Positions 1-64,000 of a stretch of 64,000 nucleotides of DNA are shown piece after piece. The translations under genes and the position numbers were made by a program. The DNA lies in contig JADNRZ010000003.1 in assembly GCA_015501605.1 (NCBI GenBank), positions 2,356,001 through 2,420,000 on the forward strand. The letters are read 5' to 3'. Positions within the stretch are counted from its first letter, which is position 1, and each line of letters begins with the position of its first letter. The notes beneath the pieces are model-generated. The model was not told the origin of the DNA. It ran no database searches and worked only from the letters and a program-made list of their open reading frames with translations. The stretch comes from Panaeolus papilionaceus. Lineage: Eukaryota; Basidiomycota; Agaricomycetes; Agaricales.

Positions 1-581
1 AGTAAATATCCCGATTACGGTTCCCGTCTTGTACTACTTTACACGCCTGGGTACGAAGAGGTAGGCAACATCACCTTGGCAAGTACGCTGAAAGCTGTTC
101 AACACGAGTTAAAAGACACGTTTGTCTCCTCTCTGCATTCAAGCCGTAAGACCAACGCCAACTAACACTCTTACCCTGATGTAGTGTTAAATCCCCAAGC
201 CTAAAAATTGGAGTCATGTTCCTGTATGACATCCGAAAGGGGGAAGCAAAAGGACTGATGCCTTGTCTCGAGGACTTGCGGACGATCTGCCAAGGAACGG
301 ATAATCTGGGAGATCGCGTTATGGTGCTGACGACCTTCTGGGACGGAGTCGACGAGCGTAAACACCAGCAATATGAAGCCGTGTTGAAAAACCTTCCAAA
401 ATCACGACAATGGCAGGTAAGCATATAGTACACTCGTGCTTGCGAGCGTGATCGCCCTGACGTGGTTCGATGAACAAAGGCTCTTGCCGCATCTGGTGTT
501 CGCATCGAACAACACACTAATACGGAACAGTCTGCCTTTAATGCTGTGTCGACGCTACTTCAAAGCTTACAATCGAGTTGA
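1..581 (+). CDS. P-loop GTPase, 3' part only (5' end outside window)
   Basis: C-terminal part of a GTPase of the fungal 'G domain-containing protein' (AIG1-like P-loop) type. Likely exons are 1-145, 214-416 and 480-581; the joins keep phase (C+TC at the first, phase 0 at the second) and give a stop at 579-581. The encoded segment lines up with the complete paralog at 3120-5028: RLVLLYTPG corresponds to RIVLVDTPG (G3), LMFLYDIRKG to ILYLHNINDTR, VMVLTTFWDGVDE to the G4 strand, and HTNTEQSAFNAVSTLL to the final helix. The G1 P-loop would lie upstream of the window. The G3 aspartate is replaced by tyrosine (YTPG), so nucleotide binding or hydrolysis may be altered. Unlike the paralog it stops right after the last helix and has no Pro/Glu/Val-rich or Cys-rich tail. 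Confidence 0.72.
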
Positions 582-828
582 AACTCGAAAGCTGCAGAGC
601 CATGATTCATCTTATGTAAAAGGGCGCCAAAGAGGTTAGCTTCGTCTTATTATTATGTTACACGAAATTAATAAACGGGATTGTACCTTCGAATTAACGG
701 TTTACGACCTTCCGGGACGATCGCTGCTGGCGATACCGAGAGCATCGTTCGAGTGAACTTTTCATTTGCGAAATTACACCATGCACACTTAAACGATTGT
801 GAGACTCCACTGCTCCTCACTTCCCATC

Positions 829-904
829 GCATTAATGGGGTAGTGGTAACCTGGGTCGTTGCCATCTGTCTCGACCCGCCGGGGGTTCGATTCCCTCTTA
901 ATGC
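829..904 (+). tRNA. tRNA-Gly (anticodon GCC), short intron in the anticodon loop
   Basis: A full cloverleaf folds by eye: acceptor 829-835 GCATTAA pairs perfectly with 898-904 TTAATGC; D stem GGGT/ACCT; anticodon stem GGTCG/CGACC; T stem GGGGG/CCCTC around TTCGATT. The A box (TGGGGTAGTGGTAAC) and B box (GGTTCGATTCC) are good. The anticodon loop is 13 nt instead of 7; removing 6 nt at the usual 37/38 position leaves TTGCCAT with GCC at 861-863, hence glycine. Without those 6 nt the molecule is 70 nt, normal for tRNA-Gly. The isotype rests on placing the intron, so it is less sure than the tRNA call. Confidence 0.75.
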
Positions 905-974
905 AATCCATTTCCCTAATGAAATTTTGGTAGCACTCTTGCATAACTATTTTTTATTATACATACAATCAATA

Positions 975-2216
975 TTAAATTATCATAAACTTCAACTTCC
1001 CACTCTCAGAATCAACCTCACATTTTATACTCTCCATCGTATCGAGTAAATAATGCGCCCCGCATGACTTTAACTTTGACCTCTCGTGACTTGTGCATAA
1101 CGCGACGACGGTAGCGCCGCTGGCTAAGCCGGCTTTGATGCCGCTGGGAGAGTCCTCGAATACGACGCAGTTGGAGGCTTCGTACCCCAGACATTCGGCG
1201 GCGAGGAGGAATGGGTCAGGTGCTGGTTTTCCTGCTTTTAAGCGTTTGTCGTCGGCGGTTATGGTGACGGCGGGTGGGATGATTCCGACGCGGGACATGC
1301 ATCCGTATGCTAAGCGTTCAAACGCAGTGAGAGGGAGAACAGTAAGAGGCTCAATGTAAGGGAACGCACCATATGTTTTAGCACCTGATGTGGCCACTGC
1401 GTACCTCCCCTCGGGTATCGAATCGATGAGCGCTCTGACTCCAGGAAGGATTCGAACGGAGCGATCAATGCTCGCAGCCTCGGCTCTCCATGCTTCGTCT
1501 ACGTCTCTCTGTATCTTGGCCTTATCCGCAACAGTTGGGCTATCGATGATGATATCGGGGAGTCCGTCGATAGGGGTATGATCAGGATCAGCCACCGAAG
1601 GCGCATCTGAGGAAAGTGTACGAATGACACCTGATCGAATCGCGTTGTTGAGCATGTACATGTTGAAGAGGCGACTTCCTAGAGAGGGGATCATGGAGGT
1701 CGTCTCGGGCTGCACGATTGAGGAACGCCTTGTCGTCGGAGCAGTCGATCCAGGGGTCAAGTCTGGTGTTGATCCGTCCGCGGCGACATTAATGTCGATA
1801 GGGGTAATCGTTCGTGATTCACAGGCATCCATGGGTATCGAGGCATCGTCGACTGACGACGCAGAGTTGGAATTTTGATAGGCATCGGCGAAGAATAAGA
1901 TGGATTCCTCGAATCGCGCAACTTCAGCTTCGATATCGCTCTCTTTGATGTGTGGTTTAAATTCTGAGAGGTTGTCGATGGCTCGTTTGCCGTGCGTAGA
2001 TGATATGACATATGCGGGATCCTGCCCAATATCCTTTGCTACCTTTGCCCAGGCTGCTTCGACTGCTGCTATGGAGTCGGTGAGGGTACCGTCCTAGTTA
2101 TGGAAAAAAGGGTGAGTGGTGAGTCAGATTGAACCAAGGGGATTGAGGATGTAGCGATGCTTCACCATATCGAATAAGACGGCATCTGCATAGAAGACTG
2201 AGGGATTTTGGGCCAT
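975..2216 (-). CDS. HAD-superfamily sugar/glycerol phosphatase (GPP/DOG type)
   Basis: Exons on the minus strand: 2216-2166, 2093-1370 and 1309-975, giving 369 aa. The first intron splits motif I: FDM at the end of exon 1 joins DGTLTDS at the start of exon 2, restoring DxDGTLxDS. The second intron (60 nt, in frame) separates ATSGAKTY from YGCMSRVGI. Further HAD landmarks are SSTHG and RAIDNL of the cap, ILPGV, GKPAPDPF (motif III Lys) and VVFEDSPSGI (motif IV acidic pair). The family hydrolyses small phosphomonoesters such as glycerol-3-phosphate or 2-deoxyglucose-6-phosphate in the cytosol; the substrate cannot be read from sequence. Odd point: a low-complexity insert of about 110 residues in the cap (rich in Ser, Thr, Asp, Pro), which makes it clearly longer than the usual 230-250 aa. 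Confidence 0.85.
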
Positions 2217-3119
2217 ATAGATTGTCCGTAGGAAATGAAGAATGCTAGATTGACCAAGGTTGCTTAAGAGGTTCGGACAAGAGTGTAGGATAGTCGGTCC
2301 TTATGACGGTTTCGATCGAAGGGGTGCTGGTTGAAACTGCGACTGTCGTCATTGTATGAAAGGAGTAGGTCGAGTAATGACGGTCTGAACCAGGGGTTTT
2401 TAACTGGAGCAGCAGCTATACATCGAGTGGAGTCATTGCTATTTTTTCGATGAGATGACTGAAGAGATCTTGTGCGGAGTAAAGGAACACAAATGCATTC
2501 TTCCCCTTTTTCTCGGCTTTTTTAAATCTAATGCACAGAAACTATTTTTATGCAAGGACATATTGACTTTCGGGCTAGCACAGACGCCGTATCTTCACAC
2601 AGCGATACATGAAAGCTAAGTATATAATACACCGCTCTCAGCATGGTCGTTGAACGGTGTTCGTTCCGTTGTAATTTAAGCATTTTAGCGACATCTGATG
2701 CGTTTAAACCCCGCGTCGGCAAATTGAACTTCCGCTGATGGACCTGCCAAGTCCCCTGATGCTTGTCTGCGTTGCTTAGCGTCGGTACACATTCTCTTCA
2801 CCTGATTGACATGATTCACGTTTGCCTCGAGGACACTTAAAATATTCTTGAATAAATCAAGTTTTATTCTTTAAAAAATAAGACGACTCAGACGAAGTTT
2901 TTATTTAGATCGAGGACAATGAATTTAAAAAAACTAATTTTAGAGATCATCCAAAATGGACACAGGGGATTTCTTGTTGATCATATGGGAGAATAATACT
3001 CCCATGTCAACGTGGTTTCATAACGGCTGTCAATTCCTTATACCGCACAACAAATCATATGTAACCCGGAACAGGAGGCCAACCTGCGTCTCTCATCTTA
3101 ACACTTATCTCTATCTCCA
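2217..3119. other. Intergenic region between divergent genes
   Basis: Lies between the start of the HAD gene (minus) and the start of the GTPase (plus), so it must hold both promoters. The stretch 2840-2945 is AT-rich. I see no further coding exon, RNA gene or repeat. Confidence 0.5.
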
Positions 3120-5028
3120 ATGTCGAGTGAGTCCCCGTCCCTCTTTCGACTGTTGTCGCCTTGCGTGCTAATATTTATATCTTGAAGCGCTCACACCACA
3201 GAAGACTGGCACGCCCAAGAAGGAGTACTGGAAGGCGAAGAAAAACGACATTATTCTCGCGTAAGTTCAACTTATTTCGTTGGTCTGATATGATTCACTG
3301 AGCCGGTATGAATTTTCAGCGTGATTGGGCGAACCGGTGCTGGAAAAACGAGTGTAAGTTTTATTATCGCATCGCCCCTTTGTGTGATAATTTCGCTGAT
3401 GAGATTCGCAAATGGTAGTTCATAGGTCATGCTAGAAATGACCCAACATTGAGAACGAGCAAGCACGACGTCCCACGAGGATACCGCCTCCACGGACATC
3501 CCCGCTTCGGAGAGAGGATTGTGCTAGTCGACACCCCCGGATTCGATGGAAATCAACCCGTCGAGGACGAGAAAGTCGTCAAGAGAATTCAAGAGTGGTA
3601 TAAGAACAAGTACGTGTATTTTTGTCTCTATGTTGATTCCAACGACTAAACCATGGTAAAACTGCAGCTACAAAGCCAGCCTGCTCGCTGGTGGCATCCT
3701 CTACCTTCACAACATCAACGACACGAGGACGGATGCTGCCTCACCGGCAGATTGGGTCCACCTATCTAGGCTCTTCGGACCTTCTGGTGCTGTCGTTGGG
3801 CGACTTGTTGTCGTAATGTCACATTGGCACGACGCAGACGGCAATGAGGCTTTACTACATCAGTTCAACGAAAGGAAGGAAGAGCTGGCTGAGAAATGGA
3901 AGGTGCGTCCGTTGTCTGGTTCTGAACCCTGAGGTCGCGTACACGTATCTCACTCGCTGTCTAGGGTCTCATCGGCGCGGAACCCAAACGTATTGAGTTC
4001 CATGACACGCCTGAGAGTGTGCAAGAAGCCATTGAGCTCCTGCTCAGCGACGAGGCGGTCACTGCTCCCGCTGCTGCTCGCTCAACATCGCCCAGCCCGG
4101 AATCGAAGAGCCAACCCCGCACTCCTCGACCGGATTCTCCTCCCCTTATTGTACCCCAGCCAATTCATATCCAGCCCGCTGTCGTTGAACCTCCTCCGGC
4201 CGTTGTTGAACCAGTACCCACACCGCCTGTCGTTGCTGAGGAACCTGTTGTGAAACCGGTTGAGGTCGTTCCGGAACCCGTCCCTGAGCCACCTTCCGTC
4301 GTCGAGGAGAACCCTGTGGAACCTGCTCCAGTCGTTAAAGCTGAGGAACCCGTTGAGGAGGTCAAGCTTGAGGCTCCTCCCGCTCCAGCTCCAGCTATTG
4401 CTGAACCCGTTCCCGAGCCACCTGCTGTCGTCGATGAACCTGAACCCACTGTCCGACTGATTACACCAGAGCCATTACCACCTGTTGTAGAGCCCTCCGT
4501 TATCCCACTCACCCCTGCTGAGCCTACCAGTGTGGCCAGCGACGCGATTCCCACTCCAGTTGTCCAAGAACCGACACCAGCGACAGAAGCTCCTTCCTCG
4601 GATGACGCTCCAAAGGTTAGTTCTTTTTTCTCATGTCGTTTATTAATGGATATCCTAATCGGCCATGTTAATTTTAGGAGGCTGCTACGTCACCTGCATC
4701 TGCACCTGCAGCTGATGCTGCTACGGAGAAACCAGTCGATGATGCTCCTGCTGCCACCGCTTCAGAGCCAGCCGTAGAATCACCCAAGGACGGTGCAGAC
4801 AACAGGCCTAGCACTATCAAGGGAGATCAACCTGACGAGAAGAAGGTTGATGAGAAGGATGCTGACAAGGACAAGGACAAGGCGATCAATGAGAAGCAGA
4901 GCACTGACGAGAAGACGGATGAGAAGACGACGAGCACCATCTCTAAGGGTGCCCCTTCGGAGATTCCTTATGGCCAGGAGAAGATTAAGATCCCTTGGTG
5001 GAGAAAGCTCTGCTGTGGTTGCTTCTAA
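3120..5028 (+). CDS. P-loop GTPase with Pro/Glu/Val-rich linker and Cys-rich C-terminal tail
   Basis: Seven exons: 3120-3126, 3188-3260, 3320-3353, 3419-3609, 3668-3902, 3965-4615, 4678-5028; total 1,542 nt, 513 aa. The GTPase domain fills the first ~200 residues: G1 GRTGAGKT at 30-37, G3 DTPG at 76-79, and a G4-like strand VVVMSHWHD in place of a canonical T/NKxD. A linker of roughly 200 residues repeats Glu-Pro-Val-Val/Pro-Glu-Pro words, followed by a Lys/Asp-rich stretch and the tail IPWWRKLCCGCF. Three cysteines next to basic and aromatic residues suggest S-acylation and membrane anchoring (inference). Fungal relatives carry this G domain in very different architectures and mostly lack assigned functions. 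The start is the ATG of a 7-nt first coding exon; its intron begins GTGAGT, and no other upstream ATG reaches the P-loop in frame. Confidence 0.85.
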
Positions 5029-6157
5029 GCGGGAGCTGCACAGGATCACGACATGCATCATCTTGCCAACGACTTGGTCTGCACAGATCGACCGCCCCTC
5101 ACCTCACCCTCTTTTCTATTTATCCACTCCCGAGATGCTGATACCTGACTGACATGGCATTCTCCCCCACCCTCCTTTCCTTATGGCATTATTATTACTG
5201 TTCATCTGCAGACATCATCCAAACATGCGGGTTCCGGGATTTTGATATCGATATTTATTACTATCTGCTTCCTCCAGAAAATCATCTTTGTCTAGGCTTC
5301 ATTGACATTACTAGTAGTGTACACGATCCTTTCTTCTCTATTTCTCTCTCTCTCTCTCTTCGTCTCCATGTCTCCCTTTCTTTCTATGCCTTTCACTTTC
5401 CTCGAGTCTCTCGTGTTGTTTTCTTTCGGTTCACCATCTCCCTCTTTTCAGTCGTTCTCTTTCTTCCTTTCTTTCCTCCTCCAACATATCGGCGACTAGT
5501 ATACATACCAAGTGACGCGGACCATCTATTCCTACCCACCCATATCAAGGTGCAGGATCGATTATCGATCACCTTGTAATGCTGTATCTCTAGTTACTAG
5601 CTAGTCAGTGTGTAGTAATGTACATGTTTTATGTCAAAAGTACCTCTTTTTCTCACTCTTTATCCCTTTATCTTTCTGACTGCTGAAATGGACTCTCAGC
5701 TGCGCATGCTGTTGCTAGTGTGTAGGACTGGGTGCAACTGAATGTACTGATATGCCGGGGTTATTTCATTTCGTCAACCTGAAATTAAGTGTAATCGGCA
5801 GTCTGGCGAATAGGCGTTTAAAAACTGAATGGACGACAGGAGGCTAGACTTGGACGCGTCGTCATTTGAATGTGGAAATGCGGCCCGTGTCCGCACCGTT
5901 GACGCGCTCAATGGTTTTGAGTTGAATGTCAACACCACATCCCTTTCCTTCTTACCACCACCCTGCTACGTGTATTGCATTCATGTCGTCGCCTATGGTT
6001 AAAGCCCATCCCATTTGGTTTAGCTCAGACTTGGACGGCTACACATTTGTCTTTTATTTTTTTGCTTATCTTGATAATTTCCGAATAAAACAGCCAAAGG
6101 CTCAAGTGTATTGTAACTGCAAGGGCTTCCGGTGAACAGATAACTCATGGAGCGTTG
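5029..6157. other. Intergenic region with pyrimidine-rich tract
   Basis: Contains the 3' UTR of the GTPase and a strongly C+T-rich stretch at about 5335-5480 including a (TC)n run. From about 5781 the sequence is homologous to 8214 onward, i.e. it is the promoter part of the DUF4436 duplication. No gene recognised. Confidence 0.5.
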
Positions 6158-6164
6158 TATAAAG
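6158..6164 (+). promoter_or_regulatory. TATA box of DUF4436 gene 1
   Basis: TATAAAG 95 nt upstream of the ATG; the same word is preserved at 8600-8606 in the duplicate, with nearly the same spacing. Confidence 0.5.
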
Positions 6165-6252
6165 TCTGGTTTGGTGCCGGTGTCTCTTGCTTGCCTTTCT
6201 CCGTCTTTTGCCTCTCTTTGTGTCTGGGCTACTTGTATCTGTCGCCTGTGCT

Positions 6253-7909
6253 ATGGATACTCAAGGCACACACACCGTCACATTCCGCGCAACCTCACCT
6301 CAAAGCCATGCTCCGACTGTGTCTGCATCTGGCATAACCCCCCAAGAAGAAGCACGCCGTCTAGCCAAATACCACAAGCACCTCCGATGGTGGATCATCT
6401 CTTGCGTCGTCTTTCTCATCTCAGCGCCTATCTTGTCCATCATGCTCGGTCTGAATTTGCACACCCGGGACTTTGAGTATAAGAATCCGGCGAACTCAAA
6501 TTTTAATGGACGCACGCTGTTGATGCAGGCTAGATTGATTGGTGCGGATCCTGCGATGGGGACGTTGACGTTGGATTGGAATATCCTTGGAGAGAAGGGC
6601 GTTGAGGAGTGTTATAAGGAACCTGGGGTTGAGGATCCAGCTGTCGTTGCGGCGAGGAGAAATTTGAGTGCTTGCACTGATGTTCAAATATTCTTTGATA
6701 TGTGCGTACCTGGAACCGGGATAATGCCTGTATGCCTGCTGACTCTTGTCTTTTTTTAAAAAACATAGGAATCTACTCCGTTCCAGCGACAACTCTGCTT
6801 CACGATCCAACGATATACCTATTCGCCCCATCTTCAAATTCAATGCAACGAGTTTCGCTCTGAATGACGTCCGAGCTAACACGCCAATTTTCCGCACTGA
6901 GCTCGCACTGTTTTCGACTGTGGATAAACACTCAAGTCTCATTTATTACCCTTTTGACAGGTAAGTTGCCGTGCAAAATACTTGCTGAAATGTTATGACC
7001 GTCTCTGCTTTCAGATACTCAGCAGAGGTTTTCATGTTCGCCCGAGATGCTAAAACAAACCTAACTGTCGGTATTGAGTTGGATAAGGCCCGGGGTATTG
7101 CAGTGTACGTGCGGTCTCTGATTGACATTTCATTGGGAATAATAAAAATGAATGATGCAGTGGTTTCTCAACCAATGTCGCGCCCCGTAAAGACGTATTT
7201 ATCCCGCCAGGGATGCTTGACATAACCATCGCCCTACGACGGGCGAATTTAGTCAGAGCATACAGCATCGTCGCAACACTCGCCATCTGTAAGCATTTCC
7301 GTCTCCAATGAACCATCGGTTTCTAATGTTCGGGTTAATACAACAACAGGGTCTATCACGCTCATTCTGCTACTTGTCATGCTTACCTCTGTGTTTTTCG
7401 GATTCCGGCAAAAAGGAGAAGTCCTCGTCATTCCAGTTGCCACCCTCTTCGCGTTTACTCAGTTGCGCCAAAGCATGCCAGGTGCACCGCCAGGGTTCGG
7501 TGAGTCAATTCTGTGTGGACCTTTGAAGCTAAATATGCTGATGGCTATTTCTAGGTGATATCGTAGGCACGTCTTGTTATTTTCAGCATGCTTTGATATA
7601 AATTTCCTAACACTGATGTCTAGACTTCGTCGGCTTGTTACCTTGCCTTGCGCTGTTGTCTCTATCGGTGTGTAACTCGTACCTTTTCCCCTACTTCCAG
7701 TCTGATATTCCCCTCATCCAGGCTGCACTCACATTGGGCGCTTTCATCTTGAGCGACCCAACTGAGACTCCAAAGAAGCTTTCATGGCAACTCATTTGTA
7801 CGTTCCTCTTCGTGTTTGCGGTTGAGAGCCCCAGACTGACATGACACCAGACGAAGCATTCCCTCAGCTTGACCGAAAGAAGAGCGAGAGAACGTTTGAC
7901 AAAAACTAA
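6253..7909 (+). CDS. DUF4436 transmembrane protein, copy 1
   Basis: Nine exons: 6253-6701, 6769-6960, 7015-7104, 7161-7288, 7350-7499, 7555-7566, 7624-7667, 7722-7797, 7851-7909; 1,200 nt, 399 aa. A short cytosolic N-terminus (HLRWW at about residues 43-47) precedes a first membrane helix at about 46-67, then a large non-membrane region with conserved words such as TLTLDWNILGEKG and FFDMN, then three or four hydrophobic helices (WSITLILLLVMLTSVFFGF; VIPVATLFAFTQL; FVGLLPCLALLSLS) and a short basic tail. This is the DUF4436 layout; function unknown. Exon 6 is only 12 nt and is followed by a GC-AG intron, which is needed to keep the frame through GDIVDFVG. The ATG at 6253 is preferred over the upstream in-frame ATG at 6187 because only 6253 is conserved in copy 2. 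Confidence 0.82.
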
Positions 7910-7981
7910 CGAGTGAGGATGCGGTATTGTGGGATTACACATTTATTTACAGTCTAGGGCTTCATGGGTTTCAATGTTCTT

Positions 7982-8035
7982 AGGTTATTTAGAAAGAATG
8001 AAAAATAGCTTCCATCGTCAGAATCTCCTCAAGCC
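7982..8035 (-). pseudogene. Relic of a GH127 C-terminus
   Basis: Read on the minus strand, 8035-7985 gives KLGLEEILTMEAIFHSF, which aligns with KLRLGEIPTMQASLHSF, the last residues of the GH127 gene at 10452. It lies in the same position relative to DUF4436 copy 1 as the live GH127 gene does to copy 2, so it was carried along by the duplication and then decayed. Confidence 0.75.
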
Positions 8036-8599
8036 CTAATTTAGATCTCTTATATAGAATTAAATAGTTAAAATACATTGGAAAGGAAGGATAGAGACTC
8101 GTAGAGGCGTATAGTATTGGTATAGTAGTAGGTCATGCGTTGATTTTCAACCTGGCACTCCCCGTCCACCGTGCTCGACTTGACCAACTCAGTTGAAATA
8201 ATAATTCGGGGGGGAAATGAAGTGCAATCGGCAGTCTGGCGAATAGGCGTTTAAAACTAAATGGGTGGCAGGAGGCTAGACTTGAATGAGCTGTCATTTT
8301 GAATGTGGAAATGCGGCCCGTGTCCGCACCGTTGATGCACTCAATGGTTTTGAATTGAATGTCAGCACCACATCCCTTTGCTTCTTACCACCACCCTGCT
8401 ATGTGTATTGCATTCATGTCGTCGCCTATGGATACAACCCATCCAATGCGGTTTAGCTTAGACTTGAACGGCTACTTCACTGCGGTGTATATTTGCTTAT
8501 CTTGTCAATTTCCGAATAAAACAGACGAAGTTTCTCAACAGGATCAACTGTATTGCAATTTCAAGGGCTTCCGGTGAACAGACAACTCATCGAGTGTTG

Positions 8600-8606
8600 T
8601 ATAAAG
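8600..8606 (+). promoter_or_regulatory. TATA box of DUF4436 gene 2
   Basis: TATAAAG 106 nt upstream of the ATG, conserved with the box of copy 1 within the duplicated promoter. Confidence 0.5.
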
Positions 8607-8705
8607 CCTGGTTTGACGCCGGTGTCTCTTGCCTGCCTTGCTCCCGCTTTCGCCTCACTCTGTGTCTGGGCTACTTGTATCCAACTTCTATCTGTCGTCT
8701 GAGCT

Positions 8706-10367
8706 ATGGATGCCCAAGGCACACATACCGTCACATTCCGCACAACCTCACCTCAAAGCCATGCTCCGACTCTTTCTGCATCTGGTATAACCCCCGAAGA
8801 AGAAGCACGCCACCTAGCCAAATATCGCAAGCACCTCCGATGGTGGATCATCTCCTGCGTCGTCTTTCTCATCTCAGCGCCTATCTTGTCTATCATGCTC
8901 GGTCTGAATTTGCACACCCGGGACTTTGAGTATAGGAACCCGGCTAATTCGAATTTTAACGGAAGAACGCTTTTGATGCAAGCTAGGTTGGTTAATGCGG
9001 ATCCTGCGATGGGGACGTTGACGTTGGATTGGAATATCCTTGGAGAGAAGGGCGTTGAGGAGTGTTATAAGGAACCTGGGGTTGAGGATCCAGCTGTCGT
9101 TGCGGCGAGGAGGAATTTGAGTGCTTGCACTGATGTTCAAATTTTCTTTGATATGTGTGTACCTCGAACGTGTGTCATAACTGCATCTTCTGACTGCCAT
9201 TTCCTTCTTTCGCATGAATCGCAGGAATCTACTTCGTTCCAGTGACAATGCTGCTTCACGATCTAACGATATACCAATACGGCCCATCTTCAAGTTCAAC
9301 GCGACAAGTTTTGCTCTGAATGACGTCCGAGCTAACACGCCAATTTTCCGCACTGAGCTCGCTCTGTTTTCGACGGTTGATAAACAATCGAGTCTTATTT
9401 ATTACCCTTTTGACGTGTAAGTGCCCATCTGAGTTATTGGCCCATATTTTTATAACTCTATTTTCAGATACTCAGCTGAGGTCTTCATGTTCGCCCAGGA
9501 TGCCAAAACCAATCAGACGGTTGGTATTGAATTGGCTCAAGCCCGAGGTATTGCGGTGTACGTCCTCTCTGTATTTTCATAAGAGGCGATGACGATTTAA
9601 TTGACTGATACAGTGGTTTCTCAACCAATGTCAAACCTCGTAACGACGTCTTCGTCCCTCCAGGGATGTTTGACATCAGCGTCTCCCTACGACGGGCGAA
9701 TTTAGTCAGGGCATACAGCATCGTCGCAACACTCGCCATATGTAAGCTATTCGCCTTCCAATCAACTATCGGTTTCTAATGTTCGGGTTAACACAACATC
9801 AGGGCTAATCACTCTAATTCTCCTCCTTGTCATGCTCACCTCTGTGTTTTTCGGATTCCGGCAAAAAGGAGAGGTTTTAGTCATCCCAGTTGCTACCCTA
9901 TTTGCGTTTACACAGTTGCGCCAAAGCATGCCAGGTGCACCGCCAGGGTTCGGTGAGTCAATTCTGTGTGGACCTTTGAAGCTAAATATGCTGATGGCTA
10001 TTTCTAGGTGATATCGTAGGCACGTCTTGTTATTTTCAGCATGCTTTGATATAAATTTCCTAACACTGATGTCTAGACTTCGTCGGCTTGTTACCTTGCC
10101 TTGCACTCCTGTCGCTTTCGGTATGTAACCCTTACCACTCCCTGCTTCCTATCTCATTTTTCTATTATCATCCAGGCTGCACTCACACTTGGCGCTTTTA
10201 TCTTGAGCGACCCAACTGAGACTCCAAAGAAGCTTTCATGGCAACTCATTTGTACGTTCTTCTTTATATTTGCGACTGAGGACCTTAGACTGATTGGCAT
10301 GATACCAGACGAGGCATTCCCTCAGCTTGACCGAAAGAAGAACCATAGAACGTTTGACAAAAATTGA
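8706..10367 (+). CDS. DUF4436 transmembrane protein, copy 2
   Basis: Nine exons with lengths identical to copy 1: 8706-9154, 9225-9416, 9468-9557, 9614-9741, 9803-9952, 10008-10019, 10077-10120, 10176-10251, 10309-10367; 399 aa. The TAG stop and frame change just upstream of this ATG show that translation starts here. The protein differs from copy 1 by scattered substitutions. The N-terminal helix, luminal/extracellular domain and C-terminal helices are all present. Exon 6 with its two flanking introns is identical to copy 1 in sequence, although the other introns differ (see findings). The 3' end is only 84 nt from the convergent GH127 gene. Function unknown. Confidence 0.82.
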
Positions 10368-10451
10368 GCAGGGGGGGTTGAGCATTGAGGATTTACTAAT
10401 GTACATATTTACAGTCAAGGGACTTATGGGGTTTCAATGTTCTTAGGTTAT

Positions 10452-13400
10452 TTAGAAAGAGTGCAAACTAGCTTGCATAGTCGGAATCTCTCCAAGTCTG
10501 AGTTTCGCAGCACCAAACGGCACCAACTTTGCCTTGAACAGCTTGCCTACGCATTTATTGGGACTGGGCGGCGGAGCTGCTGCAGTGCCGTTCTCTAAAC
10601 CCCAGTTGATTTGACACGCGGTGACGCTCATAGAGACTGGTTGGGCGTTGGGCGCCCAGGCGTAGAAGGGCATCGCGGAGGTTTTTGTGGATGTGTCGAG
10701 GACCTCGATGGTTGAGGGGTCGATGGCAACGCGCCATTCGGTTGTGGGGAGGAGGGTGTGGTCTTTAGTGTGGTCATCAGTCTGAAACAACGAGTATTAG
10801 TGATGAAGGGATATTAGACGTAAATGGGGGATAATTACTGGGGTTAGGAAGGCGGCTGGTGCGTTTGGGTAGAGGTTGCGAACATCACTGAGAGCCTGGG
10901 CACTCCTGCATAGAGGCAATTATCACTGAGCCATGTTTGAAAAATGGGTAATCAAGGATTTACCTTAAACCTGGTGTCATGGTATCGTTGTAAGACAGCT
11001 CAAGCGCGTAGAGTAGTGGCCCACGAGAGATTGCGACGGCGTTGTTGAACCGAGTTTCAATACTCAGCGGAGCGGAGAGTGAGATCAACACTGTTGTCGT
11101 GCCTGCCTTCGCCTGGCAAGGTGACGGGCTGAATATGGCGGGCAAGACAAGACATGAAGAGAAAGAGCACTTACCGCGATCTTCTGGAACGAGTTGGAGT
11201 CTGGGGAGACAGCAACGTTTTTACCACCATTGACGGAGAATTGAGTCTGACTGTTCTTGGCCCAATCAGGAATTCGAACGTTGAAATTAAACGCTTTGGT
11301 AGCCTTGATCGTATATTTGATCGTCAACCCGAAAGGATAGAGCGTATCAGCCGTCACTGCAAGCATAGCCAACGAATCAGCACTCTCCATGCCCGAAGTT
11401 CATAATAGGGGGAGAGGTCTCACCAGTAATGTGGTTCCCAGACCCAACCTCTCCCGAAAACTGTGCTGGGCCCAATAAAGCATGAATCAAAGAATTATCA
11501 GACTTGTCAATCATGAAGGAGTGGAACCAGAATTTGGGGTATGCTGCTGGGTGATTCACGGTGCAGCAAGGGTAGTTTCTATCAGCAATAAATGAGAGAT
11601 GGACGAACACGACATAACAGGCTCTTACGGTTCAAATCCATAGACGTTGGAGTTAGGCCCGTTACTACCCCAAGGGAATGGGTCCATGGTCTGTGCCCAG
11701 ATCTGGTTGACTAATGAGGGTCCTTCAGTGTCAACGCCAATTCAAAGCCAGTGTGCAAACCAACCTTGCTGGTCATATTGGTGTGCTGGAATCAAAGTCA
11801 AAGTCAATCAAACGACCACGACAGAGAAAAACAAATGGAACCTTACCAGACCAGTCAGGTAGGATGGCAGCCGGAAGGGCGTTATATGCTAAAGCTTTGT
11901 GAGGGCCGTGCAACGCAATCCTTCAATGCGAATAGACTCACCTAACCTCTCGGCTCTGTCAGCAATAGAGTTGTTACCCAGGATAGAGTAAATTGTCGCT
12001 AAAGAAAATATTTGCTCCCTGGAATATATGTCAACACCCAATTACGGTAACTATGAGGAACTTCAACGTACACCACGGCACAAAGCTCAGTCCTGTATGA
12101 AGACAGGAACGTTAGGAAGAATGAGTAGCAATGACGTTGTTGCCGTACCCTCTGGATGGGTTCAAACCCGCAAGATGCTCATCAGCCGCGAATGTTCCTG
12201 AAAGAAACGGTTCATAAACCCTAATAACTGGAGACTTTTGAAGGTGTAATTCACCTGAGGCTTGACCATGGTATTTATAGAGAAGATCAATGCGAGTGGT
12301 GGTACTTTCAATATCAGTAGGATCATTGGTGAAGCGCCATGCTACTGCTTCTGATTTGAGAGCTGCAAAGCGAAACGTTAATACCAAGACGGCCGGTCAT
12401 ATTCAGTAGTAGCTGACCTTCTCCTTGGTTGACCCCATGACTATAAAAATAAAATAAGAAAGGTGATCATTTTTTGAGCTACCAAACGACAACTAACTCA
12501 CGTTTGCATTGTCAGAGTTTGAGGAACGGTTTTCGGGAAATCGGCATCGGTAAACCAATTGTCCTTCCAAGAAAACCCTTGGTTTCGTACAAGCTGCATA
12601 GTTTCAAGCAACTGTGTTTCCTTTCCTGCCGTCTTCATGGGACTTCAATTTAGTCGAGCCATATAAAGATACATACCTTGAGGTGCATTGTCGTACAACC
12701 ATTGGAGGGCATAGACGAGCTGAGTGGAGTAACAGATACTGGATGTCAGCAGCGCAAATCAAATTCAATTGTCAATGCACGAGCTTACCTCCTCCCAGCG
12801 GACGTATTGATAATCAAACTGGAAACCCATAGAAGGATCGCCCTGTTGTTTTGTCTTCCAGATCGTATTGCAAAGTGCGGCAAATTTGTGCATAGAGTCA
12901 ATGATGCGGGGTGCTTGACTTGGATCGGCCTCTGCATATTGCTAGAAACATTCTGGATTTTAGTTCTGCTTGTATGACTAGGAAATGCAGCGCATACTTA
13001 CAACTAAACCGAGCAGAACGAGATAACGAGGCCATACAAGACGAGGGGTTGTTGCGTTTGCCACGAAAGGCTCAGGTCCCAGCCAGCCGTCGGAACCTTG
13101 ATGTTCCAACGTCCAATCCAGAAATTCACGAACTTCGCCTATGAGTTTGTTGTCTCCAATTTGGAAGGCAAGGGCCGTCATAGAATTGCTGTATGACGCT
13201 TGTTAAACGAGCTGCGCTTATGACCCGAGCCACAAGAATACTCACAACCAGTATGGTGCGGATTCATGCATGAGACTGTACTCGATGCTGCCTCCTTCGA
13301 CCCAGATGGATCCATTGACACTGGCAAGATTATAAGCACAAGCTTTGCATGGATAATAGGTTGTGTACGTACTAGCTGTCAAAGTTACGCAGACGTCCAG

Positions 13401-13673
13401 CCAGGCCTTGTGCTTGGACTTTGCCCTGGTCAAGCGCCCAGCCAATTGGCTTGATAGACGAAACGGGTGGTCGAACGAACTTTGGTGGTTGTACTACAGA
13501 CGAGGTGATTGAGTAAAAGGATTGACCAGACAGAATAGAAGAGAATCCTTACGTCCAGCAGCCAATGCCGTTTGCAAAGCTTGCAATACCCAAGTGGTTG
13601 TCAAAAGTATTTTCTGGAAGACGAAAAATGTTAATTGTGCAAATTATAATCCTGAAGGGCGGGCTCTTACCAT
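10452..13673 (-). CDS. Secreted GH127-type glycoside hydrolase (DUF1680), paralog 1
   Basis: Clan GH-P hydrolase; characterised GH127 members cleave terminal beta-L-arabinofuranosyl residues with a cysteine nucleophile held by zinc. Built by matching exon by exon to the paralog at 38093; all 21 exons are present in phase. The first coding exon is just the ATG (13671-13673), the second (13553-13613) encodes a hydrophobic signal peptide KILLTTTWVLQALQTALAAG. Key residues: GTELCAVVE (the Glu-x-Cys zinc ligands) and NYPCCTVNHP (the Cys-Cys pair with the nucleophile). The N-terminal (alpha/alpha)6 barrel includes WVEGGSIEY, GSDGWLGPEP and PRLVWPRYL; the C-terminal beta domains include VRIPDWAKN and AISRGPLLYALE. 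Probably exported and acting on plant or glycoprotein arabinosides; the true substrate is unknown. Convergent with DUF4436 copy 2. Confidence 0.88.
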
Positions 13674-14241
13674 CGTAGGAGGGAAGAATGTTGAATCAAA
13701 GAGAGCTGCTCCAACTATTTATCTGCCAATTCCCCTTCCCAATGACAAGCACGGTCCGTTCAAGGATAGCACACTAACATCTTTCAACCTGCACTTGACA
13801 TCGTCGGTCCGTCAGAGTCTAGCTCCAACCTGAGGTGTCTGGGGCGCCTGATGCGTCATTTGACTTGGAGCAGCTTGAAGAAAGATGAATAAATGTGACC
13901 ATGAGCTATTTATGACACCTTTTAGGGTCTTCTCTTCGATTTTCGGACACAACACCACTGTTGTATCTATATTTGATACCTGTAGCAATGAGTAATGAAT
14001 GAAGAAGTAAATAGCTTTTCGGGTGCCGCGGCTGTCTAGCAACATCGACGTGTTCTGCAAAGGTAGCGTCAACGATCGATACCCTTCAGTCTTGTGTGCA
14101 AAACGATAACAATGGCAATTCCATGATATAATATACAAGGGACCTAGTGTACAAACCAACATAATTCAGCGAAAGCAAAACACGAAATAGAAAAAGCAAT
14201 CCAAAGGAAAGTGACCTTGTCAGCCACATTGAGGCGTGACT
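13674..14241. other. Intergenic region
   Basis: Between the start of GH127 paralog 1 and the 3' end of ORC6, both on the minus strand; holds the GH127 promoter. No other feature seen. Confidence 0.45.
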
Positions 14242-15719
14242 TCACTTCCTCTTCCTCTTGACAGCTGCCTTCACTCCAGTTTGCTCCTTTGCCGCCTCAA
14301 TCCGCTTCCACATCCTGGCTATCCTAGGGTCGACAGCACCCCATTGCTCATGATCCAAATATACGGGACGGAATCTCCTCCCGGGTCTCGTCTCTGGCTC
14401 TTCCCCATCTTCTTCCTCCATCTCCCCCTGATCGGTCCCATCACTTTCTACATCCAGTTCCATAGGAGCTAGTTTCTTGCCAGTCGGTGTTTTCGTCGGA
14501 GACGCGGTTCTGGGCGTTGAAGGGAACGTCAAAGCAGGTATCTTGGGTTTACTAGGTGACAAGTGGGGTGGTAACGCTTTTGCAGATTTTACAGGCGATC
14601 TCGTCCTTCTGCTCGGCGTCTCGGGAACATCCACATCCATGGCGTCTTCATCTGCCTCTTCAGTCGCGACCTTAGGCGTTGCAGCAGGCCCAGGCGTCTT
14701 CTTAGGCGTATCCCTCGACGGGAGCTCTCGTTTCGGACCTTGCTGCCATGGTTTTCTAGGAGAGACTACCGGGAATGGTTTGATGGGAGAGCCAGGTCTG
14801 GACGATGATGCTTTCGTAGGAGAAGCAGGTCTTGAGGTTGTTGCTTTTGTTGGGCTCTCGATCTCCATAAACCTCGACGACCTCCGTGGCGTAATAGGTT
14901 CTTCAACCAATGTACTGCCTGCTTTCCTGGGTGATTTTGTAGGCGATGATGGTCTTGAGGGTAATTCGCGGAGTGGTGCTTTACGTGGGGATGCCGACGT
15001 TGCCCGTTTACTTGGTGACGCCAACTTTGTTGCCTCGGAAACTCTTTTGCGAATATCTAGACACCGATTGTTGAGGTTTGATAGAAGGTTGGTGAACTTT
15101 TTACATGGTAGGCCGTATTGTTCTGCGAAGATTTCTGTGTCAGGGATATGCTTCAACTGTTTGCACAAAGTAGGTCAGCGCTCTGCGACAGATAGAACAT
15201 GGAATGAACTCACCCCACCAGCACTACACAGCCAGAAATACATGACACAGACAAACAGCTTGCTGTCCTTTTCACATCTCGCGGCCTTGCTGAGCTCGCC
15301 CTCTACCTCCTTCATGAATCCTCCCAGCACACCCTTGTAGTTTTCTGTCCCATATTTGGCATGTAGAACGTCGTAGCTTACGTTCTCCTCCTCCAAGGCT
15401 GCTTGTGCTGTGGTATATACTTTGTTAAAGTCCCGAGCGTTCAGGCATGAAGCTGCCTGTGCTGACTTCTTCGTGACTTCTGTGGTATTGAGCCTGACGA
15501 CGGATAAGTGTTCATTCACATCATCCACAAAAGATACGATGCGTACCTCTCGCATGCGATTAACATACAAACAGCTGGTAATCCTGTACTCAAATGACCC
15601 AGCTCTCTCCCTGACCCAGGTCCCGTTCGTGACTTGGCCTTGTACAGAAGTGAGCGAGCTTGTTCGCACGTTTCCTCAGCGACCTCAAACTTATTCAGGA
15701 GGTGGTCGTTGCCCGACAT
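14242..15719 (-). CDS. ORC6: Origin recognition complex subunit 6
   Basis: Three exons (15719-15547, 15493-15214, 15156-14242), 455 aa. The N-terminal part carries two cyclin-box-like (TFIIB-like) folds typical of Orc6: LLNKFEVAEETCEQARSLL and GLPAVCMLIACE, then LNTTEVTKKSAQAASCL, where the intron after GCATGCGAGAG is needed to join ACER to LNTTEV. DTEIFAEQYGLPCKKF fits the second repeat. After about residue 160 comes a long disordered linker with many SPT/SPR/SPK words (candidate CDK sites), as expected for a replication-licensing factor. The last residues (DHEQWGAVDPRIARMWKRI, then a Lys/Arg tail) match the conserved Orc6 C-terminal motif that contacts Orc3 in other species. Nuclear; part of the pre-replicative complex. 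Confidence 0.8.
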
Positions 15720-16214
15720 TATAAAAGAAATGTTTCTTGTTATTCAAAGAGGTTTAACCACTGTGTGATGGAGATTTTGCCGTGTATGGTTGGGGTATAA
15801 GTGCAAGCAGATGGCTGGAGTAGAACAAGGTGAACAAGGCGCGAGTTAGGCGGAAACCAGATTGTGTCACGCAATGGCACGCCACGTGCCGTGACTGATC
15901 GTGCTCAATTTCCCTTTATGGGTAAAACACGTCGCGTCGCAAATTATTAGACTAGATAGGGGTAATGTTATTTGAAGGATTATGTAGTGCTTTCCTGTAG
16001 CACTTAATTCCTCATCTTTGCGATCAACTTGAGTCACACATCCACATTTTAAGCTAAATAATGAGTATAAAAGTGTATTACTTTTCGCGAAAACGAGTGT
16101 ATACAAACAATACTAACTCGATAATAGAATCCAAAACCAGTACTAGGCCTAGAACTATTACCCAAAACCAATTACCACGCGAAACCTCCAATTTCAAAAA
16201 CTCGCCAACACCCC
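15720..16214. other. Intergenic region
   Basis: Promoter region of ORC6 on the right side of that gene, and the 3' flank of the His/Pro-tailed gene. Nothing else recognised. Confidence 0.45.
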
Positions 16215-17140
16215 TCAAATGTGGTGAGGGAATCCAGGGAACCCATGATGGGGAGAGTGAGGAGTGTGGGGGGTGTGAGGTGTATGGGGACGGCTGTGAG
16301 GGTAATGGTGGTGGTGGCCAGGGTCGATGTGGATAGGGGAGTGGGGTCCGTGAGCAGGGTGGCAAGGGCAACCGTGAGCACAGGTTGGAGCAGCATCTTA
16401 AAACAGAAGTTAGTGAAAGGTGTCACGTCGAAGGTCAAAATCCTTACCAATAACGAGCTTCAAACAACGTCCCTCAACACCATCACCAGCGATGAGCAAG
16501 TCTTTGACACAAGCGGTCTCCTCGAGCTTGAAACCGCAGCTCTTTTGCCAGTGAACAACAGTCCTAAGCTTAGCGGGTAACCAACCCATGGCGAAGATGT
16601 GGTTGGTGACGTGTGCGAGTCTGTCGCATGCCTTGGGAGGTAACTCGTGGATCTTGATGCGCTGAGTCACGACGCGGTGAGAGGCAGGCGCATGGACATA
16701 GACGTAGGAGAACCAGAGGGCAGTAGGAAGGTCGTCTTGAGGTTCTGTTAGCACAGACGGTTATGATTATTTAAAGTATTACGAACCAACGACGAGCTTC
16801 AGAGCGCCTTCAGGGGTCTTGCCGACGCCGACCTTGACAAGGTCTTCAATGAGCTGGCTAACCTTGACGGCAACACCATCCTTACGCTCCCACCAAGACA
16901 CAGGTCGGTACTTGGCCTCAACATAGCCTTGACGGAAGACTACCAAAAAAAAAAAAAAAAAAAAAAGTTAATAACCGAGCTAGCCAACTCAGAAAGGAAG
17001 GGAAACATACCGTGGTCCAACACATCCTCCAAATCGCACAACCTCACACCATTGACATCAAGCTCAATGAGCTGAGTGGTGGGTGGGAGGTGGGCACGGG
17101 AGGCAAATTGGTAGGTGAGCCAGAATTCGGTGCAAGTCAT
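16215..17140 (-). CDS. Unknown protein with His/Pro/Cys-rich C-terminal tail
   Basis: Four exons: 17140-17011, 16939-16787, 16744-16448, 16396-16215; 762 nt, 253 aa. The start is the first ATG in frame (MTCTEFWLTYQF); the open frame continues upstream but without an ATG, and a TATA element lies about 200 nt upstream. The folded part has conserved-looking words such as LIELDVNGVRLCDLEDVLDH, YRPVSWWERKDG and ALWFSYVYVHAP. The last exon switches to a tail of about 55 residues built of His, Pro, Cys and Gly (CAHGCPCHPAHGPHSP, GHHHHYPHSRPHTP). This could bind metal ions or be flexible (inference). I do not recognise a family. The first intron contains a 22-nt homopolymer (A on the plus strand, 16944-16966). 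Confidence 0.68.
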
Positions 17141-17340
17141 TTCGATATTGACGTCGAGGTCGGTTATAGTAAAACTTGGGACTGATGTATCGAAGTCAAG
17201 GTCAAGGTCAAGTTCGAATGTTGACTCTGTCGAAGCAGATGTGACGGAGGGTGAAGTATGAATTTTGAAGAGCGAGAGGAGGGAGTAGATGTGGTGGAGG
17301 ATGGAGAACAACCTGAGGAATTAAAGGTGAGTTTGGGGGG

Positions 17341-17348
17341 TTTATATA
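17341..17348 (-). promoter_or_regulatory. TATA box upstream of the His/Pro-tail gene
   Basis: TATATAAA on the minus strand (17348-17341), about 200 nt before the chosen ATG. This implies a 5' UTR of about 170 nt. Confidence 0.35.
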
Positions 17349-18726
17349 CCCTCTGTCGGAACAACCCTTGACGCCTCAACCAACTTGGTGATGACCCTGA
17401 TGCAACCCTCAAGTCGTGTGCTGGCAGTTCCTGGTCTAAACGCGCCTCAAGCCCAAAAATCAGGTTATTTTACGAATTTCAATTTCATTTTTACATAACG
17501 AAATTGCAAGCAGTTGATACAAAGACGTGGAAAACGATGGTAAACCAATTATTGGGGACCTGATGGTTGGTGGAGTTGATCCTCGATGTCCTGGATAGGA
17601 AGTCTGAGGTCTTATTGCACATGGGGGGTCATAAAACCTTGGGCTGACTCGCAAGTGTTCTAGGTAACGGAAGGCATCTAAAATGAAAGTAAGATCATGT
17701 AACGTTGGATCAAGGCTAGCGTTTCGTCCAATGCGATTATGCAGGCATGCGTCAGCACGTGTCGAGGCGCGAGCACCACTGCGAAAAGCTCCCGAAGGCC
17801 GTGCCACCGACGACGACATCACACCCTATCACACCACCGTTTCGCGGAGATAGGCCAACGAGTAACATTCAATTTCATATTATAATATTAGCGCACAACC
17901 GGGCCGCGTTGAGGCAACGTTGTCGGGTTTACGTTTAGGTCTAGCGAATTCTACGCTTATTCTAACCTGATTCACTGTGATTTTCTCTATGTAAAATTTT
18001 CATTTCAATTCAAATTGATCTACAATAATATGAAAATGACATATGTAGCACATATAGAAGTGCGGGACTTTCTTTGCGCTTTCGGGTTATTTGGTCCTAC
18101 ACCTGGTAATATTGTAATCCTTATAATGTCATGCTCTTTCCGCACGAGCAATGCTGTTCCATCTTGTTCCATTCTTAAGAACTTTTTGTATTGGGGTTGG
18201 GACGTATCCACACGCACATTGACTACTATTGCACATGCCCGACGACCGTCTGCCGCCTTGGAAACTTGCTTCCAAATCATCTTTCATCTTTCCAGCCCCT
18301 CCTACATAAAATCCACTTTTCGAGCTCTCCTAGACCAGTTGTCGTCTTGTTGTTCGAAACACGTACTTTTCGCAGGAAACCCACCTCGGCAACGACGTTC
18401 ATGCTGGTTTAATAGATAATATGTAAGCAGGGCAAAAAACGCAACGTAAATGAGGATTAAGTTGGGGTGTACAGGTACTTGTAGATTAGAATGGTTGCAA
18501 TATGTGTAGCGACTTCCGAGACAGGTAACCCCATAAATACAGAGAAGAGCCTATGATACACATCTAAGATTGTAGCGGAAAAAATACACTCAATCTACGC
18601 CTTGGAATCGGTCAGAACCATTAGCAGAGCTAAGTCGCCGTAATCTGAATAAATATCGAAGCCAAACAAATAGAATACAGAAACGAAGGTAATTGCCGCC
18701 GGTAACTCGAACTGAAAGGGAGTGAC
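17349..18726. other. Gene-poor stretch
   Basis: A minus-strand open frame from the ATG at 17819 to 17460 (about 119 codons) shows no family and no conserved word; splice variants of it are possible but cannot be decided. AT-rich sequence at 17860-18020. Nothing else seen. Confidence 0.35.
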
Positions 18727-19388
18727 CTATACAGCCACATCGGCCTGCCATTCATCTCCCGAGATATGATTGAGCGATACCAAGACGAGATGCTCGAATA
18801 GGATACCGCCCTGGCCTAATGAGAACTGAGGTGTCGAGCAGGGTTGTGATCGATTCGTCTAAAATGGGGGAGCATCGAAAATCAGCAGCCGCCGAATCTG
18901 AACCCCAGAAAAGAAGCAACACACCTCGATAAATCTCACGAAATGCTGCGTGATATGAGCTGCCAAATGCGCACGCGTCATGCCTTTGACGTCGATCTGC
19001 TTCGCCCATTCAGCTTGTGACAGACCGGGCCACTATAAGAAGAACATCAAGATCGCATCAGTGCACTAATCAAATTAGACGCGTGAGATCAACGTACCGA
19101 GATTCGAAGCGTGATCTTGTGGCTTGCGATGTGAGCCAATACCTGGTCCTGAGCGCCAGCTACCAGTGGGGCAATCGCATCGGGTCCACGGGAGCTAATC
19201 TCCTTCATTGGTACACCTTGTCGACTGTGCCCGCAGAGATCGAACCAAATGGGTGCCTGCGATGACGATGAGGTGGGCTGGGGCACACGGCGTCGACCAA
19301 CGGGGACAGGAATGGCTGCTCCGAGCGAAGTGTAGGAAGTGGTCTGGGCGGTACGGATGGGTGGGTGGAGGGGGTTAAGGTAGGCCAT
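18727..19388 (-). CDS. Unknown protein of the WPGL/FEHL family, paralog 1
   Basis: Three exons: 19388-19098, 19032-18925, 18858-18727; 176 aa. A variable Ser/Pro/Arg-rich N-terminus is followed by a conserved core: LRISWPGLSQAEWAKQIDV, MTRAHLAAHITQHFVRFIE and GQGGILFEHLVLVSL...DEWQADVAV at the C-terminus. Exon phases (0,0) equal those of the paralog at 20813-21635. I recall similar sequences as a large, uncharacterised family in mushroom genomes, without a Pfam name that I can state. No signal peptide or membrane segment. The ATG is the only one opening this frame. Confidence 0.7.
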
Positions 19389-20812
19389 TGGTGATGAGAG
19401 TGAGATTCACGAAGAGATACAGATAGAGTTCTCGAGAATGTGGATAGTGGCCCGAAGGAGGTGACAGGGGCAAGACGACAATGTTAGAACTTAAAGTGTA
19501 GCTTTCAGAAGATGACACTTCTCAGTGTAGATGATGAGAAGTTACGGCACTCCTGGATGTCATTTTATACGAGCCTGTCGTCTTCGAATGAAAGGACGGT
19601 CTTCGCGTATGCTCCCGCATGCCAATCTCTATATTTGAAAGCATGCTATTGCTTCGAGGATGAGACCAAAGACACTATGTATTAGTCTTTGAACATAGGT
19701 CTTTTGATTCCCTCAAGCAAGTGAGGCGAACATTCAAACGACCGCACGTCCTCGCGGTGATTCCGCGTGTGTGATGAAGCAAAGGGTGTACAGCCCTCGA
19801 TATAATCACACCGTGAAGGAGATACCGGACGCGGTTGCGGAAGCTTTTCGAATATCCCTTTCACCCGTTCCTCTGCCACGAGAGATGCGAAGCACCTTCA
19901 CCTTAGTTAAGAAGCATCTTAATCGATCTCAACGCTAAGTAAAAGGTGAATTGGCACAAAGGTACGACGAGACGTCAATCTCAGACGTTAAACGCTTTAT
20001 CTGCGTTAGGCTTACAGTAAAGGAATTTCAGTGCCTCACAGCCTAGATCGGTTCTTTCAATTATGGCCTTTCTCCAGGCCTAGTTTTGTAATAACTGTCG
20101 TTGTATCATCCGACTACGTGAATAAAGTCGAGTTTCAATGCTTTGTATGGATCAGTATTATGACATTGGGTTGTAATCAGTCGCTACAGGTGTCTCGACA
20201 GCAATTGGATGTACGAAGAAAAGTATGAGATGTTTCAACATCCTTGCGACCGTATGTGTTCACCACCAAAGTGGCATCCCCAATTTTTGTACGAAAGGGG
20301 AAATATGTTACCTAAGTAAGCGCGTGAAGATGTGATATCACAAAGGTCAAGAATGTGATGATGTGAAGGGCGAATGAGGCTTCGACTCTTCACATTTTCA
20401 GAAACACGCGCCCTGAACAAGGGTACCCACCCAAGGACTTGGATGGTTCTCTCCCATTCATTCAGAGGACTTTGACGTGGAATGGCGATCGGCGCTGCAG
20501 GTTGGACACAACCTGCCTTCTCTCGTGTGCCAACCTCAAAGGCTCTGACAATTAAAGAGTCTCGGATCGGAAGACGTGCATTCAACGGGACCTGGCAATG
20601 GCGGTGCAACGGGCTCAAAGAGTCTCAATATTAGTCGTACAAATGAAAGTCCTTTGAGAGATATATTTACATGATGCTAGAAGCAAAGTATCAGAACACG
20701 AAAGCAAGTGGAGAACTATGTTAGAGGGAAAAGAATGTCCAAGAAAGCACAAGAAAGCAAAGGGAAAAGATGAAACGTGAAGAAAAAAGTCTATCATAAC
20801 GGAGGTATTGCT
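19389..20812. other. Gene-poor stretch between the two WPGL/FEHL paralogs
   Basis: Contains the promoter of paralog 1 and the 3' flank of paralog 2. Open frames at 19682-19879 and 20235-20618 (minus) have no convincing start or family, and I could not align them to the flanking paralogs. Confidence 0.35.
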
Positions 20813-21635
20813 TCATAACCTTCCAACAGCTATTTCAGCTTGCCAGGTATCCTCGAATGTATTACGAAGAGAGACTAAGATAAGATGCTCGAACTGAATG
20901 CCACCCGATCCAAGTTTGAAGTCCAGCCGGGTCGTATCGTCAAATTGATTAGCCTACAGCCGTTGGAACATGAAAGTATTGAGGTAGTGGCGTTGGCGGC
21001 GAGCCACGTCAAATATCGAGGGGAATTGTGGGGAATGTGAGAATTTTAGACACGCATAGGAGCGAGTTTATAAGAAATAAACACGATGTTTGATGAGGTA
21101 ACCAGACCCACCTCAACGAATTCTTGGTAACTTCTGGAAACTTGAACAGCAAGCTCTGCGCGAGTGATCATACTGCCTGAGCTGCTGCGTGTATACACGA
21201 AGCGCGACCACTCAATGGTCTCGAGGCCTGGCCACTGCAGCGATGAAACGTTAGCGCAAGTGTCACCGAAGAGAAAATAGTATCAATACTTACAATGATT
21301 CTGAGCAGTATGCGTTCCACACCTGCGTCGGCTAAAACATGCTCACCTGGCGCATGTATTTGTTCAGCCAGCGTACTCAGAGGGAGTGTGGCCAGAGCTG
21401 CCATCGAGAATCCTTGACGGCTAGTACGGGTAGCGTCGTCAAAATAGATGACATGGTGAGGCTCAACGACTGGAGAACGTGACGAATGGCGAGGATAAGG
21501 AATAACAGGAATTCGAAGACCGAGCTGACGGCCAGGCGATACAGAGTGATCAGAGTGTGCGGGAAGGAGACTAGAGTATGTCGATAGGCAATTGTCGCTT
21601 ACAGGTGTGTGGAGTGGATTTATTCTGCTGGACAT
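20813..21635 (-). CDS. Unknown protein of the WPGL/FEHL family, paralog 2
   Basis: Three exons: 21635-21294, 21234-21112, 20953-20813; 201 aa. Core motifs match paralog 1: LLRIIWPGLETIEWSRFVY, ITRAELAVQVSRSYQEFVE and GSGGIQFEHLILVSLRNTF then WQAEIAV. The N-terminal third differs in length and composition, which is usual for this family. Same strand and exon structure as the gene at 18727, so the pair arose by tandem duplication with strong divergence. Function unknown. Confidence 0.72.
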
Positions 21636-23160
21636 GATGTGCTATGAGGAGGTACTGCTGGAGCTGGCCATAGTACGAGGATGAACAACCGAGTTTTATA
21701 CCTTGTCCTTACCCTCATTAAGGTCCACATGGTGTACATAGGTCTGTAGGTGGTTAATGACACAATCGCGGGAGTCGTTATGTGTATAGCGCTATGAAAA
21801 TTATTGCCACATGCCGTGGAAATTGTTGTTATGTTTTGTTCAGGAAATTTGGCGAGTTCTGAGGCGGCATAAGGGGAAGCGGGGAACTCTCATGGTAGGC
21901 AAACGACAAAATTAATCCAGGCCGTCCCAGTCGTTTCCTGGTTCGAATCGGGTTCGAGTCAAACGGACGGCTGGGACTACATATCCTTACTGAGCGCATA
22001 TTCCCTGTCAAACTCTATACAAAGTCTAAATTTTCCGTTCAATAATCAAGCGATGACCCTGTTACATGCACCGAGTGTAACACTTTTCTCAGAGTTTTTG
22101 TTATCCCTTTTGGGAGGAAAGAACAGCAGTTACGGGTCGAGTCTGAAGCTGGATTGTGAAGATCTAACCTTAAATTTTAAGAACAATAGCACTGCTTTCA
22201 CCTTGTCTGGACATCCTACGAGGTCGCCTACTAGTAAATCCTGTGTACGTGTCTTAACTGACACTTGGGAGACAGAGGATGGCTTAAACATCCATAGTTC
22301 AGAGAGATGCAGGGCACAATCCTCGATTCAAACGTTTCTGCTGGAATTGAGGATATTCCTTCTAGACATAGCGGGAAGTGGTTTTTCCAAAGATTAGTAA
22401 TTTAATTCTGAGCTTAGATTGGTTACACTGTAATTTTATTATAACTCAATCCCTTCGTCTTGATGACAGCGATAAAATATGTCCACAATATGCTCAGAAT
22501 ATGGTCATTGGTTTGAGAAGCCCGCTCCCGCTCAGGCTGTGTCTAGTAGCAATTTCCAGTCCATATACGGGCAACAGTTCTGCATGTTAGGTCATTCATT
22601 ACCTGTGAGCGGGGAACTCAGGGGATACGGACCCTAGGCTGAGTCCCAATCTTATGGAGTAGATACTTGAACCTTTGTGTGCGTGGTTTGACTTGGTGCG
22701 TGGCTGTACGAGAGTTTGCCGCTTCGAAGATTTTGCTCAGAATAGGCGAGGACCATACGCGTGCTGATTTTAATGTCCGGCCTATCTGGATAAGATAATC
22801 AAGTCAAATTGCAGATTGCGATATCAATTGAATGACTCGAATGCCGCTCCATATAAACCCTCATCAATCTGCTTGTTGGCATCTCTCACTAACGTTACCC
22901 CTACTCAGTCCCCCGCACTCGTCTTGCCGAAAGGTAAAGCTATCAGTCCAATCGGGTAGAGAGGGTACGTCATAAAGATCATCAATACTTACTCATGGAC
23001 GTTGTGACCACAACTGAGTTCCCGTTCTGCAGTACTTTTTACTGCAAAGTTCAAGTTCCGCTCTGGACAAACACTGTTAGACTGAAGCGTACACGAGAGG
23101 TGTCATATCGCCATTTATTTCATTGACCAACCTTTGGACCAGTCATTTCCGTCAAGCAAC
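21636..23160. other. Gene-poor stretch
   Basis: Upstream of both flanking genes. The plus-strand frame 22053-22397 begins with ATG but has no recognisable family and no intron pattern; I do not call it. No repeat or RNA gene seen. Confidence 0.35.
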
Positions 23161-23595
23161 ATGTCTCTAAATGACGACATTCAGGTCGAGAAGCCCTCTC
23201 ACTGTCTCCCCGTCCAACACTATCGAACGGCAAACCCATATGAACATGAATTCGGATACTCCCGAGCCGTTCGCAAAGGGAACTATATCTTCGTTTCTGG
23301 CACGACTTCCATCGAGCCTTCAACGGGGACTCTACTTCACCCTACATCGGCATACCTGCAATCCATTCAAATTTTCTCCGAGATAACCAAGGCCCTAGAG
23401 GGTTTAGAGGGGAGAAAAGAGGATGTGGTGCGCCTGAAGCTGTTTGTGAGGGATGACGAAGACGGGACAAATGTGGGACGGGCAATGAAAGAGGTCTTCG
23501 GGAATGTGAAGCCCGCAGCGACCATGATTCTTGGTGTGCGATTTGTCAATCCAGAAATGAGGGTTGAAATTGAGGCGGACGCAGTACTGGGATGA
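23161..23595 (+). CDS. YjgF/YER057c/Rid-family protein
   Basis: Single-exon gene, 144 aa. Family words in order: YEHEFGYSRAVRKGNYIFVSG (strands 1-2), ...QSIQIFSEITKALEGLEGRKEDVVRLKLFV (central helix and strand), GRAMKEVFG, and KPAATMILGVRFVNPEMRVEIEADAVL at the end. The fold forms trimers; true RidA proteins deaminate reactive enamine/imine intermediates such as 2-aminoacrylate. In RidA the end motif carries a substrate-binding arginine (PxR[ST]); here the position reads PAAT, so the arginine is missing. The protein thus belongs to another Rid subgroup, and the deaminase role should not be assumed. The ATG at 23161 is the first in frame. Confidence 0.85.
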   Translation: MSLNDDIQVEKPSHCLPVQHYRTANPYEHEFGYSRAVRKGNYIFVSGTTSIEPSTGTLLHPTSAYLQSIQIFSEITKALEGLEGRKEDVVRLKLFVRDDEDGTNVGRAMKEVFGNVKPAATMILGVRFVNPEMRVEIEADAVLG

Positions 23596-24619
23596 CGTTT
23601 TTGCCGACTGACCCGAACAGACATTATCAGGCATTGCAGTGCAAACGGAGGGTATACTATATGGTGGCTTGTGGAATGTTGAAATCAATTCATCATATTT
23701 TCTGCGAGTTCTTGCAATTTCCCCGTTACCGTAGGTAGAGGGTTGATATATACGACGAAATTAGTGCGAAATTGCTGGAATTTGCAGGAGGCTGTACTAT
23801 GAGTTCGAATTTCTCAAAGTCCGACCGACACTGTTATCTTTGGAACGCAGATTGAAGTTTGGACATATGCTTTCATCCTTACACAAAGGACCAATTTAAA
23901 ATACTCTGCATCCTGGGGAGATTCCATGGCCAGCAGTAAGGGTTCCCTATACATAGAGGAAAGCACGTCGGCCGCACAGGTCTTATGGAAGACGAATGGT
24001 CCACAACGAAGACCGAACACTATAAAGAGATTTACCTCGTGTCCACTATATAAGTATAGGCCCAGATGTATTTAATTTTAATATAGGATACAAATTTCTG
24101 CGTTACTTAGACGGATGGTTTGAAAACTGCAGGCAATATTTATTGGAAGCAGGCAATGCCGCTTGTCGGCCCTAAATAGTTATTTCAAATAAATCGCGAT
24201 CGAGATTAGGCGCTCTCATAGAAATTCTGAGATGGACCGACGCGGATTGATGGAAGCAAGCCTCAGACTGGTATTACATACATACATTCGTAGTGGAATT
24301 CAAGTTACATGTGCAAATTTACATATATCATCTCGTCGATTCTCGTGAGCTCCCATGTTAGGAAACTTGAAGCCCCATGTGTCACACATACTTGCTGAGT
24401 GATTTCGAATATCAAATGCTGTGATTGGACGAAAGGAAGCCAATCCTCTGTGTGGAAAGGTTAAAGCCTAAGTTTGAAAAGAGGAACAGCAATCTTCCAG
24501 GGACCGGGGTTACACGATAGCTTTTTTGTCCGCAGTGAACCAAGAATAATAATGCAGAACTTTATTTTTCATATTTTTCAAAAAAACTTCTCCCGAACAA
24601 TAAAACAGTAATGACCATA
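23596..24619. other. Intergenic region between convergent genes
   Basis: About 1 kb between two convergent stops. No coding sequence, RNA gene or repeat recognised. Confidence 0.4.
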
Positions 24620-26317
24620 TCAACCATTAAGCTTGAAATCCACCAGTCTCACCGCAGAAGGCGTCGTCCCAGTACTCTTTACCTGATACATCACGGAAAG
24701 AACGCCACTCGAAACCCTCGCACGATCCACCGTCACTTCCCCAAATGCATTAAGCCCATTCGCAACTCCATCATACGCCATCGTCCAATCCGTCCACCCT
24801 GACGACTTGCTAGCAGTGACGATGCGGACATAGGGAAGGACAACGTAGACGTTGTCTTGTCCGTCCATGACAATTTGTGAGCGCCCAACAGAGTTGATAG
24901 CCCATGGTATTTCCATCTTTGTGAATGCGCCGTTGGTGCTGCGGTAGACGTGGAACGGGCGTGCATAGGCAATACGGTCGTTTTGGTAGCTTGTGACGCA
25001 TTGCGTGAAGCGGCCTGTGAGGGAATCAGCCCAGAAAAGGTAGGCAACAAGACATCAAATTCTGTCGTTTAAGCTTTCTGGCATGAGTAATTGAACGCAC
25101 CGGGAACGTATGAGATAATGGCATGGATCTGTCCTGCCGAGTCTACATCTTGGGACTCCTGGTTCATCAGACCATGGTCCGCGTTCAATGAATCCACGAT
25201 AATTCCGCCGGTGTTCACATTAACAGGCTTTGAACCAGAAGTACCAATGCTGTTCCCAGCACTGTTCCTCCAATTACGACCTATGTACACGCCACTTCAA
25301 TGGTTAGCTCATCACTCTTCCACGCAGAAAAACAAGAAACGGGGAACAATCTATGCAAGTACCCACCTTTATCATCCGAGTAAAAATACGTCGTATCATG
25401 ATTTGTCAGTCCACCACCATTGCACATCACAGCCCCATTCTGCTCCCTCCATGTACCCGTAACGTGCACGCGTCCATTCCTATACTTGAACCCATGGATA
25501 TACAAGTTCCTCGCCGTGCTCGTTTTCCCATTCGTCGACGTATAGGTTCCCGAAGCACTCGCCCACGAGCCGATGTTAGACCATGATCCACCATTGTATT
25601 CCGCGAGTTGCGTGGCTCCGTTCCCTGATACCCCCGAGCGATAAACGAATTGCAGGATATTGTCCGAGGTAAGCACGAATTGGGGGTACGTGACCGTGCT
25701 ATAATTGAAATAAAATATTTTCAACAAAGAATCCGAAAGGGAAGCAACCAAGTTGAAGACGTGTCAACACATTGACAATCACAAGACCCCCACCCGAGGC
25801 TTCTTTTCAAGAACCAGGAGATTTTTGCAACTTACTTTCCGATATTCAAGTTGCCCAACGTCGTCGTGATCCCTCCAAACCGGTTAGCGGCCCAGCTCGC
25901 ACCGCTGGTAGCTAACCCTGCCTCCGATCGTGTATAATACAATTGCGTACTATGGCAGTCCAACGCCACATGCAGTCTCCCATCAGACGGAGAAACTCCT
26001 AGTGCAATCACATTATGCGAATCATTCGTTGAGAGCTGGTGAGGTAATTGCAGTGTCGACCAAGACCCAGAGGGAAGCTGACGCCGTGCTAGGATGGCGG
26101 TGCGGGAAGAGGTATACCATGCTGCGTATTGGTAGTTCCCGTATGTCAGTACTCCGGAGAGCTGGAATGAGTTGATGTTGACGACGCCGTCATATGAGAT
26201 GAAGAATATGCCATTTGAGTCTAGTACTGTGTTGGAGAGGAGCGAGACGGTAGGAGCTGCGGTACAGAGCCCAAGAAGCAGTGAGGCGAAAAGTGAGAAT
26301 AAGGCGATGATGTTCAT
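24620..26317 (-). CDS. Secreted BNR-repeat (BNR_4-like) protein
   Basis: Four exons: 26317-25836, 25698-25367, 25280-25101, 25014-24620; 1,389 nt, 462 aa, all joins in phase. The N-terminus MNIIALFSLFASLLLGLCTAA is a clear signal peptide. The mature part reads like a beta-propeller: GVSPSDGRLHVALDCHSTQL, LTSDNILQFVYRSGVSGNG, NLYIHGFKYRNGRVHVTGTW, TYFYSDDKGRNWRNSAG (a typical Asp-box: S-x-D-x-G-x-x-W), and SQIVMDGQDNVYVVLPYVRI. The BNR_4 family includes ulvan/polysaccharide lyase-like and sialidase-like folds; the activity is not predictable here. Intron 1 (137 n) is longer than the usual ~60 nt. Confidence 0.7.
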
Positions 26318-26399
26318 CGTGCCTCTAAACGCTGAAAATGTGGAGTTTCTGAAAACTTGACGAGTAGAGCCATTTTATACCCCCGCAAGATTTCCGGTG

Positions 26400-28441
26400 T
26401 AATGCAGGACGTCATGCTCTAAAAAAATCTTGGGGTGAAGAAGTTCCGAGTTCAGGTTCATGCTTGTACCACTGTGACTGTTCTCATTGCTTCTCCCACA
26501 CACATGGTAGCAGGGTTGTCCTGGAACATGAGCACATTACATTGTCAGTGAAGAGCAATAGCGGCCACAAAGCGGAAGGGAAACGCATCACCCCAAAGAT
26601 CAAGAAATTTTGATGATTTTGTCAGGATAGAATTGAAGGACCCACAGGACAAGCGAAAGGAGGGAAACTTGAAGGAATCCAGCTCGAGAAGCCTCCAAAG
26701 CAAAGCAATCACGAATCAAGCCACCATTGAATTTATAGTTAAATTCATGTGTCTATGCAAAAAATAAAAAACGATCAACGAACACAAACGGCTGTCAAAA
26801 ACCTAAAACCCCAAATCGTGATCAGAACTATCAGTATTAGGATACGAGGGGGTAGAAATGCGCGAGAAATTCCAACTTGGACATAGCCAAAGTCGCAGAG
26901 AAACACGGAGGAAGGGATGAAATCAAGCCAAAGTTGAATTACACCGCCCACACCTGCTATGCCATCTTTCTCGCTCTCATTGTCGAACGATCGTCCTGGT
27001 CGTCGCCCTTAAACGACGTTATAGGACGCAGTGCTAAAGTGGTTGTCCTGAAAACCTGTATTATATTGTCAGTCAAGTTACCAGCAAATGAAAACAAACC
27101 AGAAAGGACGCACCACACCAACTACCACGTCCCCAAAGTTTGCATACAGGAAGCCCAGAAAGCAAAGCAGATCAATTGTCAAATCGTCGTCCTCATCGTC
27201 GTCGTTGTCGACGTTTTATGGGACGCAGCACTGGAGGTGGTTGTGCTGAATGCCTGAAACACAACTTGTAGCGTATATCAGTTAAAATGTAAGCCACGGC
27301 GGAAAAAAACCGGAAAGGAACGTACCACACCACACCACAGCCATCACGTCGGTGTCCCCAAAGTCTGAAAAATTGAAATTTGAGAGGGGAGATAATCCAG
27401 CTCAAGAAGTCAAGAAAGCGAAGTAAATCACGAAAATCACAGAAATTTAAAAGGAAAATTAAAAGCAAAAAAGGTTCCGAAAATGCCAACATCGGGCTTC
27501 CATTAATGTTAAACTTAATGGACCAGGATCTATACAAAAAATCGTCGTCAAAAAACCAAGACCCCAAGTCGTGATCAGAAGGATGGTATGTCGTGAAATG
27601 GATGAGGGGGTAAGAATGTCGTCGAAAAATTCCAACTTGACATGGTCAAAGTCAAGGAGAAACACAGAGAGGAAAAGAAGAAATAAAAGAGACGAAATCA
27701 AGATTCAAGCCCAGCATGAATCACAGCATACGCCTGTTGTGCCATATTGCTCGCTGTCAATCGTCGTCCTCAGTTGAGGGTTTACGCGGCGCAGTGCTAG
27801 AGGCGGCGGTGGTGGTGGTGTATTTCTTCTCCACCTTCTTCTGTGGGGGAGAAGTTCAAGTTGCCAGTTCCCAGTCCATGGTCGTCCCACTGTTGAATCT
27901 CATTGCTTCTTCCACACAGAGAATCAGGGGTTGTCCTGGAACACGAGTATATTATAATATCAGTTAAAAGCAACAGCGGAAACAAACCGAAAGAAACGTA
28001 CCACACCAGCCATCACGTCAGACTCCCCAAGGTTTGAAAAAGTTAAAACTTGAGAAGAGAGAAAAATTCCAGTCAAGAAGCCCAGCTAGCGAAGAAGCCC
28101 AAAAAGCAAAGCAAATCTCAAAAATTCAAAAAGCCAAAATTGCGTAAACAAGGTTCCGAAAAATGCCATTATGAAGGCCCCATTGAGATTTATGATTAAA
28201 TTCATGGATCTATGCGTAAAGCGGTTGTCGTCAAAAACCAAACCTCAAGTCATGATCAAAAAAATGTAAGCATCGTATGTGTTGTAAAATGAAAATGGAT
28301 ATGGATATGAGGGGAGTAGTAGAAATGCCGTATGCCGTAGAAAAGGTCAAATTCCAACTTGATTGAACATTGTTCCAGTTAAGGAAAAAGAGATAGAGTG
28401 AGGAAGGGAGGGGGAAAAGATGAATTCAAGCCCAGCTTGAA
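26400..28441 (-). repeat. Decayed tandem copies of the AVL9 3' end and downstream flank
   Basis: Three to four degenerate units (about 26400-27010, 27012-27780, 27781-28441). Each contains the shared series ...CTCATTGCTTCT...; GGTTGTCCTGGAAC; GAAAC..ACGTACCACACC; AAGCCCA..AAGCAAAGCA; TCCAACTTG; and then, on the minus strand, a broken version of the last AVL9 codons (DDYQDEDLSESEMAQQAYAI becomes e.g. SNMAQQAYAV). Unit 2 has an extra internal partial copy at about 27040-27235. No working gene. Confidence 0.65.
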
Positions 28442-31400
28442 TCAGATCGCATACGCCTGTTGTGCCATCTCGCTCTCGCTCAAATCTTCGTCCTGATAGT
28501 CGTCATCGTCGTTAGCAGACGGTTTAATTGCAGCGGCGGTGGTGGTGAGGCCGTTCTTCACCTCCTCCTTCCCGTCCTTCCCCTCATCCTTTTTCACCTC
28601 CTTAACCTCTTTCTGCACCTCTTTCTTCACCTGCCTCTCCCCCTTCTTAACCTCCTCTTTTTTCTCCCCCGCCATCATCACCCCCGCAATACTCCCCATC
28701 CCTGCATACCCCGGCCCAACCTCCGCCGTCGGACTCGTCCCAGGCGTCACCCCATTAAACAACGGACTGCCCACTGCCTCGCCCACCGTAGGCGAATACG
28801 CGTATCTCCCTTCACCCTCTTCATCTCCATCACCGTCAGCACTGGTGGGACTCGTCTGATCGAGCTTGGTATACACATCCCGCCGGCGCTCCCTCTCCAA
28901 GTCCTTTTCATGCGCCATCGCATCAGGCGAGTCCGGATACACAATCCCTCTTGATCCTCTCCCCTCCTTTAAATCCGACCCCAACCGCGAACGTACACTC
29001 CTCCCCGAACTCGTACTAGACGTGCTGAACCGTCCTAACACAGGCGCCGTCGGCGGCGGTTTCGCATACCCAGGTGTCTTTGTCATCCCCGTTGTCGTCG
29101 CCGTGCTTGTGTCCCTGGTGCTGGTATTGGAGGTGGAAGAGGTGATAGAGGTAACAGAGGCAGAAGACGGAGTATGATTAGGCCCAGGTGTGGGTGTAGT
29201 AGGCGTCCTCGCCATAGAAAACCTCCCCGTCTTCGCAGACAAAAACGACCCCAAGCCCGCACTCCACGCCGAAAATGATGGGCGGGCAGTTTGCGGTTCT
29301 TCTTCCTGAGTTCTCGTATTGGGATTTGAAGTCGACGTAGAGTTATGATACCCAGAACCAGCAAGCGAATCACCCTCCCCTCCATCCGGCGAATTCAGAG
29401 GCGAATCAGGAGGCAGCGAATTATTACTCGTCAATGAAAAAGGCCGAAGGCGGGGTTTGGGGATGTAAGGCGTATACGATGTCGCTGTCATCGTCGTGCC
29501 ATTCCCGCTCCCGATATTATTATGACCATACCCCGCCGGGACAGCAGTCTTCAAGCCGTTATCCCAAGTCGAGTCGGCATCAGCATCATACAGATCCGCC
29601 TTGGACACCTCCACAGGCGGCGTACTCGCCCTCGACGATCCCGCATCGTTGATACTCCGTACAGAAGGCGCAGGACTCCGACCTTGTTCGTTCCCCGTCG
29701 CAGCACCTCCACTCGCACTCTCAGTAGCGCCCGTAGAACTAGCACTCCTCATCCCCCACCGTCCCCTCACATTCTCCACCGCCCTAAAAAAACCCGCACT
29801 CCCCACTTTCACCGTCCTCGCCACCGCCTCTCTCGCCGGCGCCAACTGCTGCTCCAGTTTCAGCTCCTGGATGCCTTCTTGCAGCCTCAACCCAATATCC
29901 GCAACCACCGAGGGCCGATCCGTGCACGGATGCCTCGGCTCGACAATATCAAACAACAAAGGATCCGTTATCCTCTCCCACACCTCATACGCGTTCGTCT
30001 TCTTAAACTCTGCGATCCAGACCGGGTTGAAGTCTTCGATGGCTGTCGCGCTCCCCCCGCTCCCGCCGGTGATGATAACGCCGCTTTGCTCGCCTTTGGA
30101 CATGAAGTCTTGGTATTTCACCGTCGACAGCGCTGCGGAGATGTATTCTTCGAATTTGGAGCGGAGGTAGTCGTCTGAGCCTTTGAAGCTGTTAAACAAA
30201 AATAATCAACATGAGATCCAGTGCAAAGAGAGATAGAGAAACAGAAAGAGATAAGAAAAAAAACTAACGTATGCATCCCCCCAACCCCCTCATCCTCCCT
30301 CTCCCACGTCTCATTAACATCCCTCACAACATCATCCATCCACTTCCGATCAGCCGCCGTCAACCCACACACCCTCTCCAGCCCCCCTCCCCCTAAACCC
30401 CCTCCTGCCCCTCCTGCTCCCGCTCCTTCCCTAATCTCCACCGCCCCAGTCTCCACATTCACCAAAACCTCAATCTCGCCCTGCTGCGCAATAATACTAT
30501 TCGTGCACCCACACAGCCAGCTCGGGGTCGCTTTAAGCATATCCAGTTGCTGTAATGGTAAATACGGCTGGAATAAAGCGTCCTTTCCAAAGAGGTCTAG
30601 AGGAAGGCCGAGGAATGCCATCATGGATTTGTGGTCTGATGTGCGGAGGGAGGTGGGTTTGGAGAGGGTCGGGGCTCGGGCGGCGAGTGGGGGGGAGCCG
30701 CAGTCGTCTAGAGTTTGAAGGAGGCCTGAGGGAGTGTGGTTAGAGAGGGAGGGAAGGGGGAGGTGGAATCGTGTATAATTACCAGGTAGCAGAGAGACGA
30801 GTGAGTATTGGTATGTACATAGTTTCTCGACTGGGTAGCCGTAAAACATGATCTGCATGTGTGATTTTAGCAAGACAAGGTAAAAGCTAAAGTGAAGTGG
30901 CAATCATACCTTTTTTTGAAGCATAAGCGCTTTCACCAATATCAGCGTCTTTTGTCGGAACGTATGAACGAATTCACGTCTATCAATCAAAGTTCAATTA
31001 ATTCAATTGAATTTAAACGTCAGTCTCGTTTCCTTATCCACTCACATACTCGTCCCTGCACCGATAAGATAAAGCCAATCAATCAACCTCCCCCTCACTC
31101 AAAACCCAAGTGACACTCACCCATATACAACCCACTCTCCGTCAACTGCCCCCGCAAACTGGGCTCCAAAGAAGCCCCGAAATCATCCAAAATACTATAA
31201 TCGCTAAAATCCCGCTGCAAAAACAGCGCAGTCGTCACTACCCTTAGCTTCTCCCTGATAGGGCCGAACACGGGTTTGGCAGCGAGGACGACGACGGCTT
31301 TTTGCACAGTGGAACGGGTGACGTCTGGGCCTTTTACGAGGAGGTGCGAGGAGGCGATTTGTTGGTTGCATCTGTGGTTAACATGAGACGTGGGTTAGAC

Positions 31401-32373
31401 GGGTGGGGAGAGGGGATAGGGGGACGCACGAGATTCCAAAGATAGTTGTAGGTGATGGCCCAGGTTTGACGAGGTGAAAGTATGAATAGTCTTCTTTGCT
31501 CTATTATTGGAATTGTTAGATATGACAGTTGTGCTGTCAATCTCCACGTCTGTATGTGAACCTAGTGATCTGCGTACCAGGTGAGCTCCATCCGGGAGAG
31601 CGAGAAAGGGTAATATTTTAGCGACCTCTTCGTCTTCGAATATGTCGCCTTTGGAGTACTCTATACGTGGTCCTACCTTTATCCTACATGTAAGAATGAA
31701 ATAAAATGATGATAGAGAGGAATTGACGCACCAAATGATTAAAATCCACAAGCGCAACACCTAACACAATAGGATCACTCGTAGGAGTGATGAGCAACGA
31801 CTCTGGGCGAGCTTTCCGTGAAGACGTAGAAGCAAAAGATGAAATCGACATCGTATCGTCGCGATTGGGTGGTGTAGGAGGGTAGGTAACGGGTTTCGTC
31901 CCCTTGTCCCTCTCATCCATCTGTTCGTTCACCGTACTACTGGTAACAGCAGAACCCATCGACCCCGTAGACACAGCAGTTGCCATAGCCGCAGGCACAT
32001 CCGCCGATTCTACAAACCCTTTCGTAGAACTCAAGTTCATCGCTACATCCTGCTTCTCATACTCATCAAACCCACTCGACTCCTGCGAGACCGACGTCTG
32101 CGAGCTCTGTGTAGCGAATGAGTGTCGTGCGTCGCTACCCGTAAACAAAGAGTCTCTGTGTGAATCACTACTCGTTGCAAACGAGTCTCTCTTGGGGTCG
32201 CTGGAGAACAAGTCCCGTGGGTCCCCACTCGCAAACGAGTCCCTCCGTGACAGCGGCGGTGATGACAGCGATATCGAGCGCTGTGATGCTGTGTCGTCGT
32301 CTGAGTCGTCTGCGGCCGCTCTAGGTAGGGTGTGGCTGGGTATGGTGGGAGATGGGGGGAGGAGGGCGGACAT
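28442..32373 (-). CDS. AVL9: AVL9-like late secretory pathway protein (DENN-type)
   Basis: Nine exons: 32373-31732, 31676-31578, 31500-31430, 31371-31121, 31055-31046, 30979-30910, 30852-30783, 30725-30269, 30188-28442; 3,417 nt, 1,138 aa. After about 210 disordered residues (Ser/Asp-rich) the DENN-like core starts: GVALVDFNHL|VGPRIEYSKGD, ILPFLALPDGAH, EDYSYFHLV, IFGIS|CNQQIASS, then REFVHTFRQKTLILVKAL, IMFYGYPVEKLC, and GKDALFQPYLPLQQLDML with GCTNSI. These are the hallmark words of Avl9, which acts in exocytic traffic from the Golgi. The 10-nt exon 5 is required to give YMGTSIREFV. The C-terminal ~450 residues are disordered, ending in a Lys/Glu-rich segment and DDDDYQDEDLSESEMAQQAYAI. The start is the ATG that begins MSALLPPSP; the frame upstream is 5' UTR. 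Confidence 0.88.
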
Positions 32374-32852
32374 GAGATGAAATGAATGAGTGGTGGGTCG
32401 TGTATGGACTGAGTATAAGTAAGAGCCTTGACAATTGACGGAACTCCTTGGGTGATAAGTATTTGTTACGTAATTAGAGATTTTGTAATAAAGAGCGTGG
32501 AGGTTACACTTAGCACCTCGGCGGCTTGTTATCCGCCTCTTAGACTTGGTTTCTTTGTCTCTTAAACATCTCCTCAACGCTCGGCGCTTATTTCCTTCTC
32601 TCCTTCATCATACCCATCTCTCTAGAGGACACATATCACACCTCAGGATACTTACTTACCTCAACACGAACCCTAAAACGACACGACACATTGCATCATT
32701 GCTTATAATTTACCCCCATATAGCAGTTTCAGAGACTGGGACCCGCCAGGAGCGGGGCAAAGTAAAATCCCTTTGCCAGTTCCCCAAACAATTGCGCAAT
32801 TCGGGCAACCAGTCATCCATTTATTTATTAGTCAAGATAACTAATAAATGAA
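32374..32852. other. Divergent promoter region AVL9 / MFS transporter
   Basis: 480 bp between two divergent start codons; it must drive both genes. No further feature recognised. Confidence 0.5.
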
Positions 32853-35743
32853 ATGGATCGTCGCGCATCACAGCTTTGGACAGATACCACCATGATCAAC
32901 GACCCAGAGGACTTGGACTTGGAGAATGATGGATTACTGAGGCGACACTCTTCTGGTTTTGGTGATGACTCGGAAGCGTATGATGGGAGGACACCGGTGA
33001 GTGGGTGTTTGTATGAATGTGGATGCTCATTGATTTGACTATTGGAAATAATGGAAAAAGCTGGATAGGACTATTGATAGGATTGGAATGGGAAGCTATC
33101 AGTGGACGTTACTCTCTCTCTGTGGATTTGGTGAGTCCTCTCACTGCAGCGTCGTTACTGTTACTTGATGAGGCTTTTGTGCTTACTCGTTGCATTGCTC
33201 GTTACAGGATGGCTAGCAGACAACGTATGCTGCACCCTTCTCTCCTCCAGGTTACATAAATTACAACATGGTCCTAACCGCGTTTTTATGATTTTAGATG
33301 TGGCTACAAGCAGTAGCGATTATCCTACCCCGTATTCAAGCACACTACAGAGGTACGTAACTTACACTACACCCCCACTGCACCAGAGTAAACCTAAATT
33401 AATGTCCCCCAGTATCCGACGCCTTTATAGGCACACTCTCTTCCTCTATGTTCGCTGGTATGATGATTGGAGCAATAGGGTGGGGAACATGTGCGTACTA
33501 CCCCCTCTTAGCCTCCTCACTTAGTCTCCTCCTTGAGGCTACTTTTGACTCTAGTCATCGAACCCAGTCAAACTCCGTCAGCTAACATCGCACTATAGGC
33601 TCAGACCTCATGGGTCGCAGCGCAGCATTCAACGCGACACTATTCTTCACGTCCGTATTTGGAATCACAGCTTCTTTTTCGAGTTCGTTCACTTCGTTGT
33701 GTTTCTCACTGTTTCTGCTTGGGACGGCTATTGGGGTGAGTTTTCTCTTCCTCCTATCCACCTTCCATCCCTCCTTGTCCTCTTTAACCCCAATTCACCC
33801 CCCTGCTCTCTTCTCCGCCCCGCAACCTCCCCCTCCCTCCCCTTCTTACCTTGCAAGCTGATGATTTACTCAAATTACAGGGATCAATGCCCACTGACGG
33901 CACCCTCCTCCTGGAACACATGCCCAAATCAAAACAATACCTTGTCACGGCCCTATCTGTGTTTTTCTCTTTTGGCTCTGTCCTTTCTGCATTTGTCGCT
34001 CTCATAGTACTTCCTGGAAACTCGTGCTCTAATACCCTCTCTGCACCATGTGATGTGGAGGTGGATAATAAGGGATGGAAGTACATGTTGGTTGCGCTTG
34101 GTATGATTGTGGGTTTATTTCTTGACTCTTCTTTCTTTCTTCCCTCTTACATATATATATATATTCATATCTCTATCATGCTCATAATTAAACGCTAACC
34201 AACACTTCCACAGACCCTCTCAATGTTCCTCGCCCGCATCGTCTTTTTCCGCCTACATGAATCACCGAGATACCTCGTGCACGCAGGGAGACCGCAGGAG
34301 GCACTGAGGTCTCTCCAAGAAATTTCCAAATTTAATGGGACGAATATCCTTATTGAGTTGGAAGATGTGCGGGATCACCCTTTGGTGGTACCGAGGACGC
34401 AGTCGCCGACTCAGTCCGAGTTAACAACCCGCCCGAGAGCAGATTCAACAACGATATTCGACGCCAATGCCTACGTCCCCTCGTCATTAAATGGCCCACC
34501 GACGAGACACTCTCCGGCCAATTCAAATGGGAGTGTGGAGAATGGGAACATCGTCACGCAGTACGCGTCAACTGGGGAGACGCCGAGTGTGGATGCGCTG
34601 AGTGGGGATGGGATGAGTGGGTTGTCATCAGCAGCGAGGAAGGAGGCTTCCAGCTCTGACTCTACAACATCCCCTCCCGAAAACGCAGAAGGGAGGCCGA
34701 CACCCCGACCACGACCCTCCCTCACGCCCTCTCATTCCCGCCGCAACACGCGTTCGTCGTCATTCTACGACACCCGCTCCCAGAAGCTGCTGCACAAATG
34801 GATCAGAAGACCGTTGGCTGCGTGGCGGGAGCGCGTCATGATGGTACTTGAGCCGGAGTGGTTGCGGACGACAGTGATTGTGTGGGGTGTGTGGGGGGCG
34901 ATGAGTTTAGGTGAGTTTGAGTCTTTTTTTCTCTTTATATAATGTTTGGGTGACAGGGGATTGATGCTGATGTTAAAATTTCATTTTTATTCTAATAGCG
35001 TTCACGATGTTCAATGTCTATCTACCTAAACTACTCGAAACCCGTGGGCGAACGGGTGGAGAGGAGAGGGGCCTGGAGGAGAGTTTGTGGGATGTTGTTA
35101 TTTTTACGTTGGGTGGCACGCCGGGGGCTTTGGTATGTTTTTTCACCCATCCTTTCTTTCCCCCTCTATGCACCTTCCCCATCCATTCCTAAAAATATAT
35201 ATTTATAAATATAACTAATTCACAACTCATCAGCTCGGCGCCTACCTAGTCGAATCCTCCCTAGGCCGCAAATGGTCCCTCGCAGCAAGCACATTCGTGA
35301 CAGCGCTCTGCTGTTTGGCCTTCGCGATGGTGGAGGAGAGGTGGGCTGTGCGAGTGAGCACGGTTAGTGTTGGGTTGAGTGCGACGACGATGTGGGCGGT
35401 GCTGTATGGGTGGACGCCGGAGATATTTGGAACCAAAGGTGCGTTAATGAAGTCATGATGCTGGTGGATGGAGTGCTGATGTGGGGTGTGAAATAGTGAG
35501 AGGGACGGCGTGTGGGATTGCGAGTGCTTTGTCGAGGATGTCAGTCTTTCTTTTTTTAACTCTTATATTACAATGACTGACAAACCCAACAGAGGCGGCA
35601 TGATCGCCCCCATCCTGGGTGGGATCCTCATAGGAATCGATAACGCCCTGCCAGTGTACGCGAGTGTGGTTGTGTTTGTTGTGGCGGGCGTGGGAGTGGT
35701 TGGGGTTAGGGAAGGGGGGCGAAGCAAGGGAAGGGGGAAGTGA
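32853..35743 (+). CDS. MFS transporter, SVOP/SV2-like
   Basis: Twelve exons: 32853-32996, 33061-33130, 33208-33224, 33298-33352, 33413-33490, 33599-33735, 33881-34108, 34214-34910, 34999-35132, 35234-35438, 35497-35539, 35593-35743; 1,959 nt, 652 aa. Core words: DRIGMGSYQWTLLSLCGFGWLADN (membrane helix 1 and loop), MFAGMMIGAIGWG, DLMGRSAAFNATLFF, GSMPTDGTLLLEHMPKSKQYLVTALS and FFRLHESPRYLVHAGRPQEAL (end of the N-half). A central hydrophilic loop of about 180 residues (Ser/Thr/Arg-rich) precedes helices 7-12, e.g. FTMFNVYLPKLLETRG, LVESSLGRKW and GGMIAPILGGILIG. The PESPRxL-like motif and ESSLGRK fit organic-solute MFS proteins of the SVOP group; the substrate is unknown. Probably plasma or vacuolar membrane. 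Confidence 0.88.
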
Positions 35744-36291
35744 GCTGTTGGTGGGCTAGAGGAGGAGAAGGGAGGGAAGTAGAACTAGAGTGGGGAGTAA
35801 AAGGGGGTAGAGTGGTATAGAAAAACTAAAGAGAGACGAAGAAAGTGTAGAAAAGAGGAGGAATGAGTCTTGTCGTTCATCTGGATCGTTCAGCACCATC
35901 GCAATACCCACCATCGTCGTGCTGCAGTTACAATTGTTACCCGCACCATAATATCATATGCAACTTATTTCATGATCATGGACATTTTACAATATTTATT
36001 AATTGATTTTATGTACTATACTACTACCAGTAGATAAATCATCTAAATGTAACATCGCCCAATGGCAGATGCTACTTGTATTCGCTCGTTGGTTGGAAAA
36101 GGCAAATCGTTGGACACTCGGGAGAGAGTAGACCGGTAACCAGCACTAGGTATGCAAGTAGGTTTAAACGTCATTGTCAGGATAACATTCTGAATCTCAA
36201 AAGATAGCAGATCACGCACCGTATTGCAGCCGTCATCTCGGTAGGAAACATAGGGGCTCTTTCAGTGCCTCTCCCCGAATGGTCACAACCA
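35744..36291. other. Intergenic region
   Basis: 3' flank of the MFS gene up to the hAT-like element. The first ~130 nt are purine-rich. No gene seen. Confidence 0.45.
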
Positions 36292-37279
36292 CCCCTAATT
36301 AGTGTTGCTGCGAGTTGGAGTTAGCTTGGAGTCGAGTTAAACTCAGCTTGATGGCAAAACCAAAAAGGAAACTCGACTCAACTTGACGCGAGCTGGCTCC
36401 ATCCCAATTTGGGGAGCCCACATCAGCCATCAATCTGGCATGCTCGCCAGTTTTGCTGATGCTCAGCCAACGCATTGGTGGTAAAATAAACAATTTTATT
36501 GTCTATTCAAACCATTGTCAAAGCCTCTTATTGTGCAATGTGCCTTCATATAATTATGGTTGGGTTGGAACCCGAACCTGAACTCAGGATTTGGTTATTC
36601 CCAGTTGATCAGATACCCTCGCAAACTCAAAACACCATTCATGACTTCAGTCTGGTGCACCACCCAAGTAATAAATGTACTTCCCCTTTCAAATCCCTCC
36701 AATCATTGTATTTTTAGTTTGCAGTCAAAAAATGCAGTGGGTTAAAATTTAAATGTAACAAGCCTACCAGGAGGGTTGCCTTCTACTCATGGATAATATT
36801 AAAGCAAATGAACTGACTACCTCTGAGTTCGGGAATACATCTTAGTAATATATGCCAAAGTTTTTCTATGATTGTTATTTTTTTTGGGCTGTTGTAACCA
36901 ACACTCAACTGAAAGCTACTTAGGGACAACCCTCACGACTCGAGGTAGAACTTGAAAGTGTCAGGCCGTAAGATTATCCTGGCCAAGGACACCGGCGAGG
37001 CCCAAAGGAATACAATTAATTGGTAAAATATTTTCTTGTGTGCTTAGCCTCTGCCCATGAATAACACTGCAGCAAGAGCTCCTACCAGTGAGTGCACTGT
37101 GCACTGTGAAGGAGTACTCATCGCGAGCTTGCCGCTGCTGCCGACTTGGACAAAACGGGAAACAGCTTGATGGCGCTCGAGCTCAGCTCGAGTTAGAGGT
37201 AACTCGAGTTCGTCGGAGTTTGATTTTCCATCAGCTCGAGCTGAACTCCAGCTTGACTCGCGGCAACACTACCCCTAAT
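36292..37279 (+). mobile_element. Non-autonomous hAT-like element with 8-bp target duplications
   Basis: The element is 36300-37271 (972 bp). It begins TAGTGTTGCTGCGAGT and ends ACTCGCGGCAACACTA, i.e. terminal inverted repeats that extend imperfectly for about 60 nt (through the shared CTCAGCTTGATGG / CCATCAGCTCGAGCTG part). It is flanked by perfect direct repeats CCCCTAAT at 36292-36299 and 37272-37279. Eight-bp target duplications and TAGTG-type tips are hallmarks of hAT transposons. The interior contains no long ORF and no transposase, so it must move in trans. Subterminal parts are dense in CTCGAG/GAGCTC-type palindromes. Confidence 0.85.
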
Positions 37280-38092
37280 ACTAGCAGGCGGGTTTTGTGA
37301 AGCACCCGCATCCAATTGTGCTAAATTTTACTCTGAGAAGGCCAAGGTCGTGTGGAACTGTTGACAAGGGTCGGACGTTGTTTACGTTTACGGTTAGGAG
37401 AAACTTGGGAGTGCATAGAGAAGGTGTCCGGCGATCATTGTCAATAGCGAAGATGATACGCTGCGTTTTGACAACGTTTTGATATGAATTTAGTATTTAG
37501 TGAGGCGGGATCTAAGCGAACAGGACTGGGAGTTATGGGCGTCTATCTCAGATCCTCATATTTGCAAAACGGACATAAGCTCTCATGCACGCTATCCAGG
37601 CTTGGTCATATCGCAGTGCGCTGGACTGTGAGGGTACGCACTCATGCTGAGCAAAGCGGTGATTGCCGGGTGACGAGGGTTTGCATCCGTAGTCTAAATT
37701 TAGACTTGGACTTGAACTTCGACCTCAACTTGCACCACTCAGCCCCTGAGGTCCATTTTAGATTCGAAGAACTTGAAATCTCCGCTATAGTGGAATATAC
37801 CTGGCTATACTCCTATTCTACATTCTACCCGTTGAGCAGGTCAAGTCAAATGACCCATCATATGGATTGAAGATGCGTTTTACGGACCGCCCTTGACGCT
37901 GGAGTTGAATACGAACCATCATCTGTGATTGAATGCCGAATCTCGACGGTGACTTGGGACATATAGGAGGGGGGTTTGTAGGCCTCAACTTCGTAGTATT
38001 TTTTGTGCGGTCCGGGGTCTTGTGATCGCATGCTTTACCAGGGAGTTATAAGACGGCGGCCGTTTGGTTGTAGTTTGCCTTAGGTCTACAAG
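37280..38092. other. Intergenic region upstream of GH127 paralog 2
   Basis: Open frames such as 37484-37870 (plus) show no family. Holds the promoter of the downstream gene; nothing else recognised. Confidence 0.4.
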
Positions 38093-41000
38093 ATGGTACG
38101 TTTCCTCTCTTAATACTTACGGCTACACAGACGTCTAATTTTACTTGTGATTAGAAAGTACTCTTAGTCGCTACATTGGCATTACAAGCCATCCGGTCTA
38201 CGTTTGGTGCATGTATGTCTTTCACCATTTTTACTTGCATATCTATTGCTTGAAATAACTACTCATAACTTCAAATAACCAGTACAACCTCCCAAATTTA
38301 CCCGACCCCCCATTTCCACTATCAAACCCCTGGGATGGGCACTTGACCAGGGACGCGTTCAGGCTAATGGACTTGCGGGACACCTCTATGAATTCGGGAG
38401 CTAGTATGTTACATGACTCCGCGATGGTACTTCATACTGACCATATTATAGCGTCCACGGCTCTATCTGGGTCGAAGGCGGATCCATCGAGTACAGTGCC
38501 ATGCATGAGGCTGCTCCGTATTGGTTGTAAGTGTCCTCCCTCCCCCTTTACAACATCATCCCCATCCCATACCTCATACTCACCCATCCTTGTACACAGC
38601 AACGGCATGGTCGCGCTCGCATTCCAAATCGGGGACAGCAGGCTCATAAGTCAAGTCCGGTCGTTCCTTGATTGGACACTCGCCCACCAAGGCTCCGATG
38701 GTTGGATTGGGCCAGAACCGTATGTGCCCAATGCGAATCCGCCGCGGTTGGTATGGCCGAGGTATCTTGTACTGTTGGGTTTAATTGTGAGTTCAGACTC
38801 TTCATTAGCTATGGTCTAATGTGGGGATTACTGACCCTACGTTTTTGGTGAACCACGTAGCAATACGCAGAAGCTGACCCCAGTCAGGCTTCGCGTATCA
38901 TCACTGCGATCCATAAGTTCGCAGCGTTGTCCAATACTCTGTGGAAGAATAATCAACAAGGTACTCCGTCGATGGGGTTCCAGTTTGATTGTCAGTACGT
39001 GCGTTGGGAAGAGGTGGGTTACTCTTTTTTCAGTGTAAATCATGATCCTGGGTTGCTGATGTGGCCGTTTTTGTTGCTGGTTTTTAGCTTGTATACTCCC
39101 TTGAATGGCTTTATGATAATGCTCCTCAAGGTATTTATTCTCTTTCTTATGATTATCGGATAAATGTTGAGAGGAAAAAATAGGAAAGGAATCTCAGTTG
39201 CTCGAGACGATGCAACTCGTCCGCAACCAGGGATACTCCTGGAAGAGTAAATGGTTCACCGACGCTGCGTTCCCGAAGCAGGCTGTGACTAGGACGAATT
39301 CGCAAACGTACGTTGCGTCCCACATCCCTTTCTTTGATTCCATCTCATTTATACTTGAACAGTCATGGTGTTAACACGGCAGAAGGTCTGTCCCTGTCAA
39401 CCCCGTCACGTCAAGACCGCATTCTGATGCCGTTGCTTTTCATAGCCCTCAAATCTGAAGCACTCGCCTGGAGATTCACAAACGATCAAACCGACATCCA
39501 AAGCACGATTAACCGTCTGGATATGCTTTATAAATACCATGGTCAAGCTTCTGGTATGTCCCTTTTCTCTTGGATTTATTTCTGTTAGTAGGCAAAGACA
39601 CGATCTGATGTTTTTTTTTTTCTTTTGAAAAGGTACGTTTGCTGCTGATGAGCACATGGCCGGTTTGGACCCATCCCGAGGGTGAGCTTCTTTTTCTTTG
39701 TCGAATTTCTGCCCTCTTACATGCAACTAATGTTTTTTTTCTTTCAAATAGCACTGAGCTTTGTGCTGTCGTGTAAGCCGTCCTCAGCCTATGAACCCCC
39801 AGATACGCGTCTGACACTATTCTTGATTTATCCAGCGAGCAAATCTTCTCCCTTGCTACCGTTTACTCTATTCTGGGTAACAACTCTGTTGCTGATCGAG
39901 TTGAGAAATTGGGTGAGCTTTTTTGTCACCCAGTGTGAATGAAGAAACTAAAGCAGAATCTTTCCTTTAGCCTACAATGCCCTTCCTGCTACCATGCTGC
40001 ATGACTGGACTGGTAAGTCTCTGATGATTGGTACTTAATCGTCGTTGTGCTAATATGTATGTGGATTTTTAGCGCACCAATACGATCAGCAGGGTGCGTA
40101 CCCTTTATCATGACGGTCTTCGTAGCTAACATGTTGAAAATACTTATTTCAGTTAATCAAATCTGGGCTCAGAACATGAACCCCGCACCTTGGGGCACCA
40201 ACAGTGGTGGCTCTAACATTTACGGATTCGAGCCGTGCGTTTGCCTTCTGATCCAAAAACCAACAAAAACCAATGGTGATACTAACGCTGGCCTTCGCTT
40301 ATTAGGAACTACCCCTGCTGCACCGTCAACCACCCCCAAGGATACCCCAAATTCTGGTACCACACCTTCATGATTGACAACTCTGATAAGTCCTTGGTCC
40401 ACGTCTTACTCGGACCTTCTAAGTTCACTGGGGATGTTGGGTCCGGCAATCATGTTACTGGTGCGTCATTTCTATCCGTTCCATTGTATTTAATTGAATG
40501 AAATGATGCTGATGCATAAACCACCTTGGATAAATCAATAATAGTCACCGCCGACACCCTCTACCCATTCGGTCTATCCATCAAGTACACCATCACCGCT
40601 ACTTCAGCGTTCAAATTCAAGGTTCGCATCCCTGATTGGGCAAAGAACGGCCAGACGAAGTATACGGTTGACGGGGGTAGTGCTGCTGTGGTTTCCCCTG
40701 ATTCGAATTCATTCCAGTCGATTTCGGTGGGTCCTCGCCTTTTTAGTGATGCTGCTTTGATTTTGACTTTGCTGATAAATGTTGGGCCTGACGATTAGGC
40801 TAAAGCTGGTACCACCTCTGTCGTTGTGACGTTCTCTGCACCTTTGAAGGTCGAGACGAGGTATAACAAGGCTGTGGCTATTTCTCGTGGACCTTTGTTG
40901 TATGCTCTTGAGTTGAGCTACAATGATACTGTTACGACTGGTGCTAGGTCCGTGTTGCTTCTAGGCTGTCTGTTTTTTATGATGCTGAATTTCCTTGCCT

Positions 41001-41464
41001 TCGTTGATTTATAGGAGCGGACAAGCTCTCAACGACGTCCGCAATTTGTATCCTAACGCACCCGCTCAGTATTTGACTTCTGTAGGTCTTTGTATTCATC
41101 TCCTATGGCACCACACTGACAATTAAACTCCTTTTAGACCGACCCAAACACTAAAGACCACAAACTCCTCCCTACCACCGAATGGCGCGTCGCAATCGAC
41201 CCATCCACCATCCAAGTCATCGACAACTCTGCATCAACCAGCACGATGCCGTACTATGCCTGGGCCCCTGGCTCGCCCCCTGTTTCCATGAGCGTCAGCG
41301 CATGCCAGATCAACTGGGGCTTGACGAAGAGCACGGCTAGTGCACCGCCCGTTAGCCCGAATGCGTGTGTGGGCAAGGTGTTCAAGGCCAAGTTGGTGCC
41401 GTTTGGTGCTGCGAAGTTGAGGCTTGGGGAGATTCCGACTATGCAGGCTAGTTTGTATGCTTGA
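38093..41464 (+). CDS. Secreted GH127-type glycoside hydrolase (DUF1680), paralog 2
   Basis: 21 exons, 688 aa: 38093-38095, 38155-38212, 38283-38403, 38452-38526, 38600-38786, 38861-39013, 39088-39130, 39184-39307, 39363-39385, 39446-39553, 39633-39681, 39752-39772, 39836-39912, 39971-40012, 40073-40093, 40153-40234, 40306-40460, 40545-40726, 40799-40947, 41015-41081, 41138-41464. Exon 1 codes only for Met; exon 2 encodes the signal peptide KVLLVATLALQAIRSTFGA. Catalytic landmarks are GTELCAVV (Glu and Cys zinc ligands) in exons 10-11 and NYPCCTVNHPQGYPKF (Cys-Cys) in exon 16. Barrel words: WVEGGSIEY, GSDGWIGPEP, FQFDCQYVRWEE; beta domains: IPDWAKNGQTKY, AISRGPLLYALE. It differs from paralog 1 throughout but keeps the intron positions that I compared. 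Likely role: release of arabinose from plant polymers or glycoproteins (family knowledge; the substrate is not proven). Confidence 0.9.
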
Positions 41465-43559
41465 TTGATGATTGGTCGTTTTTTGTTTGTCGTTATAATT
41501 TCTGCTTGATTACAATGTCTACTTTCATACCTCGAACACAGAGTTCTAGAGCCAGCGATAAATGAAATTGATAAGATTCAGTATGATGCGATCTCCGTCT
41601 TATCTTATCTCGACTTGAAACCCTTTTGGCTTGAACCAATTCATATAAACCTGATAAGGCCGCGTATTCGCGGCGAGCCCGGTACGGTTCACGATTTCAC
41701 AAGCACGATGTGATTTCAATGCAGTTCTCAAGGTGCATAACTAACAGTTATTTACAGCAATACTAGAAATACAATTTAGAGTTAATTTTTATAGCACTCG
41801 ATGCATGTAGGTAATAGAAACTGGCTGATAGCTAATAGCTGTTAAGTAGTATTGTCCATTGTTTGCGAGAGCAAAGTAGCGACGGCACTCAAGTCCATGA
41901 ACACGTCTGACGCTCTCCAAGAAACGATATCTCATGGTTCTTCGCGCGAGCGAGCAGGTTGCTGAATGGGGTACTGAATGGTTGCGATGGCAGGTATGGT
42001 CCCTCAAGAGTTGCTCGTGGGAAAATACAGTAAGCAATGTCGGCGCTTAAGAAGTTCATTACACAGGCTATAATGAGTTATATAGTTAATAGTGGTTAAT
42101 ATAATAACAATTGTTCATGTACAGCTGTGGAAATGCATTATAGCTTCGATTGGATTCTTCTGGCAGACCATCACAAAATCAGCAGAAACGTTGCAAGATG
42201 ACTAGACACTGTGAACCCAGCGCAGGCGGAAAACCTGCCGCCCGAAAACCACCAATGAGGTGCGGTAATCCCACCTGTAAAGGTGTGAAATTCCCGCCCC
42301 TCCATGTGCAAGTTGGACATGTGGAGTGCGGCTGATAAACTGCTGGTAAACTTTCGATATCCGTCTTTTTTTTTGGGCGCATTTGTACGCTGGTACTGAT
42401 CATCAGGTAATTTCCACCGCTCCCACACTAAATTCAAAATAGGTTTTCTGCCACTTTATGTTATTCCTCACTACACAGCTAATAAAGCACATTGTTTGTA
42501 ACAAAAATGAAGGTATATTTTTAGGTGACAGATTAAATACAAAAAAAATAATATTACTATGGCTTTGGTAGCTAGAGTGCCCAGAGGAGCTGCTGGGAAA
42601 GAGTTACTATACTGTATTGACCAGAGAATATAATTGACTCACCAAAAACTCCATAAAAAAAAAAAGGCATGAGCATTTCCCCCCAAGAGCATGCTAAGAG
42701 TTTAGCAAATGAAGCAGAACCTTGTCAGCAGCTGGAAGAGTGATAATGAATAAAAACATACTGTCAGTAGCTTCTCTCTTCAGTATTGACTTCCTGAGAG
42801 TGTGAATCAGGTCCAGAGGAAGAGAAGGTGAAAGAGGTGACACAGAGTCTGACCTCAACCAGGTGACCTGAGTCTGCCCTGGAAATAATGATAAAAATTG
42901 GGCAACAAGAGTCTGACCCAAGGGGAAATGAGAGAGGGTGCTGGATGGTAAAGGTGAATGATGTGTGTGGCAGTGAGCAAAGATCAGACTGGAGAGGGAG
43001 GCAACTGTGAAGATGATAGTAATGGGAAAAGAGACAGATAGTGTTGTTGTCATTCAACTTTGAACTTTGAACTTGTCGAAGTCCAACTGTGTGTCATGTG
43101 ATTTCATTTTCCCAATTCAGACTGAGATCTGGTGGATCAACACCGCAGGTTGGTGACACATTTCAAAAGTGGTGCATATTCCCCCCACTATTAATCCCAC
43201 AATGCTAATGACTGAAATTTACGACGTTAAGGTGCACATTTTCCCTTCCAAATTTCTGCCCCTACGGCTTTTCTGCCCCAATTGGGTTCACAGTGAGAAT
43301 ACATTGTGACTTACTGGAATCCCCTGTGATCACCACAATCCCCTGCAACACCTACAATTCCCTACAGGGATAGGCATTACTCTGAGGTTCAGAAATAATT
43401 GTGAGCCACTGCAAGGGATTGCAAGGGATTCTAGAAGTCATGAGGGATTGTAGGTGTTACAACGTTAGGCCAGGATTTCTGAGTGTTGCAAAAAACAGAC
43501 CTTTCTTCAGTCACAGCTGGCGCAGGTGAACGATAGGAGAAAAATAAATACCTCTAAGT
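41465..43559. other. Start of the AT-rich repeat block; no gene recognised
   Basis: The composition changes from gene-like to AT-rich in this stretch. A small imperfect hairpin has AACACCTACAATTCCCT at 43347-43363 opposite AGGGATTGTAGGTGTT at 43443-43458. The minus-strand frame 42694-43053 has an ATG and a hydrophobic start but no family. Several poly-A/T runs. Confidence 0.4.
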
Positions 43560-43657
43560 TTTCTTTTTTTTTTTCTGCTCAACCTGGATTTGAACCCATG
43601 ACCTGTGGGCTCCACAAACCATGGATGACAAGCGCTTAACAGCTACGCCACAAGAGC
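43560..43657 (-). mobile_element. tRNA-derived SINE-like sequence 1
   Basis: On the minus strand from 43657: an A-box-like word TGGCGTAGCTGTTAAGCGC and a B box GGGTTCAAATCC stand at tRNA-like spacing, followed at once by an A-rich tail (43574-43558). The acceptor arms no longer pair fully, so this is not a working tRNA; it looks like a tRNA-derived retrosequence. Confidence 0.5.
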
Positions 43658-44187
43658 TTTACATATCTCTGGTCATTTGTGCTACATTGTATACCCAACT
43701 GCTGCAACCACCTGTGTACAGAGAGACTTCATCCGTTTTTTATTCACATTTTTGCTTCATTTTTTTTGTCGCTTTTTTAAAAATTCACTTTTTTTTCTTC
43801 ATGTTTATGAGGAGTCTGTCATGGTTCACGTTGTAGGTAATTGTATCCTGTCATACGTGAATGGAATTATTGTCAGGTGTTGTATGGTGAACAAAAAATT
43901 GTAAGTGACTGGGAGTTGCTATAATTAATTGTATGATGTTACAATGCTTCATCAAACAATGTATGAGCTTCCGAGCCACATCGAATTATTTCTCAATTCA
44001 TGTTAGGCACTGGAAAAATTTCATGGAATTGTAAGATGTACAGAATTAAATTGAAGTACTCAGTATATTTAGCAAGAAATTGTCTGCTACTGGAAGCAGC
44101 TGGCATTCATTTCTGCACTGCTCCAAGGCCTCAGAATATTTTATATTAGCTTCCAAGTACACTAATATAAATTATATTGGGTTGAAA

Positions 44188-44736
44188 CTATAACAATATA
44201 TTTGTTTCCCTTCTCAAGACTACAATTCCATGCAGGGATCCTGCAGATTTTATGATGACCATTGTTTGGACCAAGTAGCTAGTGTGGGGGCATTTCCAGG
44301 TTGTAACGGCGAAAAAAGCGAAAACTTGATACTGGTTGTCTAGTGTTGCAGGGTTTGCTGTCCATTGACAAACAATAAGATATCCATGGTTTGACAACCA
44401 GCGTGATATACTGTTGTAATGAATACTGGGGACATAAAGGTTGAGGTCCGAAGTTGGCGAGAAATATTGAGCACAGAAGAAAGCCAACACAGTGGAACCT
44501 GATATCAGAGTGTTTGTCGAACGCAGCAAGTTGTTGAATTCGACGATCAAGTAATAAGGTATAAACTGTATTAAGAGATTATGGTAGTTGAATTGACATT
44601 GAAAGAAGTCGTGAGTACGATGTTGAGTGTCATGGTTGACCATTGACCACACTACCAGCATAGCCAGTGTGAAGAAAGTCAATAAGTAATCAAGGACATT
44701 GCTGTTCCTATGGGAAAGAGTTGTTGTATGCAACAT
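44188..44736 (-). pseudogene. Fragment of an unnamed basidiomycete family (ISGSTVLAFF)
   Basis: Open frame of 182 aa with ATG at 44736. The segment NNLLRSTNTLISGSTVLAFF followed by SDLNLYVPSIHYNSISRWL and HGYLIV looks like a nucleotidyltransferase-like domain ([I/V]SGSxAL...D[L/I]DLY) that I recall as frequent in mushroom genomes. Sequence before and after this domain does not look conserved, so I take it as a partial or decaying copy. Compare 58690-59877. Confidence 0.45.
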
Positions 44737-45045
44737 TGGTTAGAACTTGCTACATGCCTATGTGATTAGTCAGACTCACAAGTGGGATAACATGATTGCG
44801 ATATACAACCCATTTTCTGTAGTTTTGGGATTTTAAACCAACTCTATGATTGAGAAAGTGTGGAGTCCAATTTTTATAATTTAACTCTAAGATAATGGTG
44901 ATGCTCAATTGATCTATCATGATGAAATTGTGGATACATATTACATTGATTTAGAACTATTAATTGAGATGACTGAATTAGAATTCGGAATCGAATACAC
45001 TGGGTCATATTGAGTATTAAGACTCATTTAGAAGAGACTAGAGGC

Positions 45046-46105
45046 TCACAGAGGACCTCTTGATCGCGATGGACCATTCAAACCAGATTTTGCATACTCC
45101 GCTACCCTCCTTTCAAAGAAATTGGATTTTCCTTCCAATGATATCAAGTCCATGAAATCGAATGGATTCCGACTTTTGTATAGGGGTGGAATGTTGATAG
45201 CAATTAGAAGATGGTCTGCAATGAATTCGATGTATTGCTTTGTCAGATCAGCATTCATTCCAATCATCTTCACTGTTAAAGTGTCTCCGCGAATCAGAAT
45301 GAAAATTAGGCCAAGGTACTAGCAACTTATTGAGCATACCTTCTAAAAATTTGTGTTCAATTTCCACGGCTGAAGCTATGATCGATTGAATCTCTGTTTT
45401 GGAAGGTTTGTGTTGAATCTTCTTATATAACATGCATGCGAATTCGGTGTGCATTCCTTCATCGCAGCTAATCAAGTCGTTAGAAAAATTCAAGCCTGGT
45501 AGGAGACCACGTTTTTTCATCCAGAATATGGCAGCAAATGAGCTGGAAAAGAATATTCCTTTGATTGCTGCAAATGCAACCAGACAACATGAGAAGGGAG
45601 AGTTGTGGTCATTGATCCATTTGAAAGCCCAATCAGCTTTTCGGCGAATTGAGGGAAATGATTCGATTGCATTGAGATGGGCCCGGGTCTCCTTGATGGC
45701 TTTGTCTTCGATAAGGTTGTCAATTAATAAGGAGTATGTTTCCAAGTGAATGCTTTCCATGGCCATTTGGAATGAGTAAAAGCACTGTGCTTCCAAAATT
45801 TGAACTTCATTTGAAAATCATTCTACAAGATTGTTGGTTACAATGACATCAGATGCAGCAAAGAAGGCCAGAACACATGAAAGAAACAGACACTCATCAC
45901 TGTTCAATGCAGGCCATTGGCGCTTGTCGTGTGAAAGGTCGATTTCCTCAGGTGTCCAAAATGAAGCTTGGGCTTGTTTGTAGAAATCCCAAATCTCAGA
46001 TAGTAATTAGATCAGATAAGGGTCATTTATTGTGTAGAGAAGTAATTCGCTCACATCTGGATACTCAATAGGATAAATTACGAAACAGTGATTCCTTCGG
46101 TCCAA
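45046..46105 (-). pseudogene. Ribonucleotide reductase small subunit, decayed
   Basis: Read on the minus strand it follows class I R2 from FVIYPIEYPDV (about 46090) through [118 protein letters not shown] to NPFDFMDLISLEGKSNFFE. Damage: an in-frame TGA at 45818-45820 where R2 has Arg (E-R-F-S-x-E-V); the iron-ligand region GIVNENL reads VIVTNNL, so a Glu ligand is lost; the junction before MIGMN lacks the usual ALPV; and the C-terminal tail needed to contact the large subunit is missing. Spliceosomal introns are still present (about 45309-45350 and 46000-46060), so it was copied as DNA, not through mRNA. An active R2 must exist elsewhere. Confidence 0.85.
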
Positions 46106-46396
46106 TATGGGTTCTAATTCTCACTTTTAGTTCATCAAGGAGATAATGAATCAATTCCAATTATTCACTGATGTAAGTGTTTTCTGAACTGGCACTGGAC
46201 ATGTTGTCGTTCACATATCAACATATGAAATCCTTTGGGACTCATTTTATGGAATAACCTTCAGTTTAAGGCACAATTTAGTCGTAGATCGAGTCAGTTT
46301 AACTCAATTGGTAGACGTCATGTATTTTGTTTGATATAGTATGATGTATTCACACGTCATTATAGTCATATGGATTTGAACTGTTGCTGTTGCCTT

Positions 46397-46636
46397 CTAT
46401 GAGTCAAAGTTTAATATCATTATCCACTGACGTTCGTGCATGGGCGATGACTCACAAAATGCAGTGGAGAATTGTTTCCATTCAAACAGTGCTTTCAGTG
46501 TTTTTAATTGGTACTTGGGTTCCCATGTGTCTCCGCAAGGACATGAGTATGACCAGTGCACTCGATAGAAATGTTTACCCTTGATTTTTCGCTCATCAAC
46601 AATTTTGAGAAGTGTTGGTAATGGTCTATGTAACAC
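46397..46636 (-). pseudogene. Chromodomain-like fragment
   Basis: The minus-strand frame has KIVDERKIKGKHFYRVHWSY, a short Cys-containing turn and GDTWEPKYQL. This matches the chromodomain pattern (..ILD.R...G...Y.V.W.GY....TWEP...L) known from Ty3/gypsy integrase ends and chromatin proteins. There is no ATG before it, and the flanks show no integrase, so it is a fragment. Confidence 0.5.
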
Positions 46637-47104
46637 AATTCTTTGTTAAGTTAACAGTGAGCTATCTTTGAAGACAATGCTTACATTGAAAAACGGCTAG
46701 ATGTGTGTATGTCAGAATCTGCCTCCCATGTCTCCTCTGGTCCTGTTGAAGCTTCCCATCAAACCCGTTGGTAAAGTTTACCATTAAATATGTGAGAGTC
46801 TAGGCAGTGAGTTACAGTATGAGCCATTGATAAATAAAACGATAGTGATGGAGCAATTTTGGCTCAGGACAAGAGTATGTTATAATTAAGAGGTGGGTAG
46901 GTGCGCTGAGAAATAATCAAAGGGTCATATGCAAGGTATGACATCGAAGTTTGACTCATAATATCACATTGGTTGGAGGAGATCACAAGATCAAGGTTAA
47001 ATTATTAGAGTTAACAATGTAGTTATCTCAAAACTGTAGTAATACAATTCACTATGGGTCCTTTAAAATATACATTACGTCAAGAATTTCCTGTTAGTAC
47101 CTTG

Positions 47105-47590
47105 TCATTTTTTTCCTTTTCCTTTTCCTGAAGTCTTGGGTTTTTTTTTGGTGGTCGATTCTCCAAAATTATCGAAAATACAGCTGCATTTGTGGCTGGA
47201 GGGCACCTCTTCTTCCATTTCTTCATCATCCATTTTGACAGTCAGGATCTCAGGGATTTCAGGATCTCTTGAAGAGTTGGCTACAATTCGAGTGGTTTCA
47301 GCAACAAATTGAACTACCTATATTTCAATTAACAATGTGACATCTCAAGACAACAGCATAGATACATACAGGTGTCTGTTTAGGAGGTAGCCACACATTA
47401 ATATATCCTTCAAACACTCCAAATGAGCCTGGCCGACACATGTCTGGGAGCCTCCAAGGAGGCACCAAATTGTTTTCAGGATCATAGATCTCTCCTTGTA
47501 TTAAAACCGAAGTGAAGTGCTGAAAGAAAGGTCCTTTATGGTTGGGGAGAAATTCGACAGGATTGTACAGATGCAGAAATAACAGTGTTA
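47105..47590 (-). pseudogene. Unknown TE-associated protein, 3' part
   Basis: Two exons read well on the minus strand: about 47590-47392 (LYNPVEFLPNHKGPFFQHF, then LIQGEIYDPENNLVPPW, MCRPGSFGVFEGYINVWLPP) and 47338-47105 (VVQFVAETTRIVANSSRDP, a Glu-rich stretch, and a KGKGKK tail with stop at 47107-47105). The intron has a GTATGT donor and a TATAG acceptor. No start codon in phase was found upstream. The family is not recognised. Confidence 0.4.
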
Positions 47591-48306
47591 GAGTTGGTTG
47601 AAGTTGTCATTGTTGTGAAATCTGTTAACTTATAAAACAATAGGTGAATTACTAGTTTGATATATGGTCAAAGTTTCGAAGTGTGTTGGGATTTGAGAGA
47701 GTATTGAGTATGATATCTACACTCATGCGGTACCGTATTTATACTTTTTTTTGCTGCCTGTTAGACCATGTTTATATGTTGTGTAGTGCACAGTTGTTAG
47801 TCGGTTTCAAAGTGATACACTTGGACAGTCAATGCATCGAAACACAACAGCACTTTAGAACAGTTAAGAACACCCCTCAACAGTGTCATCATTAATCTGA
47901 TGCTGATGGTGCACCAACAGTCTGTGTTGCATGTCCAGTTGTAACACTATCATGTTATATGTGTATGGTTGTGTAACTGCATTGGTGCATGTTAAGTCCA
48001 ATCGAAGTGCAAGTGACCCTGCTCAATGGTCCTGTTACATCCGCATTAAACCGAGTGATGAAAGCTGAATCTCCTGTAAACGCAGAAAATAGTAGACAGA
48101 ATGGGTTTGAGCCTATACTTGAAGGGTCGGTGGAACTTTGTGTACGATCTCAAACTGCAACATACCATTATATTCTTCACCTAGTTGTACACTATAAATA
48201 CCAACTAAAAAAAAACATGACTCTAACAAATATTTGACAGAATACCATTCCTCCCAGTTTCCACTTACATCGCATAATACATATACTTGAACCTTCGACT
48301 CGTAGT

Positions 48307-49371
48307 TGCCAAAATTCTTAAGAATTACTGATCTGTTACTGGTAACCATTCTAACCAGCAACCAGACGATTCTTATGCATTCTTATAAGTAATCACTAGG
48401 ATATTTCTTACTACAATTATAATAGATATTCTTATATTGATTGCTTGAACGATTCTTATACATTATTATGATTATCTCTGCAATTATTATGGCGATTCTT
48501 ATGACAATTCTTAGGCATTATTATGCTTATCTACAAGATTCTTATAGTGATTCTTATGGTAATTCTTATAGCAATTCTTATAGTGATTCTTATGGTAATG
48601 CTTACAGCGATTCTTATGTGATATTTTTATAATCTACTGATAATATTCTAATAGATCTGATTAATCAGGGTTCTTATCTTTATCTATATCTGTGCTATAC
48701 ATGGAAACCCCCTTATCAATGCCATCAATATTTATTTTCCCCACCATTATTGTAGCATTTATTACACCGCTTTTCTGGCCACTTTATATGGACATATATA
48801 TATCATTGGAAAGCTACAATCGCCTACTATTTGATTCTGAATTTTATTCAATTTAATTCCTGCAGGGGAGCAGCCCATTTAGCTGTACTTTTTCCCATCA
48901 ATTTAGCCCCTATTCATTTATGCTACCATTCCTGCTGCATTTGCACCGCTTTTTTGGCACTTTTCCTGGTGCACATATATACTATTAGAAAGCCCTAATT
49001 GTCTAGTTTAAGAATCTGCCCTTGTTTTTACAACAGCCCCACTAGGGGCTGCACTATTTAGCTGCGCTTTTTTGGCATTTAATTAGCCCCTATTATGAAT
49101 CAGCATTGTTCCTGCTCCATTTTGCACCGCTTGGGTGCAATTATATATGGACATATATATATCACCAGAAAGCTACAAATGCCTAGATTAAGAATCTGAA
49201 ATCAGAACATAAATGTTGTGTCTAGGGAGGGAGCAATTGCATTTCGCATTTGGGGTATTAAAGCGTGGGAACACTCTTGATCACCTCTTCTCCTCCTCCC
49301 CCACCGCTTTTCTGCCTCCATTTCTCCACATCCACTCCATCCCTCAGCCTATAATTTGGCATGCATGTGTA
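48307..49371 (+). repeat. Left arm of the foldback element
   Basis: Reverse complement of 50534-51597. Contains the 12-bp minisatellite at 48536-48620 and repeated words such as TTTTGGCA/TGGGTGCA-ATATATGGACATATATATATCA.. spaced about 200 nt apart, so it has an internal repeat structure of its own. Confidence 0.92.
48536..48620 (+). repeat. 12-bp minisatellite in the left arm (mirrored at 51284-51368)
   Basis: About seven units of RRTTCTTATRGY (e.g. GATTCTTATAGT, AATTCTTATAGC, GATTCTTATGGT). It creates a fortuitous open frame of Ser-Tyr-Gly/Ser-Asp repeats, present identically in both arms; I do not regard it as a gene. Confidence 0.8.
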
Positions 49372-50533
49372 TATATACCATTGAATATTGAATGCAAACT
49401 TATAGTACGCTGGCATCAATATATATGCATATATTTACTATATACATCTTGCATGGATCATATTTCTCCAAAAGCGGACCCAAAGCATTGTATTTGACTC
49501 ATTATAAGCTAACCAAGGCATCAGGCAATAATGATGATGTGTGTATACATGTTTCATACATCAGAACACAATATTCAGCCCTCCACCACATGGAAACAGC
49601 TAAAATCATCATCTATTATGCCCTTTGTTTCTAAACCAATATCATTCGCATTTCTTAACCAATCTTTGAGCTCAAGGGTTTTTTAAACCGCAGTGGTCAA
49701 CACCTTTCAAATGTGTGCTTTATCATGAAAGTCCGATCTCTCCTCATGAAGATATAGCATGTTTTATATCCTGCATCAACCCCAGATAGTCAAGAGGAGG
49801 TTTTGAGACTCTTGTATGGTGGTACCACTGTCTGTGTGCATATATATACCTGAAATGCGTTTATAATTGACACATATTTAGTTTAAAAAAAGTTTGAAGG
49901 AGATTGGTCAAGTGCAGCCAATAGAGCAAGAGAAACAGTTAAGGAGGATCCTAGTTGTTGTTAGTTTATTGTGCATTGACAATACATCAACATGCATTCT
50001 AGTACCATTTGTGTGTCCAGCCTTCCACACTCACTCAAATGTTCTCAAACCTTTTGTGAACATCAATAATAGTGTATACCCTCGTCTCTATGAGGTCTGA
50101 TTAAATTATTTCAATACAGATCTTGTACAAATGGCTTATCAGCTGAAAAACAGTCATTTTTGAGAAGTGCTCATAATTTGCTGCGAGTATCCTTGTTTTG
50201 TAGGTATTCCTGAGGCGATTTCAGAACATTTTCGCCCTTCCAAAGCGGTCAGAAATGGTGGAGATATACCCAATATAGTATTGGGGAACTTGTGAGACAG
50301 TATATGGCTGTTTCTATATGATCCACAACTGTGAACACATGGCACATGGTACAGAACAATAGTGGTAATATTATAACATATTTAAATTGCTTCATCCACT
50401 GAAAATGCAAGTTATAGGGACTATTGAGTCCTCTTTTGGCAGAAATAGAAGCAAAACAGGGTAAATGCAGAATAGCTGCATTCCTAGCGGTCCCTTGGGT
50501 TCCTGTCTTGCACACCATTTATAATACATATTT
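49372..50533. other. Unique middle of the foldback element
   Basis: AT-rich, with no long open frame and no family recognised. Confidence 0.6.
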
Positions 50534-51597
50534 TACACATGCATGCCAAATTATAGGCTGAGGGATGGAGTGGATGTGGAGAAATGGAGGCAGAAAAGCG
50601 GTGGGGGGGAGGAGAAGAGGTGATCAAGAGTGTTCCCACGCTTTAATACCCCAAATGCGAAATGCAATTGCTCCCTCCCTAGACACAACATTTATGTTCT
50701 GATTTCAGATTCTTAATCTAGGCATTTGTAGCTTTCTGGTGATATATATATGTCCATATATAATTGCACCCAAGCGGTGCAAAATGGAGCAGGAACAATG
50801 CTGATTCATAATAGGGGCTAATTAAATGCCAAAAAAGCGCAGCTAAATAGTGCAGCCCCTAGTGGGGCTGTTGTAAAAACAAGGGCAGATTCTTAAACTA
50901 GACAATTAGGGCTTTCTAATAGTATATATGTGCACCAGGAAAAGTGCCAAAAAAGCGGTGCAAATGCAGCAGGAATGGTAGCATAAATGAATAGGGGCTA
51001 AATTGATGGGAAAAAGTACAGCTAAATGGGCTGCTCCCCTGCAGGAATTAAATTGAATAAAATTCAGAATCAAATAGTAGGCGATTGTAGCTTTCCAATG
51101 ATATATATATGTCCATATAAAGTGGCCAGAAAAGCGGTGTAATAAATGCTACAATAATGGTGGGGAAAATAAATATTGATGGCATTGATAAGGGGGTTTC
51201 CATGTATAGCACAGATATAGATAAAGATAAGAACCCTGATTAATCAGATCTATTAGAATATTATCAGTAGATTATAAAAATATCACATAAGAATCGCTGT
51301 AAGCATTACCATAAGAATCACTATAAGAATTGCTATAAGAATTACCATAAGAATCACTATAAGAATCTTGTAGATAAGCATAATAATGCCTAAGAATTGT
51401 CATAAGAATCGCCATAATAATTGCAGAGATAATCATAATAATGTATAAGAATCGTTCAAGCAATCAATATAAGAATATCTATTATAATTGTAGTAAGAAA
51501 TATCCTAGTGATTACTTATAAGAATGCATAAGAATCGTCTGGTTGCTGGTTAGAATGGTTACCAGTAACAGATCAGTAATTCTTAAGAATTTTGGCA
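50534..51597 (-). repeat. Right arm of the foldback element
   Basis: Reverse complement of 48307-49371. One visible difference is in the C-rich run near the inner end (left CCTCCTCCCCCACC, right CCTCCCCCCACC when turned over). Confidence 0.92.
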
Positions 51598-51614
51598 GCT
51601 AGTAGTGAACCTTC

Positions 51615-52501
51615 TGCGTTTATAACCACCATGAATCAGTTTTACGATGTACCAGCTGCAGGTATGCAACATGTTGTTGTATAATCATATCACTTAATTT
51701 CAACACCTTATAGAAAATGACCTATCGACCATTGCTTCTGTATGGATTGCTAAATATACAGATACAGGTGCCAATGAGTATCTTATTAATGCCGATGTAC
51801 AGAAGCCATCCTGCAATATCACATAAACTCGTATCCACTGACCATAACTGTCGACAGGTGTTGAAATGCAACGTAACACTCAGCAAGCATCCTGTCATGT
51901 GGAAGCTCACAGATAAAGATGGCGAAGAAATCTTATTCCGATTACCTGGAATATTGTGTCAGAAAGATCTGCTGCCTATCAGAATAAATCTGTCAGTGTA
52001 ATTTCAGGTTATATCAGATAGCAGACATCTGACTTTTGCTTGATTGCGTTGCATGTACAGTGCAGCACTGTCACATGATACACCCCTAGCATACTGTACA
52101 CTCAGCCGATAAATTGCGACATGCGGGCACAATTCTGCACGCACATATTAGTTTATGCACATGTTTTATTCATGGATACTAACTGTATTATAAATAGCCT
52201 ATATAACGCAATTCATCCACCATTGCCCAAGATATGTGACTTAGACACCCTCATTTATATCAAATTTGATGGCTGTATTAATAAGTTTGACCACGTGGAG
52301 AGGGCATCAAAGGGCTGCACGCTTCAACACATATACCATATCGAAGGAATACATATATATATGTTGTGTGTCTATTATTGCTATCTAAACTTCCCTATTT
52401 GACTCTCTGTGGAGGATGTTCTGGGGTTTGTTAGATATAGAAAAGTGTGAAATTGCTATATAATCTCTGCACAAAATGCTACAATTAGTCTCATCCAAAT
52501 C
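51615..52501. other. AT-rich spacer before the transposase
   Basis: A spliced-looking fragment at about 51620-51830 (donor GTATGC at 51660, acceptor TATAG near 51714, then a frame reading STIASVWIAKYTDTGANEYL) may be an exon relic. Otherwise only short frames. Presumably holds the 5' end of the pogo-like element; no terminal repeats found. Confidence 0.3.
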
Positions 52502-54082
52502 ATGCCCCCCAAGAAGAAAAAACTCCCTGGCATCTATTTGAAGATGAGTGAGACTCAGCTTCGTGATATGCTGCTCGAGCGTGCTGTTTTACTCTACACT
52601 CGGGAACACAACCCATGTACTTGTGATCGGAATCGTGTCCGTCCTCTTGGCTATCGTGGTTGCTGCAACTATGTCTCTAAGGACTTCTGGGAGACGACAG
52701 GCACCCTTATTCACTTATCTCATGCCTTGCTGCGCAATTGTGTCGAGGGAAAGAATACATGCAGTCAAAGAGCGGAGGAAGCTTGTTGGCTGAGTAATGC
52801 TGAGGAACGCGTCGTTGTCGACATGTACATCGAAATGGCTCAGCGTGGTTTTCCTTGGAGCCATAGGCGCCTCAAGGAACATGTCGACTTGATCTGCAGT
52901 ATCAAATACGGAGGTCCCAACCCACTTCGAAAGTTCCCTGAGATGGGAGTTGGTCAAAACTGGACTGAACGCTTTCTCATCAGGCACCGAGATCTTCTCA
53001 AGATGTCAAAGTCAGTTCCACTCGAGTCGAAACGAGGAAAGGCTGTCAATGAAACTGCAAATGAGTGCTACTGGAAGCTTTTGAAGGACACACTTGAGGA
53101 GTATGACATCAAGCCACACAACATTTACAGTGCAGACGAATGCAGCATCCTGGAGAGAGGTAGTGAGAAGGAGATCGTGATCGCACCTCAGGCTCAGAAG
53201 GGGCCAGTTTACCAGCAAAAGGCAGGGGGTCGCGACAACACAACTGTTACCGTTACTATCTGTGCCGATGGTACTTATATTCAACCCACAGTTATATTCA
53301 AAGGGAAAGCATTTCGTATGAGATGGGCAAAGGGGGATGATGTTGTGAATGCAAGGTGAGTGATTTGATCTATTGATTGATTGATCTATACATATTTATT
53401 CATTATATCTATAATTAGACTTGGCCACCAGGACAGGGGATGGACAACTGGCGAAATTGGTGTCTCCTGGATTAAAGATTTTGATAAGCAAACAAAGGGC
53501 AAGGTTAAAGATGGCAAGTACCGTTTACTCCTTGTTGATGGTCACAACTTGCACTACACTGTCCCCTTTCTTCTCTACGCACGCAAACATTGCATCATTG
53601 TCCTCTGTTATATTTCTCATGCTACCCATGTCTATCAAGGGCTTGACCTTGTGATCTTTAGCCCCTTGAAGCACTATATTGGGGAAGAGCGCAACAAATA
53701 CTTTGTCCTTTATGGGGAAGCCATGGACAAAGAAAATTTCCTCATCATTTTCACTCCAGCCTTTTGTCGAGCTCTCACTAAAGACAATATTGAAGCTGCA
53801 TTCTGCAAAACTGGTGTACATCCTTTTGATCCCTCCAAGGTTACAGCAGAAAATCTTGCCCCAAGCCATGCCACTACCACCAATGATCAAGCTGTTCTCC
53901 CATCACAACACCCCATCCCTGAGATTCCCAATCAGGCAATCAAGGCTGTTGCCGAATTGCTCCAACATCTCGCGATTGATGCAGGTGGCAATGCTCCTGT
54001 TGAAATCGAACCATCACCATCAACACCACCACCTGCACCACCACCACCACCTTCTCCACCCCTCCCATCTATGCCACCTTGA
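52502..54082 (+). CDS. Pogo-type (CENP-B/DDE) transposase, catalytic part
   Basis: Two exons, 52502-53355 and 53419-54082 (AG+A phase), 505 aa to the first stop. The N-terminal region has basic and Cys-containing words; residues about 95-180 form a CENP-B-type HTH (ERVVVDMYIEMAQRGFPWS ... GVGQNWTERFLIRHRDLLK). The DDE_1 domain has D212 in NIYSADECSIL, D325 in LLLVDGHNLHYT and D361 in THVYQGLDLVIFSPLK, so the three acidic residues are in place (DDD as in pogo). The C-terminus turns Pro-rich (PPPAPPPPPSPP) and stops at TGA 54080-54082. The same frame stays open for 136 further codons and the family normally has a coiled-coil tail, so this stop is probably a mutation. It may still make a protein with an intact catalytic core. 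Confidence 0.8.
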
Positions 54083-54490
54083 CGCTCTCGCCATCTTCTC
54101 CCCAACACACCTTCATGTCCCTCTCACCGTGCTCCATCACCATCACCACCACCCCAACCACCTCTCTCACCCGGACAACGAGCTGAAGTTGCAGCCAGCA
54201 ACAACTCCGTTGCTGCCTCCCTTTATCGCACCAACCTCAACAACCTCAACACCTTCCAGAGTGTCCTAGCAACATTCAAAAGCTCCGACATGGCCAACCT
54301 CTTCAACCCCAACATCCCCATCACATTGTCCCAACCACTCCCCCCTGACATCAGCCAACCTGCTGCCACCTTTGTCCACCCCATCTACAGTGACCAATTC
54401 AAGGTCACTTCAACTGAAAGCGCAGCCTTTATGGCTGCTATCATCAGCAAAAAACCGGGCTGCAGATCTGCGATCTCAGCCAATGTCTAG
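54083..54490 (+). pseudogene. Transposase continuation beyond the premature stop
   Basis: In the same frame as the transposase, with no further stop to 54488. It encodes GQRAEVAASNNSVAASLYR, LNNLNTFQSVLATFKSSDM and a segment ending TSTESAAFMAAIISKKPG, which fits the region before the coiled coil in this family. Conservation ends at about 54465, where the spacer with TCTGA words begins. Confidence 0.6.
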
Positions 54491-55553
54491 TCAATCTCAG
54501 CATGTGATGTGGCTGCGACAGAAGTCTAAGCGTGCGCACCCAGCTGTGGCCTTCAATCTGAGATCAAACCTCAATCTGATATTAAGTCCCAATCTGACAT
54601 CAGCTTAACTAGTGACATCTGACTATTATACACATGCCTATTGAATAAGTGCAACAAGGATGAAATAAAAAGTTTTTTTTTTCTTTTTTTTTCTTTAGGA
54701 TTCACACAGGCGCTTGTTTCTTCAACCAGCAGCATTGGAAACCGACGAAATTTGCTAATGCAAGGAATCGAACCCAAGCGTTAACTAATACCACAAATCC
54801 TGTAGCGTTAAAGCCACTAGGCCACGGAGCCTTTGGTATTGTGCAACAGCAAGGAAAACATATCCACAGCCGCCTCGCTCGTCCCTTGACTTCTCGGAGG
54901 CGTGGGGTTCATCCTTCCCCGGAATTCATAATATTTATTGCCGCCCGTTTGTTTGACTGGATGGATGTATATTTTTCCATAATTTGATTTATTTAAGAAA
55001 TTAGATAATGGATATATGGAATGCAAGCTGACGTTCAACGGGTCTATGTGATCTCAGCCTGACATGCTCAATATCAATCTGATATTTGGCTGATATGCAA
55101 AACTCAATCTGAGTTCACGGTCTGTGGATGACTACAACTAGAAATTAGTCAGACAAGATGCTGCGAGACTGAGATGTGTCTGATATACCGACTTCAGTCT
55201 GAAATTAACAAATTCAATGTGAGGACAATCTGATATGCTCGTTTATGCCTGATATTCAGCTAGTATGCATCATTTATCTTGAATTTGCATAGATATGTAG
55301 AATCTCTTCTGATTTTAGGTAATCTATGGGGTATCAGACTGACGAGGGACCTAACAGGTTATAGTATTCTGACACTTGACTGAGAGGGCATGGTCAAACT
55401 GAGATCCCTTACAAACAAAGATTCTATCCTGACGCAACACAGTTATGCACAATTTCATACTGTAGTGTTGCATCAGAGAATGATATACCCTATATCAAGA
55501 TGAATTTTACATTTCTACGACAGTTCGTAGATCTACTATCAATTTTTTTGCTG
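54466..55553. repeat. Spacer with dispersed TCTGA/TCAGA words interrupting the transposase
   Basis: About 1.09 kb between KKPG and IKALEVQNKAL of the transposase. It carries more than a dozen copies of (A)ATCTGA(T/G/C), CTGATAT or their complements, e.g. near 54553-54600, 55047-55110, 55190-55250 and 55325-55400. It has no normal intron length or donor. It looks like an inserted element with iterated protein-binding sites, itself carrying the SINE-like sequence at 54670-54831. Termini not found. Confidence 0.5.
54670..54831 (-). mobile_element. tRNA-derived SINE-like sequence 2
   Basis: On the minus strand from 54831: an A-box-like TGGCCTAGTGGCTTTAACGC, a B box GGGTTCGATTCC, about 75 nt of unrelated body, then an A-rich tail (54695-54670). 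The acceptor arms do not pair, so this is a tRNA-derived SINE-like sequence rather than a tRNA gene. Same orientation and plan as 43560-43657. Confidence 0.5.
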
Positions 55554-56171
55554 ATGATTAAGGCTCTTGAAGTTCAAAATAAGGCTCTTACTGAGCAAAT
55601 CTTTGCTCTCCAAGCCTCCAACATCATCAACCAGCAGTATATGAAGAAGGCGCATGTTCAGCTTGACCACAAGGAGAAGAAGGCAACGTGGAAGAAGAGG
55701 GGGGAGGATAATGGCGTGCTGAAGTTTGGGGGTGGAGATGCGCAGCTGGTGATGAGGGATGAGTTCATCGAGCACAGGCAAGCGGTGTTGAAGGAGAGAA
55801 GGAAGGCAGAGCAGGAGAAGGAGGACAGGGCTCGGCAGAACAAGTTGTGGGAGGCACAGAAAGTGAAGTGGGAGGTGGAGGAGGAGAAATATCAGGAGAA
55901 GGTTGACAGGATTGAGATGAAATACAAGCAGGAGCTGGATGTTTGGAAGAGGGCAAAGGAAGCGGCAAAGAAGCAGGGGAAGAGGTGTAGCATCAAGAAA
56001 CCCACCAAGGGTGAATTGCCTCCCAAGGTGGTGAGGACAATGAAGAAGGCTTTTCTCGCCAGCCTTCTTCAGTTTGGAGAGGAGGAGGAGGAGGAGGAGG
56101 AGGAGAAGGAGGAACTGAGTGCACCTGTGGATGGTACATCAGGGAGCGGGAGCGAGGAGGAGGATGATTGA
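55500..56171 (+). pseudogene. Coiled-coil C-terminal tail of the pogo-type transposase
   Basis: From about 55554 the frame reads IKALEVQNKALTEQIFALQ, then a long Lys/Glu coiled coil (KEKKATWKKRGED, KERRKAEQEKEDRARQNK, EVEEEKYQEKVDRIEMKYK), GKRCSIKKPTKGELPPKV and an acidic end with a run of nine Glu. This is the usual tail of this transposase family, displaced by about 1 kb from its catalytic part. The open frame starts at 55500, but the first residues are not family-like, so I do not think it is an independent gene. Confidence 0.6.
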
Positions 56172-56404
56172 TGTGTTGATGCGATCAATCATGCCCTGGG
56201 TTCCTAGATAACTGGTGTGTATAACACACTGGTGGGAACCATCAGACCCACCCCCCTCTCCGTTTTCCCTCTCCTGCCTTCATATCGCCTTATTTTTGTT
56301 TGAAATTTTTCATGGGCATTTATATCACATGTATCCATCTGTCACTTATGTTTTTTTATATAGATTTGTATGTTTTTTGAAAATTTATATCATTTTTACA
56401 CATT

Positions 56405-57055
56405 TACTGTACAGCCAGACGGTGCTGCACTGTAATAGAGAAAACGCATCAGGACGTTGGGTGCATTGGTATATCCAACAACATGTCAAGATAACAGGCG
56501 TTAGAAATCAACAGTTTGATGATGCTGTGTCTAAGATTCACAAGATATATGTCAAGTTTGCTGACAGACTTAACAAAGCCACTATGGAACCATGGGATCC
56601 AGACTTCTATGAAGATTTTCAAGCAATTCAGGTGAGCACTTGATATTTTACACCTATCTCAATGTCATATGGCACAAGCAGTGTGCCATTTGCGTCGCAT
56701 GTTGACCCTTGTGGACACTTATACCAGTCCATGGGATCAGAATATGTCCATACAGTGGAAAACAGGGTTGATTACTATGAGCATGTTATGGATCAGTTCA
56801 GAAAAATAAGGTATGTGCAGGCATCTATATGTCAGTGATTATGCATATATATAAATTGGTTTATGGTTTACAGCTATATTGTTGTTAATCCTATCGCATT
56901 TAAGCTTGGCGACATTGTGGAAACAGTGCTAGCATTTGCAGTTGTGCCAGTCAACCCACACAATATAATACATGGGAAAAAGAAGCTTGTAATTAGTCTG
57001 TGTGCAATAGCATTGATTAACAGCAACCAACGAAATGTACATGTGGGTATCTAAC
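56405..57055 (+). pseudogene. Fragment of an unnamed TE-associated family (CNREN..GRWVHWYIQQH)
   Basis: Three exon-like blocks: about 56425-56631 (RWVHWYIQQHVKITGVRNQQ, DAVSKIHKIYVKFADRL, EPWDPDFYEDFQAIQ), about 56684-56811 (VPFASHVDPCGHLYQSMGSE, NRVDYYEHVMDQFRK) and 56873-57053 (KLGDIVETVLAFAVVPVN). Donors and acceptors exist, but the phase between the first two is off by one. I recall similar proteins with repeats in mushroom genomes; no function known. Confidence 0.45.
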
Positions 57056-58689
57056 ATTTACACAAATGCAATTTACTCATGTCGTATCAATGCTATAGAA
57101 AGCTGCTGTTCTATATCAACAAGAAAGGATATCAAGCAGACAACACATTCTGTCAAAACCTAGCACGCTAAAGAGAACGATCCGTTTTGGCAATGAAGAT
57201 GACACAGATCATGATACATCTATTCAACTAAAAAGAATGTGCTTATCATAAATAAACATTATTGCAGGGTGGACATAACACAACTGTTACTATTTCATTA
57301 ATTTATTTGTAATTTTACACCACAGCCAACTCTAACATAACTGGAACCTGATAACATCATCACTTTCTTGAATGCCGCACTTGTGTACCTGAAGGTTTAT
57401 CTCACAAAACAGGCTAAATATTGTCCAAACCAGACAAATCTCAATTGGGAGGTTGTTAAAATACAAATCAGTTGTGTTTTCGAGTGTATTTCAATCAGTT
57501 TTCAACCGATTCATGTGCTCTTGGTTTCAATTTGAAGGTTACAGAAACACCAAGACTGACACAAACCCATACAGGCGACCCGTTCATTTCAATCATACAC
57601 CTATTTATTTTTTTATCCAGTGCTGCACATGAATGGGAGCCACAATGCCTGTTTCAATGGATCTAATCAGATTCAACCCAGCACACAGTCTTAATATGCT
57701 CTCACTATAGTAGAACCCAGGAAGCTCTGAGTTCTGGTACTGCTGTTCCACTTGTGGGTCCCAAACCAGTATATCGAGACAGCCAATTACAGGCCTATCA
57801 GTCATTTGCAGGGTAATGATACACTGTGCATGCCTGGTGTCAAACGATCTAAAACTGCAGTATACCCTAATGTGGTAAAGCATGCCATAATGGGTTACAG
57901 TTGGCACCATTGCACCAGTGGGTGCGAGGTTAAAAATAGGTATTTGTTGCGTCCATATGTAAACTTGAATATATCATCTCTGGGGGTTATATGCATTTCA
58001 GATATATAATTTGAAGTATATGCATGTTTTGTTTCTAACAATACCCGTTGAGGTATGCAGGTTTGGATTTGATCTGTGCCGTGTGTGTGTGCCAGATTCC
58101 TGGACTTCGGCTCATTCTGTTGTGTGTGTCAATTCAGTCGCCCCTGCTACGTTTTATGCATATCATATATTTAATTCACTAAACAGCAGGGAAATAGCTG
58201 AGACATCAGTTGTTCACGTATGATGGCGGTTGGTTTTCTGCGCTGATAGGGTTGAACAGCATTTGGTTTACCACTAGTCACCGTGTCCCAGTTTGTTCGC
58301 TAGGCACAGAAGGATACTTTGGTTGTGAATGAATTAATATAATAATACACGGTGTCCTTCCACTCACCAACTACATTCCACTCACCCCACTCCATATTTA
58401 TTTCACCAACTCCCTCCATATTCTCATATTCTTCATACACCTTATCCTACAATATTTGGTTCATTTTAAACAACAACACTCTTTTAATGCGTGCTAACAA
58501 CACCCAGTTGTGGCTGACTCCATACATGCTGTCTCCACTCCCAAATGTCAAAACATCCCATGGAAAATTACTGAATGACAGTCTTTTTCCCTCTGTGTCA
58601 CACACCACCACACATCAGAGTCAACAACAACTCTTTCATGAATATGGTGTCAAGAAATTAAGCCACAGGGTATATGGTGCATAATATGT
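57056..58689. other. AT-rich stretch without a supported gene
   Basis: Short frames only (e.g. 57605-57910 minus, 58352-58684 plus). Nothing recognised. Confidence 0.35.
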
Positions 58690-59877
58690 ATGGTCTGTAA
58701 AGGGCATACTTCAACTGACATGTCATCACAATGTTGGCTTTGTTCCCTTGCAGCTTTGTTGTCTAAATTGCCTCATAGCAAACTTTACAGGAATGCCTGC
58801 AACTACCACCTACATAACATCTATCAGCTTTATCTTGCAGGCTTGCTTAATGATATGGATGTCGCAAACATCCTTCACAACAGGTATGCTTGGATGGCAT
58901 ATCTATTTCATTGCAACAGGGAAAGCCTCTGCGATCTGCAAAGAGAGAATGATGTCATCATAGGAGGTGAAGCATCTGTTTCGATGATGCATTCTGCACA
59001 GGGTGCCTCCTCTCTTAATCAGTTGGACATATATGCTGACTATCACTCTGCTGGTGTTGTAGTAACTTTTTTTACTGCTATTGGTTACACAGAGTTACCC
59101 TCATCTTCAACATTGTTCGACACCGATCCCCAACCCCCTGCCTACGACAATTGCCATGTGTCACCCTCAGCCACATTTCTGTCCCTCATGGTGCGAACAC
59201 TTATTCATCCTGGCAGCTCCTGGTTACCCAAACAAAAAACGATCAAGATTGTTTCAAGCAATGGACGTGCCCTAATGGCGTTGCTGCAAACAGCTTACTC
59301 AATGTTGTAGCACACTTTCATTTCTTTCCATGGCCTGGTCATCCATTACCCTGTGGGTTCACTGCACTCTACGGCAATACTGAACATATTTGGGTTGCTT
59401 GAGGACCAACCTCCTCATATTTGTCAGCAGATCGCTCGATACCAGTCGAAGGGGTGGCAATTTATCCATGCATGGAGCTACTCTATGAACATGGTTGGTA
59501 TTCGTTCCAATCCTGATACTTCGCATCTGTCACACCCATCACCATATTCCTCCTACACCATCTGGACCCATACAGACAGCAAGGTGTTGCACGTACGTAT
59601 GCCAGGACATCGTGACGGTGCCAAGTATTATTGGGGCGAATCACATCAGCTTGACTTGTTACAGGAAGATGCTGAGCATGCATTCTGGAAACTTGCAGGC
59701 TCTACAACATACCCAGATGTTAGTAATTTGTGCACAGTGGTGGTTGTCAAGAAAATCTCATTTGGTAAGTTACTTTATATGGCCCGACTATCATCTACTA
59801 ATATTGCTTTCATAGTTAGGTATCCACAGCCTTTGGGGTTGCATCAGGATCGCCCATCATACAATTATCGCCAATAG
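58690..59877 (+). pseudogene. Unnamed basidiomycete family member with a premature TAG
   Basis: One open frame from ATG 58690 to 59877 is broken by a single TAG at 59308-59310. Before the stop: CNRESLCDLQRENDVIIGGE, ASVSMMHSA, LDIYADYHSAGVVVTFFTAI (a nucleotidyltransferase-like GGxxSxxM...DIDxY pattern). After it: HYPVGSLHSTAILNIFGLL, RYQSKGWQFIHAWS. Because the frame is otherwise open, one nucleotide change explains the damage. Related in layout to the fragment at 44188-44736. Function unknown. Confidence 0.5.
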
Positions 59878-60206
59878 ATGCATACATCCGCAATTGGGCC
59901 CCTTGGACTGAGCAGACACGTGCTTGTTTGATATTGTCATTATACACTTTATTTTTTATCTTATATACTTTATTTATATATTTATATCTTATGTCACATA
60001 TTATGATTTAACTCCGTGTCCTCCTCCATCCCACATATTGTTGTTCTGTATTCACATTTTTTCACTCATTTATGTTATATAGACTCTTGGACTTTGGGAC
60101 TTAGTAATTCGTTCCTTTACCCATATTCACACTTGTTTAAATCTGTTTATAGTTTTACAAGTCCTTAATATAACAAGTGCTGCGTTTTAACCAAGTGTTT
60201 TGAGAT

Positions 60207-60553
60207 TGTAAGGGCACCTCAGACACACACAAGTCCTGGGGGAGATCCAAAGAGAAAGAGGTAAAGGATCAAACCCAGGTGAAACAGCTATTTAAGTGAT
60301 GAGCTGGCATTGGCATCAGCCTTGATGCCAAACAATGCCTTTGGGAATAAACAAAGGGAAACACAAAGGAATGACTATGTAACAGTGGCAACAACTAAAT
60401 AATGAATGAATGGCAACTAAAGGAGAGTGTAATATAATATCTATGAGTCCATGATATGTCCAGATAATGAGATAGAGCAAGGAAGATAGAGAAGGAGAGA
60501 CAGAGAGACAATAATAAGGAAAGGAATAGGAGGTAGCAGGAGATCCCCTGACA
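60207..60553 (-). repeat. 3' LTR of the Ty3/gypsy element
   Basis: 347 bp. In element sense it begins TGTCAGGGGATC directly after AGAGGGGGGGTAA (polypurine tract) and ends CCCTTACA, i.e. TG...CA. The interior is pyrimidine-rich near its 5' end. No second LTR lies in the window, so the borders come from the tract, TG/CA and comparison with the small element. Confidence 0.78.
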
Positions 60554-60564
60554 TTACCCCCCCT

Positions 60565-60698
60565 CTAGGATTGCTTCGCCCTCGAAGCATGAAGTCCAGC
60601 CTGTTTGTAAGGAATATGAGCATAAGTGGTCCTGATAACCTTTGGAGCCTTAGGATTCTCTGCATAGAAGTCCTTGATGAGGTCAGGAGCATGGACAT
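60565..60698 (-). pseudogene. End of gypsy pol, cut off by the nested insertion
   Basis: Continues the pol frame after removal of the insertion and one target copy: HAPDLIKDFYAENPKAPKVI, then a short end with TAG at 60567-60565. This is the usual region after a chromovirus chromodomain. Confidence 0.8.
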
Positions 60699-61000
60699 TG
60701 TCAGGGGATCTGTCACAGAACCCCCACCCTGGCGCGGTTATGGTGCACAGCCTGGTCATCATCTCTAGATCACTGTACAGCCGCCCGTTGCATCATTGAT
60801 ACCCCTGTCGTAGTGCGCAGCCTCCTTTCCTGATTGTTTCGTCACCATCATTTGATATCGCATAGCCTTAGCCTATTCTTAGATTTAGTGCACAGCATAC
60901 CGGTAGATAGTTTATCCGATGTAGTATATAGGCCAGTGGGGATCAGGATGATTCCTCACTCGATTATCAACTTGGCTTCTGGGCATTCCTATCCCTTACA
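60699..61000 (+). repeat. 5' LTR of the KH element
   Basis: 302 bp, TGTCAGGGGATC...CCCTTACA, identical by eye to 62163-62464. Contains a TATA box at 60925-60930 and the word ACTCGATTAT at 60958-60967, which the primer site can pair with. Confidence 0.93.
60925..60930 (+). promoter_or_regulatory. TATA box in the 5' LTR
   Basis: TATATA, 33 nt upstream of ACTCGATTAT (60958), the expected distance to a transcription start. Confidence 0.5.
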
Positions 61001-61002
61001 TC

Positions 61003-61012
61003 ATAATCGAGT
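61003..61012 (+). promoter_or_regulatory. Primer binding site (self-priming type)
   Basis: ATAATCGAGT, two bases after the LTR, is the exact reverse complement of ACTCGATTAT at 60958-60967 inside the LTR. In Tf1/sushi-type elements the 5' end of the transcript folds back on such a site and primes reverse transcription instead of a tRNA. The 2-nt gap agrees with integrase trimming to CA. Confidence 0.6.
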
Positions 61013-61101
61013 CTCTACAGCAGTCTGCACCTCCCTAGCTCACTGCACACCATCTACTCCTCATCCTACAAGCCCTACCCTTCGCCCACACCCTGCTCCC
61101 A

Positions 61102-62124
61102 ATGTCTACTACACCAGAGATGTCCTTGGAAGAATTCGTCACTGAACAGTTCGACCAACTCTATGAGCGGATGAGGCTGCTCCAGGAGGAGCTTCGCTCC
61201 GTCACCAACCAGCTCTCTACCCAACAGACTATTGCAGCTATCGCACCTACCCAACCCTCTCGCCGTCAGCGGAAGAAGGCTGAGCCTCCCGCCCCACCGG
61301 CTCCTACTCCCCCACAAGGCACTATTCCCACCCACCTTCATATGTCGGGCACCTACCCTCAGAAGGACGACAAACCCGATCAGCAGTTGCTCACTGTCAT
61401 TGTACCTGATGCGATGGCAGCGCACCTGGTTGGGCGAGGTGGAAGGGGTCTTAAACAGATCCATGACTTATCTGGTGCGCACATCCGAGCCTTTGAGGTA
61501 AAGGACGGATCAGCTGGTGCCCGCCACGTCTCTATTCGCGGTACCGACTCTCAAGTTGGTAATGCCCTCGTCGTATTGGGCAAGCGGCTCGCTCGTCGTC
61601 GAGTCCGCGCTCCTAGGCAGCGGGATGCTCCGGGTCCCGCTCGTGATGCCAGTGGGAGGCCAACCGCTGGGAAGTTCCGTGAAGCCCCTGTTCCCATCGT
61701 TCAGGCTGCTCCGGCCACTCAGCCCCCCTCGCCACCATCAATTCCTCAGTCCGCCGCTCTAACCCCTGCAGCACCGTCGGCAACTCCTACCCCTGCTCCA
61801 GGCTCTACTCCGGTCGTCCCCTCCATCGTCATGAACACGGCCGCCCCACCTTCACCGGTGGCTACCCCAGGTGCTCGATCAGCTTCGACGACACCTGTGA
61901 ACCAGCCCAACACTCCCATCGCGCCTACAGCCGTGATGCAGACCGCCAATCCTACCCCGGCACTCTCGCCTGGCTCGCCGATGAGCATTGATGCGATGAG
62001 AGCCCACTTCTCAGCACTTGCGCCCACTCTTGGGAACCCTATCCCCCCCACCGCTCCTTCAAGGGGTGGTCGCGGTGTGGTTTTCCGGGAGCGCAGTGGA
62101 CGAGGCGGTAGACGTGGAAGCTAA
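61102..62124 (+). CDS. KH-domain RNA-binding protein with coiled coil and RGG tail (putative gag substitute)
   Basis: Single-exon ORF, 340 aa. Residues about 8-45 form an amphipathic helix/coiled coil (FVTEQFDQLYERMRLLQEEL), which could mediate assembly. A basic/Pro-rich hinge follows, then a KH domain at about 96-163: LLTVIVPDAMAAHLVGRGG (strand, helix and the GxxG loop as GRGG at 111-114), GLKQIHDLSGAHIRA and HVSIRGTDSQVGNALVVLG. Residues about 170-315 are Pro/Ala/Thr-rich and disordered. The end carries RGGRGVVF and SGRGGRRGS (RGG-type). No retroviral zinc knuckle, protease or polymerase. The likely role is binding and packaging the element's own RNA (inference from position and domains). 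The start is the first ATG after the leader. Confidence 0.85.
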   Translation: MSTTPEMSLEEFVTEQFDQLYERMRLLQEELRSVTNQLSTQQTIAAIAPTQPSRRQRKKAEPPAPPAPTPPQGTIPTHLHMSGTYPQKDDKPDQQLLTVIVPDAMAAHLVGRGGRGLKQIHDLSGAHIRAFEVKDGSAGARHVSIRGTDSQVGNALVVLGKRLARRRVRAPRQRDAPGPARDASGRPTAGKFREAPVPIVQAAPATQPPSPPSIPQSAALTPAAPSATPTPAPGSTPVVPSIVMNTAAPPSPVATPGARSASTTPVNQPNTPIAPTAVMQTANPTPALSPGSPMSIDAMRAHFSALAPTLGNPIPPTAPSRGGRGVVFRERSGRGGRRGS

Positions 62125-62150
62125 GGGATTTGCTGGGGCAGCAAATCTAG

Positions 62151-62162
62151 ATGGGGAGATAG
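62151..62162 (+). promoter_or_regulatory. Polypurine tract of the KH element
   Basis: ATGGGGAGATAG directly before the 3' LTR (62163); in this class it is the primer of plus-strand DNA synthesis. Confidence 0.6.
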
Positions 62163-62464
62163 TGTCAGGGGATCTGTCACAGAACCCCCACCCTGGCGCG
62201 GTTATGGTGCACAGCCTGGTCATCATCTCTAGATCACTGTACAGCCGCCCGTTGCATCATTGATACCCCTGTCGTAGTGCGCAGCCTCCTTTCCTGATTG
62301 TTTCGTCACCATCATTTGATATCGCATAGCCTTAGCCTATTCTTAGATTTAGTGCACAGCATACCGGTAGATAGTTTATCCGATGTAGTATATAGGCCAG
62401 TGGGGATCAGGATGATTCCTCACTCGATTATCAACTTGGCTTCTGGGCATTCCTATCCCTTACA
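62163..62464 (+). repeat. 3' LTR of the KH element
   Basis: 302 bp, same sequence as 60699-61000, starting TG and ending CA, followed by the GACAT target duplication. Confidence 0.93.
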
Positions 62465-62469
62465 GACAT

Positions 62470-64000
62470 CGTCAGCTGGTTCCCAAGAATTCCAACCAGC
62501 ATCGTATCCTTCCCATTTGATCAGGTATCAAAGTTTGCCTCTGATGAACTTGCTGTTCAAAATCTTCTCCACAACAAACTCTTCAACATTGTCCACAAGC
62601 ACAGGAGGTGGGGGTAGCTTGGCTCTTCGACCAGAGATGGGGTCATAAGGAGCAGGAGTGAGTCTGACAACATGGAAGACTGGATGGATGCAGGAGAGGG
62701 ATTTAGGAAGCTGAAGACGGTAGGCATTCTTTCCAACACTAGAAATGACTGGGTAAGGACCAACTTGCTTGTGGGAGAGCTTCTTGGATGGCCAAGTGGT
62801 TTGGATGTCTGAAGCATCAAGGTAGACACAATCTCCAGGCTTGATCTCAGGAGCCTTGGTGCAACGCCAGTTGTAGTACCTAGCCATGTCCTCCTTAGCA
62901 GCTGCTAAGGCAGCACATGCTTCCTCAAGAGCAGTCTTCATCCTATCAGTGAACTCATTCACAGTCTCCATCCAGGAGGGAGGAAGAGGTTCAAAGCCCA
63001 TGTGAGGATGCTGACCAGAGTCTAGAAGGAAGGGAGTCTGCTGGGTGGAGGAGTGGACATGGTTGTTGTAGGCAAACTCAGCCATGGAAAGGATGTTGTA
63101 CCAGTTGTCCTGTTGCTCAGAGATGTAGAGCCTGAGGTATTGTTCCAACTCCTGGTTGACATGCTCAGTCTGCCCATCAGTTTGAGGGTGATAGGCAGTG
63201 CTACAAGCTGGCTCAATCCCAAGCAGCCTGTAGAGTTCAGTAGTGAACTCTGCAATGAAATGTGGACTGCGATCAGAGACTACCTTGGATGGGAGGCCTT
63301 GGAGTTTCCAGATATGGTCATGATACATGCAGGCAGTGCCTAGGGCAGAGACAGTGGTAGTGGTAGCAGTGAAGTGGGCGCATTTGGAAAGGGAGTCAAC
63401 AACAACCATGATGGCATCATAACCATTAGACTCTGGAAGCTCAACAATGAAGTCCACACTGATATGGTCCCAACGGTGGTCAGGAACGGCAAGGGGCTCA
63501 AGCTCTCCAAGGGGTTGCTGCCTGATGGTCTTGGTCCTAAGACACATGTCACAGGTGCTGGTGTAGAGTCCAATGAACTTAGACATGCGTGGCCACCAGT
63601 AGTTCCTAGACACAAGCTCCAAGGTCTTCCAACGTCCAGGGTGTCCAGCAAGAGTGGAGTCATGACAGAGAGCCACAATGCAACGACGAAGATCACCACC
63701 TGGTGGAACATAGAGCTTTCCACAGAAGTAGATAAGACCATCAGCTTCATCCCACTCTGAGGAGCGAAGAGACTGGGATCCAGTCTTTCTGAGCGCCTTG
63801 ACTGCCTTGGCCACAGTGTCCTCAAGATCAGAGGCCTCCTTGGAATGTCGACAGATCTCACAAACCAGAGAGTGTTCCTGTACAACAAATTCCAGACCTT
63901 CTAGTGCATGAATTGCAAACATCCCTGGGGTGAGGAGAGTGATGTTGTTACGGTTGACTTGTTCAGCGCGTACGAGTCCGGCTGTAGAGTCAACAAGAAC
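62470..64000 (-). pseudogene. Ty3/gypsy pol: integrase and start of the chromodomain
   Basis: The open frame enters from beyond 64000 and stops at TGA 62530-62528. Integrase landmarks: an H-H-C-C zinc region (CHDSTLAGHPGRWKTLELV ... TSTCDMCLRTK), catalytic D in HISVDFIVELPES, D in KVVSDRSPHFIAEF, and E in GQTEHVNQELEQYL. The C-terminal part has KPGDCVYLDASDI, KKLSHKQVGPYPV, HPVFHVVRL and VEKILNSKFIRGKL. After the stop the same frame continues YLIKWEGYDAGWNSWEPADD up to the insertion site, so the chromodomain is complete except for that TGA and the nested element. Reverse transcriptase would lie outside the window. Confidence 0.88.

What the first reader, a model, noticed from the sequence alone, without database searches (positions are those of the whole stretch)
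60699..62464. Complete small LTR retroelement whose only gene is a KH-domain RNA-binding protein
LTRs, target duplications, primer site and polypurine tract are all present, yet the single ORF has coiled coil + KH + RGG and no gag zinc knuckle, protease, RT or integrase. A KH protein in place of gag would be a different way to select RNA for packaging. Identical LTRs and an open ORF suggest recent or current activity.
Basis: partly seen in the sequence, partly recalled or inferred. Interest (0 to 1): 0.88.

Follow-up and report, generated by a model that had tools for sequence, protein, structure and literature searches.

The report
Mobile element encoding a KH protein
A small LTR mobile element in what looks like a mushroom genome carries only one gene, an RNA-binding KH protein that is intact in all 22 full copies found and has relatives in other fungi, and it probably borrows the copying enzymes of a larger retrotransposon with matching ends.

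Summary
Window 60699-62464 is a complete 1766-bp LTR element: identical 302-bp LTRs, a 5-bp target duplication, one 340-aa ORF with a Pfam KH_1 domain (E 3.9e-9). No shortened copy keeping the LTR/primer junction was found. ORF differences are depleted in amino-acid changes (ratio 0.45, P 4.5e-4, with caveats). It is not a recent host capture: a profile search gives 171 hits at E<=1e-5.

The ORF shows no capsid, protease, RT or integrase. A likely helper is the chromovirus 'GyA' (1782-aa Gag-Pol): shared 13-nt LTR start, 8-nt LTR end, similar PPT junction, 5-bp duplications and the same self-priming layout. Its Gag, read in one copy, shows no zinc knuckle.

Best model: the KH protein binds its own transcript in cis and feeds it to GyA-type reverse transcription. 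The cis-acting parts are well supported; RNA binding, packaging, and the LTR context of relatives elsewhere are untested. New variant of non-autonomous LTR elements.

The parts
60694..60698 (.). 5-bp target-site duplication, left (GACAT)
60699..61000 (+). 5' LTR, 302 bp; starts TGTCAGGGGATCT, ends CCCTTACA (both shared with chromovirus GyA)
60925..60931 (+). TATA box, 33 nt upstream of the predicted mRNA start
60958..60967 (+). Predicted mRNA 5' end / self-primer ACTCGATTAT; same 10 nt in both LTRs of 22 of 22 copies
61003..61012 (+). Self-primer binding site ATAATCGAGT, 2 nt after the LTR; unchanged in 21 of 22 copies
61001..61101 (+). C-rich leader (46% C, 10% G)
61102..62124 (+). Only long ORF between the LTRs on this strand with a recognised domain, 340-aa KH protein; full length in 22 of 22 copies (342 aa in L021)
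61126..61224 (+). N-terminal helix, residues 9-41 (coiled-coil candidate, oligomerisation not tested)
   Evidence: block pLDDT 77-95
61384..61605 (+). KH fold, residues 95-168; Pfam match 98-156; GxxG loop at residues 111-114
61975..61998 (+). SPMSIDAM, a motif seen in many relatives as [ST]PM-x-[IV]-[DG]-A
62062..62121 (+). RG-rich C-terminal tail, residues 321-340
62150..62162 (+). Polypurine tract GATGGGGAGATAG; with the LTR start 83% identical over 36 bp to the GyA PPT/LTR junction
62163..62464 (+). 3' LTR, identical to the 5' LTR
62465..62469 (.). 5-bp target-site duplication, right (GACAT)
60205..60698 (-). Part of the GyA-family fragment that the element landed in (LTR below about 60553, then the end of Pol)
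   Evidence: 96% to L049
62465..63946 (-). Rest of that GyA fragment (Integrase_H2C2, SH3_Tf2-1; rve just under its cut-off)
   Evidence: 96% to L049

Best explanation
This is a helper-dependent LTR retroelement. Its LTR promoter makes an mRNA starting at 60958 (inferred from TATA spacing and the self-primer). The mRNA has two roles. It is translated into a KH protein, which I infer self-associates through its N-terminal helix, grips its own RNA (perhaps the C-rich leader) with the hnRNP K-like KH domain and RG tail, and so marks its own transcript in cis. The same RNA is then taken up and copied by proteins of the chromovirus GyA. The first 10 nt fold back on the site just after the LTR as primer, as in Tf1/Tj1, and GyA integrase inserts the product through the shared LTR ends with 5-bp target duplications. 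Shown from sequence: anatomy, copies, intact ORFs, shared termini, self-complementary primer site. Inferred: transcription start, RNA binding, cis preference, use of GyA proteins and particles.
For: Copies: 22 full copies, all with 5-bp duplications and full ORFs, 12 of 22 with identical LTRs. Helper: GyA copy L049 has Retrotrans_gag, RT, RNase H, integrase and chromodomain above Pfam cut-offs; 6 of 6 sampled GyA copies, chosen because their LTR starts lie about 5.8 kb apart, have identical LTRs and 5-bp duplications. Same 13-nt LTR start and 8-nt LTR end, 36 bp at 83% over PPT and LTR start, same primer layout with different letters (10 nt after a 2-nt gap, TATA-like box 31-33 nt upstream in both). 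The 13-nt start occurs 208 times, 0 in the reversed control: 61 exact ones are KH LTR starts and at least 100 are GyA starts (the 100 listed of 150 with up to 2 mismatches). The self-primer helix is in the minimum-energy fold of the KH leader, z -2.5, 1 of 200 shuffles as good. ORF function: the LTR/primer-site junction has 22 hits, matching the 22 copies; 22 amino-acid, 30 silent and 0 stop changes against 30.7/19.7/1.5 expected, P 4.5e-4; 171 profile hits at E<=1e-5, KH_1 in 51 of 52 aligned members, a GxxG-loop pattern in 106 of 126. Closest solved chains by sequence: hnRNP K.
Against: No expression, binding or transposition data. Absence of stops alone is not significant (P 0.16). Singleton differences, many of which should be post-insertion, are as depleted as shared ones (ratio 0.44, P 0.006; shared 0.47, P 0.06), so an unmodelled mutation bias is possible. 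The C-terminal 40 residues show no constraint among copies (4 amino-acid, 1 silent change). GyA's self-primer helix is not in its own minimum-energy fold. The two LTRs share little beyond ends, primer layout and PPT. Two older related solo LTRs end CCCCTAACA, not CCCTTACA, and one of them has a changed self-primer. The LTR context of relatives could not be read. GyA Gag-Pol was read in one copy only; its protease matches are below cut-off.
Confidence: 0.5

Rival explanations
1. The KH protein is an accessory factor (anti-silencing, RNA stability, nuclear export or translation) and packaging is done by GyA Gag alone, recognising cis signals.
For: GyA supplies a capsid-type Gag domain. TRIMs are described as moving in trans with no protein of their own (PMC10886601 passages). 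The KH protein has no capsid match. Long proline/serine-rich, motif-bearing stretches could be protein-interaction tracts.
Against: Constraint on the ORF and the absence of junction-bearing ORF-less copies suggest the protein acts on the RNA that encodes it; a freely diffusing factor would let ORF-less copies spread. The copies may be too young to show this.
Confidence: 0.3
2. The KH protein is a strongly derived Gag, so the element is a TR-GAG in disguise.
For: Single ORF between LTRs, N-terminal helix, disordered tail with a [ST]PM-x-[IV]-[DG]-A motif; 1 of 126 relatives (P0003) ends in a zinc-knuckle-like CX2CX6HX3C. A resemblance of the motif to Gag linkers is recalled, not found by a call.
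Against: No Retrotrans_gag match in the window protein or in any of 52 aligned members at E<=0.01; no confident fold besides the helix and KH; 0 of 126 have a strict CCHC; the tail motif was found in no other frame of the fetched loci.
Confidence: 0.1
3. A host gene captured by chance and carried as a passenger.
For: KH domains are common; the genome has KH loci outside the element.
Against: No close host relative: after the 22 copies the best hit is E 0.011. 171 profile hits, with shared layout in the aligned set. Fewer amino-acid changes than expected.
Confidence: 0.07
4. The element is moved by another retrotransposon, or the self-primer match is a coincidence.
For: GyA's best fold lacks the helix; other Gypsy-like frames exist in the fetched loci; older related LTRs have a different end.
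Against: 10-nt complements at the same offset in both families, 7 and 87 of 20000 shuffles; shared 13-nt and 8-nt ends; no TGG start just after the LTR (read).
Confidence: 0.12

Closest known systems
TR-GAG elements (e.g. Arabidopsis AT5TE33540; PMC8704663, passages read)
   Same: LTRs plus one ORF; can transpose although most proteins are missing; related autonomous element exists
   Different: Encodes Gag; here a KH protein with no capsid match
TRIM / Helenus / Cassandra (PMC10886601, passages read; Helenus also reported there from three Agaricomycetes)
   Same: Small, LTR-bounded, PBS and PPT, 5-bp duplications in fungi, moved in trans
   Different: Said there to be under 1000 bp (Helenus up to 1263 bp) and to encode no mobilisation proteins; this one is 1766 bp with a conserved ORF
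Tf1/Tj1 self-primed elements (PMC4600332, passages read)
   Same: Primer site complementary to the (here predicted) mRNA 5' end
   Different: Tj1 encodes Gag, PR, RT and IN; this element has none
LINE ORF1p (PMC3905857, passages read)
   Same: Works-like analogy: coiled coil plus RNA-binding domain, RNP with its own RNA
   Different: RRM or zinc knuckles, in non-LTR elements; no family relation claimed
Bdelloid LTR elements with captured ORF3 (PMC5408684, passages read)
   Same: Extra captured gene in LTR elements
   Different: There it accompanies gag and pol; here it stands alone
hnRNP K, PCBP, Nova KH domains
   Same: Nearest solved KH domains by sequence (that the hnRNP K chains are KH3 is recalled)
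   Different: Host multi-KH proteins (recalled); here one KH with its own layout

Membership tests
LTR retroelement | Paired LTRs, TG..CA ends, fixed-length target duplication | tested here: met
   22 of 22 copies, 5 bp; 17 of 18 solo LTRs examined
LTR retroelement | Primer binding site and polypurine tract | tested here: met
   self-primer site 2 nt after the LTR; PPT short and imperfect
Autonomous LTR retrotransposon | Encodes gag, protease, RT, integrase | tested here: not met
TRIM | Under 1 kb, encodes no mobilisation protein (PMC10886601) | tested here: not met
   1766 bp with a conserved ORF
TR-GAG | Single ORF with a GAG domain (PMC8704663) | tested here: not met
   KH_1, no Retrotrans_gag
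Self-primed (Tf1-type) element | Primer site complementary to the mRNA 5' end | tested here: inconclusive
   Complement present, but the mRNA end is predicted, not measured
Self-primed (Tf1-type) element | Reverse transcription starts from the mRNA's own 5' end | not testable with these tools
   needs RNA/cDNA
Type I KH domain (KH_1) | Pfam match, GxxG loop, beta-alpha-alpha-beta-beta-alpha order | tested here: met
Type I KH domain (KH_1) | Nucleic-acid binding | not testable with these tools
   inferred from the intact loop
Satellite of chromovirus GyA | Shared LTR ends and junctions | tested here: met
Satellite of chromovirus GyA | Depends on GyA proteins for movement | not tested
LINE ORF1p | RRM or zinc-knuckle domain in a non-LTR element | tested here: not met
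   used as analogy only

The most novel reading that the evidence does not exclude
A widespread class of LTR satellites in mushroom-forming fungi that encode no capsid or enzyme but a dedicated KH nucleoprotein, which selects their own RNA in cis and loads it into particles of a helper chromovirus whose Gag has no zinc knuckle: a KH domain doing the nucleocapsid's job, comparable to a satellite virus.
Probability: 0.35. Interest if true: 0.9.

Novelty: new variant of a known kind. Interest (0 to 1): 0.77.

Why it matters
Known non-autonomous LTR elements carry no gene or a Gag (PMC10886601, PMC8704663, passages). A deep family whose only gene is an RNA-binding KH protein would show another way for a retroelement RNA to be chosen and protected, and would make cis preference in helper-dependent retroelements testable with one small protein and a named candidate helper. 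A Rous sarcoma virus study names KH domains among RNA-binding domains that might be inserted into NC in further work (PMC7232437, passages read); this may be a natural parallel. I found no report of such an element. Ten paper searches were run, seven of them with the term 'KH domain'. In the seven listed papers that showed a KH count, I looked at the KH passages of all but those not shown in the lists (six papers): none describes a KH gene inside an LTR element. One search listed only 20 of 67 papers. The library lacks most subscription papers and all preprints, and Repbase was not searched.

Tried and rejected
Recent host capture: rejected. Shortened derivatives that keep the LTR/primer-site junction: none (up to 2 mismatches); derivatives that lost that junction would be missed. 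Relatives in viral contigs and in prokaryote genomes: none confirmed (79 and 158 pattern stretches). PHROGs: no match at E<=0.01. Reading the LTR context of relatives: not possible, the metagenome collection had no scans. Weak indirect evidence only: 45 of 116 listed contig lengths (120 rows listed of 171; 4 rows without a length dropped) are 1450-1800 bp, about the size of one collapsed unit; no control distribution. Kinship of the tail motif to Gag linkers: recalled resemblance; the motif was found only in the KH element among the fetched loci. Clustering with GyA: 7 of 22 copies lie within 5 kb of one of the 100 listed GyA LTR starts (of 150), about 0.5 expected at random; general clustering of transposons could explain it. 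A first fold of the GyA leader began 6 nt inside the predicted start and was repeated correctly. Fold comparison was not available. P0052, the weakest hit (E 6.2e-3, several other domains), was left out of the alignment.

Full report
Observation. Two 302-bp LTRs (60699-61000, 62163-62464) are identical and flanked by GACAT. The long ORF 61102-62124 encodes 340 aa. Pfam at E up to 1 recognises only KH_1, residues 98-156, E 3.9e-9, above the curated cut-off. Other frames of 60 aa or more exist between the LTRs but were not scanned for domains. AlphaFold with 52 sequences gives a confident helix at 9-41 and a KH fold at 95-168 in type I order; mean pLDDT is 64.8 and the rest is low confidence. 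The solved chains closest by sequence are hnRNP K, best E 4.7e-8.

Copies. The genome (50.85 Mb, 71 contigs, unnamed) has 22 full-length copies at 98-100% identity (which scored 40 of 48 candidates). The protein search scored all 34 candidates: 22 are these copies and the next hit is E 0.011. All 22 carry perfect 5-bp duplications and full-length ORFs; 12 of 22 have identical LTRs, 9 differ at 1 or 2 places, one at 6. The LTR start is found 62 times with up to 2 mismatches: 44 in full copies and 18 others. Of those 18, 17 were fetched; C1:923041 was not. One more, L046, has a small deletion and is not counted by the pattern. Of the 18 solo LTRs fetched 17 have a perfect 5-bp duplication. The junction between LTR and primer site occurs 22 times with up to 2 mismatches, so no derivative that kept this junction but lost the ORF is present.

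Selection. Over 21 equal-length copies there are 82 variable positions (30 outside, 52 inside the ORF), all transitions, 64 of them at CpG; L021, two codons longer, was left out. In the ORF there are 22 amino-acid changes, 30 silent changes and no stop. With mutation classes and CpG context held fixed, 30.7, 19.7 and 1.5 are expected (P 4.5e-4; ratio 0.45). By region (amino-acid, silent): residues 1-90: 2, 3; 91-170: 5, 11; 171-300: 11, 15; 301-340: 4, 1, so the tail shows no constraint among copies. Further caveats: no stop at all has P 0.16, and singletons (14 against 19; P 0.006) are as depleted as shared changes (8 against 11; P 0.06), although many singletons should have arisen after insertion. 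Part of the signal may be mutation bias. The stronger evidence for function is conservation between species.

Family. One sequence search gave 52 hits at E<=0.01, of which 51 were aligned with the window protein. A profile search gave 171 at E<=1e-5, 120 of them listed; in both only the 8000 candidates sharing most words were scored, so these are lower bounds. KH_1 is found in 51 of 52 aligned members. The nearly invariant columns all lie between residues 108 and 171. By my patterns over 126 relatives, 106 have the GxxG loop, 89 at least one P[ST][VI]xM, 68 the [ST]PM-type motif, 50 an RG tail, none a strict CCHC; one (P0003) ends in a knuckle-like CX2CX6HX3C. I could not read the DNA around any relative, so whether they are LTR elements is open.

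Helper. The element sits in a fragment of a Ty3/gypsy element, 96% identical to L049. L049 is an intact member: 6261 bp, identical 408-bp LTRs, 5-bp duplication, one 1782-aa open frame with Retrotrans_gag, RT, RNase H, integrase and chromodomain above cut-off and protease matches below it. Ends of five further copies, chosen for LTR starts about 5.8 kb apart, also show identical LTRs and 5-bp duplications. No CCHC was found in L049, by pattern or Pfam, while two Gag-like frames judged by eye in other fetched loci (L037, L048) have one. Shared with the KH element: TGTCAGGGGATCT at the LTR start, CCCTTACA at the end, 36 bp at 83% over PPT and LTR start. The 13-mer occurs 208 times in the genome, 0 in the reversed control: 61 are KH LTR starts and at least 100 are GyA starts (150 with up to 2 mismatches, 100 listed). 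Some belong to neither, such as two older LTRs with a different end.

Priming. Two nt after each LTR lies a 10-nt sequence exactly complementary to a stretch of that LTR: ACTCGATTAT in the KH element, ACCTCTTTCT in GyA. In both a TATA-like box lies 31-33 nt upstream of that stretch. Shuffled LTRs contain the complement in 7 (KH) and 87 (GyA) of 20000 trials, uncorrected for the 25 offsets scanned. The KH leader folds with this helix (z -2.5); the GyA leader's best fold does not. This is the layout of Tf1/Tj1 self-priming (PMC4600332, passages). Two families that keep the same layout with different letters are what a shared mechanism predicts.

Mechanism. Most likely the RNA is copied and integrated by GyA-type proteins (supported by cis-acting sequence, not shown in action), and the KH protein binds the element's own RNA in cis (inferred). 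The leader is 46% C after the LTR, and hnRNP K-type KH domains prefer C-rich strands (recalled), a suggestive fit only. That GyA Gag has no visible knuckle makes a supplied RNA-binding protein attractive, but Ty1 Gag also lacks one and binds RNA through a basic C-terminal region (PMC4974528, passages).

Comparison. Non-autonomous LTR elements are known as TRIMs (PMC10886601) and TR-GAGs (PMC8704663), and LTR elements with extra captured ORFs are known in rotifers (PMC5408684). Passages were also seen in PMC2864245, PMC4905642 and PMC12810828; no paper was read whole. None of the passages seen describes a KH protein as the sole gene of an LTR element. I file this as a new variant of non-autonomous LTR elements, not as a TRIM or TR-GAG, whose defining features were tested and not met.

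Species.

Noticed in passing
L047:6754-7060 (C5:40300-40606) and C19:547166-547466: Older related solo LTRs, 89-91% to KH LTRs in the best matches and 94% to each other; same start but ending CCCCTAACA, one with a changed self-primer. No internal region found. Perhaps an earlier wave with another helper.
   Followed up: partly
window 62531-63922 (-): GyA fragment with several Arg to Cys/Trp/Gln differences from L049 by eye, as expected of CpG decay.
   Followed up: no
P0003: Only relative of 126 with a zinc-knuckle-like C-terminus (CX2CX6HX3C), after an SPM motif.
   Followed up: partly
L049 (C4:780297-787000): GyA Gag-Pol has a Retrotrans_gag domain but no CCHC, unlike Gag-like frames in L037 and L048.
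   Followed up: partly
window 5781-8027 and 8214-10490: 2.3-kb direct repeats, 85% identical.
   Followed up: no
21 equal-length KH copies: All 82 variable positions are transitions and 64 are at CpG: methyl-CpG type decay.
   Followed up: partly
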